Positions 1 through 64,000 of a DNA stretch of 64,000 nt are shown here, one piece after another. Source of the DNA: Sphingomonas psychrotolerans (GTDB lineage: Bacteria > Pseudomonadota > Alphaproteobacteria > Sphingomonadales > Sphingomonadaceae). Position 1 is the stretch's first letter. Every line of letters begins with the position of its first letter. Made by a program: the position numbers and the translations under genes. The notes below the pieces were generated by a model. That model saw only the letters and a program-made list of their open reading frames with translations. It ran no database searches and was not told the origin of the DNA. The stretch is from contig NZ_CP024923.1 in NCBI RefSeq assembly GCF_002796605.1, positions 1,798,001-1,862,000 on the forward strand, read 5' to 3'.

Positions 1-88
1 CAAGCGAAGACTGAGCACCCGAGCAGCGACATCGCCTGCCTCTTCCCGCAGAGAGTTCGAATTTCGTGTCGGCGACGGCGCGCAATAG

Positions 89-694
89 TCCGAATGGTTC
101 CAGTTCCGCACGGCGCGCCAGTGCCGCCGTCAGTTCACCTTGCCGGATAACGGCCCTGCAGATCTGCCGGCGGGGCGAGAGACCAACTGGTACACCGATT
201 ATCAGGGACTTCGGCTGATCTCGGTAGATTCGATGCAGGTCGATCGGGACGAGGTCGCGCGCAAGTCGATCGTGGCGTGGCTCGACGGGTTGCTGGCGCA
301 CAATCCGAACCGCTGGACGGTGCTCTTCCTGCATTTCCCGCTGTTTTCGAGTGATCCCGGCCGCGACAATCCGAAGGTGCGCGCGGCGTTGAAGCCGCTG
401 ATCGACAAATACCATGTCGATCTTGTGCTGCAGGGCCACGACCATGGATATGCACGCGGCGCAATCGGGCCAAACGGTCCGTCCGCCGACAAGGCCGGCT
501 CTACTTATGCCGTCTCGGTGGCTGGCCCGAAGATGTACGAGGTCGCGCCGCTCGCCTGGGCCCGAAAAACGGCGTCGCGCACCCAGGCGTATCAGGTCAT
601 CGACGTCGCGCCGAACCGGCTGACCTACCGCCTATATTCGCCCGCAACCTCGGTCAGCTGCGCATCACAGGGGAGAAGCCGTCCGCCCAGGTAA
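89..694 (+). pseudogene. metallophosphoesterase remnant (C-terminal half)
   Basis: The reading frame from about position 89 resembles the C-terminal half of a calcineurin-like metallophosphoesterase: a segment like LPDNGPADLP, then YTDYQGLRLISVDS, the LFLHFPLF strand and the late metal-binding motif LQGHDHGYARG. An in-frame stop at 86-88 cuts it off from any upstream part, so the N-terminal metal-binding motifs (GDxxD, GNHE) are missing from this frame. Near position 640 the natural-looking sequence continues in another frame. The annotated frame therefore ends in a non-native Arg-rich tail that overlaps the 3' end of the opposing DUF885 gene. I read it as a decayed gene. The alternative is a gene with two sequencing frameshifts whose start lies left of the window. 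Confidence 0.6.
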
Positions 695-2519
695 GGCTCG
701 CCAACCCGTTCATCAGGCGCTGGTCCACTACGCGTTCGAGCACCGTGAGCGGCATCGCGCCTTCGAGCAACACGTCGTGGAAGCTTCGCGGATCGAACTT
801 CGCCCCCTGCGCGGCCTTTGCCTTGTCGCGCAGGCGCACCCACATGGTGTGTCCGATCTTGTAGCTGCACGCCTGTCCCGGCCACACCGTGTAACGGTCG
901 ATCTCGCCTTGGCTGCGGCCGCGTGCGATGCCGGTGGTCGCCATGAAATAGTCGGTCGCCTGCTCGCGCGACCACCGTTTGTGGTGCAGCCCCGAATCGA
1001 CCACCAGCCGGGTAGCGCGGAACAACAGCGACTGCAGATAGCCGACCTGCCCCAGCGGATCGCCGGCGTACATTCCCATCTCGTCGGCCAATTGCTCCGA
1101 ATAGAGCGCCCAGCCTTCGGTATAGGCGTTGAAGTCCGCGCGGCGGCGGATCAGCGGGATGTTCGGCGACTCCAGCGCCAGCGTCACCTGCAGGTGATGG
1201 CCGGGCACCGCCTCGTGATGAGTCAGCGTCGCCAGTCCGAATTTGGGCCGATCGAAGGTGTCGCGCAGATTGATGAAGTAGATCGCCGGCCGCGAGCCGT
1301 CGAGCGACGCGTTCTGGTAATAGCCGCCCGGCGAACCCGCCTGGATCGACTCGGGCACCCGCCGCACCTCGACCGGCGCCTTGGGCAGCGACCGGAATTG
1401 CTCACCCAGCCGCGCCTGCATCGCCACGACCTGTGCACGCAGTGCCTCGAGCAGCGCTTCGCGGCCCGGGTCGGTGTTGGGAAAAAGCTGGTCCGGACGC
1501 TTGTTGAGCGCCACCAGTCGCTCGCCGACCGTCCCCTGCCCCATGCCCTGTGCCTTAAGGATGGCGTCGATCCGCGCGCCGATCTCGGCGACTTGCTCCA
1601 GCCCGAGCTGGTGGATCTCCGCGCCGGTGAGGCTGGTGGTGGTCGCCGCCTGCGCCGCCGCGCTGTAATAGGCATCGCCGTCGGGCAGTCGCCACACCCC
1701 GGCATCGTGCACCGCCCTGGCGCGCAGCTCGGTGACCAGCGCGCGCTGCCGGTCGATCGCCGGGTAGATGCGCTCGGCGACGAGCCGTTCAGCCTTCGCC
1801 ACGCGATCCGACGACAGCTTCGCCGCTGCGAGCTTGCTCGCCAGCGACGTCACCATCACCGTATCGCCCGCCGCCTGGTCTCGCATCGCGGCGATCTGCT
1901 TGAGCGTGGTATCGAGGATGTAGTCGGGCGCGAACACCCCGCGCACCGCATCGTCGCGTTGACGGGCGCTGTCATTGTCGATTGCCTGGGGGAAGGCCTC
2001 CAGCCGCGCGAGATAGGCGTCGGCGTCCGCGGCATTCTCGACCCGGTGCTGCGAGTCGAGGAAATCGGGGAGGTCGCGATACGCGCCGCCAAGCTGGCTC
2101 AGCACATAGGGCGAGAAACCGTCGCTGTTCGATCCGTAGCGGAAGCGCGTCGTCGCCGCGATGTTGCGTTCGAGCTGCCAGGCAACGACTTCCTGGTCGA
2201 GCCGCGCCGCCGGCGACAAGGTCGCGGGGGCGATGGCGCGTAGTTCGGCCAGCTCGCGTTTCGCGCGCGCCGCCGCCTTTGCCAGCCCGGTCTCCGAATT
2301 GTCGGCGAGCTTCGCGCGCAATCCGGCGCGCGCGCCGGTATCGAGCCCCAGCCGTGTCGCGCCTTCGGGATCGTCGTTCAGCCGATCGTAGAAGAAGCGG
2401 TCGAGCAGCGCCGACAGCTTCTTGTCGGCTGCGGCCTGGCTGCGCGGTACGGCAACGGCGGGAAATGCGCCGACGAGCGACACTGCGCTCGCTCCACATA
2501 GAAAGAGACGACGATCCAC
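654..2519 (-). CDS. DUF885 family exported metallohydrolase
   Basis: A protein of about 621 residues of the DUF885 family, uncharacterised zinc-peptidase-like proteins common as exported enzymes in sphingomonads. The motif HHEAVPGHH, near residues 433-441, is the family's HExxxGH-type metal site. The N-terminus (DRRLFLCGASAVSLVG) looks like a Tat or Sec signal. I choose the GTG at 2519 because AGGGAGA lies about 7 nt upstream. The longer ATG at 2570 would translate part of the palindromic repeat at 2535-2610 (peptide EIPAFARMT), a common annotation artefact. It lies just downstream of the amidohydrolase gene on the same strand, with the palindrome between them. Peptidase activity is inferred from the motif only. 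Confidence 0.85.
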   Translation of the reverse strand: MDRRLFLCGASAVSLVGAFPAVAVPRSQAAADKKLSALLDRFFYDRLNDDPEGATRLGLDTGARAGLRAKLADNSETGLAKAAARAKRELAELRAIAPATLSPAARLDQEVVAWQLERNIAATTRFRYGSNSDGFSPYVLSQLGGAYRDLPDFLDSQHRVENAADADAYLARLEAFPQAIDNDSARQRDDAVRGVFAPDYILDTTLKQIAAMRDQAAGDTVMVTSLASKLAAAKLSSDRVAKAERLVAERIYPAIDRQRALVTELRARAVHDAGVWRLPDGDAYYSAAAQAATTTSLTGAEIHQLGLEQVAEIGARIDAILKAQGMGQGTVGERLVALNKRPDQLFPNTDPGREALLEALRAQVVAMQARLGEQFRSLPKAPVEVRRVPESIQAGSPGGYYQNASLDGSRPAIYFINLRDTFDRPKFGLATLTHHEAVPGHHLQVTLALESPNIPLIRRRADFNAYTEGWALYSEQLADEMGMYAGDPLGQVGYLQSLLFRATRLVVDSGLHHKRWSREQATDYFMATTGIARGRSQGEIDRYTVWPGQACSYKIGHTMWVRLRDKAKAAQGAKFDPRSFHDVLLEGAMPLTVLERVVDQRLMNGLASLTWADGFSPVMRS

Positions 2520-2534
2520 TTCACTCTCCCTTTT

Positions 2535-2610
2535 CGTCATCCTGGCGAAAGCCGGGATCTCGTGCCGCATCGCGCCTCCGCCTGAGATCCCGGCTTTCGC
2601 CGGGATGACG
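2535..2610. repeat. intergenic palindromic repeat (27-nt arms)
   Basis: Inverted repeat with arms at 2535-2561 and 2584-2610, differing at one base and separated by 22 nt. The arms begin CGTCATCC and end GGGATCTC. This class of GC-rich 'cgtcatcccggc' palindrome is scattered between genes in sphingomonads and other alphaproteobacteria. Here it separates two co-oriented minus-strand genes and could act as a terminator or a processing site. Confidence 0.8.
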
Positions 2611-2622
2611 GGCGACGAGTCC

Positions 2623-5600
2623 CTACCGCCCCGCCTTTTCCCACCAATAAGCGCCGCGCTTCGCGGTGCCGGTCCCCACTTCGTCGAGCGTTGCGGCGTC
2701 GTAGAGCCGTCCGCCGAGCATCACTCGCGACACCTTGTCGCTGTTGCGGATGTCGGTGGTCGGATCCTTGTCCAGCACCACGAGGTCGGCGAGTTTGCCC
2801 GGTTCGAGCGAGCCGATGTCGCGTGCCATGCCGAGCGATTGCGCCGGCACGATCGTTCCCGCGCGCAGCGCCTCGATCGGAGTCATGCCGCCGCGCACGA
2901 ACGACCACAATTCCCAATGCGCGCCGATCCCCGCCTGCTGCCCGTGTGCGCCGATCGAGACGAGCACGCCGCGCTTCGCCAGCTTGCTGGCTTCACGGGC
3001 ATTGTCGTCGTCGACGAAATTGTCCTCCGGCGCCTTGATCCGCCGCGCATTGTCGGCGAGCAGAACCGCGGGCGGCGTGTGCGCGCGCAGCAGCGGATGG
3101 GCATAGACGTCGGTCGCCTGCCGCCAATAGGGGTCACCGGCCAGTCCGCCATAAGTTACCACCAGGGTCGGCGTGTAGTTGGTCTTCGTTTGCGAGAAGA
3201 ACTGCAGCACGTCCTCGTAGAAGGTCTCGAGCGGCACATTATGCTCGAGCGTCGAGTTGCCGTCGGCGACGAGGTTCATGTCCATCCCGAACAAAGATCC
3301 GCCCTCGGCTACCACCTGCATGTTCTCGCGCCGCGCCGCCTCGACCACCTGCTGGCGCTGTTCGCGCCGCGGCTGGTTGTAGTTCTTGACGCTGTTCGCC
3401 CCCTGCGCCTTCAATCGCCGGACATGCGCCAGCGCGTCGTCGAGGCTGTCGATTTGCGCGTAAACGTCGGCCGCCTTGGCGCCATAGACGATCTCGCCGG
3501 TCGAGAAGATGCGGGGAGCGAGGATCAGCCCGGCGCGTTGCATCTCAGCCGCCGCGAAAATCTCGCTCGAGCGGTTCGACGGATCGTGAATCGTCGTAGT
3601 GCCCAGCGCGAGATTCTGGTGCATCGACCAATTGTTCTGCGGGATCAGCTCGTCGTTCCCCGCCGGGCCATGGGCATGCGCGTCGATCAATCCCGGGATG
3701 ATCGTCTTGCCCGCCGCGTCGATCACGGTTGCGCCGGCGGGCACCGCGATTGAAGCGCGCGGCCCCACTGCGACGATCCGGTCGCCGCGGATCACCACCA
3801 CGCCGTCGTCGATGATCCCGCCCGCAGCATCCGCCATCGTCACCAGCCGCGCACCGGTGATGGCCACCGTCCCGCCGGGCCTTGTCGCGGCGACTTCGCG
3901 CGCCAGCGATACCCCGCTGGTCGGCGGAACGAACGCGGGGGCGCCTTCGGCCCGCGGCGCGTCGGGGAAGAGCTGCGCCGTCTCGGCGGTGTAGAGCGTC
4001 GGCCCGAGGCTCCAGTGCAGCCGTTTGCCGTCGTTCGACCAGTGGATGTAATCCGCGCCGCCCGCGCTCGCCCGGGTAACCGGCAGCGCCTTGGCGTCGC
4101 TCGCCAGTCCGACCGACTGGTTGCCAGGCATCAGCGGCACGACGAACGCGGCATAGTTCTGGCGGAACGCGACATATTCGCCGCTCGGCGCCACCGAATA
4201 ATCGGTGACCATCTCGCCGCTCGCATGGACGCGCTTGTTCTGGCCGCCTAAATCGGTGCTGATCAGCTGGCGCTCGCTCTTGCCGTCCTTGCCTTCCTCG
4301 CCGATCATGAAGATGCGGTCGTTGGCGGCTCCGAACTGAGCCGCTGCCATGCCCTTGGCCACGCGCACCGGCTCGCCGCCCGACGCCGCGACGCGGTACA
4401 CGCCCGGATCCTGTGTCCAATTGGGGCTGGTGAGATTGCCGGCGCCAACCCGCTCGAACACGATCGTCTTACCGTCGGGCGAGAAGCGCGGGCGGGCATA
4501 ATGTCCGGGCTGGCTGGTCACATCACGCGGCGTTCCGCCGCTGGCCGCGACGGTGCGGATGCGTCCCAGCCCCGCGTCGGTCCAGCCGACGAACGCGATC
4601 GTCCGTCCGTCGCGCGACCAGCTGGGGAACAGCTCGAAGCCGTCGCCGCCGCTGGTCAACCGCTTCGCCACGCCGCCGCCCATCGACTTGACCCACAATT
4701 TGCCGAGGCTCTCGAACACCACGCGGTCGCCCTCGGGCGATACTGTGGCGAAACGCGGCATCGTGGTGGTGAAGCGATCGGGCGCAACGGCGATCTGCGG
4801 ATGCGGCGCATCGATCACCCCGCGGGTATCGTTCACTGTGAACGGGATTTCGCGGGCGTTCGCACCATCCGCATCGATCCGCCGGATCTTGCCCTTGGCC
4901 CAGAACAGCAGCGACTTGCCATCGGGCGTCCACGCCATGTTGGGATAGACTCCGGTGACTGCCCAGGTCTCCTGCACGTCCTGATCGAGATCGTCGTAGA
5001 TCTTGCGCTCCTCGCCCGAGACGAGGTCCTTCACATAGAGCTTCGAGCGAGTCGCCTCGCGCCGCACGAACGCGATTTTCCGGCCATCAGGCGAGGGCGT
5101 CGGCCGCACCGCGCCGCCGGCACCGCTCACCGCGCTGCTCACTTCTCCGGTGTCGAGGTCGTACCGCTCGATGTCGAACAATTCGGTGTTCGAATCCTGG
5201 GCATATTCGAAGATCGGCCCGGGGGTGACGTTGCGCGTGTAGAAGATCGACTTGCCGTCCTTCGAGTAGATCGGCTCGCCCAATTCCTTCTGGTGAGTCT
5301 CGTTGGGCCGCTTGACCAGCATCACGCCGCCGCCGCCCGAGACATGGTACAGCCAGACTTCGCCGGTGCCGAGCGAGCGGCCGGTGGTGAAGTGCTTCTT
5401 GGCGGCGATATAGCGCCCGTCCGGGCTCCAGCTCGGCTGGTTGAGCAGCCGGAATTCCTCCCTGGTCACCTGCCGCTTGTCCGAACCGTCGCGGTTCATC
5501 ACCCAGATATTGTCGCCGCCGCCGCGGTCCGAAGTGAAGGCGATCCGCCGGCCATCGGGCGAGAAGCGCGGCTGGACTTCCCAGGCGAGCCCCTCCGCGA

Positions 5601-5994
5601 TCCGCCTCGGCGCGCCCCCGGCGATCGGCATCGTATAGAGGTCGCCCAGCAACGCGAACGCGATCATCTGGCCATCCGGGCTGACGTCGAGGTCCATCCA
5701 GCTGCCTTCGGAGACGCGGATCGGGATCTGGCGGATGCTGGCCCCGGTTGGTGCATTGACGTCCCATTTGGCCGGCTTGTCGCTCTTCGCGACGGTCGCT
5801 GGCGCAGCGGGTGCCGCGGCCACGGGCGCGCCGGTCGGCTGCGGCGTCTGCTGCTCGATCGGGCGGACGATCTCGTCTTCGGGAGACTGGGTCTCCTGCA
5901 CCGGCTTTTGCTGTGAGGGAGGCGCGACCTGGGCCGCAGCCTGATGCGCGGCAAGTGCAACCAGCGAGACGAGCGCGACCGCGTAAGCTTTCAT
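2623..5994 (-). CDS. exported TolB/WD40-like beta-propeller amidohydrolase
   Basis: 1123 residues. A Sec signal (ALVSLVALAAHQAAA) precedes a Pro/Gln-rich linker. A long PD40/TolB-type beta-propeller follows (repeated motifs such as DVSPDGQMIAF, PRFSPDGRRIAFTSDRG, PSWSPDGRYIA). The last third is an amidohydrolase domain with the metal site DAHAHG near residue 770, a possible bridging lysine in NSVKNYNQ, and later histidines in LEHNVPLE and SIGAHG. The family is thought to hydrolyse peptides or cyclic amides outside the cytoplasm, but the substrate is unknown. The ATG has AAGGGAGA just upstream. The next gene on this strand, DUF885, is also an exported hydrolase, which fits a scavenging role. 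Confidence 0.85.
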   Translation of the reverse strand: MKAYAVALVSLVALAAHQAAAQVAPPSQQKPVQETQSPEDEIVRPIEQQTPQPTGAPVAAAPAAPATVAKSDKPAKWDVNAPTGASIRQIPIRVSEGSWMDLDVSPDGQMIAFALLGDLYTMPIAGGAPRRIAEGLAWEVQPRFSPDGRRIAFTSDRGGGDNIWVMNRDGSDKRQVTREEFRLLNQPSWSPDGRYIAAKKHFTTGRSLGTGEVWLYHVSGGGGVMLVKRPNETHQKELGEPIYSKDGKSIFYTRNVTPGPIFEYAQDSNTELFDIERYDLDTGEVSSAVSGAGGAVRPTPSPDGRKIAFVRREATRSKLYVKDLVSGEERKIYDDLDQDVQETWAVTGVYPNMAWTPDGKSLLFWAKGKIRRIDADGANAREIPFTVNDTRGVIDAPHPQIAVAPDRFTTTMPRFATVSPEGDRVVFESLGKLWVKSMGGGVAKRLTSGGDGFELFPSWSRDGRTIAFVGWTDAGLGRIRTVAASGGTPRDVTSQPGHYARPRFSPDGKTIVFERVGAGNLTSPNWTQDPGVYRVAASGGEPVRVAKGMAAAQFGAANDRIFMIGEEGKDGKSERQLISTDLGGQNKRVHASGEMVTDYSVAPSGEYVAFRQNYAAFVVPLMPGNQSVGLASDAKALPVTRASAGGADYIHWSNDGKRLHWSLGPTLYTAETAQLFPDAPRAEGAPAFVPPTSGVSLAREVAATRPGGTVAITGARLVTMADAAGGIIDDGVVVIRGDRIVAVGPRASIAVPAGATVIDAAGKTIIPGLIDAHAHGPAGNDELIPQNNWSMHQNLALGTTTIHDPSNRSSEIFAAAEMQRAGLILAPRIFSTGEIVYGAKAADVYAQIDSLDDALAHVRRLKAQGANSVKNYNQPRREQRQQVVEAARRENMQVVAEGGSLFGMDMNLVADGNSTLEHNVPLETFYEDVLQFFSQTKTNYTPTLVVTYGGLAGDPYWRQATDVYAHPLLRAHTPPAVLLADNARRIKAPEDNFVDDDNAREASKLAKRGVLVSIGAHGQQAGIGAHWELWSFVRGGMTPIEALRAGTIVPAQSLGMARDIGSLEPGKLADLVVLDKDPTTDIRNSDKVSRVMLGGRLYDAATLDEVGTGTAKRGAYWWEKAGR

Positions 5995-6259
5995 GATTCT
6001 CCCTTCTTCCTGAGCTGCGCACTATCGACGCCGATGTCGAGTGGCGCAATGCGCGAACCGAGAAGAGAGCCTCGATGGCTGCTGTTCGCTGACCCAGTCG
6101 CAGGGTTTCGCAAAGAGGCGTATCAGCCGAAGACCCAGCACCTTCGAATTTCCCGGCATGTGGCCGAGAAACTTCGCTTCCCGACGCGTGGTTCCACCTT
6201 GGCGATCGACCCGCCGACATTGTGATGACAGCATCATCGCGCGCCGCTATCCCCTGACG

Positions 6260-6592
6260 ATGCTTCGCACCGCATGGCTCCTGCTCCTGTGCCTGATCGC
6301 GTCGTCGCTAATGACGACGACGACCGCGCATGCGCAGGAGAGTTACAGCGCGGCGGAATTCTCCTGCGGCGGTGCGGCACATGCCGAAGGCGACGCGGAC
6401 GAGGTTCCTGCCGACGGCGACCGATCCGTCCCCCACCATCATGGCACGTGCCACGGGCACAATCTGACGGCGACGAGTGCTTCGGCTTCGCTCTCGCCGA
6501 TGACGATCGTTCGCGAGGCACCCGACGCATCCGGCGCGTCGCGGCTTGCCCGGCGCACGATCGATCCCGCGCTCGAGCCGCCGCGAAGCTGA
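6260..6592 (+). CDS. small exported His-rich protein at head of metal-efflux genes
   Basis: 110 residues. I place the start at the ATG at 6260, which gives a clean signal peptide (LRTAWLLLLCLIASSLM then AHA|QE). The longer upstream frame has no signal character. The mature part carries a potential metal ligand cluster, HHHGTCHGH, plus another Cys (EFSCGG). It sits 73 bp before a CzcB-like adaptor and a CzcA-like pump on the same strand, so a periplasmic metal-binding or accessory role like that of other small proteins in czc/cus loci is plausible. A short palindrome, TGATG-N4-CATCA (6223-6236), precedes it and could be an operator. No family assigned with certainty. Confidence 0.6.
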   Translation: MLRTAWLLLLCLIASSLMTTTTAHAQESYSAAEFSCGGAAHAEGDADEVPADGDRSVPHHHGTCHGHNLTATSASASLSPMTIVREAPDASGASRLARRTIDPALEPPRS

Positions 6593-6665
6593 TCCCGCGC
6601 ATTCGCGCTCGCCCAGATTCATAGCTCGATCGGCGGGGAGGTCCCGCGATCAAGGGAGCCGATCC

Positions 6666-7802
6666 ATGAAGATCACGTTCGCGGGCTTGCCGCTCGTGCT
6701 CACGCTCGCCGCCTGCGGCAACGGTAGCGAACCCGTCCAGAACCATGCCGAGGCCGAAGTCGGGCATGGCGAAGAAGGCGTAATCTCCCTCACCCCCCGG
6801 CAGATCGCCACGGCGGGGATCGAAGTCGTCAGCCCGACGATCGGCGGCAATGGCGGCGCGATCGAGCGCCCCGCATTGCTGGAAAGCGATCCGCAGGCGA
6901 CGCGGATCGTCGCTGCCACCGTGCCCGGCCGCATCGTCGAACTCCGTCACAATCTCGGCGACAGCGTCCGGCGGGGTGAGACGCTGGCGGTGCTCGAAAG
7001 CCGCGAGGCGGCGGGCCTGCAGGCCGAAGTGCAACGTGCCGCCGCCGGCGCCGAACTGGCGCGAACCACGCTCGCCCGGGACGAAGCGCTCTACACCAAG
7101 GGCTTCCGGCCGTTGCGCGAAGTCCAGATCTCACGCGCCGCCGCCAAACAGGCGGACGTGGCGCTGCGGCTTGCGCGCGAACAGGTTGCGGCCAGCGGCG
7201 CGCGCGGCGGCAGCTACAACCGCATCGTGATCGCGGCGCCGATTTCGGGCCAGGTCATCGCGCGCTCGGCAATGCTGGGCCAGACCTTCGCCGCTGATGC
7301 GGCAGAGACTGAACTTTTCCGGGTCGCGCGCCTCGATCGGCTGAGCGTCACGCTTTCGCTGTCGCCCGCCGATGCCGGACGCGTGCGGCCGGGAATGACG
7401 GTGCAGGTCACCGCGCCCGGACGCAGCCAAGCGGCGCGGATAGGCTTCGTCTCGCCCGCCCTCGACACCGCAACTCGCCAGGTGCCCGCGATCGCGATGC
7501 TCGACAATCGTGCCGGGCAGTGGCGCGCGGGCGAACCGGTCACCGCCGCGATCCAGCTTCCGGGGACCGGCGATGGCGCGATCCGCGTGCCCTCGACTGC
7601 CGTCCAGACGGTGGAGGGAAGAACCGTCGTGTTCGTGCGCACCGACACCGGCTTCCGTGCCGTTCCGGTCACGCTCGGACGACAGGACGGCGCGATGGTC
7701 GTGGTCACCGCCGGCCTCACCGGGCGCGAGCGGATCGCCGCGGCCAACAGCTTCACGCTCAAGTCCGCGCTCGGCGCGGCCGAAGCCGGGCATGAGGACT
7801 GA
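6666..7802 (+). CDS. CzcB/CusB-like RND efflux periplasmic adaptor (lipoprotein)
   Basis: 378 residues from the ATG at 6666. The lipobox LTLAAC (Cys17) marks it as a lipoprotein anchored in a membrane. It is followed by a His/Glu-rich stretch (NHAEAEVGHGEEG) and the membrane-fusion-protein fold: barrel-sandwich hybrid halves flanking an alpha-hairpin (VPGRIVELRHNLGDSVRRG ... YNRIVIAAPISGQV) and a C-terminal beta-barrel. It should link an inner-membrane RND pump to an outer-membrane channel for heavy-metal export. It lies 3 bp before the pump gene and is clearly in one operon with it. No outer-membrane factor gene (czcC type) is next to it. Confidence 0.88.
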   Translation: MKITFAGLPLVLTLAACGNGSEPVQNHAEAEVGHGEEGVISLTPRQIATAGIEVVSPTIGGNGGAIERPALLESDPQATRIVAATVPGRIVELRHNLGDSVRRGETLAVLESREAAGLQAEVQRAAAGAELARTTLARDEALYTKGFRPLREVQISRAAAKQADVALRLAREQVAASGARGGSYNRIVIAAPISGQVIARSAMLGQTFAADAAETELFRVARLDRLSVTLSLSPADAGRVRPGMTVQVTAPGRSQAARIGFVSPALDTATRQVPAIAMLDNRAGQWRAGEPVTAAIQLPGTGDGAIRVPSTAVQTVEGRTVVFVRTDTGFRAVPVTLGRQDGAMVVVTAGLTGRERIAAANSFTLKSALGAAEAGHED

Positions 7803-7805
7803 GCC

Positions 7806-10800
7806 ATGATCGACCATATCGTCACGTGGGCAGTCGACCGGCGCTGGCTGGTCCTGCTGCTCACTGCCATCGCCGCGATCATCGGCGGCATCTCGCTCGC
7901 GCGCCTGCCGATCGACGCAGTGCCCGACATCACCAACAACCAGGTGCAGGTCAACGTCATCGCCCCGGCGCTTTCGCCCGAGCTGATCGAGAAGCAGGTC
8001 GCCTTCCCGATCGAGACCGCGCTTGCCGGGATCAAGGGGCTGGAGAACACCCGTTCGCTCAGCCGCAACGGCTTCGCGCAGATCACAGCGATCTTCTCGG
8101 ACTCGACCGACATCTATTTCGCGCGGGCGCAGGTGCAGGAACGCCTGACCGCCGCGCAGGAGGCGTTGCCGGGTGGCGTGAAGCCCGAAATGGGCCCGAT
8201 CGCGACCGGCCTCGGAGAAGTCTATATCTGGACCCTGCGCTATGCCGGGCGGGGACATGCTCAACATCGTCCCGGTGAGCCCGGGCTCCAGCCCGACGGC
8301 AGCTACATCACCCCCGAAGGCGATCGGCTGGCGAGCGAGGCCGACAAGGCGACCTATCTCCACACCGTGCAGGACTGGATCGTCGCGCCGCAGATCAAAA
8401 CGGTCGACGGCGTCGCGGGGATCGACTCGCTCGGCGGCTACGAGAAGGAATATCTCGTCGTCCCCGACGTCCAGCAATTGGCGGCGCTGAAGCTTTCGCT
8501 CGGCGATCTCGCCACCGCGCTCGAGCGCAACAATGTCGCGACCGGCGGCGGTACGGTCAACCGCAACGGCGAAGGCCTCGCGGTCCGCGCCGACGCGCGC
8601 ATCCGCAGCCTCGCCCAGCTACGCGGCACCGTCATCGCCAATCGCGAAGCCACGCCGATCACGCTCGGCCAGGTGGCCGAGGTGCGGCTCGGCCAGGGCG
8701 TTCGCATGGGCGCGGGGTCGGAGAATGGCCGCGAGGTGATCACCGGCACCGCGATCATGCGGATCGGCGAGAACAGCCGCACCGTCTCTTCCGGGGTCGA
8801 CGCCAAGCTCAAGGCGATCGCACCCTCCCTGCCGCGCGACGTGGTGATCGAACCGGTGCTGGACCGCACAAAATTGGTCAATTCGACCATCACCACCGTC
8901 ACCAGGAACCTCGCCGAAGGCGCATTGCTCGTCACCGTGGTTCTGTTCCTGCTGCTCGGTAATTTCCGCGCGGCGATGATCGCGGCTCTGGTGATCCCGA
9001 TCACCATGCTGCTCACCGGCTTCGGCATGCTGCGCGTCGGCGTCTCCGCCAATTTGATGAGCCTCGGCGCGCTCGACTTCGGACTGATCGTTGATGGCGC
9101 GGTGATCATCGTCGAGAATGCGCTGCGCCGTATCGCCGGGCGCCAGCATGCCGAGGGGCGAACCCTGACCCTGCCCGAGCGGCTCGCCGTCGTCTCGGGC
9201 GCGGCGCGCGAGATGATCCGGCCCTCGGTCTACGGCCAGGCGATCATCATCCTCGTTTATGTGCCCTTGCTGACCCTGACCGGGGTCGAGGGCAAGACGT
9301 TCGAGCCGATGGCGCTCACCGTGATCATCGCGCTGGTGTTTGCCTTCATCCTGTCGCTCACCTTCGTCCCCGCGGCGATCGCCATCGCTTTGTCGCGTCC
9401 GGTCGAGGAGAAGGAAGGGCGCGTCATCGGCTGGCTGCGCCGTCGCTACGAGCCGAACCTCGATCGCGCCATGAAGCGGCCGAGCCTGACTCTCGGCGTC
9501 GCGCTGGGCGCATTGGCATTGGCTGCGGGCGGGTACTCCACGCTCGGCCAGGAATTCCTGCCCAAGCTCGATGAGGGCGACGTGCTCATCTCCGCATTTC
9601 GTGTGCCGGGCACTTCGGTCGAGCAGAGCCAGAAGATGCAGGCGCAGATCGAGCATGCGCTCCAGGGCATGCCCGAGATCCGCACGGTCTTCTCGCGGAC
9701 CGGCACCGCCGAGGTCGCGTCCGATCCGATGCCGCCCAACGCGACCGACACCTTCATCATGCTCAAGGACCGCAAGGACTGGCCCAATCCTTCCGAGGAC
9801 AAGGCCACGCTGGTCGAGCGGATTGAGACGCGGCTCGCGCAGGTCCCCGGCCATGCCTATGAAGTCACCCAGCCGATCCAGATGCGCTTCAACGAGCTGA
9901 TCGCGGGCGTGCGATCGGACGTGGCGGTGAAGATATTTGGCGACGACTTCGCAGAGATGAACGCGACTGCCGCGAAGATCGCCGGCGTGCTTCGCCGCAC
10001 GGCCGGCGCCGAAGACGTCAAGGTCGAGCAGACCGAAGGCCTGCCGATGCTCGACATCGCTTATGCCCAGGATCGCGCGTCGCGGATCGGGGTGAGCGCG
10101 CAGGACGTGGCCGATACGGTCGCCACCGCGGTCGGCGGACGCGAGGCGGGCCGGATCTACGAGGGGGATCGCAGCTTCCCGGTGGTCATCCGCCTCGCCG
10201 ACGCGGCGCGCGCCGATCTCGATGCGCTCGGCCAGACGCCGGTGCCGACGCCGGCGGGGAGCTTCGTGCCGCTCGCCTCGGTCGCCGACATCCAGCTGGT
10301 CGACGGGCCGAACCAGATCAGTCGCGAGAACGGCAAGCGCCGCGTCGTCGTCCAGGCCAATGTCCGCGGCCGCGACGTCGCCAGCGTCGTCGCCGATGCG
10401 CGCGCGGCGATTGCAAAGGACGTGCAGCTTCCCGCGGGCATCTGGCTCGAATGGGGCGGCCAGTTCGAGAACCTCGCCTCGGCGCGGCACCGGCTGGCGT
10501 TGGTCGTGCCGGCATGCTTCGCGCTGATCCTGCTGCTGCTGTACGGCGCGCTCGGCAACCTGCGCGATGCGGCAATCGTGTTCACCGGCGTGCCGCTCGC
10601 GCTCGTAGGCGGCGTGCTCGCATTGGTACTGCGCGGAATGCCGTTCTCGATCTCGGCCGCGGTCGGATTCATCGCATTGTCGGGGATCGCGGTGCTCAAC
10701 GGGCTGGTCATGCTGACTTCGATCCAGCAGCTCGTGGCCGAAGGAATGGATCGTGCGACTGCGGCGCGCGAAGGTGCCCTCGCCCGGCTCCGTCCGGTGG

Positions 10801-11018
10801 CGATGACGGCATTGGTGGCGAGCCTCGGTTTCGTTCCGATGGCGCTCGGGCACGGCGCCGGTGCCGAAGTGCAGAAGCCGTTGGCGACGGTGGTGATCGG
10901 CGGGCTGATCAGCGCCACGCTGCTCACCCTGTTCGTGCTGCCGACGCTCTATGCGCGGTTCGGCAACCCAAGGCGATCCGGTCAGACGAGCCCGGCCGCA
11001 GCCGTAATCGCTTCGTAG
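7806..11018 (+). CDS. CzcA-like heavy-metal efflux RND transporter
   Basis: 1070 residues, normal length for the HME-RND family. It has the expected plan of one N-terminal membrane helix, a large periplasmic loop, six helices, a second loop and five helices. The HME signature DFGLIVDGAVIIVEN (from residue 424) carries the proton-relay acidic residues in TM4. IDAVPDITNNQVQV near the start is also typical of CzcA/CusA. It is expected to export divalent (Zn/Co/Ni/Cd) or monovalent (Cu/Ag) cations; the metal cannot be fixed from the sequence alone. The 3' end overlaps the convergent bioA gene by 37 bp, which is unusual and suggests the two genes were brought together by rearrangement. Confidence 0.92.
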   Translation: MIDHIVTWAVDRRWLVLLLTAIAAIIGGISLARLPIDAVPDITNNQVQVNVIAPALSPELIEKQVAFPIETALAGIKGLENTRSLSRNGFAQITAIFSDSTDIYFARAQVQERLTAAQEALPGGVKPEMGPIATGLGEVYIWTLRYAGRGHAQHRPGEPGLQPDGSYITPEGDRLASEADKATYLHTVQDWIVAPQIKTVDGVAGIDSLGGYEKEYLVVPDVQQLAALKLSLGDLATALERNNVATGGGTVNRNGEGLAVRADARIRSLAQLRGTVIANREATPITLGQVAEVRLGQGVRMGAGSENGREVITGTAIMRIGENSRTVSSGVDAKLKAIAPSLPRDVVIEPVLDRTKLVNSTITTVTRNLAEGALLVTVVLFLLLGNFRAAMIAALVIPITMLLTGFGMLRVGVSANLMSLGALDFGLIVDGAVIIVENALRRIAGRQHAEGRTLTLPERLAVVSGAAREMIRPSVYGQAIIILVYVPLLTLTGVEGKTFEPMALTVIIALVFAFILSLTFVPAAIAIALSRPVEEKEGRVIGWLRRRYEPNLDRAMKRPSLTLGVALGALALAAGGYSTLGQEFLPKLDEGDVLISAFRVPGTSVEQSQKMQAQIEHALQGMPEIRTVFSRTGTAEVASDPMPPNATDTFIMLKDRKDWPNPSEDKATLVERIETRLAQVPGHAYEVTQPIQMRFNELIAGVRSDVAVKIFGDDFAEMNATAAKIAGVLRRTAGAEDVKVEQTEGLPMLDIAYAQDRASRIGVSAQDVADTVATAVGGREAGRIYEGDRSFPVVIRLADAARADLDALGQTPVPTPAGSFVPLASVADIQLVDGPNQISRENGKRRVVVQANVRGRDVASVVADARAAIAKDVQLPAGIWLEWGGQFENLASARHRLALVVPACFALILLLLYGALGNLRDAAIVFTGVPLALVGGVLALVLRGMPFSISAAVGFIALSGIAVLNGLVMLTSIQQLVAEGMDRATAAREGALARLRPVAMTALVASLGFVPMALGHGAGAEVQKPLATVVIGGLISATLLTLFVLPTLYARFGNPRRSGQTSPAAAVIAS

Positions 11019-12232
11019 ATCGCATCCAGATCCGCATCCTCGATGCAGTAAGGCGGCATCACATAGACGGTGTTGCCCAGCGGCCGTAGCAGCAGATCGC
11101 GGTCCCGGAAAAAGCCCAAGAGCCGCGGTCCGAGCTCGGACAGATACGCCCCCTCCCCGCCCCCGAGCTCCACGGCGGCGATCGTTCCGAGGACGCGTGG
11201 ATTGTGCACACCCGCAACCCCCGCCAGCGCCTCGATCCGGTCGGCCTGCCGCCGCGCGAGCCCGGCGACGCGAGCAAGAATCGGCTCCTCCCGCCAGATC
11301 GCAATGTTCGCCGCGGCGGCCGCGCAGGCGATCGGATTGGCGGTATAGCTGGACGAGTGGAAGAACATCCGCGCGCGGTCGTCGGCGTAGTGCGCGGCGT
11401 AGATCGGCTCGGTCGCCATGGTCACCGCCAGCGGCACTGCCCCGCCGGTCAGACCTTTGGAAAGGCACAATATGTCCGGAACCACGCCGGCCTGCTCGCA
11501 GGCGAGTAAACTACCCGTCCGGCCCCAGCCGGTCATCACCTCGTCCGCGATGAACAGCACACCATGGTCCGTGCAGATGCGGCGCATCTCGGCCAGCACC
11601 CATGCCGGATAGACCAGCATCCCGCCGGCGCCCAATATCAGCGGCTCGACGATCAGCGCCGCGGGCTTCTCGTGGCAATAGGCCTCGAGCGCATCGAGCG
11701 TTTCCTGTGCAGCGCCGGCCGCGGGAAACGGGATCGTCGCCACGTCGAACAGCAAGGGCGCATAGGCCTGGTTGAAGACGCCGCGCGCGCCGATCGACAT
11801 CGCGCCGATCGTGTCGCCATGATAGCTGTGCGCCATCACTATGATCCGGTGCCTTGGCTCGTCGCGATTGCGCCAGTAGCCGAGCGCCATCTTGAGCGCG
11901 ACCTCGACGCTGGTCGATCCCGAATCGGAAAAAAACACGCGCGTAAGCGCCGGCGGCATCAGCGCCCGCAGCCCCTGCGCGACCGCCTCCGCGGGTGCGT
12001 GCGTCCAGCCTGCGAAGATGATCTGGTCGAGCTGCCCGGCCGCCTCGCGGATCGCTGCCATGATCGCGGGATGGCAATGGCCATGGGTGGTGACCCACCA
12101 CGACGAGATGGCATCGACGATCCGCCGCCCGTCGGCCGTATAGAGCGCCGCCCCCTCGGCTCGCACCACCTGCGGGATCGGCTCGCCGAGCCCATGCTGG
12201 GTGAACGGGTGCCAGACCGGCGAATCGCTCAC
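10982..12232 (-). CDS. bioA: adenosylmethionine-8-amino-7-oxononanoate aminotransferase
   Basis: Class III PLP aminotransferase that converts KAPA to DAPA in biotin synthesis, using S-adenosylmethionine as amino donor. Typical BioA features are WHPFTQHG at the N-terminus, SSWWVTTHGH, the HSYHGDTIGAMS loop, FIADEVMTGWGRTG and the PLP lysine in LCLSKGLTGG (near residue 259). I choose the GTG at 12232, which overlaps the bioD stop as GTGA; the longer frame upstream is bioD shadow. Last gene of a bioF-bioD-bioA operon. Its 3' end overlaps the convergent czcA-like gene. Confidence 0.95.
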   Translation of the reverse strand: MSDSPVWHPFTQHGLGEPIPQVVRAEGAALYTADGRRIVDAISSWWVTTHGHCHPAIMAAIREAAGQLDQIIFAGWTHAPAEAVAQGLRALMPPALTRVFFSDSGSTSVEVALKMALGYWRNRDEPRHRIIVMAHSYHGDTIGAMSIGARGVFNQAYAPLLFDVATIPFPAAGAAQETLDALEAYCHEKPAALIVEPLILGAGGMLVYPAWVLAEMRRICTDHGVLFIADEVMTGWGRTGSLLACEQAGVVPDILCLSKGLTGGAVPLAVTMATEPIYAAHYADDRARMFFHSSSYTANPIACAAAAANIAIWREEPILARVAGLARRQADRIEALAGVAGVHNPRVLGTIAAVELGGGEGAYLSELGPRLLGFFRDRDLLLRPLGNTVYVMPPYCIEDADLDAIYEAITAAAGLV

Positions 12233-12852
12233 GCGAAGGCCCCCAGATCGAAGCCCTCGCCAAAGGCCGCCGCCAGCGTCCCGGCGGTCAGTGGATCGAG
12301 CCATGGCAGGCGCCCGAGGCGTCGCACGCGCCCAAGCCGGACGATGGTCTCCTCGCTATCGGGTACCGCCGGCCCGACAAAGGCAATGCCGAGGATCGGC
12401 ACGCCGCGGCTGCGCAGCGCCTCCAGCGAGAGCAGGCTGTGGTTGATCGTGCCGAGCGCGGTGCGCGCGACGAGCACCACCGGCGCAGCCCATCGCGCGA
12501 ACAGGTCGGCATAGAGCAACTCGCCATCGATCGGTACGAGCACGCCGCCCGCGCCTTCGACCACGAGCGTTCCCGCCACCGCGGGGAGCGCCAGCAACTG
12601 CGCATCGATGCGGATGCCGTCGAGTGCTGCGGCGCGATGCGGCGAGCACGGCGTGGCGAGGCGATACGCCTCGGGCAGCACGCGCGCGACCCCCAGCGCC
12701 TGGACGCGCGCCGTATCGCCCCTTTCCTCGATCCCCGCCTGGATCGGCTTCCAATAGGTCGCCCTCATGGCCGCCGCGAGGCCGGCGGCGAACACAGTCT
12801 TGCCGATATCGGTGTCGGTCCCGGTGACTACGATGGCGCGCCGGTCCGTCAC
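12229..12852 (-). CDS. bioD: dethiobiotin synthetase
   Basis: 207 residues, the usual BioD size. It carboxylates DAPA with ATP to form dethiobiotin. The P-loop GTDTDIGKT lies at residues 11-19. Also visible are YWKPIQAG (substrate lysine), VVEGAGGVLVPI and the GTINHSLLSLEALRSRG segment. The GTG start overlaps the bioF stop by GTGA, and its own stop overlaps the bioA start in the same way, so the three genes are translationally coupled. bioB and the bioC/bioH functions are not in this window. Confidence 0.95.
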   Translation of the reverse strand: MTDRRAIVVTGTDTDIGKTVFAAGLAAAMRATYWKPIQAGIEERGDTARVQALGVARVLPEAYRLATPCSPHRAAALDGIRIDAQLLALPAVAGTLVVEGAGGVLVPIDGELLYADLFARWAAPVVLVARTALGTINHSLLSLEALRSRGVPILGIAFVGPAVPDSEETIVRLGRVRRLGRLPWLDPLTAGTLAAAFGEGFDLGAFA

Positions 12853-13970
12853 TGCGCCGCCACGATCGCCGCCGCGAGCGCCTCCACAGCGGACGGCGTA
12901 GCATGCAGCGTGAGCGAGATGCGCAGCCGTGCGGTGCCGACCTGCACCGTTGGCGGGCGAATGCCCCGGACATCGAAGCCCGCGGATTGGAGCGCCGCGG
13001 CGAGCGCCATGGTCGCCTCGTCCTCGCCAATGATCAGCGGCAGGATCTGGCTGCCGGTCGGCACCACGCCGCAAGGCGCGAGAACCCGCTCGGCATGCGC
13101 GATCAGCGCGGTGAGTGCCCCGCGCCGCTCCGGCTCGTCCGCGAGGCACCGAAGCGCCTCGCGGACCGCAGCCGCCATCAACGGTGACGGCGCGGTCGAA
13201 AAGATGAAGGGACGCGCGCGATTGACCATGAAATCGCGAAGCACGCCGGGCAGGCAGAGCAGCGCGCCCTCGCACCCGAGCGCCTTCCCGCAGGTATGCA
13301 GCGTGATGATATTCTCCGCGCCGTGGAGATTGCGGGCAAGCCCGGTGCCGTCCGCGCCGAACACGCCGGTCGCATGGGCCTCGTCGACGAGAAGGAAGCC
13401 GTCGTGCCGCGCTGCGATCGCGGAGAGATCGTCGAGCGGCGCGCGATCGCCGTCCATCGAATAGACGCTCTCGACTGCGATCCACGGACGCCCGGTTCCG
13501 CCGCGGCGGCGCCAGGCCAGGATCGCATCCTCGAAGACATCGGCGTCATTGTGCGGCACCGGAGCGGTTTCGGCCCGGCCGAGGCGCATGCCGTCATGCG
13601 CGCTGGCATGAATCAGTGCGTCGTACACCACCAGGTCGCCGCGTTGCGGGAGCGTCGCGAAGGCCGCCACATTGGCGGCATAGCCGCTCGAGAAGAACAA
13701 GGCCGTGTCCGCGCCGAAGGACGCCGCCGCCTCGGCCTCGAGCAGTTCGTGCTCGGGGTCGTTGCCGCGCAGCAGCCGCGATCCGCCCGAGCCGACGGGT
13801 ACTCCGCGGGCGATGGCCTCCTGCACCGCAGCATGGAGGCGCGGCGCGGTGCCGAGCGCCAGATAGTCGTTCGAAGCGAAATCCGCACCCGCGCGCCGCC
13901 GCAGCGACCGCAGGCGGCCACGCGCGTCCAGCTGTTCGAGATCGGCGAGATGCGCTGCGAACTGAGACAT
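12849..13970 (-). CDS. bioF: 8-amino-7-oxononanoate synthase
   Basis: 373 residues. A PLP alpha-oxoamine synthase that condenses pimeloyl-ACP/CoA with alanine to give KAPA. Markers include FASNDYLALG, GSGGSRLLRGN, DEAHATGVFG and the PLP lysine in LHTCGKALG (near residue 229). First gene of the bioFDA operon; its stop overlaps the bioD GTG. It is divergent from a degraded gene, with only about 30 bp between the two starts, so any promoter must sit in or beyond that remnant. Confidence 0.94.
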   Translation of the reverse strand: MSQFAAHLADLEQLDARGRLRSLRRRAGADFASNDYLALGTAPRLHAAVQEAIARGVPVGSGGSRLLRGNDPEHELLEAEAAASFGADTALFFSSGYAANVAAFATLPQRGDLVVYDALIHASAHDGMRLGRAETAPVPHNDADVFEDAILAWRRRGGTGRPWIAVESVYSMDGDRAPLDDLSAIAARHDGFLLVDEAHATGVFGADGTGLARNLHGAENIITLHTCGKALGCEGALLCLPGVLRDFMVNRARPFIFSTAPSPLMAAAVREALRCLADEPERRGALTALIAHAERVLAPCGVVPTGSQILPLIIGEDEATMALAAALQSAGFDVRGIRPPTVQVGTARLRISLTLHATPSAVEALAAAIVAAQ

Positions 13971-14000
13971 GGCGCGGGACCTGTAGCGATTATCCCGGAC

Positions 14001-14805
14001 ATGGCCAGCGGCGGCGAGCCTGAGACCAAGACCGAGGAAGTCGTCGCGCCCGATCCCGAGGACGATTCCTCCCGCACCGGGAACAATGACATCGTCGTCG
14101 CGGCCCAGCGGCGCGAGCAGCGGCTTCAGGAAGTCGCCGCTTTGCTGCGCGGCAAGTCGATGCGATCTTCCTCAAGGGCGCCCACGGCCCACAGGTGGCG
14201 CACCAGTTCGGGCTGACGACGGTGATCGACACCGGCGCGCATCCCGAGCCGCTGATCCGCGCCAAATCTGCGGCTCGCCAAACCCGGGGCGAGCGACGCC
14301 GAACTGGTCGATGCCGCACACGAACACGGCATGACCCGGCTCGGCGATTCGGGGCTTCTCGGGTTCGAGCTCGGCGGTCCCGATGTTCGTTACGTCGGCT
14401 CGATATTGCCGATCGAAGGCCAGTCTTCGTGATCGCCACCGACACCTCCGGCATCTTCCCTGCTACATGATCTTCAATATCGTCACGATGCCGAAGATCG
14501 TGCTGATGTACGGCATCCTGCTGACCGCCGGAAACGCGATGCGAAATCCGTCGGCCTCTCCGATCGTAATGGAGCGGCTCGGCGATCTCACCGGCGACAA
14601 GCAGGCCGACGATGCCCATGCCGCATCGCTGATGTCCCGCCCCCAGTTCGTCCAGGACGAGGCATTGATCTCGCCGGTCATGCGCGGTCACCTGATACGG
14701 GATTTCGGACCCACGCCGGCGAAGATCGGCGGAGACATGTTTTTGACTGCCGCGGGAACGCCGGATCTGGCCAAGGTCGTCTCGGCGCTCAATTATTCGG
14801 GCTGA
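14001..14805 (+). pseudogene. degraded exported or receptor-like gene with several frameshifts
   Basis: No single frame spans this stretch, yet pieces of protein-like sequence follow one another in changing frames. They are: an acidic N-terminus from the ATG at 14001 ending in NDIVVAAQRREQRLQEVA (like the start of a TonB-receptor plug); AIFLKGAHGPQVAHQFGL in another frame; LGDSGLLGFELGGPDVRYVG in a third; VFVIATDTSGIFPA back in the second; and finally FNIVTMPKIVLMYGILL to the stop at 14805. At least four frame changes are needed to join them. The whole-protein family was not recognised. The 3' end lies 120 bp before the YqaA-like gene. I read it as a decaying gene. Confidence 0.5.
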
Positions 14806-14925
14806 GCGCTCGCGCCTTGCCCGATGTGATCGGGCTCCTCCCGAACATCTCCCGGACTGGCGCATTTGCGGCTTTCGCTGCGGCTGCGAATGCGGCAGGA
14901 ACCGCCAAACCATTCCGGAGACCGC

Positions 14926-15504
14926 ATGTTTCGCCCGATGTACGACTGGGTGCTGCGCATGGCGCATCATCGCCACGCGCTGCGCAGCCTCGCGCTCGTC
15001 TCCTTCGCCGAGAGCAGCTTCTTCCCCGTCCCGCCCGACGTGATGCTGCTCCCCATGGTGCTCGCACGGCGCGAGCATGCTTATCGGATCGCCGCGGTGT
15101 GCACGATCGCTTCGATCCTCGGCGGCATATTCGGCTATGCGATCGGCTATTATCTTATGGAGAGCGTTGGCCAGTGGCTGGTCCAGCTCTACCATATGGA
15201 AAGCAAGATCGAGGCGCTGCGCCACGGCTATGATCAATATGGCGCGGCGATCATCCTGGTCAAAGGCCTGACCCCGATCCCCTTCAAGCTGGTTACCATC
15301 GCAAGCGGACTTTTCCACTTCAATTTTCCACTTTTCATATTGCTTGCAACCATTACGCGCGCCGCGCGATTCTTCCTCATCGCCGCATTGCTCAAGCGGT
15401 TCGGCGAACCCGTGCAGGCGTTCATCGAAAAAAGGTTGAATTTGTTCGCCTGGGGCTTCCTGATCCTGCTCGTCGGCGGTTTTGCCGCGGTGGCAATGCT
15501 TTAG
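14926..15504 (+). CDS. YqaA/DedA-family (SNARE-associated type) membrane protein
   Basis: 192 residues from the ATG at 14926, with GGAG (14917-14920) as ribosome site. An inner-membrane protein of the YqaA branch of the DedA/VTT superfamily. Motifs include AESSFFPVPPDVMLLP (re-entrant loop region), GGIFGYAIGYYL, and GLTPIPFKLVTIASG containing the family's conserved basic residue after the proline motif. DedA proteins help flip lipid carriers or support membrane energetics; the exact job of YqaA members is not known. It stands alone between the frameshifted gene and a small exported protein gene. Confidence 0.85.
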   Translation: MFRPMYDWVLRMAHHRHALRSLALVSFAESSFFPVPPDVMLLPMVLARREHAYRIAAVCTIASILGGIFGYAIGYYLMESVGQWLVQLYHMESKIEALRHGYDQYGAAIILVKGLTPIPFKLVTIASGLFHFNFPLFILLATITRAARFFLIAALLKRFGEPVQAFIEKRLNLFAWGFLILLVGGFAAVAML

Positions 15505-15535
15505 ACGATCAGAACACTTCTGAAGGGGACCGTAT

Positions 15536-15796
15536 ATGTTCAAGAAACTGGCGGTGATCGTAGCCGCTTCGTCCATGCTGTTGGCAACGACGGCGGCACA
15601 GGCGGGTTCGGCCTCTGCACTCAGCCTGCGCAACGCGCCCGCGGCCGAAGCGCGCACCAGCACGGCTGCGCAGAAGGAAAGCAAACTCGTGGGCACCCCG
15701 CTGTTCGCGATCATCGGTATCGTAGCGGTGGTGGCGTTGCTCGAAGTGACCGGCGTGATCAACATCTTCGGCGACGACGAACCCGACAGCCCCTAG
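15536..15796 (+). CDS. small exported single-pass membrane protein, unknown function
   Basis: 86 residues. A signal peptide (KKLAVIVAASSMLLATTAAQAG) is followed by a short Ala/Arg/Ser-rich region, one hydrophobic helix (GTPLFAIIGIVAVVALLEV) and an acidic tail, GDDEPDSP. GAAGGGG (15521-15527) supports the ATG at 15536. A strong hairpin terminator follows at once. Small proteins of this build are common in sphingomonads, but I know of no assigned function. Confidence 0.7.
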   Translation: MFKKLAVIVAASSMLLATTAAQAGSASALSLRNAPAAEARTSTAAQKESKLVGTPLFAIIGIVAVVALLEVTGVINIFGDDEPDSP

Positions 15797-15833
15797 GCTC
15801 GAGCGGAGACGCTGCGGCCGATGAGAGATGAGG

Positions 15834-15865
15834 GGCGCTCCGTTCAGGTCGGAGCGCCTCTTTCG
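15834..15865 (+). terminator. rho-independent terminator
   Basis: 8-bp stem GGCGCTCC (15834-15841) / GGAGCGCC (15851-15858) with a 9-nt loop, followed by a T-rich run. It closes the small exported protein gene and isolates it from the secE-nusG unit. Confidence 0.8.
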
Positions 15866-15921
15866 TTTAGGGCTACTTCCCCTCGCTCCCGGCAAGAGCG
15901 TTTTGAACAGCAGCGCGCCGC

Positions 15922-15950
15922 TTGCTTTTGCCCCCTGCCCTCGCTAGATA
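15922..15950 (+). promoter_or_regulatory. candidate promoter of secE-nusG
   Basis: TTGCTT (15922-15927), a 17-nt spacer and TAGATA (15945-15950) resemble a housekeeping sigma-70 promoter. It lies about 110 bp before secE and after the terminator at 15834-15865. The roughly 260 bp around it (15797-16060) hold no tRNA, although tRNA-Trp is often found before secE in other bacteria. Confidence 0.45.
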
Positions 15951-16060
15951 CCCGTTCCAATCCGACAGCGTGATGGGAACACGCCGGTCCTTCCCCCGGA
16001 AGGAGCGGCGGCGGACCCATGCCTCGCTGAAGGGACCTTTTTTTGACGAGGATGCCCCCG

Positions 16061-16258
16061 GTGGCGAAGACCAGTCCCCTCGAATTCATGCGCCAGGTGC
16101 GCGCCGAGACCGCAAAGGTCGTGTGGCCGAGCCGCCGTGAGACGATCATGACCGGCGTCATGGTGCTGATCATGGCGACTCTGCTCGGCATCTTCTTCCT
16201 CGGCGTCGATTCGTTCTTCGATTTCGTCGTCCGTTCGCTCCTCCGTCTGGCCCAGTAA
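16061..16258 (+). CDS. secE: preprotein translocase subunit SecE
   Basis: About 65 residues, the short single-helix form of SecE. The amphipathic segment EFMRQVRAETAKVVWPSRRE precedes one membrane helix (TGVMVLIMATLLGIFFLGV). It clamps SecY in the translocon. I prefer the GTG at 16061 (giving M-AKTSPLEF, the usual alphaproteobacterial start) because GAGGA lies 8 nt upstream. An in-frame ATG at 16052 and a TTG at 16043 have poorer spacing. Next to nusG, as in most bacteria. Confidence 0.9.
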   Translation: MAKTSPLEFMRQVRAETAKVVWPSRRETIMTGVMVLIMATLLGIFFLGVDSFFDFVVRSLLRLAQ

Positions 16259-16272
16259 GGAATACGACACGC

Positions 16273-16812
16273 ATGGCGCGCTGGTACATCATCCACGCCT
16301 ATTCGGGCTTCGAGGGCAAGGTCCGCGACCAGATCCTCGCCGACGCGACCCGTCTGGGTCTCGACCGTCTGGTCGAGGCGGTCGAAGTCCCGACCGAGAC
16401 CGTCACCGAGGTTCGCCGCGGCAAAAAGATCCAGTCCGAGCGCAAGTTCTTCCCGGGCTATGTGCTCGCCAAGCTCGAGATGAACGACGACGTCTATCAC
16501 CTCGTCAAGAACACGCCGAAGGTGACCGGATTCCTCGGATCGTCGGGCAAGCCCCAGCCGATCACCGAGGCCGAGGCCGCACGCATCCTCAACACCAAGG
16601 AAGAGGCTGCCTCCGCGGCGCCCAAGGCGCGCGTCCATGTCGACTATGACATCGGCGACACGGTCAAGGTCACCTCGGGCAATTTCGCGACCTTCTCGGG
16701 GATCGTCGAGGAGCTCGATTTCGACAAGAGCCGGGTCAAGGTCTCGATCTCGATCTTCGGCCGCGCCACGCCACTGGAGCTGGGTTTCGAGGATGTCGAA
16801 CGGGTGAAGTAA
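16273..16812 (+). CDS. nusG: transcription termination/antitermination factor NusG
   Basis: 179 residues. The NGN domain (about 1-105; ARWYIIHAYSGFEGKV, KFFPGYVLAKLEM, FLGSSGKPQPI) binds RNA polymerase. The KOW domain (about 125-179; DTVKVTSGNFATFSGIVEE) binds Rho or ribosomal S10. It couples elongation with Rho termination and translation. 14 bp after secE and followed by its own terminator, so the secE-nusG pair forms a separate unit from rplKA. Confidence 0.97.
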   Translation: MARWYIIHAYSGFEGKVRDQILADATRLGLDRLVEAVEVPTETVTEVRRGKKIQSERKFFPGYVLAKLEMNDDVYHLVKNTPKVTGFLGSSGKPQPITEAEAARILNTKEEAASAAPKARVHVDYDIGDTVKVTSGNFATFSGIVEELDFDKSRVKVSISIFGRATPLELGFEDVERVK

Positions 16813-16849
16813 GCGGGTCCAATATGGTCCTGCTTGAGGGTTCTCGAAA

Positions 16850-16878
16850 GGCCGGCGCGGAAACGCTCCGGCCTTTTT
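16850..16878 (+). terminator. rho-independent terminator after nusG
   Basis: Stem GGCCGG (16850-16855) / CCGGCC (16868-16873), extended by flanking A/T pairs and a run of five T (16874-16878). It separates nusG from the rplK leader. Confidence 0.75.
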
Positions 16879-17001
16879 ATTTGCCTCCGGTCAACTTTCC
16901 GCAACGTACAGGCACCGTTGAGGACAAGGCATTTGCGTTTCGTCGTGCTTTGGGTTAGGGGCGCGCCCTTCCAAAGCTATAGCAATGGAGACCCTGCGGG
17001 A

Positions 17002-17017
17002 GGACGCCTCGGCGTCC
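17002..17017 (+). promoter_or_regulatory. hairpin in rplK-rplA leader
   Basis: GGACGC-CTCG-GCGTCC forms a 6-bp hairpin with a UNCG-like loop, 55 bp before rplK. It lies in a roughly 190-bp leader (16880-17072). L11-L1 operon leaders are commonly bound by ribosomal protein L1 for feedback control. Whether this hairpin is that site is inference. Confidence 0.35.
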
Positions 17018-17072
17018 GTCTGAACCGCTAAACTTGATCGGGGCCCGCTTGGGCTCCCTGAAAGAGAGTGAC

Positions 17073-17504
17073 ATGGCAAAGAAGATTACCGGCTATATCA
17101 AGCTGCAGGTGCCCGCCGGCGCCGCAAACCCGTCTCCGCCGATCGGCCCCGCGCTGGGTCAGCGCGGCGTCAACATCATGGAATTCTGCAAGGCGTTCAA
17201 CGCCCAGACCGGCGACACGGAAAAGGGCACCCCCCTTCCCACCGTGATCACCGTCTATGCGGACCGTTCGTTCTCGTTCGAGACCAAGACCCCGCCCGCG
17301 ACCTATCTGCTCAAGAAGGCCGCGAACCTGAAGTCGGGCTCGAAGGAGCCGGGCAAGATTTCGGCGGGAACCATCAAGCGCTCGGCCGTCCAGGCGGTTG
17401 CCGAAGCGAAGATGAAGGACCTGAACGCCAACGACATCGAGGCGGCAACGAAGATCATTGAAGGCTCCGCTCGCGCGATGGGCCTCCAGGTTGTGGAGGG
17501 CTGA
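17073..17504 (+). CDS. rplK: 50S ribosomal protein L11
   Basis: 143 residues from the ATG at 17073 (AAAGAGAG upstream); the longer frame is leader. L11 builds the GTPase-associated centre with 23S rRNA. Family features seen are [29 protein letters not shown] (N-terminal domain, Pro-rich thiostrepton-binding helix) and the C-terminal rRNA-binding domain ending MGLQVVEG. Followed by rplA after 4 bp. Confidence 0.97.
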
Positions 17505-17508
17505 GACC

Positions 17509-18201
17509 ATGGCAAAGCTGACCAAGAAGCAGAAGACCTGGACTGTCGAAGCCGACAAGCTCCACGGCGTCGATGAGGCGATCGCGATCGTCAAGGCGAA
17601 CGCGACCTCGAAGTTCGACGAGACCGTCGAAATCGCACTCAACCTCGGCGTCGATCCGCGTCACGCCGACCAGATGGTCCGCGGCGTCGTCACGCTGCCC
17701 AAGGGCACCGGCAAGGACGTCCGTGTGGGTGTTTTCGCCCGCGGCGCCAAGGCCGACGAAGCCACTGCCGCCGGTGCGGACGTGGTGGGTGCCGAGGATC
17801 TGATGGAAGCGATCCAGGGCGGCAAGATCGATTTCGACCGCTGCATCGCCACCCCCGACATGATGGGTCTGGTCGGCCGTCTCGGCAAGGTGCTCGGCCC
17901 CAAGGGCCTGATGCCGAACCCGAAGCTCGGCACCGTGACGATGAACGTCGGCGAGGCGGTCAAGGCCGCCAAGGGCGGTCAGGTCGAGTATCGCGTCGAG
18001 AAGGCGGGCATCATCCATTCGGGGATCGGCAAGGTGTCGTTCCCGGCGGAAGACCTGCGCGCGAACTTCGACGCGCTGGTCGACGCAGTGATCAAGGCCA
18101 AGCCGGCCGGCGCCAAGGGCAAGTATCTGCGCAAGGTCGCGCTGAGCTCGTCGATGGGCCCGGGCGTCAAGGTCGACGCCGCGGAAATCGCCGCGGTCTG
18201 A
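17509..18201 (+). CDS. rplA: 50S ribosomal protein L1
   Basis: 230 residues. The L1 stalk protein and usual translational repressor of its own operon. The signature region [29 protein letters not shown] is complete, as are the flanking rRNA-binding segments. Start at the ATG at 17509, 4 bp after rplK. In most bacteria rplJ-rplL would come next; here a terminator follows and the next four kilobases hold unrelated genes. Confidence 0.97.
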
Positions 18202-18225
18202 TTTTGCGACAAACCGATAAGAAGC

Positions 18226-18251
18226 GGGCCGGGGGAAACCTCGGCCCTTTT
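18226..18251 (+). terminator. rho-independent terminator after rplA
   Basis: Stem GGGCCG (18226-18231) / CGGCCC (18242-18247) followed by TTTT. It ends the rplKA unit and shows that rplJL, 4 kb away, must have its own promoter. Confidence 0.8.
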
Positions 18252-18325
18252 CGTATCCGCGCGGAAATTTCCGTAATGGCGTCGGCACGTCGATCCGCCT
18301 ATCGGCTGGACGATGCAGGCACGCT

Positions 18326-19009
18326 GTGACCATTTCGAATTCTGACGGAACGCACGGCGCCGCCGGCGGCGAACAGCCGCGCCCGCAGCGCAAGAATCTG
18401 ATGCTGGCGGCGACGATCGAGTGCGACGGCACGCGAGCGCAGGTGCGCATTCGCAATCTCTCCGAAACCGGCGCGATGCTCGACGGCGCGACGCTCCCCA
18501 ATTCCGGTGCGGCGCTCACGCTGGTGCGCGCCGAGATCACCGTCGGGGCGACGGTGGTCTGGCGCGAAGGCGGCCGCTGCGGCATCCACTTCGATTCGGT
18601 TGCCGCGACGGTGGACGAGTGGATCACCGGTAGGCGCCCGCCGAGCTTCCACGGCAAACTTGGTCAGGCGCGGGTCGATGCGATCCAGAGCGAAGTCCGC
18701 GCGGGCGCGGCACTGCCCGCCGAAGCTGCGCCCCCGCCGGCAGGTGCCCTGAGCGCGAAAGCGCTCGAGCAGCGCGTCGCCGAGGAGGTCATTCACGTTC
18801 AGCGGCTGATCGACGCCCTTGGCGAGGAATTGGTCGAGGACCCGGCGATGCTCCAGCGCCATTTGCGCGTGCTCCAGAATCTCGACCGCGCCAGCCAGAT
18901 CCTCGAGCATCTCGGCAATGTACTCGGCGCGCCCGATCGGGTGGCGGCAGCGCAAGGCATCGCGATGCAGGATCTGCGCGAACGGCTGCTGCGCAAACCA
19001 AACTTCTGA
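18326..19009 (+). CDS. PilZ-domain protein
   Basis: 227 residues with a GTG start. The N-terminal 100 residues look like a PilZ domain, with the NxSxxG motif in RIRNLSETGAML and the later GGRCGIHFDS strand. The RxxxR half of the c-di-GMP site is only degenerate (RPQRKN), so nucleotide binding is uncertain. The C-terminal half is Ala-rich and then helical (EQRVAEEVIHVQRLIDALGEELVEDP), possibly a protein-interaction module. Sphingomonads carry many such proteins. It is a single gene between the rplKA terminator and an intergenic repeat. Confidence 0.7.
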   Translation: MTISNSDGTHGAAGGEQPRPQRKNLMLAATIECDGTRAQVRIRNLSETGAMLDGATLPNSGAALTLVRAEITVGATVVWREGGRCGIHFDSVAATVDEWITGRRPPSFHGKLGQARVDAIQSEVRAGAALPAEAAPPPAGALSAKALEQRVAEEVIHVQRLIDALGEELVEDPAMLQRHLRVLQNLDRASQILEHLGNVLGAPDRVAAAQGIAMQDLRERLLRKPNF

Positions 19010-19040
19010 AGCTACGGCACGGCAGCGAATTGGCAAAAAT

Positions 19041-19158
19041 CCTCCTCGCGAAGCGGGGGAGGCGTCACGCGCAGCGTAACGGAGGGGCCTGTCCGCCAGT
19101 ACGTCGCTCGCAGCACGCCCCCCTCACCCCTTTCGTGGCCCTCCCCGCTTCGCGAGGG
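19041..19158. repeat. sphingomonad-type intergenic inverted repeat
   Basis: Two inverted arms, CCTCGCGAAGCGGGGGAGG near 19045-19062 and CCTCCCCGCTTCGCGAGG near 19140-19157, differ by one inserted G. They enclose about 78 bp rich in GC. The element lies between the PilZ gene and the HTH/Clp-N operon and contains no gene. Confidence 0.7.
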
Positions 19159-19221
19159 AAGAATTGGAACCGGCAGACGATGCCAGGCAAGCGGCGGACC
19201 AGAGCTGCCCACCGCGTTTTC

Positions 19222-19263
19222 GTCAACCACAGTTGACAGTCCATTCCGTCAACCTTAGTTGAC
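19222..19263. promoter_or_regulatory. twin operator palindromes overlapping a promoter
   Basis: Two copies of GTCAAC-N4-GTTGAC (19222-19237 and 19248-19263), centres 26 bp apart, just before the HTH gene. The first copy runs into TTGACA (19233-19238), which could serve as -35. A -10 near TAGTTG (19256-19261) would place transcription start at or next to the ATG at 19268. A protein bound to both sites would block this promoter, so autorepression by the HTH protein is the simplest reading. Confidence 0.65.
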
Positions 19264-19267
19264 ACTC

Positions 19268-19483
19268 ATGGCCCCAGTCGACCTCCCCTCCCCTGATGAT
19301 CCCGAAGCCGCTTTGGCCGCGGTGCTCGCGCTGCGCCGGCTTGCCGACGGACTCGAACGTCGCGCGGTGCGTGCGGCGCTCGCCGCCGACTGGAGTTGGG
19401 CGGACGTCGCCGAGGCGCTGGGGGTGACCCGTCAGGCCGCGCACAAGCGGCTGGCCCATCTCATTGCCAAGGGAGACCAATGA
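19268..19483 (+). CDS. small HTH DNA-binding protein, likely autoregulator
   Basis: 71 residues. A helix-rich N-terminus precedes a clear helix-turn-helix at about residues 43-64 (WADVAEALGVTRQAAHKRLAHL), of the type found fused to or paired with Clp-N domain proteins. I choose the ATG at 19268. There is no Shine-Dalgarno sequence, and the predicted promoter would start the mRNA almost at the ATG, so translation may be leaderless. Its stop overlaps the start of the Clp-N gene (ATGA). The twin palindromes just upstream are the probable binding sites. Confidence 0.7.
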   Translation: MAPVDLPSPDDPEAALAAVLALRRLADGLERRAVRAALAADWSWADVAEALGVTRQAAHKRLAHLIAKGDQ

Positions 19484-19965
19484 TGTTTCAAGCACTTCGC
19501 CGCCGCGCGCGCGACATGGCAGGCATCGCCGCGCTTTGCCGGGCGGCCGAGGCAGTGGCGCGCACCGAAGGCCTCGCCGAGCCCGATGCCGAACATTTCC
19601 TGCTCGCCTCGCTCGACATGCCCGACGGCAGCGCCGCCCGCGCCTGGGCTGCGCTCGGGCAAAGCCGTGAGACGCTGCACGCGGCAATCGCCGGGCAATA
19701 TGCCGAGGCGCTGGCTTCGATCGGCGTGGATGCCGACGCTACCGGCGATGTCGATCCACTGCCGGAGGATGTTCCTGCGGGGCTGTTCAACGCCTCGGGC
19801 TCGGCTCAGGCGCTGCTGCAGGCGATGGCTGCCAACAAGACGTCGGGCGGGCCGTTCAGGGCAGTCGAGGTGTTCACCGCCGCCGCGACACTGCGCCATG
19901 GCGTGGTGCCGCGCGCGCTTCGGCGGCTGGGGATCGCCCCCGAACAGCTTGCCGCTTTGGGCTGA
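19480..19965 (+). CDS. Clp N-terminal (Clp repeat) domain protein
   Basis: 161 residues. Sequence such as EGLAEPDAEHFLLASLDMPDGSAARA and the later FRAVEVFTAAATLRHGVVPRALRRLGIAPEQL match the double Clp-N repeat of ClpA/ClpC. Neither the AAA+ ATPase domains nor Walker motifs are present. Free-standing Clp-N proteins may act as adaptors or substrate or signal sensors. It overlaps the HTH gene by 4 bp (ATGA, with a second in-frame ATG 3 nt later), so repressor and Clp-N protein are made together; the Clp-N protein could be the sensor for the repressor. The effector is unknown. Confidence 0.7.
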   Translation: MMFQALRRRARDMAGIAALCRAAEAVARTEGLAEPDAEHFLLASLDMPDGSAARAWAALGQSRETLHAAIAGQYAEALASIGVDADATGDVDPLPEDVPAGLFNASGSAQALLQAMAANKTSGGPFRAVEVFTAAATLRHGVVPRALRRLGIAPEQLAALG

Positions 19966-19971
19966 GCCCCC

Positions 19972-20526
19972 TCAGGCGCCGTAGAATTGCGGCAACCAGT
20001 TGCGCGTGACCGTCACGCGATCGCCGAGCTTGGCGGCGCGGAACAGCAACGCGGCGAACTCGTCGGGCAGTCCGATGCAGCCATGCGTCGCGTAGCGATT
20101 GTCGACCGTATCGCCGCTGCCGTGGAGCGCGACGCCGTCCCAGGTCAGCCGCATCATATAGGGCATCGGCGCATTGTAGAGGTTGGAGATGTGATCCTTC
20201 TTCTTCTGCAGGATCGGGAAGGATCCCAGCGGCGTCGGCTTCTCGTCCACGCCGTAGATCAGGATGGTCCGGCCGATCTCGACTCCGCCGCGATAGACGT
20301 AGAGCGTGTCGCGCGCGACGTCGGCGACGATCTCGAGCTTGCCCGCGGCGGCGCGCTCGGGCTCCCAGAGATATTCGCCTTCCTCGAGCGGGCTGTCGGG
20401 GGTCAGGATCGCGAGGACGATCGGGCCCTTGGGTGCGACGGCCGCGGCCGCGGCCGCATCGGCAGGTATCAGCAGCGACGCGAGGAGGAGCAGGAGCAGG
20501 CTGCGGAGCATGAGTCGAGTCTTCAT
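19972..20526 (-). CDS. exported L,D-transpeptidase (YkuD fold)
   Basis: 184 residues with a signal peptide (RSLLLLLLASLLIPADAAA). The YkuD catalytic region is present: HGS at 135-137 and THGCIGLP with the nucleophile Cys150. The usual Arg after HGCI is Gly here (HGCIG rather than HGCIR). It would form 3-3 cross-links or attach proteins to peptidoglycan in the periplasm. Convergent with the Clp-N gene, with a 6-bp gap. Confidence 0.85.
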   Translation of the reverse strand: MKTRLMLRSLLLLLLASLLIPADAAAAAAVAPKGPIVLAILTPDSPLEEGEYLWEPERAAAGKLEIVADVARDTLYVYRGGVEIGRTILIYGVDEKPTPLGSFPILQKKKDHISNLYNAPMPYMMRLTWDGVALHGSGDTVDNRYATHGCIGLPDEFAALLFRAAKLGDRVTVTRNWLPQFYGA

Positions 20527-20644
20527 GCGCGACGATATTGCTGGCGAAACGCCCGCTGGCTAGCATGGTTTTTGGACTGTTCCGCAGGGGCACAGCTCGG
20601 CATGTCGTTAAGCATGCGATCGCAGGGCCAAAGGGAGAGCGGAT

Positions 20645-21862
20645 TTGCGGCTGAACCGGCGAAGCTTCCTCGGCGCGACGCTGGCGGCGGGGCATGCCCC
20701 GCTGCTCGCGCAGGAACCCATGATCGCGCCGACCAGCGGCTGGGCCAGCGCCCGGGGCGGCACCGGCGGGCAAGTGCTGCGCGTGACCAGCCTCGCCTCG
20801 GATGGGCCGGGCAGTTTGCGCGCGGCGCTGGCAGTGAAAGGACCGCGGCAGATCGTCTTCGCGGTCGGCGGCGTGATCGACCTGCGCCGCGACAGCCTGT
20901 CGATCCGCGAGCCGTTCGTGACGATCGACGGCGAGAGCGCCCCGCCCCCGGGGATCACGCTGATCCGCGGCGGGATCGGAATTTCGACGCACGACGTGGT
21001 GATCCGCCATATCCGGGTGCGCGCCGGGGCCGACGGCGCGCCGTCCAAAAGCGGCTGGGAAGTCGACGGGCTGTCGACCAGCGCCGCGCACGACGTGATC
21101 GTCGATCATTGCTCGTTCGCCTGGGCGACCGACGAGAATCTCTCCGCCTCGGGTCCGCGCTTCGCCGGCGGCGACACTGTGGAAGCCTGGCGCCAGCACA
21201 CCTCGCGGCGGATCAGCTTCACCAACAACATCGTCGCCGAGGGCCTGTCGCATTCGAGCCACGCCAAGGGCGAGCATTCCAAGGGGTCGCTGATCCACGA
21301 CAATGTCACGCAAGTGCTGATCGCCGGTAATCTCTATGCGCATAATTACGAGCGCAACCAGTTGTTCAAGGGCGGCGCGCAGGCAGTGACGGTGAACAAT
21401 CTGATCTACAATCCCGGCAATCGCTGCATGCATTATGCGCTCAACGAAGAGGAGTGGCTCGGCCACCAGTGGACGGTCGGACGGCTGGCGATCGTCGGCA
21501 ATGTGGTGCGCGGCGGTCCGTCGACGCGCAAGGACCTGCCGTTTCTGATCCTTGAGGGACAAGGCGATCTCGAGCTCCATGCCCGCGACAATCTGTGTAC
21601 CCACGCCGATGGGCGGGCGATGGCGCCACTGGGAATGATCTCGAACCGGAACCCCAGGGTGATCGCCCTGCCCCGTCCACCATTCTGGCCGGCCGGCCTG
21701 CCGGCATGGCCGTCCGGGGAGGTCGAAGATCGGGTGCTGGCCGATGCCGGCGCGCGGCCGTGGCAGCGCGACGCCGTCGATCGGCGGATCGTCACCGAGG
21801 TACGCGGGGGCAAGGGTCGGGTGATCGACGACGAGCGGGACGTAGGCGGGTATCCGGGCTAG
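20645..21862 (+). CDS. polysaccharide lyase family 1 (pectate lyase-like) protein
   Basis: 405 residues, TTG start with GGGAGAG upstream. A twin-arginine-like signal (NRRSFLGATLAAG) precedes a right-handed beta-helix. The segment VDHCSFAWATDENLS matches the conserved calcium/substrate region of PL1 enzymes, preceded by GGVIDLRRDSLSIREPFVTIDG and a long run of 'xN.Vxx' coils. It should cleave pectate or a related uronic-acid polymer in the periplasm or outside the cell. Lone gene lying between the two ribosomal-protein units. Confidence 0.8.
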   Translation: MRLNRRSFLGATLAAGHAPLLAQEPMIAPTSGWASARGGTGGQVLRVTSLASDGPGSLRAALAVKGPRQIVFAVGGVIDLRRDSLSIREPFVTIDGESAPPPGITLIRGGIGISTHDVVIRHIRVRAGADGAPSKSGWEVDGLSTSAAHDVIVDHCSFAWATDENLSASGPRFAGGDTVEAWRQHTSRRISFTNNIVAEGLSHSSHAKGEHSKGSLIHDNVTQVLIAGNLYAHNYERNQLFKGGAQAVTVNNLIYNPGNRCMHYALNEEEWLGHQWTVGRLAIVGNVVRGGPSTRKDLPFLILEGQGDLELHARDNLCTHADGRAMAPLGMISNRNPRVIALPRPPFWPAGLPAWPSGEVEDRVLADAGARPWQRDAVDRRIVTEVRGGKGRVIDDERDVGGYPG

Positions 21863-22179
21863 CCCTGTTTCGTCGATCGGTCAGCCCCGGCGCTGATGCG
21901 CCGAGTGTCCCTACCGGTTGACTCCGCCCTGCATTTCGTTATGTGCGCGCCTTCGCAGATGGGGCTTGCCTCGTCTGCGTTCCGTCCGAGACAGCGAGTG
22001 ACCGGGATTTGCCGGTCTTGATTTCTCGCCAAGACGGGGACAGATTTTTTACCGACACGGCCCGCCTTGCGCGGAGCGTTCGGGTCACGCCGGGGAAGCC
22101 CCTGGCCGCGACGATCGTGCCCCTCGGACAATTTGTAACCGGAGCCCCCGATTGGGTGCTTCATAACGAGGAGACCGGC
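21863..22179 (+). promoter_or_regulatory. rplJ-rplL leader with candidate promoter
   Basis: 317-bp gene-free leader. TTGACT (21918-21923), a 16-nt spacer and TATGTG (21940-21945) form a reasonable promoter, leaving a transcript leader of about 230 nt. Long leaders before rplJ usually bind the L10-(L7/L12)4 complex for feedback repression, which fits here, but I have not modelled the fold. A separate promoter is expected because rplJL is cut off from rplKA. Confidence 0.45.
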
Positions 22180-22695
22180 ATGGATCGTTCCCAGAAGGCT
22201 GATGCCGTTGCCGAGCTGAATCGCACCTTCAACGAGGTCGGCGTGGTGGTTGTCACCCGCAATCTCGGGATGACCGTCAAGCAATCGACGGACCTCCGCA
22301 ACAAGATGCGCGCAGCCGGTGCGAGCTACAAGGTCTCGAAGAACAAGCTTGCCAAGATTGCCGCAGAGGGCACCGATTATGCGGTGCTCGCGGACCTGCT
22401 CACGGGTCCGACGGCGCTCGCCACCTCCGCCGATCCCGTGGCTGCGGCCAAGATCGCGGTGGAATTCTCCAAGACGAACGACAAGCTCGAAATCGTCGGC
22501 GGAGCAATGGGCGCGCAGCTGCTCGATGCGGAAGGCGTGAAGGCGCTCGCGACGCTGCCGTCGCTGGATGAACTTCGTGGGAAGATCGTGGGGCTCATCG
22601 TGGCACCTGCGACCAAGCTCGCCATTCTCACCCAGGCACCGGCCGCGCAGATCGCGCGTGTTCTTTCGGCATATGCGGAGAAGGAAGCCGCGTAA
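22180..22695 (+). CDS. rplJ: 50S ribosomal protein L10
   Basis: 171 residues from the ATG at 22180 (ACGAGGAGA upstream); the longer frame is leader. The L10 domain is complete (DRSQKADAVAELNRTF, KVSKNKLAKIA, LATLPSLDELRGKIVGLI), with the C-terminal helix that carries L7/L12 dimers (ARVLSAYAEKE). Followed by rplL after 54 bp. Confidence 0.97.
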   Translation: MDRSQKADAVAELNRTFNEVGVVVVTRNLGMTVKQSTDLRNKMRAAGASYKVSKNKLAKIAAEGTDYAVLADLLTGPTALATSADPVAAAKIAVEFSKTNDKLEIVGGAMGAQLLDAEGVKALATLPSLDELRGKIVGLIVAPATKLAILTQAPAAQIARVLSAYAEKEAA

Positions 22696-22749
22696 GCGGA
22701 CCTTATTCGAGACCTGTTCCCTACACATCTGATTTAATTGGAGTTTATC

Positions 22750-23127
22750 ATGGCTGACCTTAACGCACTTGTTGACCAGCTTTCCGAGCTGACCGTTCTC
22801 GAAGCCGCCGAGCTCTCGAAGCTTCTCGAAGAGAAGTGGGGCGTTTCGGCCGCTGCTGCGGTTGCAGCACCTGCCGCTGGCGGCGCCGGCGCCGCGGCTG
22901 CGGCCGTCGAAGAGAAGACCGAGTTCGACGTGATCCTCACCGGCGACGGTGGCAAGAAGATCAACGTCATCAAGGAAGTCCGCGCTCTCACCGGCCTCGG
23001 TCTGACCGAAGCCAAGACGCTCGTTGAATCGGCTCCCAAGGCCATCAAGGAAGGCGTCAACAAGGAAGAGGCCGACAAGATCAAGAAGCAGATCGAGGAA
23101 GCCGGCGGCACCGTCGAGATCAAGTAA
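22750..23127 (+). CDS. rplL: 50S ribosomal protein L7/L12
   Basis: 125 residues from the ATG at 22750, GGAG 7 nt upstream. An N-terminal dimerisation domain ([21 protein letters not shown]), an Ala-rich hinge and the C-terminal factor-binding domain ([21 protein letters not shown]) are all present. It recruits translation GTPases. A strong terminator follows, separating it from rpoB about 13 kb away. Confidence 0.97.
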
Positions 23128-23157
23128 GCTTCTTCTGCTTCACGGCAGAGAACGAAA

Positions 23158-23184
23158 GGGCGGCCCCTCGGGGCCGCCCTTTTT
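23158..23184 (+). terminator. rho-independent terminator after rplL
   Basis: Perfect 10-bp stem GGGCGGCCCC (23158-23167) / GGGGCCGCCC (23170-23179) with a very short loop, then TTTTT. It stops readthrough from rplJL, so rpoBC depends on its own promoter. Confidence 0.9.
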
Positions 23185-23275
23185 CGTTGCGGCATGGCTG
23201 CGCGGCTCGACCCGATGGAACCCTGCTTCACGTCATGCGTAACCTTGCGGCTGCGTAACGAGTGGAGAAAAGGGA

Positions 23276-23626
23276 ATGCGGGATTTTCAACGGGCGGCGT
23301 TTCTGATCGTGGCCTCGGCGGCGGTGTTCGCCGCCCTGCCTGCACAGGCGCAAACCGAGTTTACCGGCGCGGGGGAGACGTCGGAACTCGATTGCGACGG
23401 GGGCAGCGTCACGATCGAGGGCGCGAGCAATGTTCTGACCATCACCGGCGCATGCACCAGCCTCCGGCTCATGGGAGCGAGCAATCGCATCACGATCGAT
23501 CTGGGCAAGGTTTCCACAATTCGCGTCGAGGGCGCGGACAATGAAATTCGCTGGCGGGCACCCGGTACCGCCAAACCGCGTCTCAATGTCGTCGGGGCGG
23601 CCAACCGGATTTCGCGCCTGCGCTAG
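23276..23626 (+). CDS. exported DUF3060 protein
   Basis: 116 residues. After a signal peptide (FLIVASAAVFAALPAQA), the mature part is a repeated beta pattern typical of DUF3060 (CDGGSVTIEGASNVLTITG, LRLMGASNRITIDLG, IRVEGADNEIRW). Two Cys (in LDCDG and TGACTS) could form a disulfide. Function unknown; the fold suggests a small beta-helix in the periplasm. No operon partner. Confidence 0.75.
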   Translation: MRDFQRAAFLIVASAAVFAALPAQAQTEFTGAGETSELDCDGGSVTIEGASNVLTITGACTSLRLMGASNRITIDLGKVSTIRVEGADNEIRWRAPGTAKPRLNVVGAANRISRLR

Positions 23627-23809
23627 GCAGGCTGGCCCGCGGCCACGGCGCGCTGTCCGCTTCGTTTCGATGGCCGGTCCTCGTCCGATTTAGCCCCGAA
23701 GGATCGGGCGACAAACGCTTTCTTGCCCGCAAGCCTTGCCGCGGAGGCGGCATCCGGGGATGAGGGCGGATCGATTCGCACGCCTCGCGCTCGCCTGACA
23801 GGAACTCGC

Positions 23810-24742
23810 ATGCCCTCCGGACTTGTAGCTCTGCTCGACGACATCGCCGGGATCACCAAGCTCGCCGCGGCGTCGCTCGACGATGTCGGCGCCGCCGCGG
23901 GCAAGGCCGGGAGCAAGGCGATCGGCGTGGTGATCGACGATACCGCGGTCACGCCCCGCTATGTCGTCGGGCTCAGCCCCGAGCGCGAATTGCCGATCAT
24001 CTTCAAGATCGCAATGGGATCGCTGCGCAACAAGCTGCTCATCCTGCTGCCCGCGGCGCTGCTGCTGAGCGCCTTCGCGCCCTGGGCGATCACGCCGCTG
24101 CTGATGCTGGGCGGCGCGTTCCTGTGCTTCGAGGGCGCCGAGAAGGTGCTCGAGGCGCTCGGCATAGGCGGCCATGAAGAAGTCGAGGAAGCGCCGATGG
24201 AGGCGGCGCATCTCGAGCAATCCAAGGTCAGCGGTGCGATCCGCACCGATCTGATCCTGTCGGCGGAGATCATGGCGATCGCGCTGGCCGACATCGAGAA
24301 ATCGTCGATCGTCCACCAGGGCGTGATCCTTGCGGTTGTCGGAATCGGCATCACGATCGGCGTCTATGGCGTGGTCGGTCTGATCGTGAAGATGGACGAT
24401 ATCGGGCTCCACCTCGCCGAGCGTCGCGCCGCCACGACCCGCGCGATCGGCCGCGGTCTGGTGCGCGGCATGCCGGTGCTGATGGAGACGCTGTCGATCG
24501 TCGGCACCGCGGCGATGATCTGGGTCGGCGGCGGTATCCTCGTCCACGGGCTCGACGTGCTCGGCGTCCACGAGCCCGCAGGCTCGATCCACCATGCCGC
24601 CGAAGCGGTGACCCATGCCAGCGGCGCGCTGGGCGGCTTCACCGGCTGGCTGGTCACCGCGGCCGCCTCAGGCGTGTTCGGGCTCGTGATCGGCGGGGCT
24701 ATCGCCTTGGCTCTGCATCAGATCCACAAGCTGCGGCACTGA
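23810..24742 (+). CDS. DUF808 family inner-membrane protein
   Basis: 310 residues from the ATG at 23810. The start PSGLVALLDDIAGITKLAAASLDDV is the DUF808/YedI signature, followed by several membrane helices (LLILLPAALLLSAFAPWAI, VILAVVGIGITIGVYGVVGL, GLVIGGAIALAL). The cytoplasmic loop EEVEEAPMEA is acidic. Function in the cell is unknown. Convergent with the Pro/Ala-rich protein gene, ending 12 bp from it. Confidence 0.8.
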   Translation: MPSGLVALLDDIAGITKLAAASLDDVGAAAGKAGSKAIGVVIDDTAVTPRYVVGLSPERELPIIFKIAMGSLRNKLLILLPAALLLSAFAPWAITPLLMLGGAFLCFEGAEKVLEALGIGGHEEVEEAPMEAAHLEQSKVSGAIRTDLILSAEIMAIALADIEKSSIVHQGVILAVVGIGITIGVYGVVGLIVKMDDIGLHLAERRAATTRAIGRGLVRGMPVLMETLSIVGTAAMIWVGGGILVHGLDVLGVHEPAGSIHHAAEAVTHASGALGGFTGWLVTAAASGVFGLVIGGAIALALHQIHKLRH

Positions 24743-24754
24743 GCCGCCAGCGGC

Positions 24755-25927
24755 TCAGGCTGCGACCGCCTGACGCGGGAGGTAGCGCGTCGCGCTCAGT
24801 TGGCTCGCCTGCTGGTTGCGATCCAGCCAGATCGGGCCGAGCTTGCCGCCCTGCCCCGGCGTGCCGATCATGAAATCCATGCCGAAGCGGCGGATGCTGA
24901 TCCCCGCGCGCCATTTGAGTTCGACCATCACCATCGGCACGAACATCGGCCGGCCATGGACCTGGACGACATGGATCAGTTCGCGCGGGAGCGCGAGCCG
25001 CACCGGCATCCGCCCGCCCGCGCCGGCGGCGAGATCGAACGGGGTGCCGGCCGAATCGGCCAACGGATTGGCGTGATAGCCGGCGATGTTGCGATCCTGA
25101 TCGGGATTGGCGCTCATCATCGCCATCAGCACGCGGATATTCTCGGCGGCGGAGGACTGGGAGTTACCGACCAGCAGTTCGAAATCGAGCACCACCTCGC
25201 GCTCGGTGACTTCGATGCGGCCGGGGTGAAGCAGAATTTCGAAGGGCTCGCCGGAGGGCGCCGCGGGCGGCGGCGGGGGCGAGATACCGGGCGGCGGCGC
25301 AACCGGGCGCGCAGGCATAGCGGGAGCTGGAACAGGCAGCGGCGCAGCGGCGGGAGCTTCGTATGGCTCCGCATCCTCCACGGCACGGCGTCGGCGCCGC
25401 AACATCCAGATGCCGCCAAAGGCCAGCGCGGTGGCGCCGGCGCCGACCAGTGCCCATAGCCAGCCCGGGATGCCCGGCGGCGACGACGTCACCGCTTCGG
25501 GCAAGGGCTGGGGTGACGGTGCCGCGACTGGCGGGATCGCGGCAGCGGTGGCGACCGGGCTGGGCACCGTCGCCGGAGTCGGCGTCGCCACGGGGGCCGG
25601 TGCAGGCTGGCCCAACGAAGCTCTCGTTGTCGATGAAGCCGGCGTCGAACGGGCTGGAGCCGTCGCCCGCGGCGTCGCCGTCGCGGTGGGGATCGGGACC
25701 GCTATCGGCGGCGGCGCGACGACAGGGCTCGGCGTGGGCGTTGCCGCGGGGGGCGCCAAGGTGAAGCGCTCGGGCGCCACATTGGGCAGCGTGGTGCTCG
25801 GGCGCGCCTGCGACGGCAGGGGAACCGGAGTCGGCGTGGTCTGCTGCGCATGCGCAGCGCCGGCCGTCCCCGCCACCACGGCGATGCCGAACAAACCGCC
25901 GATCCGATGTTTCCCGCGCTTCACCAC
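24755..25927 (-). CDS. Pro/Ala-rich single-pass membrane protein (paralogue A)
   Basis: 390 residues: a signal peptide (GLFGIAVVAGTAGAAHA), about 120 residues of Pro/Thr/Ala/Val-rich low-complexity sequence, one membrane helix (WLWALVGAGATALAFGGIW) followed by MLRRRRR, a second Pro-rich linker and a C-terminal beta-type domain with VVLDFELLVGNSQSSAAENI. The basic stretch after the helix places the C-terminal domain in the cytoplasm. The same architecture, with a matching VGNS core, occurs in the protein at 34275-35612, so the two are divergent paralogues. No function known. Confidence 0.65.
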   Translation of the reverse strand: MVKRGKHRIGGLFGIAVVAGTAGAAHAQQTTPTPVPLPSQARPSTTLPNVAPERFTLAPPAATPTPSPVVAPPPIAVPIPTATATPRATAPARSTPASSTTRASLGQPAPAPVATPTPATVPSPVATAAAIPPVAAPSPQPLPEAVTSSPPGIPGWLWALVGAGATALAFGGIWMLRRRRRAVEDAEPYEAPAAAPLPVPAPAMPARPVAPPPGISPPPPPAAPSGEPFEILLHPGRIEVTEREVVLDFELLVGNSQSSAAENIRVLMAMMSANPDQDRNIAGYHANPLADSAGTPFDLAAGAGGRMPVRLALPRELIHVVQVHGRPMFVPMVMVELKWRAGISIRRFGMDFMIGTPGQGGKLGPIWLDRNQQASQLSATRYLPRQAVAA

Positions 25928-26007
25928 TATCTCTCTACTGCCTCCAACGTGAATTACAGCTGCACGCGCCGCCTTTTAGCGGCCATCCACCGCAGGTGAA
26001 GCATTTC

Positions 26008-27426
26008 TCAACGGATCAGGGCCTGATAATCGTCGCCGATCTGCGGCAGCATTAGCCGCGCCGCGAGCGCACTGAGCGCGATCAATGCCAGCCCCGCCAG
26101 TGCGATCCACGCGCGGCGCTTCGGCAACGGTTCGGTGACGAGCAGGATCGCCGACAGCCACGCCGCGAGCATCGACCAGAGATGGTAGCGCCAATCGCTC
26201 GCGATGCTGACGAAGAGGAAGCTCAGCTCCATCGCCGTCGCCGACAATGCCAGCGGCACTGCCAGCCCGTGCGCGGCACTTTGGGCCGGCCGCGCCAGCG
26301 CAAGCACTGCCAGGGCCACACCCAGCGCGAGAATCGGAGCGCCGGCTGGGCTGTTGGCCAGCCAGCCGGCAAAGCGGTTATAGACCACCAATTGCCGTCC
26401 CGGCGAACCGAGCGCGAGTCGGTTTGGCAAGGATTGCGCCTGCGGCACTGCCTGCGGAAAGTGCCACGGGACGAACCAGCGTGTCGTGGCGTTCCAATGC
26501 GCGAACCGGTGCGAAAGATAGGACCCCGGATGTTCGCCGATCGCGCGCGCCCACGCCGAGAATATCTCCCGGCGCGGGCGGCCGGCGAGACCGCGCTGGA
26601 TGAAGTCGCAGCGTTTGCCGATCGAGAATATGTCCCACAGCACCGACGAATGGCAGCGCTTGGCCTCGATCCGGCGCCACGTCGTCGTCGGGAGCAGCGG
26701 CACCGCCTCGGGACCGGCACGATGGGCGATGCCGGCGATATCGAAGAGTGGCTGGGTCGCCTCGACGTCGCTCGGCTCTGCCCCGAACAGGCCGTGATTG
26801 ATCATCGGGGAAAGCGCGAGCACAGCGAGTGTCGTGGCGCCAATCAGCACGAACCGCCGGCGCCAGTCACGCCATCGCCATGGCGCGAACAGCCCCACCG
26901 CGAGCGGAGCCACGGCAAAGATCGCGTTTGAGCGGACGAGCGCCGCATAGCCGAGCAACAGGACGAGCGCCGCCGTCCCGGACCAGCCGAGCGGCCTCCC
27001 CTGCAACCGCTTCCACGCGACCAGCCCGGTTGCGCAGAGCAACGCGGCCGCCATCTGGCCGTCCTTGACCACCAGCGCCTGCCAGCCGAGCAGCGGCGGC
27101 CACAACCCGAGCGCGAATACGCCTAAGGCCGCCTTCCGCGCGCCGCTGCGGGCAAGTGCCGCCGCGACCAGGCCCAGGCCGATCCAGTAGAACAGGGTCT
27201 GCAGCGCGAACATCGGCGCCTGCCCCGTCCAGCCCAGTCGATAGAAGACCGTCCAGAGCCGCGCCATCGCCGGCGGGTGCCAGTCATAATAGGCGCCCGA
27301 CACGACCTGCTGATATTGCGCCACGCTGTCATAGTGCGCGACGCCCGGCCAGAAGAATGCCAGCACCGTGGCGCAGAGCGAGGTTGCCGCGAACCCGAAC
27401 CATCCCGCCGGAGACAGGGTTCGCAT
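26008..27426 (-). CDS. multipass inner-membrane protein, GT-C glycosyltransferase-like
   Basis: 472 residues from the ATG at 27426 (GAGGCG upstream; an in-frame GTG at 27465 has no ribosome site). About ten hydrophobic helices surround a periplasmic-type first loop, GVAHYDSVAQYQQ ... YYDWHPP, with acidic residue and HPP pattern as in GT-C glycosyltransferases and DUF6020-like proteins. A second soluble loop carries several Cys (KRCHSS, GKRCDF). It might transfer sugars from lipid carriers, but the donor and the acceptor are unknown. Lies just downstream of the M16 peptidase pair on the same strand. Confidence 0.55.
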   Translation of the reverse strand: MRTLSPAGWFGFAATSLCATVLAFFWPGVAHYDSVAQYQQVVSGAYYDWHPPAMARLWTVFYRLGWTGQAPMFALQTLFYWIGLGLVAAALARSGARKAALGVFALGLWPPLLGWQALVVKDGQMAAALLCATGLVAWKRLQGRPLGWSGTAALVLLLGYAALVRSNAIFAVAPLAVGLFAPWRWRDWRRRFVLIGATTLAVLALSPMINHGLFGAEPSDVEATQPLFDIAGIAHRAGPEAVPLLPTTTWRRIEAKRCHSSVLWDIFSIGKRCDFIQRGLAGRPRREIFSAWARAIGEHPGSYLSHRFAHWNATTRWFVPWHFPQAVPQAQSLPNRLALGSPGRQLVVYNRFAGWLANSPAGAPILALGVALAVLALARPAQSAAHGLAVPLALSATAMELSFLFVSIASDWRYHLWSMLAAWLSAILLVTEPLPKRRAWIALAGLALIALSALAARLMLPQIGDDYQALIR

Positions 27427-27465
27427 CAGGCCTGCGCCTCGCCCTCCGCCCGCCAGTGGCGCCAC

Positions 27466-28878
27466 CTAGGGAACAGACACCCGCTGGAACGGCACGTTGG
27501 CCAGCTCGGGGAGCGCCTTGAGCTGGGGCTCGACGGTCTTGAGATCGCCGACCGCCACCAGAACCAGCTTCTCCAGCGGATAGCTCGCTTTGGCCGAGGC
27601 CTGCATCGCCTCGGGGCTCACCGCTAGCACTGCCGGCACATAGCGATCGGTCCAGTCGGCGGGGAGACCCAGCAGGTCCCGCGTCGCCAGCGTGTTGACC
27701 AGCGACGGCGAGGTCGAGTTCGAAATCGCGAACAGCCCCGCCATATAGGTGCGGATGCCCTTCGACTCCTCGATCGGCGCCGGCTCGTTCTGCATCCGGC
27801 GGATCTCCTTGAACACTTCGGTCAGCGCCGCGCCGGTGACGTTGGTCGTCACGTCGGCATCGAAGGTCCACAACGCGTCGCCGGGATTGAATGCCACCCC
27901 CGAGCCCGGGGAATAGGTATAGCCTTTGGTCTCGCGGATGTTGGTGGTGATGCGCGAGCTGAACGCGCCGCCGAGCAGCGAATTGGTCACTCGCTGCGGA
28001 ATGTCGGCCGCGCTGCCGGCGACGGCGGCGTCGAACGACAGCCGCAAGGTGGTCTGCGGCGCATCGGGACGGTCAATCAGGATCACGCGCGGCCCAGGCT
28101 GATGCGGCGCGGCGAGCGTGAGCGGCTCGGGGCCGGCGGCCCAACCGCCGAATGTCCGGGTGATCGCCGCCTTGACCGCGGCGGCATCGAACTTGCCGGC
28201 GACGTAGAGATGCGCGCGCTTCGCCCCGAACTGATCACGGTGGAAGCCCTTGACCTGGTCGATCGTATAACCGGCGAGCTGCGCCTGGCTCGGCACGACG
28301 CGGCCATAAGGATGGTTCGGGCCGTAGATCGTCCGCGCCAGCGCGATATCGGCGAGCGTGCCCGGCTGTGACAGCCCGACGCTGAGCTGGCGGCCGAGAT
28401 TTGCCTTGACCCGGGCGAGCTCGCCTGGCGGCAGATCGGGGCGGATCGCCACATCACCGATCAGCGCCACCGCGGCGGGCGCGAATTCGGACAGGATGTT
28501 CATCGTGATCTGGGTGGTCTGCTGGCCCGCGCTAACGCCAAGGTCGCCGCCCATGTCGGCAGCAGCGGTGGCCAGCTGGCCGGCGCTGCGCCCCGCTGCC
28601 CCTTCCTTCATCGTCGCGGCGGTCAGGTCAGCGAGCCATGTCGTCTCGCCTTCGCTGACATTGCCCGCGCGGACGCGCAGCGACACCACTGCCTTGGGCG
28701 CGATGCCATAAGGGACCAAGGTCACCTGCATGCCGTTGGGCAAAGTGAAGCTCTCGGTCGCGGGCAGCTTGAACGGCTTGGGCTCGCCGACCGGCGGCGG
28801 CGGCGGAAAATCCTGCGCGAGCGCCGGAGTGACGACGGCAAACGCCAGCAGGTGTGCGAGCAGCGCGCGCTTCATCAC
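27466..28878 (-). CDS. M16 family peptidase-like subunit lacking the zinc motif
   Basis: 470 residues. An exported M16 (insulinase/pitrilysin) domain pair, with signal MKRALLAHLLAFAVVTPALA. FTLPNGMQVTLVPYG and later ETKGYTYSPGSGVAF are typical of the family. Where the zinc motif HxxEH should be, it reads TTWLADLT (about residues 79-86), so it has no catalytic metal site. It overlaps the active M16 gene by ATGA and probably forms a heterodimer with it, the common active/inactive arrangement. Confidence 0.88.
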   Translation of the reverse strand: MMKRALLAHLLAFAVVTPALAQDFPPPPPVGEPKPFKLPATESFTLPNGMQVTLVPYGIAPKAVVSLRVRAGNVSEGETTWLADLTAATMKEGAAGRSAGQLATAAADMGGDLGVSAGQQTTQITMNILSEFAPAAVALIGDVAIRPDLPPGELARVKANLGRQLSVGLSQPGTLADIALARTIYGPNHPYGRVVPSQAQLAGYTIDQVKGFHRDQFGAKRAHLYVAGKFDAAAVKAAITRTFGGWAAGPEPLTLAAPHQPGPRVILIDRPDAPQTTLRLSFDAAVAGSAADIPQRVTNSLLGGAFSSRITTNIRETKGYTYSPGSGVAFNPGDALWTFDADVTTNVTGAALTEVFKEIRRMQNEPAPIEESKGIRTYMAGLFAISNSTSPSLVNTLATRDLLGLPADWTDRYVPAVLAVSPEAMQASAKASYPLEKLVLVAVGDLKTVEPQLKALPELANVPFQRVSVP

Positions 28879-30278
28879 TTGCCTCCCTGTGCAGCGGTGC
28901 CCTTGGCGGCGGCACCCGGCTCGATCACGTAGACCGAGCGATTGGTCTTGCGCAGATATTCCTGCGCGGTCTTCTGGATCAACGCCGGAGTCACCTTGGC
29001 GAAGCCGTCCTCGATGCGGTTGATCGCTTGCGGATCATCGTCGAACAGCGCGTGGACCGCGAGCAGATCGACCAGCCCGACGCGGCCCCCGCCGTCGATC
29101 TCGCCATACAGGTCCGATCGCATCTTGGTCTTGGCGCGGGCGAGCTCGGCGGCCGAGACGGGCGTGCTGCGCAGCGCCTCGATCACGTCGTCCACGGCTT
29201 TGGTGATCTGCGCGGGCGTATGCGTCGGATCGTGCGTGAAACTGAAGCTCCACAGCATCGGCCCGCGATAATTGAACATGTTGCCGAGATCGCCATTGAT
29301 CCCGCCGCTGATCTCGCCGGCAATGCCGGTCTGCTGGACCAGCCTGGTGTAGAGCCGGCTGTCGTCGCCCTGGAGCAGGATCTGGTCGATCAGCCCCATC
29401 GCATACCATTCCGGGGTGCCCCGACCCGGCACGTGATAGCCCGCGGCATAACCCGGCTTGGGGGCGAGCGCATCGACGCGGCTCTTGAACTTCTCGGCAG
29501 TCTGACGCGGCTCGGAGATGTCGGGCTGGACCACCGCCGGCTTTTTCGGGATTGGCCCGAAATATTTCTCGATCGTCGCGCGGGTCGCCGCGTAATCGAG
29601 GTCGCCGGCGATCACCATCACCGCGTTGCTGGGGCGATAAAAGGCGTCGAAAAAGGATTTGGCGTCGGGGACAGTCGCCGCCTCGATCTCCTTCAGATCG
29701 CCGTAGAAATTGTGGCTGTTGTACCAATTGGTGTTGGCCAGCATCGGCAGGTCGATCCAAGGCCACGTGCTGTAGGGCTGGTTAAGGACGTTGACCTTGA
29801 CTTCGTTGCCGACGACGCCCTGCTGGTTCTCGAGCACGGTCTGGTCGATCACCGGATTGGCCATGCGATCGGCCTCGAGCCACAGCATCCGATCGAGCGC
29901 GCTCGACGGCAGCACCTCGTAGTAATTGGTGAAGTCGAAGCGGGTCGAGCCGTTGTTGATCCCGCCCGAATTGGTCACCGTCTTGTCGAACACGCCTTTG
30001 GGGGCGTGCTTCGATCCCTGGAACATCAGATGCTCGAACAGGTGGGCGAAACCGGTGCGCTCGCGCGGCTCGACGCGGAAGCCGATGCCGTAATAGACCG
30101 CGATCGTCACCGTGGGCGCGATCTGATCCTTCGCCAGCACGACCTTGAGGCCGTTGGGCAGGGTGAAATACTGCATGTCGACGTGCAGTTTCTGCGCCGT
30201 CGCCGGGGCCGGCTGGGCAAGCGCGGGCACCGACAGGGCCGTGGCGGCGAGCGCGAGCGCGAGGCTCCATTTCTTCAT
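28875..30278 (-). CDS. M16 family zinc metallopeptidase
   Basis: 467 residues from the ATG at 30278; the longer frame upstream lacks a signal. A signal (SLALALAATALSVPALA) precedes the catalytic HLFEH (residues 79-83) and the distal Glu region (LWLEADRM). It probably degrades peptides in the periplasm or at the outer membrane. Translationally coupled (ATGA) with the inactive partner downstream. Confidence 0.92.
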   Translation of the reverse strand: MKKWSLALALAATALSVPALAQPAPATAQKLHVDMQYFTLPNGLKVVLAKDQIAPTVTIAVYYGIGFRVEPRERTGFAHLFEHLMFQGSKHAPKGVFDKTVTNSGGINNGSTRFDFTNYYEVLPSSALDRMLWLEADRMANPVIDQTVLENQQGVVGNEVKVNVLNQPYSTWPWIDLPMLANTNWYNSHNFYGDLKEIEAATVPDAKSFFDAFYRPSNAVMVIAGDLDYAATRATIEKYFGPIPKKPAVVQPDISEPRQTAEKFKSRVDALAPKPGYAAGYHVPGRGTPEWYAMGLIDQILLQGDDSRLYTRLVQQTGIAGEISGGINGDLGNMFNYRGPMLWSFSFTHDPTHTPAQITKAVDDVIEALRSTPVSAAELARAKTKMRSDLYGEIDGGGRVGLVDLLAVHALFDDDPQAINRIEDGFAKVTPALIQKTAQEYLRKTNRSVYVIEPGAAAKGTAAQGGK

Positions 30279-30500
30279 GCCGGAGAACCTCTTCGAAAGA
30301 ATCGGGATGTGTGTTGGCGTAGCATCACGCCGATAGGGTGGGAAGCGCGCTTGACGCATGTCAGGACCGGACGCGCGATCCCGTTTCCCCAAGGGCAGGC
30401 GCTCGTCATCCCGGTGCCAGACGCGGCGACACGCCAGCCGGCGAGCACGCTCGACCGATCATTTCGAACCGGTACGGTGACGCGCTTATTGGGCAGCCGT

Positions 30501-32077
30501 CTATTGGGCAGCCTTCGCCTTTCGCGCTTCGAGCCGGTTGAACATCTCGCGCGCTGTCTCGCCGTCGGTCACGCCTGCGATCCTGTATTTCACCTTGTCG
30601 GCCGCGCGCTGCTTTTGCCTGGCTTCGCTCAGCTCGGTGGGATCAATCGCGAGGAACGCGGCGGGGCGAATGATTGCGATCGCCTCGTCGATCATTCCGC
30701 GCGCCTCGAAATCGGCGGCGAGTTGCATCCGCAGATCATCGTGCTGGGGCATCAGCTCGAACGCGCGGTAGAGCGCGTTCTGCGCCGGTTCTGGCGGCAG
30801 ACGTCCGGCTTTGACGAAGCTGTTGTAGAAGCCCTGGAGGATGCGCGGATCGTCGGGAGTTTTCTTTGCGGCCTCGCCATAAAGCGTGCGCGCAGCGGTC
30901 CAGGCCGCGGGTTCCTTGTTGCCCGAGGCGGCGAGCCGGTCGGTCAGCATATCCGCCTTGGCAGCAATCGCTAAACCGTCGTCCGGGGCGGCCTGGAGCC
31001 AGCGAGCGGCGAATTCCGCCGCCTGTTCGTCGCGCCCGGCAAGGCGCTGCGCCTCGAAGGCGAGCCGCAGCGCGTAGGCATCCGACGGATGGTCCCTCGC
31101 CGCGTCTACGACCTTGTCGGCAAAGGCGGCGGCCTCGCGCGCGGGCACGCCGGCATACAGCCTCATGTCGAACGACAGCATCGCCTCTTCCGCGGGGCGC
31201 ACCTTGCGCGTGGTGATTGAGCCGGAGTCGAGCTTCTTGAAGGGCAGCGCGAGCGCGTTGAGCTTGAACTTCACCGAGTAGGTGCGCAGCTCTTCGTTGA
31301 GCTTGTCGAGGTCTCCGAAGGCGCCCTGCGCGGCCTTTTCGAACGCGACGCCTTTGTTCACGCTGGCGAGATATTTCTGCAATTGCCCGCGCCGCACTCC
31401 GGCGTTGCTGAGATAGTGAACGAGCAGCCAGCCCTCTGAATAGAGCAGACCAAGGTTAGATTTGACGTCACTGTAGCTTTTCGCGGCAAGCAATTGCCGC
31501 ATATGAATCCATTGATTGTACCACAAGGCAGGATATCGGGACTCGAGACGGTTACCGACCACGACGGTGTCGCTCGCATCGATTTCGATCGATCCCATAT
31601 ATTCGGCGAACCCCTCGGAATACCAGACAGGGTACGCCGCCGGGAAATACTGGTGCATGAAGTGGTGGGTGAGTTCATGGAACAGGATCTGCTGCGGCTC
31701 CATATCGGCGATATAGACTTCGCCGCGCGACCCCTTGCTGCCGCGAATCTTGGTCCGCGTCATGACCGTGTACGGACCGCGCAGGGTGGTATCGTAGAAG
31801 CCGGCGACGCCTCCCCCCCGAAGGGCCTGACTTCCTGCACCGCATCCATGTCGGCGACGAGGAATACCGTCACCCGGATCGGGGTCGAAGGCGCGGTCGC
31901 GCCCGACAGATAGCGCAAGGCGACGTGGAATTTCTCGAGCCGGATCGCGGCGTCGCGAGCCGCGCTCTGGCTGCCGGCCGCATAGACCGTGAAGTGCTGC
32001 GACGTTGCCACGTGCCATGCCGCGAATGCCGATGACGGCGCAATCGCCAGCACCAGCGCCAAAATAAACCTGAACAT
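30501..32077 (-). pseudogene. exported HELTH metallopeptidase-like protein, frameshifted at a G7 tract
   Basis: The N-terminal part starts at the ATG at 32077 (AGGGGGG upstream). It has a signal peptide (FRFILALVLAIAPSSAFA) and reads WHVATSQHFTVYAAG, as in DUF1570/peptidase-MA-like proteins. At a run of seven C on the plus strand (31813-31819, G7 in the mRNA) the frame breaks. The rest continues in another frame as GVAGFYDTTLRG, the zinc motif HELTHHF with a downstream EGFAEY, then a helical TPR-like C-terminus. Adding one G would restore about 525 residues. It is a sequencing error, a fresh mutation or a phase-variable tract. Confidence 0.75.
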
Positions 32078-32141
32078 ATGCCCCCCTTGCCCATCAGAAG
32101 CCTATCGCTGGGCAAGGGTCTCGGCAAGTCGGGCCTTGCGA

Positions 32142-34064
32142 CTACTTCGCCATCACCGCCGACTGATCGAGCGGCACCACCGGCAACAGCACCGAACTCG
32201 CCTGCACCCCGCCATAGACGATCGACACGGTCGCCTTCTGATAGTCCGACTTCTTGGCGAAGAAGATGTTGTCGACATATTTCTGCGGGTTGCGATCATA
32301 GACCGGGAACAGGCTCGACTGGATCTGGACCATGATCCGATGCCCGGGCTGGAAGACATGGTTCACCGTCGGCAGACGAAACTTGTATTGCTGGACCTTG
32401 TTCGCGGGGATCGGCTCGGGCTTTGAGAAGGAATTGCGGTATCGACCGCGGAAGATGTCCATCGCGATCGGCAGCTGGAACCCGCCCATCTCCTTCTTCG
32501 TCGCCATCTCGTCCGGATAGACGTCGATCACCTTGACGACGAAGTCGCCATCGGTGCCCGTCGTCTTCGCGAAGATATCCGCCAGCGGCGCACCCGAGAC
32601 GCGGACCGGCACGGTCAGCGGGTCGGTGACGTAGGTCAGGACGTCGGTGCGGCCATCGACGAAGCGCTGATCGGTGACGAGATAGGTCGACCAGCGCCCG
32701 TCGCTGAAATTCACCGGCCGCGGCAGATGTGGGACCGGCTTGGCCGGATCGGAGACATAGGAGTCCGACCCCTGCCCCGGCTTTTCGAAGCCGAGGCCTT
32801 CGGCAGGCTTGAGATAAATGGGGGTAAGCTTGGCGTCGCAACCGGTCTCGCAGGCGAGTGGCCATTTGTTGAGATACTCCCAGCGATTCTCGCCGGTATT
32901 GTAGAAGCTCGCTTTTGCCGGGGTGAACGCCGGCGCGCCGTCCTTGAGATACGCATTGAAGAACGGCAGCAGGATATCGCGCCGCGCCTGGAGCGCGGTG
33001 TCGCCCTCGAATTCGAGCTGGCCGAGCTTCGAACCGTTATAGTTGAACCCCGAATGGCGCCACGGCCCCATCAGCAGGAAGTTCTTGTCGGCCTGGCTCG
33101 TCTTCTGCATCGCCTCGAAGGTCGTGATCGCGCCGTACATGTCCTCGTGATCCCAGATGCCCTGCTCCCAGAGCGTCGGCACGTTCGACGGGTTCTTCGC
33201 CAGCAATTTGTCGAGCGCCTGGCCCTGCCAGAATGCGTCATAGGCGACGTGCTGGCTCATCTTGTTCCACGCCGGCAATTGGTCGTAGCCGAACTGCTTC
33301 GCCCAATCGCCGGCCGAGCCGATCCGGCGGAACGTATCGTAATCGTCCCATTCGGGGCGGTTGGGCGCCTTCCCGTCGCCCTTGTAGCCGGTCTGCGCGC
33401 CGATCCAGCCGATATTGGCGAGGCGGAAGGCGCCGTAATGGAACCAGTCGTCGCCCATCCAGCCGTCGATCATCGGGCTCTCGGGCGCGGTGACCTTGAG
33501 CGCCGGGTGCGGATTGAGCAGCGCCATCACCACAGTGAAGCCCTCATAGGACGAGCCGAGCATGCCGACCTTGCCGTTGCTCTCGGGGGTGTTCTTGACC
33601 AGCCAGTCGATCGAATCCCACGCATCGGTGGTGTGATCCACCTTGGTCGGGTTGAGCGGGCCGACCGGCGGCCGGGTGATGACATAGTCGCCCTCCGAAC
33701 CGTATTTGCCGCGAATGTCCTGGAACACCCGGATATAGCCGTCGCGCACGAACACCTCGTCGCCTTCGGGCAGCGCGTTGAGCATCGTGGTGCTGTCGGT
33801 GCGCTTGACGCGGCCGGCGGCGTTATAGGGGGTGCGGGTGAACAGGATCGGCGCGTTCTTCGCGCCCTTCGGGATGACGATGACGGTATAGAGCTTCACG
33901 CCGTCGCGCATCGGGATCATCACTTCGCGCTTGATGAAGTCCGAAGCCTGCGTCGGGGGCGAGAATTTCGCCGGAATGTCGTTGAACGGCTCTGCTTGCT
34001 GCGCCAGCGCGGGCGATGCGAGGATTGCGGTACCCGCGAGAAACGCGGTGAGCAGCTTGTTCAT
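32142..34064 (-). CDS. exported CocE/NonD-type alpha/beta hydrolase
   Basis: 640 residues with a signal peptide (KLLTAFLAGTAILASPALA). Serine hydrolase of the CocE/alpha-amino-acid ester hydrolase family: VFQDIRGKYGSEGDY precedes the nucleophile elbow GSSYEG (Ser172), and GPWRHSGFNY lies in the third helical region. A C-terminal jelly-roll (X-Pro dipeptidyl-peptidase type) ends with RIMVQIQSSLFPVYDRNP. It may hydrolyse amino-acid esters or beta-lactam-like acyl amides in the periplasm. Same strand as the frameshifted peptidase; a cluster of hairpins lies just upstream. Confidence 0.88.
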   Translation of the reverse strand: MNKLLTAFLAGTAILASPALAQQAEPFNDIPAKFSPPTQASDFIKREVMIPMRDGVKLYTVIVIPKGAKNAPILFTRTPYNAAGRVKRTDSTTMLNALPEGDEVFVRDGYIRVFQDIRGKYGSEGDYVITRPPVGPLNPTKVDHTTDAWDSIDWLVKNTPESNGKVGMLGSSYEGFTVVMALLNPHPALKVTAPESPMIDGWMGDDWFHYGAFRLANIGWIGAQTGYKGDGKAPNRPEWDDYDTFRRIGSAGDWAKQFGYDQLPAWNKMSQHVAYDAFWQGQALDKLLAKNPSNVPTLWEQGIWDHEDMYGAITTFEAMQKTSQADKNFLLMGPWRHSGFNYNGSKLGQLEFEGDTALQARRDILLPFFNAYLKDGAPAFTPAKASFYNTGENRWEYLNKWPLACETGCDAKLTPIYLKPAEGLGFEKPGQGSDSYVSDPAKPVPHLPRPVNFSDGRWSTYLVTDQRFVDGRTDVLTYVTDPLTVPVRVSGAPLADIFAKTTGTDGDFVVKVIDVYPDEMATKKEMGGFQLPIAMDIFRGRYRNSFSKPEPIPANKVQQYKFRLPTVNHVFQPGHRIMVQIQSSLFPVYDRNPQKYVDNIFFAKKSDYQKATVSIVYGGVQASSVLLPVVPLDQSAVMAK

Positions 34065-34132
34065 GGACGACCGTGGCTCCCTGTGTGGAAGCGCCGTCGA
34101 TAGACCCGGAATAGTAACACATGAAAGGAAAT

Positions 34133-34222
34133 TCCCTCTCCCGTCGGGAGAGGGAGGGAGCCGCTGAAAGCGGCGGAAGGGTGAGGGTCGACCGGCAGCG
34201 TACCGTTGACCCTCACCCTTCC
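34133..34222. repeat. cluster of three hairpins (composite intergenic repeat)
   Basis: Three consecutive inverted repeats: TCCCTCTCCC/GGGAGAGGGA (34133-34155), GCCGCT/AGCGGC (34160-34174), and a perfect 15-bp pair GGAAGGGTGAGGGTC/GACCCTCACCCTTCC (34175-34189 and 34208-34222). Elements of this composition are common between genes in proteobacteria. It lies between the Pro/Ala-rich gene and the CocE gene, both on the minus strand, and may terminate the former. Confidence 0.75.
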
Positions 34223-34274
34223 TACGCGCTTCGCGAGCAGGCCCCTTCCCGCTCCCAAAGGGTGCGGGAGTAGG

Positions 34275-35612
34275 TCAGGCGTGTTCGGGTGCCCCGAGCA
34301 GCTCTGCCTCGACATCCTCGACCATGTGCGGCCGGGTCGCGCCGATCGGGCCGACGCCGTCGTTCACCGGGCTCGGGCGGCCGATCTTGAACGCCGCGGA
34401 GGTGCGGCCCTCGCTGCCGTCGGCGAGCGTGTAGCGCGCCTCGGCGATGACGACCGGGTTGAACACGCGACCCATCTCGCCCTTGGGCACCGCGAGGTGC
34501 GCGTCGATGCGCGTGCCGTCGCCCGGCTCGATCGTCACCGGCGGAACCGCGGTATCCGCGGCGCGCCCGGCCAACAGGTTGTCCATCTCGCTTCCTTCGG
34601 CGTCGGCGAGCATGAAGGTAGAGATCCGGACGTTGCGCGCGGACACGTCCCCCGAATTGCCGACGGTCAGCTCGACATCGACCAGCGCCTCTTCCTCGCT
34701 GGTGCCGGCGCGGACCGGACGCAGGCCGAATTCCAGCCATGGGCGATTGGCGACCGGCGCGGGGGCATCGGTCACACCGGCAAGGTCCTCGCTCTCAGCC
34801 TCGGTCACTTCTGCCTCGACATGCGCCTCGGCGAGTTCGTTCGCTGGCGACGGGATCGCCGCAGGGGCAATGGTGGCGGCAGCGGTCGCCGCCATGAACG
34901 GGCTCAGCTCGGGCTCGCGACGCGGCTCGATAATCGGCGCGGCGGTGACAGGCGCAATCGGCGCCTCATAAGCGCGCGGCGCGACCGGCTCTTCAAAGAC
35001 TCGTTCTTCGACGGTGTCGGTCTCGTCGGAGCGGCGGCGCATCAGCAGCAGAACGGCAGCACCGGCGACGAGGATCAGCAACCCGCCCAGCAACCACGGC
35101 CAGGCGAAGCTGGATCCACTGCTTGTCGCGGTCTGCGTCGTCGTGGTTTCGGCGGGGGGCGGCACAGCTTCAGGCGCAGGCGCAGCGGCGATCGGCGCGG
35201 GCGCGGGCGCCTCGGCGGCGGGTGCCGGCGACTGGGCTACTGGCGTGGCTGCCGGTGCCGGTGCCGGTGCCGGTGCCGCCTCGCGGACCGGTGCTGCGGC
35301 ACGCGTCGTCTGCCGCACGGTCTGGCGACTCTGCGTGGTGCGGGTGGCCGATCGTTCGGCGCGCTCGGCTCGCGGGGCGGCTTCGGTCACCGTATCGGGG
35401 CGGGGTCCGGGCGGCGGCGCGGGCTGCACGATCGGCGCCGACGGCGCCATCTCGATGCGCGGTGCGGACGCTGGCGCCTGAGCGGGCGTGACCGCAATCG
35501 GTGGTGGCGTGACGGTCTGCGTCGACGCCTCCTGCGCGAAAGCCGGGGTGGCAAGGAGCGCGGCACCGATCAACAGTGCGGCGCGGGGGCGGACGAGGTG
35601 CTTCTTCATCAT
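34275..35612 (-). CDS. Pro/Ala-rich single-pass membrane protein (paralogue B)
   Basis: 445 residues: a signal peptide (RAALLIGAALLATPAFA), a long Ala/Pro-rich region, one membrane helix (WPWLLGGLLILVAGAAVLLL) ending MRRR, an acidic/Ala-rich linker and a C-terminal beta domain (EEALVDVELTVGNSGDVSAR). The predicted topology has the Pro-rich part in the periplasm and the beta domain in the cytoplasm. It matches paralogue A at 24755-25927 in architecture and in the VGNS core. Function unknown. It is the last gene before the rpoB promoter region and diverges from rpoB. Confidence 0.65.
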   Translation of the reverse strand: MMKKHLVRPRAALLIGAALLATPAFAQEASTQTVTPPPIAVTPAQAPASAPRIEMAPSAPIVQPAPPPGPRPDTVTEAAPRAERAERSATRTTQSRQTVRQTTRAAAPVREAAPAPAPAPAATPVAQSPAPAAEAPAPAPIAAAPAPEAVPPPAETTTTQTATSSGSSFAWPWLLGGLLILVAGAAVLLLMRRRSDETDTVEERVFEEPVAPRAYEAPIAPVTAAPIIEPRREPELSPFMAATAAATIAPAAIPSPANELAEAHVEAEVTEAESEDLAGVTDAPAPVANRPWLEFGLRPVRAGTSEEEALVDVELTVGNSGDVSARNVRISTFMLADAEGSEMDNLLAGRAADTAVPPVTIEPGDGTRIDAHLAVPKGEMGRVFNPVVIAEARYTLADGSEGRTSAAFKIGRPSPVNDGVGPIGATRPHMVEDVEAELLGAPEHA

Positions 35613-35758
35613 ATCGCAGGTTAAACGAGTGGAACCCGCAACTCGCCCCGTCAGGTGCGCCCAGCCGTTGCCGATCCGCGACGAACAACCGGATTAATTC
35701 AAGGTTCAGCAAGTGGATCCCCGCACTTGCGAGCGCGAAAAAGGTTCCCTGCCCCGGT

Positions 35759-35787
35759 TTGACACGCGCGCCCTCGCCACCTATATC
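35759..35787 (+). promoter_or_regulatory. rpoBC promoter
   Basis: TTGACA (35759-35764), exactly 17 nt, TATATC (35782-35787): a near-consensus sigma-70 promoter, the best in the window. It lies in the 368-bp gene-free stretch 35613-35980 before rpoB and predicts a leader of about 185 nt. No other clear element is visible in that stretch. A dedicated promoter fits the separation of rpoBC from rplJL. Confidence 0.75.
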
Positions 35788-35980
35788 GCTCTCACACCAC
35801 AGCACCGGGAAATGATGCGCAGTCGCGCAGTGCATCGTGCGAATTGGCGTTGTGGAGTTCATAGGACGCTGAAAGCTGCCGAAACCCGCACAGGGAGTCG
35901 TGCAGCCTTTTCGCGTCCTTTCGCACGTCCCGGCCCGGAAAGGGGCACCGAAATTACGGCTGACGAGGCACAAAACACCC

Positions 35981-40159
<4,179 letters not shown>

Positions 40160-40167
40160 GGGAACCG

Positions 40168-40198
40168 GGGAGCGTCGGTTTACAAAACCGATGCTCCC
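40168..40198 (+). other. rpoB-rpoC intercistronic hairpin
   Basis: A 14-bp stem with one G-U pair, arms 40168-40181 and 40185-40198, around a 3-nt loop, placed between the rpoB stop and the rpoC ribosome site. No T run follows, so it is probably not a full terminator. It may be a processing or attenuation site that sets the beta to beta-prime ratio. Confidence 0.65.
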
Positions 40199-40243
40199 TT
40201 CCCTCCCCCGCCCAGAGATTTGTCCTCCCATGAGGAAACAGAA

Positions 40244-44527
<4,284 letters not shown>

Positions 44528-44564
44528 TCGCTTTCGTTCGGCGGCTCGGACGCTGAAACAGAAA

Positions 44565-44598
44565 AGCCGCCGTCCGGGAGACCGGGCGGCGGCTTTTT
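44565..44598 (+). terminator. rho-independent terminator after rpoC
   Basis: 13-bp stem AGCCGCCGTCCGG / CCGGGCGGCGGCT with one G-T pair (44565-44577 and 44582-44594), GAGA loop and TTTTT. It closes the rpoBC operon. Confidence 0.9.
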
Positions 44599-44641
44599 CG
44601 TGGGTGTAGCCAAGTCGGGTCGGCCGCTTTATCTGGCCCGC

Positions 44642-45151
44642 ATGGCAACCGAACTCTACGACCTGACGGTCCCCGCTTTCCTCCGCGGCTTCAAGGCGAT
44701 GGCCGCGTTCCTCGAAAAGGCCCGCGCCCATGCCGACGAACACGGCGTGGCGCACGAAGACCTGCTCACCGCCCGGCTCTATGAGGACATGGCGCCGCTC
44801 GCTTCACAGATCCAGCGTGCGAGCGACGCCGCAAAGTTCGCCGCGTCGCGCCTCGCCGGGGTCGAAGCTCCCGCAATGCCCGACACCGAAGCGAGCTTCG
44901 ACGAGCTCCAGGCGCGCATCGCCGCCACGGTCGATTTCCTCAATTCGGTCCCGCGCGAGTCGATCGACGGCCGCGAAGACGCCGATGTCGAACTGAAGAC
45001 CCCGTCGCGCAGCTTCCAGTTCAGGGGCCGCGGCTATGTGCTCGGCTTCGCGCTGCCCAATTTCTATTTCCACCTCACCACTGCCTACGCCATCCTGCGC
45101 CACAAGGGCGTGCCGCTCGGCAAGATGGACTATCTGGGCGGTATCGGATGA
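44642..45151 (+). CDS. DUF1993 family protein (DinB-like fold)
   Basis: 169 residues from the ATG at 44642. The start TELYDLTVPAFLRGFKAMAAFLEKA and the C-terminal LPNFYFHLTTAYAILRHKGVPLGKMDYLG are characteristic of DUF1993, which resembles the four-helix DinB/YfiT fold. No enzyme activity is established for the family. Overlaps the following reductase gene by ATGA. Confidence 0.8.
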   Translation: MATELYDLTVPAFLRGFKAMAAFLEKARAHADEHGVAHEDLLTARLYEDMAPLASQIQRASDAAKFAASRLAGVEAPAMPDTEASFDELQARIAATVDFLNSVPRESIDGREDADVELKTPSRSFQFRGRGYVLGFALPNFYFHLTTAYAILRHKGVPLGKMDYLGGIG

Positions 45152-46014
45152 CGCGGGTCGCGGTCATCGGCGCGGGGGCGATCGGCGGGACGCTGGCCGC
45201 GTGGCTGGCGCAAACGCACGAGGTCATCGTCTGCGCGCGTACCCCGCTCGCCGATCTCGAGATCGAGGCCCCCGAGGCCGTGATCCGCGCCACGCCGCGC
45301 ATCCTCACCGATCCCGCCGCGGCGACTCCGGTCGATTGGGTGCTGACCACCACCAAGACCTATGATTGCGCCGCCGCCGCAGCGTGGCTCCCGGGGCTGA
45401 TGGGTCCCGGCACGCGGCTCGCGGTGATCCAGAACGGCGTCGAGCAAAGCGAGCGCTTCCCGACGGTCCCCGCCGAACGCACGGTGCCGGTGATCATCGA
45501 CCTGCCCGCCGAGCGCACCGCCCCCGGCCGCATCGTCCAGCGCCGCGACGGCACGATCCTGGTGCCCGAAGGTGCGGCCGGCGAAGCGCTGGTCGCCTTG
45601 TTCGCCGGCACGGTGATCGATGCGCAGACCACTCCCGATTTCGCCACCGCGGCGTGGCGCAAGCTCGCGATCAATTGTTCGGGGATCGTCAGCGCGATCA
45701 CGCGCCGCGCGGCCGAAGTCGCGAACGACGAGGGCATCGCCGAGGTGATGCGCGGCCTTGTCCGCGAGTGCATCGCGGTGGGCCGCGCCGAGGGTGCGAC
45801 CTTGCCCGACAAGCTCGCCGACCAGGTGGTCGAATGGACGCGGAAAGCGCATCCGGACTCGGTCAATTCGCTCCACGCCGATTTCGTCGCGGGCCGCCCG
45901 ATGGAGCTGGACGCGCGCAACGGCGTGATCGTGCGGCTGGGGGAGAAGCACGGCATCGCGACGCCGCTGAACCGGGCGCTGGCGGCGGTGCTGGGGGCGG
46001 CGGTGCACCCGTAA
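45148..46014 (+). CDS. 2-dehydropantoate 2-reductase (ketopantoate reductase) family enzyme
   Basis: 288 residues. N-terminal Rossmann fold with GAGAIGG (8-14) for NADPH, the TTTKTYD lysine region, a conserved NCSGIVSAI segment and the C-terminal helical domain (PDSVNSLHADFVAGRPMELDARNG) with the SLHxD pattern of the family. It may make pantoate for coenzyme A, but genomes often hold several PanE-like enzymes with other oxoacid substrates, so I leave the symbol open. Coupled by ATGA to the DUF1993 gene. Confidence 0.85.
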   Translation: MTRVAVIGAGAIGGTLAAWLAQTHEVIVCARTPLADLEIEAPEAVIRATPRILTDPAAATPVDWVLTTTKTYDCAAAAAWLPGLMGPGTRLAVIQNGVEQSERFPTVPAERTVPVIIDLPAERTAPGRIVQRRDGTILVPEGAAGEALVALFAGTVIDAQTTPDFATAAWRKLAINCSGIVSAITRRAAEVANDEGIAEVMRGLVRECIAVGRAEGATLPDKLADQVVEWTRKAHPDSVNSLHADFVAGRPMELDARNGVIVRLGEKHGIATPLNRALAAVLGAAVHP

Positions 46015-46015
46015 C

Positions 46016-46045
46016 CGTCACCCCGGCCGAAGTGCCAGGGTGACG
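46016..46045. terminator. bidirectional hairpin between convergent genes
   Basis: CGTCACCC (46016-46023) / GGGTGACG (46038-46045) with a 14-nt loop, in the 37 bp between the reductase gene and modC. It could end transcription from both sides and resembles the CGTCATCC palindrome at 2535. Confidence 0.6.
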
Positions 46046-46051
46046 GAGGGG

Positions 46052-46663
46052 CTAAATCTCCACGATCCGGCTCCCCAGCCGCTCGGCCTCGCCGCGATCG
46101 TGCGTCACCATCAGGATCGGCAGCCCGAGCGCGTCACGCAGCCGCTCGATCAGTGCCATGATCTCGTCGCGCCGCGCCCGATCGAGCGAGGACAGGGGCT
46201 CGTCGAGCAGCAGGAAGCGCGGGTTCGACAGCAACGCCCGCCCGATCGCCACGCGCCGCGCCTCGCCTCCGGAGAGCGTCCGCGGCCAGCGGTCGAGCAA
46301 CCCCGCCAGCCCGAGCAAGGCGATCGTCTCGTCGACATCGACGGTGCCCTGCCCCGCCCGCCAGCCATAGAGCAAATTGGCGCGCACCCGCTGGTGCGGG
46401 AACAGCCGCGGCTCCTGAAAGACATAGCCCGCCCGGCGGCGCTCGGAGGGCAGATCCACGCCCAGCGCGGCGTCGAACAGCACCTCGCCCCCGACGCGGA
46501 CATGCCCGCGATCGGGCGCCACCAGCCCCGCCACCATATTCAGCACGCTGGTCTTGCCCACGCCCGAGGGGCCGAACAGCACGGTCAGCCCGTCGCCGCC
46601 CTCGATCCGGCAGGCGATCTCGGCCTCGCCCAGCCGCTTGGCCACATCGATTTCAAAGGACAT
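46052..46663 (-). CDS. modC: molybdate ABC transporter ATP-binding protein, short form
   Basis: 203 residues. Complete ABC ATPase core: Walker A GPSGVGKT (31-38), Q-loop YVFQEPRLFPH, signature LSGGEARRVAIGRA, Walker B FLLLDEPLSSLD and switch His in VTHD. It stops after the core and lacks the C-terminal TOBE (MOP) domain that binds molybdate in classical ModC (about 360 residues). It drives molybdate import with ModB. Its start overlaps modB by 11 bp. Confidence 0.85.
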   Translation of the reverse strand: MSFEIDVAKRLGEAEIACRIEGGDGLTVLFGPSGVGKTSVLNMVAGLVAPDRGHVRVGGEVLFDAALGVDLPSERRRAGYVFQEPRLFPHQRVRANLLYGWRAGQGTVDVDETIALLGLAGLLDRWPRTLSGGEARRVAIGRALLSNPRFLLLDEPLSSLDRARRDEIMALIERLRDALGLPILMVTHDRGEAERLGSRIVEI

Positions 46664-47342
46664 GCAGCCCCCGCCCCGCGCGCCGCGCGATGAGTTCGGA
46701 GACGATCAGCGCCGCCAGCGAGAGCAGCACCGAAACCCCCGCCAGCCGCAGCACCAAAGCCTCGCCGCCGGGCGTCTGCAGCGCGGCATAGATCGCCAGC
46801 GGCAAGGTCTGGGTCTCGCCGGGCACGTTCGAGACGAATGTGATCGTCGCGCCGAACTCGCCCAGCGCCCGCGCGAAGCCGAGCACCACGCCGGCGATCA
46901 CCCCCGGCAGGCTGAGCGGCAGGGTCACGGTCCGGAAGGTCCGCCAGCGCCCCGCGCCCAGTGTCCGCGCCGCCTGTTCGAGCCGCCGGTCGACGCCCTC
47001 GATCGACAGCCGGATCGCGCGCACCATCAACGGCAGCGCCATCACCCCGGCCGCCACCGCCGCGCCGGTCCAGCGAAACAGCACGCTGACGCCGAACCAG
47101 CTCGCCAGCCAGCTGCCGATCGGCCCCGCGGGCGCGAAGGCGAGCAGCAGCAGCCAGCCGGTCACCACCGGCGGCACCACCAGGGGAAGGTGCACCACCG
47201 CGTCGAGCAACACCTTGCCGGGAAAGCGCCCCCGCGCGAGCAGCCATGCCAGCGCAAACGCCAGCGGCAGACTGACCAGCACCGCCACCCCGCCCACCTT
47301 GAGCGACAGCGCGACGATCCCCCATTCCTCAGGCGTCAGCAT
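46653..47342 (-). CDS. modB: molybdate ABC transporter permease
   Basis: 229 residues from the ATG at 47342; the long upstream frame is modA shadow. Five or six membrane helices and the EAA loop that docks ModC (AARTLGAGRWRTFRTVTLPL, then PGVIAGVVLGFARALGEFGA). HLPLVVPPVVTGWLLL is typical of ModB. It sits one base after the modA stop and overlaps modC. Confidence 0.92.
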   Translation of the reverse strand: MLTPEEWGIVALSLKVGGVAVLVSLPLAFALAWLLARGRFPGKVLLDAVVHLPLVVPPVVTGWLLLLAFAPAGPIGSWLASWFGVSVLFRWTGAAVAAGVMALPLMVRAIRLSIEGVDRRLEQAARTLGAGRWRTFRTVTLPLSLPGVIAGVVLGFARALGEFGATITFVSNVPGETQTLPLAIYAALQTPGGEALVLRLAGVSVLLSLAALIVSELIARRAGRGLHVL

Positions 47343-47343
47343 G

Positions 47344-48102
47344 TCACGCCGCCGTGAACCCGAAGCGCGCGAAGATCGCCCTCCCCGCCCCCGAAAGCAG
47401 GAATCGTCGAAACCCCTCGGCGTCTGCGCTGGTCGATGCCCGCAGCCGCGCCAGCGGATATCGGATCGGCGGGTGGCTCGCCGCGGGGAGCATTCGCACT
47501 GCCCGCACGCGCCGCGAAGCGCGCGCATCGGTGGCATAGACCACGCCCCATTCGGCTGCCCCGCGCTCGACCAATGCCAGCGCCGCACGGACATTCTCGC
47601 CGCGCACCACCCGCGGCGCGACGGCGTTCCACAGACCCAGCCGGGTCAGCGACGCCTGCGCATAGCGCCCGGCCGGCACCGAAGCCGGGTCCGCCAGCGC
47701 GATCCGCCCGTTCGCCAGCAATTGCGACAAGGGCGCCGCCCCGGCCGGTCGCGCGGTCGACGGCTGCACCACCACCAACCGGTTGCCGACAAGATTCGCC
47801 CGGCTCCCCGGCGCGATCAGCCCGCGGCGCGCGACATCGTCCATCCACGGCGCGTCGGCGGAGATGAACAGGTCCGCCGCCGCTCCGGCGGCAACTTGCC
47901 GCGCCAGCGCCGAGGACGCGGCGAACGACAGCACCGGGCGGGCATGGCCAAGCCGTGCCCAGGCGTCGGCGGCGGCGCCCAGCGATTCCTGCAGGCTCGC
48001 CGCCGCCAGCACCAGCGGCGCGCGCTGCGCCGCGAAGGCACGCGGCGCCAGCGCTAGGGTCGCGGCCGTACCGATCAGGAATTCGCGCCGGTCGACCCGC
48101 AT
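47344..48102 (-). CDS. modA: molybdate ABC transporter substrate-binding protein
   Basis: 252 residues from the ATG at 48102, GAGGAGG upstream. The N-terminus RVDRREFLIGTAATLALA has a twin-arginine-like motif before the hydrophobic stretch. The mature part starts LVLAAASLQESLGAAADAW and has FAASSALARQVAAGAAADLFISADAPWMD, the molybdate/tungstate-binding pattern of ModA. It captures the oxyanion in the periplasm. First gene of modABC. No ModE gene is seen nearby. Confidence 0.9.
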   Translation of the reverse strand: MRVDRREFLIGTAATLALAPRAFAAQRAPLVLAAASLQESLGAAADAWARLGHARPVLSFAASSALARQVAAGAAADLFISADAPWMDDVARRGLIAPGSRANLVGNRLVVVQPSTARPAGAAPLSQLLANGRIALADPASVPAGRYAQASLTRLGLWNAVAPRVVRGENVRAALALVERGAAEWGVVYATDARASRRVRAVRMLPAASHPPIRYPLARLRASTSADAEGFRRFLLSGAGRAIFARFGFTAA

Positions 48103-48170
48103 GCCTCGCCTCCTCGTCGCGACCGCTATGACGCAGGCGCCACGTGCAGGGCAAGGACCGTCCCCAACGC

Positions 48171-48243
48171 GTGCTCCTGCGAAGGCAGAGCCCAGGATAA
48201 TGAAGGGCTGCACGACCTTGGGCTCCTGCTTTCCCAGGAGCAC
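48171..48243. repeat. intergenic inverted repeat
   Basis: Left arm 48171-48196 (starts GTGCTCCTGCGAAGGCAG) and right arm 48216-48243 (ends CCCAGGAGCAC) pair with a few mismatches. This type of palindrome recurs between genes in sphingomonads. It lies between the divergent modA and SdpR-like genes and holds no gene. Confidence 0.65.
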
Positions 48244-48335
48244 TACATGGCTGCAACCGGAGGATTGGGACCACATCCAGAAGCAGCAGAGCCGCCTCGG
48301 CCTGCGCCACCCCTCCGCCCGATCGAACATCACCC

Positions 48336-48363
48336 TTGACTCAATTAGATGTTTAGCTAATTA
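48336..48363 (+). promoter_or_regulatory. promoter with embedded ArsR/SdpR-type operator
   Basis: TTGACT (48336-48341), 16 nt, TAATTA (48358-48363). The spacer and -10 contain the palindrome AATTAG-N8-CTAATT (48343-48348 and 48357-48362), the kind of site bound by ArsR-family repressors. The start point would fall at or next to the ATG at 48371, and no ribosome site is visible, so the mRNA may be leaderless. Autorepression by the adjacent gene is the likely control. Confidence 0.65.
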
Positions 48364-48370
48364 TCGCAAT

Positions 48371-48667
48371 ATGAGCCAGGTCTTCAAAGCGTTGTCGGAC
48401 CCCACCCGCCGGCGGGTACTGCAGCTCCTGCGCAAGGGGCCCATGAGCGCGGGCGAGCTCAGTGGCCAGTTCGATGTGTCGAAACCGACGATGTCGGCCC
48501 ACTTCGCCGTGCTCAGGGAGGCCGATCTGGTGCACGCCGAAAAGGCCGGAAAATCCGTGATCTATCACCTGAAGCTCTCGGTGCTCGAAGAAGCGCTGTT
48601 GGGCTTCGTCGATTCTTTCAGCCTCGGCGCCGAGTCGCCGAAGGCCAGCAAGGAGACTGCACGATGA
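48371..48667 (+). CDS. SdpR-like autorepressor (ArsR/SmtB family)
   Basis: 98 residues from the ATG at 48371. A winged-helix of the ArsR family: QVFKALSDPTRRRVLQLLRKG, then recognition helix SKPTMSAHFAVLREADLV and wing KAGKSVIYHLKLSVLEE. It has no Cys metal ligands, as in the SdpR subgroup, which in Bacillus represses itself and sdpI. The longer upstream frame is not native. It overlaps the next gene by ATGA and carries its probable operator inside its promoter. Confidence 0.85.
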   Translation: MSQVFKALSDPTRRRVLQLLRKGPMSAGELSGQFDVSKPTMSAHFAVLREADLVHAEKAGKSVIYHLKLSVLEEALLGFVDSFSLGAESPKASKETAR

Positions 48668-49038
48668 ACAAGGATCTGATCGGGAGCCTGGCCTGGGCCG
48701 GCGGCATCCTCGCGGTGGCGCTCGGCGGGACCGCCGCGCGCCAGATGGGCTATGTCGACAATGACACGCTCACCCGCGTGGTGATCGGCATGAACGGGCT
48801 GATGATCGCCTGGTTCGGCAATCGGATGCCCAAGGCCTTCGTGCCGAGCATCCTCGCCCGGCGCGTCCACCGGGTCGGCGGCTGGTCGCTGGTGCTGAGC
48901 GGCCTCCTCTATGCCGGATTTTGGGCGTTCGCCCCGTTCCAGATTGCGGTGATCGGCGGGTGCGCCGCGGTGCTGGCGGGGATGGCAGTGACGATCGGCT
49001 ATTGCCTGGTGCTGCGGGCCAAGGCCAAAACGGCCTGA
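48664..49038 (+). CDS. SdpI-like small membrane protein
   Basis: 124 residues with four predicted membrane helices (LAWAGGILAVALGG, LTRVVIGMNGLMIAWF, GGWSLVLSGLLYAGFWA, IAVIGGCAAVLAGMAVTIGYCL). The segment WFGNRMPK ... RRVHRVGGW resembles the GNxxPK and THR-xxG region of SdpI, the immunity/signalling protein partnered with SdpR. No toxin gene (sdpC type) is present. It may sense membrane stress or a foreign peptide and hold the repressor at the membrane. Similarity is at motif level only. Confidence 0.6.
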   Translation: MNKDLIGSLAWAGGILAVALGGTAARQMGYVDNDTLTRVVIGMNGLMIAWFGNRMPKAFVPSILARRVHRVGGWSLVLSGLLYAGFWAFAPFQIAVIGGCAAVLAGMAVTIGYCLVLRAKAKTA

Positions 49039-49110
49039 TCCGGGCCGTCGCGTAACCGCGAAGGACCTCGCACCTGTCTCGCCGGTTGTGCAATGCGAAA
49101 GGATATTCGC

Positions 49111-49890
49111 ATGACGCAACCGGGTCTGGCCCTGATCACCGGAGGATCCAGCGGAATCGGGCTCGAACTCGCCCGCTGCTTCGCCGGGGACGGCCATCGG
49201 CTGATCATCGTCGCGCAGGACCGCGACAAGCTCGATCGCGCCGCCGCCGAGCTGCGCGCAGCGGGTGCGCCACAGGTCGATGCATGGTCGATCGATCTCG
49301 GCGCCCCCGACGCCGGCGCAAAGCTCTTCCATGAGACCGAAAGGTTCGCCGGCCTGCCCGACTTTCTCTGCCTCAATGCCGGTACCGGCGCCTGGGGGGA
49401 CTTTGTCGATCAGAGCGATCTCTATCTCGAGCTCCAGTCGATCGCCGTGAACGTCACTTCAATAGTTCAGTCGTCCAAGCTGTTCCTGCCGGCGATGGTC
49501 GCGCGCGGGTCGGGCCGGGTGCTGATCACCTCGTCGGTCGTGGCGCTCGGCCCTTCGCCGAAGCTCGCGGTCTATTCCGGAACCAAGGCCTTCCTGCGCA
49601 ACTTCGCCGAGGCGGTGCGCGAGGAGATCGCCGACAGCGGCGTGACGATCACGGCGCTGATGCCCGACCTCACCGAGAGCGGCTTCTTCGAACGCGCAGG
49701 GGTCGATCCGGATTCGCTCACTGCGAGCGAGCCCAAGGCCGATCCGGCAACGGTCGCCCGCGCCGGCTACGAAGCGATGCTCGCGGGCAAGGACCATGTC
49801 ATCGCCCCCGCCTTGACCGGCAAGATCAAGGCCGCCGCCGCCCGACTGCTTCCCGACGCGTTGGTGGCCAAATTCGCCCGCGCGGATTAG
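49111..49890 (+). CDS. short-chain dehydrogenase/reductase
   Basis: 259 residues from the ATG at 49111, with AAAGGA 7 nt upstream; an in-frame ATG at 49093 has none. Classical SDR: TGGSSGIG (10-17) for the nucleotide, LNAGTG, catalytic YSGTK (Tyr155, Lys159) with Ser in ITSSVVALG. The C-terminus resembles SDRs acting on acyl or small lipophilic substrates. It follows the SdpI-like gene by 72 bp and may be in the same transcript. Substrate unknown. Confidence 0.85.
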   Translation: MTQPGLALITGGSSGIGLELARCFAGDGHRLIIVAQDRDKLDRAAAELRAAGAPQVDAWSIDLGAPDAGAKLFHETERFAGLPDFLCLNAGTGAWGDFVDQSDLYLELQSIAVNVTSIVQSSKLFLPAMVARGSGRVLITSSVVALGPSPKLAVYSGTKAFLRNFAEAVREEIADSGVTITALMPDLTESGFFERAGVDPDSLTASEPKADPATVARAGYEAMLAGKDHVIAPALTGKIKAAAARLLPDALVAKFARAD

Positions 49891-50075
49891 GTCGTGAGCC
49901 CATAAACGAGCGCTTTCGGCGCAAGGGCTGAGCGACCGACTATGGGTGGTTAGCTGACAGGCAGCTTTCAGCCGGAGTGCCTTCCCCCAGCACACCCGAT
50001 CGAACGATCGAGCAAAGAGGCTTGCAATGTAGGATTACGGCTGTTCTCTATATGTTCCCAAAGCAGGAGCATAAT

Positions 50076-51659
50076 ATGTCTTTCCACGTCGATGCCAGCG
50101 ACCACGGTGCCAGCCCTGGAAACACGCCAGAGCAAAATCTCGTGGCGCTAAAGGCAGCCGTTCTTGCCACATTACAAGGTGGCACCCTTCACATAAACGG
50201 ACATTATGTAGTTGCAACACCCGGGCTGCTCGATGCGATCGTCATCGACAAGCCGATGACCGTTCGGATCGATGGAAGCCTGACCGCCACCTCTGGCGCT
50301 TTTCAGCCCAATCCTCCCTATATCTTCAAAGTCGTGGCCGACGGCGTGACATTTCGTGGCGCCGGAGCTCTCATCGGCGATGGCGCCCTCAACGCAGCCA
50401 ATCTCGACGAAGGCGACCGCATCCAGATGCCGGGACTTCTCTACGTTGAGGGCGATAATTTCGAGTTGGAGGGCGTGACGATAGACTCGCCGCCGAAGGT
50501 CGGAATCTATCTGGTCGGCTGCCGACGCGCAAAGATCGCCGGCCGCTTCATTGGCGGGCCCACGACGCACACGAATGGCGAAACCGCCTATTTCGCCATT
50601 CGCATGTCCGGCGGCGGCGATCATCTTATCGAGTCCGATTTCGGCGAGGTGGGTAGCGACGCGCGGTACGTAACGGCCATCCGCACTTTCGGACTAGCGG
50701 CTGCGAATCGGGTCACGGTGCGTAATTGCTTCGCTAAAGTACACGAGAAGCTCTTCTATGGCCATGGCGAGGAGCATCTCGTTGCCGACAACGTGATTAT
50801 CGGTTCAAAGACTGACGCGATCCGCATCAACGGTTCGAGAAATCGCGTTCTTCGCAATCGAATTTGGGGAGGCAAGGGTGCAGTGTCGGTCTACGATGGC
50901 AGCGACAATGATATCAGTTTCAACAATGCTTATAACCTTACGCAAACCGGTATCTATTTTGGCGTATCGCAAGTGGGCGACCATAGCTCCTCAAAGGTAA
51001 TTGGTAACCATTTGGCGGGAACTGGGAATGCGCTAGCAGACGGTATTATGTTCGACCTGAAGGGTGCCGATTGCACCGACTTGGAAGTAAAGGACAATCT
51101 GGTGGTCAACTTTGCTTCGGCCGAGGTTGATCCGGTTGAGGAACAAGGCCTGATTCGCATCAGGGTCTTATCGCCTCATTCAGTGCGTCGTGCGGTGGTG
51201 GCCGGAAACAATCTGAGAAATACGCTTCAAAATGGAGTCGTACTCAATCGCGTAATCGATTCGCTGGTTTCCCACAACAAAGGCAGCGACATATCCAAAC
51301 ACTTCCTCGTTGAAGATGGCGGCGCCTATAACCGTTGGCTCGACAACTCTGCTACCGAAGTCGGCACGATCGGGGTTGCGGGACTGAGCAGCGCAAGTGA
51401 TACAGCGGGGAACATGTACACCCGGCAACCGCTCACCGCAGAGGCAAGTTGCGCCGCGGGGCTAACCACGCATGTGAACCACGGCGGCATCGCTCCAAAC
51501 GCTCAGATATTCTTGAAGGCGACGACTGCAGATTTCGCCACTCTGATGGCAGGCCGTTGGCCGCTCGCGACGGTGTCAGGCACTGGTTTCAATGTTGCGC
51601 TTGGAACTGGCACTCCCGCCGCGGGGGTCGAGCGTTTCGCGTACCATATCGTTCAATAG
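50076..51659 (+). CDS. right-handed beta-helix protein, no signal peptide
   Basis: 527 residues from the ATG at 50076 (GGAG upstream). Starts SFHVDASDHGASPGNTPEQNL, like phage-tail or secreted pectin-lyase-fold proteins, then many beta-helix coils (VTVRNCFAKVHEK, HLVADNVIIGSKTDAIRINGSRNRVLRNRIWGG) and a separate C-terminal beta region. No catalytic motif or signal peptide is evident. Base composition is clearly more AT-rich than its neighbours (for example 50860-51320), suggesting transfer. It ends in a strong hairpin. It could be a surface or phage-type tail protein acting on polysaccharide, but function is unproven. Confidence 0.65.
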   Translation: MSFHVDASDHGASPGNTPEQNLVALKAAVLATLQGGTLHINGHYVVATPGLLDAIVIDKPMTVRIDGSLTATSGAFQPNPPYIFKVVADGVTFRGAGALIGDGALNAANLDEGDRIQMPGLLYVEGDNFELEGVTIDSPPKVGIYLVGCRRAKIAGRFIGGPTTHTNGETAYFAIRMSGGGDHLIESDFGEVGSDARYVTAIRTFGLAAANRVTVRNCFAKVHEKLFYGHGEEHLVADNVIIGSKTDAIRINGSRNRVLRNRIWGGKGAVSVYDGSDNDISFNNAYNLTQTGIYFGVSQVGDHSSSKVIGNHLAGTGNALADGIMFDLKGADCTDLEVKDNLVVNFASAEVDPVEEQGLIRIRVLSPHSVRRAVVAGNNLRNTLQNGVVLNRVIDSLVSHNKGSDISKHFLVEDGGAYNRWLDNSATEVGTIGVAGLSSASDTAGNMYTRQPLTAEASCAAGLTTHVNHGGIAPNAQIFLKATTADFATLMAGRWPLATVSGTGFNVALGTGTPAAGVERFAYHIVQ

Positions 51660-51666
51660 CTGAACA

Positions 51667-51694
51667 TTGAAGCGCCGCGAAAGCGGCGCTTCAA
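51667..51694 (+). terminator. hairpin after beta-helix gene
   Basis: Perfect 12-bp stem TTGAAGCGCCGC / GCGGCGCTTCAA closed by a GAAA tetraloop, 8 bp after the stop. There is no clear T run, but the strength and place fit a terminator. Confidence 0.7.
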
Positions 51695-51874
51695 TTCACT
51701 CTGGGAGTGTGGATTGGCCCGCTAATGAAGCGGCTAGCGGGCCGTTCACCCCCACGCTGAACGCATGTCTGCTTTCGGGCAGCGGCGCGGCGATGCTGCA
51801 TATCCGCTATTGGGGCGCTTGCAGACTGACCGCTTTTTATGGGTCTACGGCCCGGCTGGCGCCCCCTGCTTGCC

Positions 51875-51894
51875 CCTCCCCTGCAAAGGGGAGG
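51875..51894. terminator. hairpin at 3' end of glycosyltransferase gene
   Basis: CCTCCCC (51875-51881) / GGGGAGG (51888-51894) with a 6-nt loop, 7 bp beyond the minus-strand glycosyltransferase stop. The 200 bp on its left, up to the beta-helix hairpin, hold nothing recognisable. Confidence 0.5.
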
Positions 51895-51900
51895 ATCCCG

Positions 51901-52944
51901 TCACCCGCGCCCGGTCAGCCCGCGCTTCACTGCGCGCACTCCGCCGATCATCTGGCTGGCGACGAGGTCCGCCGCCTTCCCCAGCGGCAGCGGCCGGGTG
52001 CCGAGCGTGCGGTGGAGCAGCAGCGATCCCGAGCGCACGCTCGCCCGGCAGATGCGCCACCAGAGCTGCGAAATCTCGCGATCGACCGCGGCGAGATCCT
52101 CATGCGGGTTCGCGCCGCCGAACGCCGTGCGCAGCGCCGCGATGCCGTCGAACAGCCGGTTGAGTGTCTCGACATCGGATACCGGTTCGCGCGCCATGAC
52201 ATGGCGGACGAGCAGTCCGGCGATATCGGCCGCCGCATCGCCGAGCAAAGCCGCGTGCCGCTCGCGCAGCAACAGCTCGGCATGCGCCCGCATCGTCGCG
52301 TTGAACATCTGCGAAGCGCCGCCGGCATGGCAGCGATAGAGCATCAGCACTTGGTCGATCTGCGCGATCCGACCGAACGGCCGCAGCCGATGATAAAGGT
52401 CGAAATCCTCGACATAGCGCATCGCCGGGCGCTCGAACGGGTCGAGCCGGCGCGCGGCATCGGCGCGGAACATCACCGAAGACCAGGCGATCGGGTTCTG
52501 CACCAGCATCAGCCAGTCGATCAGCATCGGCGTCAGCGGCCGCGGCCAATGGCCGGGCAGCCGCTTGCCCTCCACCAGAAAGTCGGTCGCGCAGCTCACC
52601 AGCGCCACGTCGGGTTGCGCGTCCAGATACCCCACTTGCCGCGCGAACCGTTCGGGCAGACTGACATCGTCCTGATCGAGCCCCGCGACATAACGCCCGT
52701 GAACCTCGGCAAAGGCGCGGTTGCGCGCGACCACCGGCCCGCCATTGCTCGCCGAGCGGATCACCCGCACCCGCGGGTCGCCGAAGCGTTCGAGCACGCC
52801 GACGCTGTCGTCGGTCGAGCAATCGTCGACGGCGATCAATTCCCAATCCTGCAGCGTCTGCGCGCGCAGGCTCGCCAACGTCTCGGGCAGCAAAGCCGCG
52901 CCGTTGTATACTGCCATGATCACCGAGACGGCGGGCACGCTCAT
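51901..52944 (-). CDS. family 2 glycosyltransferase
   Basis: 347 residues from the ATG at 52944. The GT-A fold starts at once: PAVSVIMAVYNGAALLPETL, ELIAVDDCSTDDS (nucleotide-sugar Asp), ASNGGPVVARNRAF and the metal-binding GLDQDD (88-93). The C-terminal part is helical and carries no membrane segment. It adds a sugar from a nucleotide donor to a glycan or other acceptor. It overlaps the DegT-FAD fusion by ATGA, so the two are made together. Confidence 0.88.
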   Translation of the reverse strand: MSVPAVSVIMAVYNGAALLPETLASLRAQTLQDWELIAVDDCSTDDSVGVLERFGDPRVRVIRSASNGGPVVARNRAFAEVHGRYVAGLDQDDVSLPERFARQVGYLDAQPDVALVSCATDFLVEGKRLPGHWPRPLTPMLIDWLMLVQNPIAWSSVMFRADAARRLDPFERPAMRYVEDFDLYHRLRPFGRIAQIDQVLMLYRCHAGGASQMFNATMRAHAELLLRERHAALLGDAAADIAGLLVRHVMAREPVSDVETLNRLFDGIAALRTAFGGANPHEDLAAVDREISQLWWRICRASVRSGSLLLHRTLGTRPLPLGKAADLVASQMIGGVRAVKRGLTGRG

Positions 52945-55448
52945 GCGACCGCCTGCGCCTGCGCGTCGAACAATTGCTCGACGATCATCTGGCCGATGTC
53001 GTTCTGCCACAGCCACAGCCCGTTGGCCTTGCCGCTGAAGCTCGCTTCGCCGCCCAGCCGTCCGTCGGGGACATGCCCCGAAGCGAGCCCGATCCCGAAC
53101 ACGCCGGGCACCGGCCGTCCCTCCATATCGATCACCCGGCATTGCTGGTCGACCAGCCGTGGCCGGCCGGGCGCATCGGCGGCGAGCGTGATGCGATTCC
53201 CGTCTACGTCGAACAGGGGCAGCGCCCGCGGGCGATAGCCGAGCGCGCCGATCACTACGTCCGCGCCTTCGATCTCGGCGCGCACCGCCGCGTCCTCGAG
53301 TTCGCCGATCTGCCGCAGCGCCATCCGCGGATCGGGGGCACGCCCGCCGACGCCGAGCATCCGCAGCACCAGTTCGCGTGCCTCGAGCCGGAAGCCCGCC
53401 AGCCGATAGACGAAGCCGCTCACCGGGCAGATGTCCTGCGGGCCGAAATCGCGGAACCCGTCCGCCCGCGCCGCCTCGACCGAAGGATAAAAAGGCCGCA
53501 GCGGCCGGCGGTGGTAGAGCGCGAGCGCCCCGGCCCCCAGCGGCAATGCCGGCGCCGCCTTGAGGATCAATGCGGCCGCCGCCAGCGCGCTGGTCGACCC
53601 GCCGAGGATCGCGATCTGCGGCGCGGGCACCCCGGCGATCCGTGCGCGCAACGCGTCGAGCCCGCCGATCCGCAGGAACTCGTCCCCGCTCATCAGCCGC
53701 TCGCCGGCAAGATCGCCCAGCGCGGCGCCCGCCACCTTCTCGGCATAGATATTGGCGCGGGTCTGATAGCCCCCGGTGGCGATCACCAGCTTTTTGGCAC
53801 GCATCACCCGCACGTCCCCGGTCACCAGATTGCGCACCCGTGCTGCCCAGATTCCATCGACGCGCCGCGCCTCGACCACCTCGCTGCGCGTCGCCACGAT
53901 GCCCCCGCGCCCCGCGACGATCGCCGCCAGTTCGGCGCCGGTCGCCTCCAGAAACGGCGTCGTCCGCGCCAGCGGCACCCCGAGCTTGCCGGCATGCATC
54001 GCGACTTCCTGCCCCGACGAATGCCCCTCCAGCGCCGCGATGCCCGCATGGCCATTGCCCTTGACCGCAGTCAGGAACGTCTCGGCGGTGCTGTCCGAAG
54101 TGATCGCATAGGTCCCGATCTCGCCGCGGCCGAGCACTGCGTCGCGTTCGACCACAGCCAGCCCCGCCTCGGCGAGCCGCACCAGCGCGTCGCTCTTGCT
54201 CGCGGCGGTCAGCAGCGCCGTCCCCGCCGGCCCGCCGCCGACGATCAGCGCCGCGTGAACATGCCCGCCGCGCCGCTCGGCCTTTGGCAGCCCTTTGAGC
54301 CCCGATGCCGCGCACGCGTCGATCAGCGCCGCGCACACCCGTTCGACATCGCTCTCGGTCATCCCGTCGGTCACCGGCAGCGACAGCACCCGCGCACCCA
54401 AATCGTCGCACACCGGCAGCGGCTCGCTCACGCCGTGCGCGCGGAACCAGGGCTGCTCGCCCAGATGCGGACTGAAATAGCTGCCTGCGCCGATCCCCTG
54501 CCCGGCCAGCGTCTCGATGATCGCGCGCCTGTGCCCGGCAAAAGCGCGCGGCAGCAGCAGCGACTGGAATTGCAGCGCCGGCCGCGAACCGCGCAGTTCC
54601 TGAAACTCGAATCCCTTCTCCGCCGCGAACCCGCCCAAAGCCGCGCGATAGACTGCGTCGAGCCGCATCCGGTGCGCTGCGACGCCCTCGATCTCGTCGA
54701 GCTTCGCCCGCGCCACCAGCCCCAGCACTTCGGGCAATTTGGCGTTGATCCCCGGCCCCTCGGCCGATCGCCCGCCGGCAAAGCCGAAATTGCTCATCCG
54801 CCGCAGCTTTTCGATCAGCGCCGCGTCGCCCGAATGGATCAGCCCGCCTTCGGCCGTCGCGAACACCTTGGTCGCGTGCATCGAGTACACCACCGCGAAC
54901 GGCGCCCCCGCGCCGAACTGCCGCCCCTCGGCATCCAGCGCACCCAGCGAAGCCGCCGCATCGATCACCACGCCCACGCCCCGCGCGGCATAGTCCCGGT
55001 AGCGCGCCAGATCGATCCCCGCCCCGAAGGTCGCATAGGGCACCACCACCGCGATCCGATCGCCATATTTCTCGAACGCCCGCGCCTCGGCCTCGGCGCT
55101 CGCCGCCCAATCCTCAGGGTCGACGTCGCACAGCAGCGGAGTCAGCCCCGCCCATTCCGCCGCGTGCCCGGTCGCCGCAAAAGTGAAGCCCGGGATCAAT
55201 GCGAAACAGCCCTTCCCCGCGCGCGGTCCCGCGGCATCGCGGATCGCCAGCATCAGCCCTAAAGTCGCATTGCCCACCGCGAGACAGTCGCCCGCCCCGC
55301 CAAACAGCTGCGCCGTCGCCGCCGCCTCGAAGCCGCGCACCACCGGCCCGCCGTTCGAATAGACTCCGCGCGCCTCGATTTCCGCCAGCGCCTCGCCCAT
55401 CAGGCTCAGCTTCGGCGGACGCGGCGCGATCAACGGCAGCCGATCCAT
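52941..55448 (-). CDS. DegT/DnrJ-type aminotransferase fused to FAD/NAD(P) oxidoreductase
   Basis: 835 residues in one uninterrupted frame from the ATG at 55448 (GGGGAG 5 nt upstream). Residues about 1-385 are a DegT/DnrJ/EryC1 sugar aminotransferase-like domain, with PLP Asp in VVIDAAASLG (near 163) and PLP lysine in SMHATKVFATAEGG (Lys194). Residues about 398-835 are an FAD-dependent oxidoreductase: dinucleotide motif LIVGGGPAGTALL (404-409 core), a second GGSTSALAAAAL Rossmann motif near 610 and IGALGYRPRALP. It might make and then oxidise an amino sugar or similar compound for the coupled glycosyltransferase. I know of no characterised enzyme with this domain pair. Confidence 0.82.
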   Translation of the reverse strand: MDRLPLIAPRPPKLSLMGEALAEIEARGVYSNGGPVVRGFEAAATAQLFGGAGDCLAVGNATLGLMLAIRDAAGPRAGKGCFALIPGFTFAATGHAAEWAGLTPLLCDVDPEDWAASAEAEARAFEKYGDRIAVVVPYATFGAGIDLARYRDYAARGVGVVIDAAASLGALDAEGRQFGAGAPFAVVYSMHATKVFATAEGGLIHSGDAALIEKLRRMSNFGFAGGRSAEGPGINAKLPEVLGLVARAKLDEIEGVAAHRMRLDAVYRAALGGFAAEKGFEFQELRGSRPALQFQSLLLPRAFAGHRRAIIETLAGQGIGAGSYFSPHLGEQPWFRAHGVSEPLPVCDDLGARVLSLPVTDGMTESDVERVCAALIDACAASGLKGLPKAERRGGHVHAALIVGGGPAGTALLTAASKSDALVRLAEAGLAVVERDAVLGRGEIGTYAITSDSTAETFLTAVKGNGHAGIAALEGHSSGQEVAMHAGKLGVPLARTTPFLEATGAELAAIVAGRGGIVATRSEVVEARRVDGIWAARVRNLVTGDVRVMRAKKLVIATGGYQTRANIYAEKVAGAALGDLAGERLMSGDEFLRIGGLDALRARIAGVPAPQIAILGGSTSALAAAALILKAAPALPLGAGALALYHRRPLRPFYPSVEAARADGFRDFGPQDICPVSGFVYRLAGFRLEARELVLRMLGVGGRAPDPRMALRQIGELEDAAVRAEIEGADVVIGALGYRPRALPLFDVDGNRITLAADAPGRPRLVDQQCRVIDMEGRPVPGVFGIGLASGHVPDGRLGGEASFSGKANGLWLWQNDIGQMIVEQLFDAQAQAVA

Positions 55449-55583
55449 AGACACTCCCCAGTTCCATGCTCGCCGGACGCACCGGCGCGATTGCGCGCGA
55501 TCCTAGCCGCGCCGAACCTTCCATTTCGTAAAGCTATCGCGCCCCGCATGGACGCGGCCCCGCGCGCGGGCTAGCCCGGTGCC

Positions 55584-56120
55584 ATGATCCTCGGTCCTCC
55601 GGAACAGCTCGATTCGGCAACGCTCGCCTTTTGCGCGACGATCTCGCCCGAGACCCCCCGCTACGTCCCCGTCCACCCCGCCCCCGCGTCGAAGCCGGCC
55701 TATTGCTTCGACAATTCGGTGACCCACGCCGAGGCCCATGGCGGCGAGGCGGTCTATGGCTGGGCAATCTGGCGCTGGCCCGGCCGCTGGTTCGAGGCCG
55801 AGCACCACGCCGTCTGGCGCAGCCCCGCGGGCGACTTGCTCGACGTCACGCCACAGCCCGGCGAACCCGCCCGCGTCCTGTTCCTGCCCGATCCTTCCGC
55901 GCCTTATGATCCCACCACGTTCCGGCCCAACATCATGGCGCCCGACGGTCATGAGGAACTGGTCCGCGAATATATCGCGCTCGTCGCGAAGCGCGGCGAG
56001 ATCACGCGGCCTTATTGGGAGCCGGGGATGGACGTGCTGCCGCTCTTCTCGCCCGAGGACCAGCAGCGGATCGCGCCGCTCGACGCGCGGATGGCGGAAT
56101 TGCGGGCGGCGATGGGGTGA
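55584..56120 (+). CDS. conserved hypothetical protein with CF-x-N / EAEHHAVW motifs
   Basis: 178 residues, not recognised as a named family. Visible motifs are YCFDNSVTHAEAHGG, GWAIWRWPGRWFEAEHHAVW and DLLDVTPQPGEP. The ordered Cys, His and Asp could form a catalytic or metal site as in small papain-like or transglutaminase folds, but this is inference. No signal peptide or membrane segment. It lies between the fusion gene (divergent) and the restriction system, and appears to be a single gene. Confidence 0.6.
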   Translation: MILGPPEQLDSATLAFCATISPETPRYVPVHPAPASKPAYCFDNSVTHAEAHGGEAVYGWAIWRWPGRWFEAEHHAVWRSPAGDLLDVTPQPGEPARVLFLPDPSAPYDPTTFRPNIMAPDGHEELVREYIALVAKRGEITRPYWEPGMDVLPLFSPEDQQRIAPLDARMAELRAAMG

Positions 56121-56237
56121 GGATCGGGGCCGAACGCGCCCCGCCATCCACAGAAATGCGCGCAGACGATCCTCTTTTGTTCTTGCGCGCTGTGAACCTC
56201 TCGATCAAAATGCCAGAAATTGTCCCAGAGGTGTTCG

Positions 56238-57479
56238 ATGCACGGTCCGCTCAGCTTTTCCCAACTCAGGCAGCAGACCGGGATGAGCGTGGAGGAACTG
56301 GCCGGAGAGCTCGGCTATTCCGCCAGCACCGTATATCGCTGGGAACGCGGTGAGATCGAGCCGAAGGCGCCGATCTATCGAACGCTGGAGATGATCGCCA
56401 AACTGACCCCCGCCGCATCCAACGACGCAGCCTTTCGTTTCATCGATCTGTTCGCGGGGATCGGTGGCCTCAGGATCGGCTTCCAGGCGATCGGCGGGCA
56501 CTGCGTGTTCACTTCGGAATGGGACGCCAAGGCGCAGGAGACCTATTCGCGCAATTTCCGCGACAATCATCCGCTCGCCGGGGATATCCGCCCCTTCGCC
56601 GAGGATCCGCAGCGCGTTCCGGAGCACGACGTGCTGCTCGGCGGCTTTCCGTGCCAGCCCTTCTCGATCGCCGGGGTCTCCAAGAAGAATGCGCTAGGCC
56701 GCCCGCACGGCTTTCTCTGCGACACGCAGGGCACCTTGTTCTTCGATACCGCGCAGATCATCGCGCACCACCGCCCCGCCGCCTTCGTGCTCGAAAACGT
56801 CAAGAATCTCGAGCGGCACGACAAGGGCCGTACCTTCGCGACGATCATCAACGTGCTCGAGAACGAGCTCGGCTATCACGTCCAGACGCGCGTGATCAGC
56901 TCCGAGCATTGGGTGCCTCAGAAGCGCGAGCGGATCTTCATCGTCGGCTTCCGCGAAAAGACCGCATTCAATCTCAAGGCACTCGAACTCCCGGGCGACG
57001 GCCCGAAGCTCGGCAGCATCTTGCAGCCGCACGACGAGGTCGATCCCAAATACACCCTCACCCCGCGCCTCTGGGACTATCTCCAGGCGTATAAGGCGAA
57101 GCACGCGTCGAAGGGCAATGGCTTTGGTTACAGTCTGTTCGGCCCGGGCGACGTCGCCCGCACCCTTTCCGCCCGTTATTACAAGGACGGCTCGGAGATC
57201 CTGATCGCGCAGCCCGGCAAGCGTCCGCGCCGCCTCACCCCGCTCGAATGCGCCCGGCTGATGGGCTTCGACCGCGGCGAGCGCCGCTGGCACATCCCGG
57301 TGTCGGATACGCAGGCATATCGGCAGTTCGGCAATGCCGTGGTCGTGCCGGTGGTGGAATTCCTCGCCCAGGCGATGAAGCCCCATCTGGCAACCGCGCT
57401 GGCGCGGCCGGACGGCCGGCATACACCCCCCGTCACCGTCTCGCGACCCGATCGGGAGCCGGCGTTCGCCCATGGCTGA
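56238..57479 (+). CDS. DNA cytosine-5 methyltransferase with N-terminal HTH (Dcm/EcoRII type)
   Basis: 413 residues from the ATG at 56238 (AGAGG 6 nt upstream). Residues about 7-60 form an Xre-like helix-turn-helix (MSVEELAGELGYSASTVYRWERG). The methylase follows with motif I FIDLFAGIGGLRIGF, motif IV GGFPCQPFS (Cys139), VI LENVKNL, VIII QKRERIFIVGF and X QFGNAVVVPV. In related enzymes (M.EcoRII, M.SsoII) the N-terminal domain represses the methylase gene. GTTC-N11-GAAC at 56179-56197 is a possible site. Overlaps vsr by 8 bp. Likely target CCWGG or a relative. Confidence 0.92.
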   Translation: MHGPLSFSQLRQQTGMSVEELAGELGYSASTVYRWERGEIEPKAPIYRTLEMIAKLTPAASNDAAFRFIDLFAGIGGLRIGFQAIGGHCVFTSEWDAKAQETYSRNFRDNHPLAGDIRPFAEDPQRVPEHDVLLGGFPCQPFSIAGVSKKNALGRPHGFLCDTQGTLFFDTAQIIAHHRPAAFVLENVKNLERHDKGRTFATIINVLENELGYHVQTRVISSEHWVPQKRERIFIVGFREKTAFNLKALELPGDGPKLGSILQPHDEVDPKYTLTPRLWDYLQAYKAKHASKGNGFGYSLFGPGDVARTLSARYYKDGSEILIAQPGKRPRRLTPLECARLMGFDRGERRWHIPVSDTQAYRQFGNAVVVPVVEFLAQAMKPHLATALARPDGRHTPPVTVSRPDREPAFAHG

Positions 57480-57924
57480 CGTGGTCTCGGCTGCGGTCCG
57501 CAGCCGGATGATGGCGGGCATCAAGGGCAAGAACACCAATCCGGAGCTGTTGCTTCGCAAGGGGCTCCATGCGCGCGGCTTCCGGTTCCGGCTGCACGAC
57601 AAATCGCTTCCGGGAACTCCGGACGTGGTTCTGCCGCGCCACCGCGCCGTCCTCTTCGCGCATGGCTGCTTCTGGCACGGGCATGACTGCCATTTGTTCA
57701 AATGGCCCAAGACGCGCGAGGAGTTCTGGCGCGCCAAGATCGCGCGCAACCAGGAACTCGATGCGAAAGCCGAGGCGACGCTGGCGAAGACCGACTGGCG
57801 CTATGCGGTGATCTGGGAGTGTGCCTTGAAAGGCCGCACGCGATTGCCGATCGAAGACGTGTTGGCATCCTGCGCGGAATGGATCAGATCGGAGGTCCCG
57901 CGGCTCGAAATCAGGGGAAGTTGA
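57472..57924 (+). CDS. vsr: very short patch repair endonuclease Vsr
   Basis: 150 residues. It nicks beside T:G mismatches left by deamination of 5-methylcytosine. The key residues line up with E. coli Vsr numbering: Asp51 (PGTPDVVLP), His64 and His69 (FAHGCFWHGHDC), and zinc ligands Cys66, His71, Cys73 and Cys117 (WECALKG). It overlaps the methylase by 8 bp and the nuclease by 1 bp (TGATG), so the three form one operon. Confidence 0.95.
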   Translation: MADVVSAAVRSRMMAGIKGKNTNPELLLRKGLHARGFRFRLHDKSLPGTPDVVLPRHRAVLFAHGCFWHGHDCHLFKWPKTREEFWRAKIARNQELDAKAEATLAKTDWRYAVIWECALKGRTRLPIEDVLASCAEWIRSEVPRLEIRGS

Positions 57925-59150
57925 TGCGGCGTGGATTTCTTTCGGATCTGTTCGCAGGAGTCGTCGCCAAGCGACTGACCCTTGTCGAAACGATCACCGA
58001 GAAATCGAACCAGCACGAATTTCAGGGTACGCTGCCGCTGCGGCAATTGCTCGGCGTCGAGGATCGCCGAGGCGTGGCGACGCGCTTCATCTGGCTCTCC
58101 GGCGAGCAGGAGGCGCTGACCGAAGACGGTTTCATGAGTTGGTCCAACGTGCGGAAAGGCAAGCCGCGGGCGCCGGAATTCCACCTTTATTACTCGACCA
58201 ACGCGGTCACCGAGATGATGCGGGCGGACGACATGCTGTTCATCGCGCTCGCACGCGACGGCTCGCTGCTCGCCGTCGTCACGCCAGCGGAAAGCACAAT
58301 CCAGAACCAGCTCCTCTGGTTGTTCGGTTTGCACGACCAGCCGATGTTCGGCTTTACCTTCCAGCCGATCGAAGGATCGAGCGACGCCGAGCTGGACTAC
58401 ATCGCACGCTATATTCTCAGCGAACTCGGCATCGCGCCGGGTGAGCCCGACGCCAGAGAGCTCGATACGCTCATCGAACCTTTCGGGCTCACCATGCCGC
58501 CGACCCGCACCTTCTCGGAACTCGCGCGATCGTCGCTGCCCCACCTCTCTGCGCCCGACGATCCGGATCGGGTGCTGGTCGAATGGATGGATCGCGAGGA
58601 GCAATTGTTCCGTCGCCTCGAACGCCGGATCGTGGCCGAGCGCATCGCCGCGGGCTTCATGGCGCCGGACGGCGCGGATGTGGACGGATTCCTGTCCTTC
58701 TCGCTCAGTGTGCAGAACCGCCGCAAGTCCCGCGCCGGGCAAGCGCTCGAGAACCATCTCGAGGCGATATTCATCGCGCATGGCGTCGAGCATCGCCGTG
58801 GCGCCGCGACCGAGAACCGCAACAAGCCCGATTTTCTGTTCCCCGGGCCGATGCAGTATCGCGATCCGGCCTTCCCCGCCTCGCGGCTGACCATGCTCGG
58901 CGCCAAATCGACCGCCAAGGACCGCTGGCGGCAGATCCTCTCCGAAGCCGACCGCATTCCCGAAAAGCATCTGCTCACGCTCGAACCGGGCATTTCCGAA
59001 AACCAGACGCGCGAGATGCAGGCTCGGCATCTTCAGCTGGTCCTGCCTTCACGGCTCCACGTCACCTATCGTCCGGCGCAGCAAGGCTGGCTGATGAACC
59101 TTGAGGCGTTCCTGTCGCTGGTCAAGGAGCGGCAGACCGGCCACGGCTAA
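57924..59150 (+). CDS. EcoRII-type restriction endonuclease
   Basis: 408 residues from the ATG at 57924. The N-terminal part (about 1-170: FIWLSGEQEALTEDGFMSW, PEFHLYYSTNAVTEMMRADD) matches the EcoRII effector-binding domain. The C-terminal part has the EcoRII catalytic region, KPDFLFPGPMQYRDPAF (near 301) and LGAKSTAKDRWRQIL (near 325), then EPGISENQTREM. Such type IIE enzymes cut CCWGG-like sites and need two copies for activity. Both domains appear intact. Exact specificity cannot be read from the sequence. Confidence 0.9.
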   Translation: MRRGFLSDLFAGVVAKRLTLVETITEKSNQHEFQGTLPLRQLLGVEDRRGVATRFIWLSGEQEALTEDGFMSWSNVRKGKPRAPEFHLYYSTNAVTEMMRADDMLFIALARDGSLLAVVTPAESTIQNQLLWLFGLHDQPMFGFTFQPIEGSSDAELDYIARYILSELGIAPGEPDARELDTLIEPFGLTMPPTRTFSELARSSLPHLSAPDDPDRVLVEWMDREEQLFRRLERRIVAERIAAGFMAPDGADVDGFLSFSLSVQNRRKSRAGQALENHLEAIFIAHGVEHRRGAATENRNKPDFLFPGPMQYRDPAFPASRLTMLGAKSTAKDRWRQILSEADRIPEKHLLTLEPGISENQTREMQARHLQLVLPSRLHVTYRPAQQGWLMNLEAFLSLVKERQTGHG

Positions 59151-59201
59151 TCGCCGGGCGGATGCCGGCGGCAATGGATTGAAGGGGCTTCCCAACACGC
59201 T

Positions 59202-59254
59202 GAACATAAAAGGAACAAAATCCTTTCCTACACGAACCGATTTGGTTATATAAT
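59202..59254 (+). promoter_or_regulatory. LexA-like box and -10 element
   Basis: GAAC-N7-GAAC at 59202-59216 is the reverse of GTTC-N7-GTTC, the alphaproteobacterial LexA site, with an A-rich spacer (T-rich on the other strand) as usual for SOS boxes. A consensus TATAAT lies at 59249-59254; no good -35 is visible. Transcription would begin at or next to the ATG at 59260. SOS control is inference. Confidence 0.5.
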
Positions 59255-59259
59255 GGCGG

Positions 59260-60282
59260 ATGCGAAACCTGGTCCCATCCACCCTCATCGTTCCGGATTT
59301 CACGCCGGTGCCGAGGAAGTACCGCTACGACGGCTGGACAGCCGAGCGTCAGCGCGCCTTCATCGCCGCGCTTGCAGAAACGGGCTCGGTGCTCGCCGCC
59401 GCGAAGCGCGTGAACATGGCGTCGGTCGGCGCCTACCAACTCCGGCTTGCCCCCGGTTCGGAGAGCTTTCGGGCAGCTTGGGAAGCCGCCCTCGCGCACG
59501 GCGTTCAAAGCCTTGCCGACATCGCCATCGAGCGTGCGCGCGAGGGCGTGCCCGTCCCGATCTTCTACAAGGGCGAGCAGTGCGGCGAGCGGCGCTGGTA
59601 CAATGACCGCCTCATCACCTTCATCCTGCGCCACTATCTGCCCGGCAGGTTCGGCGCGGGCGCGCTCGCCGCAGGCACGCGGAACCCCGCAACGGTGGCG
59701 CGGGAAGCGCAAGAGAATTGTCCGGTGTGTCGGGCGCGCGCCGACGCCTCGCAATCGGAGCAGACGGCGACTCCAGAACAGGAGAAGCGGAGGGAGGCGT
59801 GGTTCGCCGAAATCCTCAAGCGCTACAAGGCCAAGATCCGGTCGGAGCGATACTATCGCCTGACCGGCCGAACCGTCGCTGCCGACTTCACGTTGCGCCA
59901 GCTGACTCACATCGAACTCATCCTCGATTGCGGCGGCCTCGGCCTCGATCTCATCGAGCATTTGACATCCGGGGAGGACGAGCATGCATATGGCCCGAAG
60001 GCGCTGTTCGCATCGCCGCTCAGCCGCAAGCTCGACCTTTTCCGCCGCGCCGTATGGGAAGAATGCGGAGAGCCGGACCGCCCCGCCCTCCCTCTGTGCG
60101 AAACCCTGCCTCGCACCAATATGGGTCCCGGTGAGACGCTCGACGAGCGGCAGCACGCACAGACTGCCGCAGAGCGCCGCATTGCCGAGGCGCAGCTGGA
60201 GTGGGAGGCTGCGGCGCGCGAGGACAGCTGGGCCGAGTGGAAGGCCCGCCGCAGCGGCGAAGGCGCAAGCAGCGAGACTTAG
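59260..60282 (+). CDS. uncharacterised protein with N-terminal HTH-like region
   Basis: 340 residues. The N-terminal third (WTAERQRAFIAALAETGSVLAAAKRVNMASVGAYQLR) looks like the helix-turn-helix of terminase-small-subunit-like proteins. YLPGRFGAG and a Cys pair (ENCPVCRA) follow, then a helical C-terminus with many Glu/Arg/Ala. I do not recognise a characterised family, though similar proteins occur in sphingomonads. It follows the restriction operon by 109 bp behind a LexA-like box, which hints at a phage- or stress-linked role. No Shine-Dalgarno is visible. Confidence 0.6.
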   Translation: MRNLVPSTLIVPDFTPVPRKYRYDGWTAERQRAFIAALAETGSVLAAAKRVNMASVGAYQLRLAPGSESFRAAWEAALAHGVQSLADIAIERAREGVPVPIFYKGEQCGERRWYNDRLITFILRHYLPGRFGAGALAAGTRNPATVAREAQENCPVCRARADASQSEQTATPEQEKRREAWFAEILKRYKAKIRSERYYRLTGRTVAADFTLRQLTHIELILDCGGLGLDLIEHLTSGEDEHAYGPKALFASPLSRKLDLFRRAVWEECGEPDRPALPLCETLPRTNMGPGETLDERQHAQTAAERRIAEAQLEWEAAAREDSWAEWKARRSGEGASSET

Positions 60283-60361
60283 AGCCGCAATACCAATTGG
60301 TGCAGGTTAATCCCTCGGCAACCCCTCCTGACCGACAATTCCCGCAAGAGGGGGACCAGAC

Positions 60362-60520
60362 ATGCGCAATCTAATCCGCGACGAAACCGCCGCCACTGCC
60401 ATCGAATATGGGCTGATCGCCGCGCTGATCGCGGTCGCCTGCATCATGGCGTTTCAGGCGCTCGGGCTGAACCTCGCCACCATCTTCGGCACCGCGACCA
60501 ACGCGATGGCGGGGGTCTGA
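60362..60520 (+). CDS. Flp/Fap-type pilin, solitary
   Basis: 52 residues. Short type IVb pilin of the Flp class: a basic leader (RNLIRDETAAT) then the conserved AIEYGLIAALIAVACIMAF helix with the Glu-Tyr pair. AGAGGGGGA precedes the ATG. It would be processed by a TadV/CpaA-type peptidase and assembled by a Tad machine. None of those genes (cpa/tad) is in the window, so it is a stray copy or uses machinery encoded elsewhere. Confidence 0.85.
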   Translation: MRNLIRDETAATAIEYGLIAALIAVACIMAFQALGLNLATIFGTATNAMAGV

Positions 60521-60664
60521 CAGGTGCCGGTTCCCTTATAGCAGCCATGGTGGATGATCGTCTCGGCCCCGCGAGAGGGCATCTTCGGCTCTCTCAAAGA
60601 CGCATTGGCGAAAGCGAAACGCTGCCCGCGAACCATAGCTGGCGCCCCGGTGGGGAACCCTGCC

Positions 60665-61081
60665 TCAATCCTTCGGGCGAACCCATCGGGCAAAAATCCT
60701 GTTCGCCGAAATAGCATCGAAAGTCCCATCGTCAGAAACGACCCGATAGTGTTTGTAGGGCTGATCGGGAAACCATAGCTTATCCCGGTGAAGCGCTAGC
60801 CAGGTAGAATTCTCGACTTCCATCAAAGGCCATAGGTATCTGTCGAATTTCGGGTTTTTCAGCCTCGGGTAATCGTCGGATATATGGGTCACCGGGCCGG
60901 CGGTTTCGCTGAAACAACCAAACACCTCGGCGGCGATGTCGATGAGCAGATCCTGTTCATGCCCATAGAACGAATAGACACACCTGAGTATGACCTCCTC
61001 AGGGCTACCTTCGATCTCGATGCCGACGGGTAGTTGCGGCAGATCTCGAAGCGGGAACCAGGGCGTGCTGACGTTGTCCAT
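60665..61081 (-). CDS. hypothetical cytoplasmic protein in low-GC stretch
   Basis: 138 residues from the ATG at 61081 (an upstream in-frame ATG at 61141 is also possible). No recognised family. It is rich in aromatic and acidic residues (FYGHEQDLLIDIAAEVFGCFSE, YLWPLMEVENSTWLALHRDK), has no signal peptide or membrane segment and is coded with lower GC than the neighbours. Its size and composition resemble small immunity-type proteins, but no toxin gene is adjacent. Confidence 0.5.
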   Translation of the reverse strand: MDNVSTPWFPLRDLPQLPVGIEIEGSPEEVILRCVYSFYGHEQDLLIDIAAEVFGCFSETAGPVTHISDDYPRLKNPKFDRYLWPLMEVENSTWLALHRDKLWFPDQPYKHYRVVSDDGTFDAISANRIFARWVRPKD

Positions 61082-61300
61082 GGCCGATGGTATGCCGAAG
61101 ACCCGCGCGGCGGCAACGTGCTTCCCGCCAATCGCGGGCATTCGTGCGCGGCCGAGCGCAGAAAGCGGACTGGCAGCTAACGCCCCACACGCGGACGTTC
61201 ACGATCATTCGCCGTCGGCATGTTAGCAGACAAACGGTTGGAGGCCGCGTTATACAACCTGCGAGAGCGCTTGGCTTGCTCAGCTATGCGGTTCGAGTTC

Positions 61301-61696
61301 TCATGCAGGAATGTGGATACCACAAAGCTTGTGGCCGTCCGGGTCCCGAAAATAGGCTAGCTCAATCACTCCCAGCGCCGTCTTGCGAGACCCAGGAGGC
61401 GCCTCAATCGACGTACCGCCGTTGGCGACTGCGACGTCGTGGAACTGCTTTACCTGCTCAGGCGAGTCACACAAAAACGCGACGGTGCTGCCGTTTGCCA
61501 CTGTCGCTGCCTCATTGTTGATCGGCTGCGTCACAATGAATCTGGTGCCATTCCCGTGCCGGTAGAAAAGGCGAGTATGGCCGCTATTGGATATGTTCAG
61601 CGTAGCCCCACTTACGCCGAGGACGCCGAGCACTTTATCGTAGAAGCGCTTAGAGCGCTCGATGTCGTTAGATCCAACCATCGTGTGGAAGAGCAC
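61301..61696 (-). CDS. VOC (glyoxalase/bleomycin-resistance) superfamily protein
   Basis: 131 residues, one double beta-alpha-beta-beta-beta unit. It starts LFHTMVGSNDIERSKRFYDKVLG and ends ELAYFRDPDGHKLCGIH, the usual VOC pattern with His and Glu ligand positions. A dimer would bind a metal or a small molecule. Substrate unknown. Codon use is somewhat AT-richer than the core genes. Confidence 0.8.
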   Translation of the reverse strand: MLFHTMVGSNDIERSKRFYDKVLGVLGVSGATLNISNSGHTRLFYRHGNGTRFIVTQPINNEAATVANGSTVAFLCDSPEQVKQFHDVAVANGGTSIEAPPGSRKTALGVIELAYFRDPDGHKLCGIHIPA

Positions 61697-61931
61697 GTGT
61701 TTTCTCCTGCCGGAGGGTTGCCTTGGCCGAGGTCAGCCGCACAAGCAATCGTCCAAGCCGGTGACCTGCCTCCGATGGCGCATCATCGGACCGGCCGCGC
61801 TTCCGCGAAACGGCAGCTATCCCGCCTTAAGTTCCTGGAAGCGGTCGGTCAGCAAACCACCAGTTCCGGACATTCGCGCTGCCGGTAAGGCGCGACCGGG
61901 CGAGAGGTACCCCCGCCCGGCCGCGCGGTCG

Positions 61932-62171
61932 TCAGGCCCAGCTGCGCCCGTCGGGGCCGGCGCAGCCATAAGGCGGCAGCTGGCCGGGGAAGCGTTCCTT
62001 CAGCTTGTGGCAGCCCCATGTGCGCAACGGGCCGGGCATGTAGCCGTTCAGCGTGATGCCCACTTCGTCATAGGGCGTGTCCGAGCTCGTGACATAACGA
62101 TGCCAGCGAAAGCCGATCATCACGGTCACGCCGATCAGCACGACGCACAAAATCTGGATGGCCTTTTTCAT
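61932..62171 (-). CDS. small membrane-anchored hypothetical protein
   Basis: 79 residues from the ATG at 62171, GGGGAG upstream. One N-terminal helix (AIQILCVVLIGVTVMIGF) is followed by a short soluble part with two Cys (WGCHKLKERF, YGCAGPDG) and many Pro/Gly. It may be an exported disulfide-containing protein anchored in the inner membrane. A GC-rich inverted repeat (61890-61902 / 61914-61926) just downstream may end its transcript. Lies 81 bp from lepA on the same strand. Confidence 0.6.
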   Translation of the reverse strand: MKKAIQILCVVLIGVTVMIGFRWHRYVTSSDTPYDEVGITLNGYMPGPLRTWGCHKLKERFPGQLPPYGCAGPDGRSWA

Positions 62172-62252
62172 TCGAACTCCCCTTTTAAACGGAGCCGGGC
62201 ACGTCGCAGCAAATCCGCGCCGCCGCAACCGCGAAGGGCGGCGTTCGGGTGC

Positions 62253-64000
62253 TTATTCCTCGCCCATCCTGAGCGCGGCGATGAACGCCTCTTGCGGGAT
62301 CGACACCGATCCATATTCGCGCATCTTCGCCTTGCCCTTCTTCTGCTTCTCGAGCAGTTTGCGTTTACGCGTGGCATCGCCGCCATAGCATTTCGCGGTG
62401 ACGTCCTTGCGCATCGCGCTGATCGTCTCGCGCGCGATCACCTTGCCGCCGATCGCCGCCTGGATCGGGATCTTGAACAAATGGCGCGGAATAAGTTCCT
62501 TCAGCCGCTCGACCATGCCGCGTCCGCGCACTTCGGCGGTGGCGCGGTGGACGATCATGCTCAGCGCATCGACCGGCTCCTCGTTGACGAGGATGCCCAT
62601 CTTCACCAGATCGCCCGCGCGGTGGCCGATCTGTTCGTAATCGAAGCTGGCATAGCCCTTTGAAAGCGACTTCAGCCGGTCGTAAAAGTCGAACACCACT
62701 TCGTTGAGCGGCAGCTCGTAGGTTACCTGTGCCCGGCCGCCGACATAGGTCAGGTTCTTCTGGATGCCGCGCCGTTCCTGGCACAGCTTCAGGATCGAGC
62801 CGAGATATTCGTCGGGGACGTAGATCACTGCCTGGATCCACGGCTCCTCGATCTCCTCGATCTTGGTTGGATCGGGCATGTCGGCCGGGTTGTGCAGCTC
62901 GATCTCGCCATTGTTGTGGGTGAGCTTGATCTTGTAGACCACCGACGGCGCGGTGGTGATCAGGTCGAGATCATATTCGCGGGTCAGCCGCTCCTGGATG
63001 ATCTCGAGGTGGAGCAGGCCGAGGAAGCCGCAGCGGAAGCCGAAGCCCAATGCCGCGCTGGTCTCCATCTCGAAGCTGAAGCTGGCGTCGTTGAGGCGCA
63101 GCCGCGAGATGCTTTCGCGCAGTTTCTCGAAGTCCGCGGCGTCGACCGGGAACAGGCCGCAAAAGACGACCGGCTGGACTTCCTTGAAGCCGGGAAGCGC
63201 GTGCGGCGTGGGGCGTTTGGCGTCGGTGAGGGTGTCGCCGACGCGGGCCTGGGCGACTTCCTTGATCTGCGCGGTGATGAAGCCGATCTCGCCGGGGCCG
63301 AGGTCGGGGAGCTGCTCGATCTTGGGGCGGAAGGCGCCGACCCGGTCGATCAGATGCGTCGTGCCCGCGGCCATGAACTTGATCTGCTGGCCCTTCTTGA
63401 TCGTCCCGTCGATCACCCGGACGAGGATGACGACGCCGAGATAGGAATCGTACCAGCTGTCGACCAGCATCGCCTTGAGCGGGGCGTCGGCATCGCCCTT
63501 GGGCGCGGGGATCCGCTCGACGATCGCGTCGAGGATCTCCTCGATGCCGATCCCCGATTTGGCGCTGGCGAGCACCGCGTTCGAGGCGTCGATGCCGATG
63601 ATCTCCTCGATCTCGTGGCGGACCTTTTCGGGCTCGGCGCTGGGCAGATCGATCTTGTTGATCACCGGGATGATCTCGTGGTCGTGCTCGATCGATTGAT
63701 AGACATTGGCGAGCGTCTGCGCCTCGACGCCCTGCGCGGCGTCGACGACGAGGAGCGCGCCCTCGCAGGCGGCGAGGCTGCGGCTGACTTCATAGGCGAA
63801 ATCGACATGGCCGGGGGTGTCCATCAGGTTGAGGACATGGCCCTTCCAGTCGAGGCGCACGGTCTGCGCCTTGATGGTGATCCCGCGCTCCTTCTCGATG
63901 TCCATATTGTCCAGCACCTGGGAAGACATCTCACGTTCTGAGAGTCCCCCGGTGCGCTGGATCAGCCGGTCGGCCAGGGTCGACTTGCCGTGGTCAATGT
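62253..64000 (-). CDS. lepA: elongation factor 4 (LepA), partial at window edge
   Basis: The frame is open to the right edge, so the N-terminus (about the first 20 residues) is missing. It covers [14 protein letters not shown] (P-loop region), [13 protein letters not shown] (G3), NKIDLPSA (G4), the translation-factor beta domains and the C-terminal LepA-specific domain ([20 protein letters not shown]). The GTPase back-translocates stalled ribosomes. Sequence is normal throughout. Confidence 0.98.

Follow-up and report, generated by a model that had tools for sequence, protein, structure and literature searches.

The gene at the centre of this analysis is a real, conserved fusion that encodes, in a single unbroken frame, a DegT/DnrJ/EryC1-type aminotransferase (AT) followed by a flavoprotein (OX), and it specifies an apparently unstudied enzyme. 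It lies in a 64,000-nt stretch of the Sphingomonas psychrotolerans genome, here called the window, meaning the whole stretch of DNA that was analysed (Table 1). An earlier note on this DNA had described the frame without giving a strand, which is minus, and had reported a PLP aspartate, Lys194 and two dinucleotide (Rossmann) motifs in the oxidoreductase half. All of these were borne out: the aspartate is Asp163, and the two motifs are GGGPAG (residues 404-409, FAD) and GGSTSA (616-621, NADP). OX also carries the motif DVVIGALGY (730-738) and two invariant cysteines, Cys674 and Cys770. There is an in-frame GTG at 55454, 6 nt before the ATG, and the sequence GGGGAG ends 5 nt ahead of the ATG. 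The predicted model of the full-length protein has a pLDDT of 83.1 and a pTM of 0.67, with values under 50 at linker residues 384-390.

Table 1. Position of the fusion gene, its parts and the adjoining glycosyltransferase gene in the window.
Feature	Coordinates	Strand	Remarks
AT-OX fusion protein	52941..55448	minus	835 aa plus stop; ATG at 55448, stop 52941-52943
DegT/DnrJ/EryC1 aminotransferase (AT) domain, residues ~1-382	54303..55448	minus	PF01041 match and conservation
Linker, residues ~383-396	54261..54302	minus	Low confidence in predicted model
Flavoprotein (OX) domain, residues ~397-835	52944..54260	minus	FAD and NADP motifs, conservation, fold prediction
GT2 glycosyltransferase, 347 aa	51901..52944	minus	PF00535, E 8.2e-33; ATG overlaps fusion stop as ATGA

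The domain search proposed in the earlier note gave a clear answer for one half of the protein. Residues 19-375 matched PF01041 (DegT) at E 2.9e-56, with 191.7 bits against a cut-off of 19.8, while every Pfam flavoprotein family stayed below cut-off in the oxidoreductase half. The best curated match of AT was DesI and the best solved structure was 3ju7, but the NCBIfam equivalog cut-offs were not reached for DesI (165.7 of 650 bits), PseC (120.7 of 423.5 bits) or ArnB (NF008658; 84.7 of 631 bits). An amino-sugar role for the pathway is likely, with the substrate itself only inferred. An RmlB match occurs about 3 Mb away in the same genome; since RmlB-type matches were found in 14 of 14 control genomes, this is weak evidence for the substrate.

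A search with the fusion protein returned 814 proteins at E<=1e-3. Among the best 120 of these, which include the window's own protein, 118 were 804-853 aa long and covered 97-100% of the query; the two shorter ones were P0053 and P0117. A single AT-OX frame was present at 48 of 50 genome loci with relatives of both halves (L003-L052), a sample that leans to close, fused relatives as it was gathered with patterns from the fused protein. AT and OX are separate genes at L052, the frame is broken inside OX at L051, and L053, which matched the aminotransferase only, stands outside the count. With one frame at 48 of 50 loci, an assembly error as the source of the fusion was ruled out. All loci and listed proteins together gave 179 full-length AT-OX frames, or 172 distinct sequences, in which Asp163 and both the FAD and NADP motifs were kept in 172/172 and Lys194 in 171/172, the remaining sequence having Asn. 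Loss of either active site was thereby ruled out, and the earlier view that both are intact is upheld. An Asp-x-Cys motif (D672, C674) was also invariant in the 172 fused proteins and in all 8 rows of a remote alignment (A4). Compared with seven relatives, the window gene gave dN/dS values of 0.09-0.22 for AT and 0.12-0.24 for OX; both halves are under purifying selection. Close homologues encoded as two genes, which the earlier note had named as a sign of assembly error, do exist in Sphingomonas formosensis, but they represent a natural split and show no such error. That note also knew of no enzyme described with its domains in this order. A text search that included the fusion by name and covered part of the literature found no paper on it, although databases already hold many such sequences under aminotransferase names, and both halves are of known kinds.

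The family of OX was left generic in the earlier note, and the evidence now points to a relative of amine N-oxygenases. OX passes no Pfam flavoprotein cut-off, and Pfam and NCBIfam leave its family unsettled. For PF13434, the window OX gave no match at E<=1, whereas 22 of 52 OX members matched weakly (best E 0.0038); among remote OX relatives, those at L091 and L092 passed the cut-off and that at L093 failed. The predicted fold of OX, with its FAD and NADP domains, is that of the SidA/IucD/PvdA N-hydroxylases. Foldseek alignments had an rmsd of 8-9 and a TM of about 0.5, and in the VIA comparison small FMOs and YpdA ranked above flavin N-hydroxylases (NMOs). FrbG did not appear on the VIA list by name, which excludes nothing. 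In profile comparisons, the wide OX set, in which some of the remote relatives pass PF13434 on their own, gave an NMO match of 340 columns over 395 positions and an FMO match of 202 columns (first 262), while the narrow OX profile gave a tie (FMO 1.7e-12, NMO 5.1e-12). The control comparisons, NMO vs. FMO (5.4e-18) and FMO vs. TrxR (2.3e-16), were as near as OX is to NMO. The comparison sets were chosen by motif and length (30 of 30 NMO, 12 of 15 FMO and 17 of 20 TrxR sequences kept). The NMO sequences came from 249 phylum genomes, 27 with a PF13434 match; 76 genomes of the class had none. N-hydroxylases carry the motif D(x3)(L/F)ATGY. A D(3-4)A.GY motif was present in 172/172 fused sequences, as ALGY in 159 and ATGY in 5 of them; among true PF13434 sequences 25 of 30 had ATGY, as did 4 of 12 FMO sequences. 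A profile search of the PDB (A1) gave weak, mostly short matches, the best being 5uth at 3.5e-4. A disulfide reductase of the thioredoxin reductase type was ruled out, as P0001 has no CxxC and only 1 of 172 fused sequences has any. Overall, the flavin N-hydroxylases (SidA/PvdA/KtzI) appear to be the closest kin of OX, though the margin is modest.

The occurrence of OX is patchy. At E<=1e-40, 13 of the 298 genomes sampled from the window's own family carried it, as did 6 of 385 from the class; at E<=1e-25 the counts were 12 of 398 for the phylum, 21 of 119 for family f194 and 18 of 76 for the order of G066. It also occurred in one of five sampled genomes of the order of G246. Some genomes recur among these samples, and the own-family, class and phylum counts each include the window's own. 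In S. formosensis, AT, OX and GT2 are three genes in that order with 4-nt overlaps. Fifty-eight OX loci from the genomes analysed comprised 12 fused and 46 unfused ones, the latter not independent, as most come from two bacterial families (f194 and f66). A DegT gene was found at 41 of these 46 (in stretches of up to 4.3 kb, within about 1.5 kb of OX), always on the same strand (41/41), with AT first in 21 and OX first in 20. These DegT partners share 49-54% identity with the window AT at some loci and 28-30% at others. No DegT gene was found at the other five, L071 (at a contig edge), L080, L083, L095 and L112; regions of 16-20 kb around the last four were still without a DegT match, a result that covers DegT but not other PLP enzymes. 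Full-length stand-alone OX proteins also occur, and a second homologue search gave 466 proteins at E<=1e-3. A fusion in the reverse order, OX-AT, is encoded on a Granulicella tundricola plasmid (41% identity in OX and 51% in AT), and another in one alphaproteobacterial assembly (L056/L073). In a tree of 75 OX sequences, 73 of them different, the AT-OX proteins fall within the sphingomonad portion, enclose some stand-alone forms and require four state changes; the reversed fusions are placed on a separate branch. The simplest reading would be at least two fusion events and some later splits, in a tree with long branches, eight open forks and stand-alone entries that are possibly cut off.

The earlier note had proposed a bifunctional enzyme coupled to a GT2 glycosyltransferase. 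This is well supported by conservation, by the intact sites, by the fused or adjacent arrangement of the two genes and by the GT2: at 46 of the 48 fused named loci, all but L023 and L048, a homologue of it (phmmer E<=1e-15) followed the fusion on the same strand, no more than 2.5 kb away. Translational coupling is inferred from the ATGA stop/start overlap. The GT2 homologue was also seen at 11 of 17 loci within L054-L071, where flanks were only ~1.5 kb, and at 3 of 15 in a hand-picked mixed set, all three from sphingomonads. Among the lineages compared, no homologue of this GT2 was found after AT/OX outside sphingomonads; the downstream GT2 is thus a sphingomonad feature. In Granulicella, another GT2-family gene adjoins the reversed fusion in the downstream place. 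The wider neighbourhood of the fusion differs between clades. In the window, a right-handed beta-helix protein (NosD/Beta_helix; 50076-51659, plus strand), with third-position GC below that of its neighbours, faces the GT2, and a restriction-modification island (56283-59150, plus strand) encodes a C5 cytosine methylase (PF00145), a Vsr nicking endonuclease (PF03852) and an EcoRII-C restriction enzyme (PF09019); among the loci compared, this island was common to L003 and L005 only. Elsewhere, too, there is glycan context: near the AT/OX pair at L084 lie a GT2, a WbqC gene and a gene whose predicted sequence looks flippase-like, and at L075 and L076 FkbM methyltransferase genes lie within a few kb of OX. 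The DegT aminotransferases beside OX at these last two loci (L075 7958-9388; L076 7677-9116) are 476-479 aa long with an extra N-terminal part, which at L075 gave a PF00571 CBS match under cut-off. At the position of the sphingomonad GT2, after the AT/OX genes, L073 has a gene without a Pfam family (7408-8334, minus strand) and L074 a 24% identical relative with an F5/8 type C domain (10898-12316, plus strand); this pair may perhaps represent an undescribed glycosyltransferase.

Remote OX relatives lie beside PLP enzymes of other types. In a Shinella NRPS/PKS cluster the neighbour is a Cys/Met-type enzyme; on plasmids of Rahnella and Priestia it is a nucleotidyltransferase-aminotransferase fusion, which NCBIfam matches best to a decarboxylase. 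On the Priestia megaterium plasmid pBM700 (L092, 4864-12968), two ATP-grasp genes, the OX relative, an AAC(3)-type acetyltransferase, the nucleotidyltransferase-aminotransferase fusion and an extra DXR occur together. The window OX and the Priestia protein are similar along their full length (112 bits; 22% over 449 columns; pairwise E 7e-31), and phmmer found no NMO match in the PDB for the Priestia and Rahnella relatives. The nucleotidyltransferase-aminotransferase, AAC(3)-type and DXR genes resemble the FR-900098 gene set, and the pBM700 cluster looks like a phosphonohydroxamate-type pathway.

The occurrence of AT and OX fused both ways round or as adjacent genes is a Rosetta-stone pattern, which supports the view that the two halves belong together. 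The preferred mechanism, which we regard as about as likely as not, has AT supply a nucleotide-linked amino sugar, OX add oxygen to its newly formed amine and GT2 transfer the product. AT, with PLP, would convert the keto group of a nucleotide-activated sugar, possibly dTDP-4-keto-6-deoxyglucose, to an amine; here the family and catalytic residues are observed and the substrate is proposed. OX, with FAD and NADPH bound, would then act as a monooxygenase of the N-hydroxylase-like kind and oxygenate this amine, giving a hydroxylamino (or further oxidised nitroso or oxime) sugar nucleotide. N-oxygenation is suggested by the fold, by the profile relationship and by the steady pairing with PLP enzymes that form amines. 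Transfer of the sugar to a surface glycan would fall to the GT2, the product of the overlapping gene that follows. Rather more doubtful, on balance, is the wider proposal that one polypeptide makes and N-oxygenates a sugar-nucleotide amine, that an N-oxygenated sugar is thereby present in Sphingomonas surface polysaccharide and, via the same gene pair, in other bacteria, and that OX forms the sugar-acting branch of a larger clan of N-oxygenases that accompany PLP enzymes. If true, sphingomonad surface glycans would carry a chemically reactive N-O sugar; to our knowledge, N-O sugars have so far been known only from antibiotics. Together with the reverse-order form and the exchange of PLP partners, the fusion also yields a direct, testable prediction for several hundred flavoproteins, now named hypothetical protein, oxidoreductase or, for a stand-alone OX such as P0207, DegT aminotransferase.

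It is also conceivable, though unlikely, that OX acts before AT, dehydrogenating a sugar hydroxyl to the ketone or aldehyde that AT aminates. Adjacent oxidoreductase-aminotransferase pairs with such logic are known (WbpB/WbpE and Neo11/Neo18), but their oxidoreductases have other folds, whereas OX is a two-domain FAD and NADP protein nearest to NMO/FMO enzymes. Moreover, the remote OX relatives pair with PLP enzymes outside the DegT keto-sugar aminotransferases. Gene order gives no hint, because both orders occur.

A different oxidative role seems rather improbable, in which OX would be a class B flavoprotein monooxygenase of another kind, carrying out C-, S- or Baeyer-Villiger oxygenation or working simply as an NADPH oxidase, with the same sugar or a group next to it as its target. 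FMO and Baeyer-Villiger enzymes carry the fingerprint FxGxxxHxxx(Y/F) or (W/P); each form was found in 0/172 fused sequences, against 9 of 12 FMO controls with one, and the wide-profile match to FMO was shorter than that to NMO. Least probable by far would be an OX half that no longer oxidises the sugar and serves as a structural or regulatory partner of AT. The low-confidence, perhaps flexible linker would suit such a role, and an ordinary amino sugar would result if AT acted by itself; against this stand the retention of both dinucleotide motifs in every fused sequence, the low dN/dS of OX across the seven pairs and the full-length stand-alone OX proteins.

The proposed AT-OX reaction can be set against several known systems. 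With the sugar-nucleotide aminotransferases DesI, PseC and ArnB, and with 3ju7, AT shares the DegT family and the catalytic residues; it differs in falling below the equivalog cut-offs of the first three and in being joined to a flavoprotein. OX shares with the SidA/IucD/PvdA/KtzI NMOs its predicted fold, the FAD and NADP motifs, the D..A.GY motif and a profile alignment that spans most of its length. In contrast, it fails the Pfam match, has ALGY for ATGY and carries the invariant Asp-x-Cys, for which we know of no counterpart in N-hydroxylases; those enzymes serve siderophore pathways, whereas OX has an aminotransferase partner. FrbG of FR-900098 biosynthesis is an NMO whose substrate amine is bound to a nucleotide, as proposed for OX: it hydroxylates the aminopropylphosphonate unit within a CMP conjugate, and its NADPH domain helps to recognise CMP (PMC7347517). 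Unlike the proposed sugar, the FrbG substrate is a phosphonate, and for the Priestia protein, whose kinship with FrbG is at most putative, no sequence match to any solved NMO was found. In calicheamicin biosynthesis, CalS13 and CalE10 carry out an aminotransferase step and then N-oxidation of the sugar amine, the same order of reactions as that proposed for AT-OX. However, CalE10 is a P450, and the two activities reside in separate proteins that serve an antibiotic, whereas AT-OX is one protein and its sugar would go to a surface glycan.
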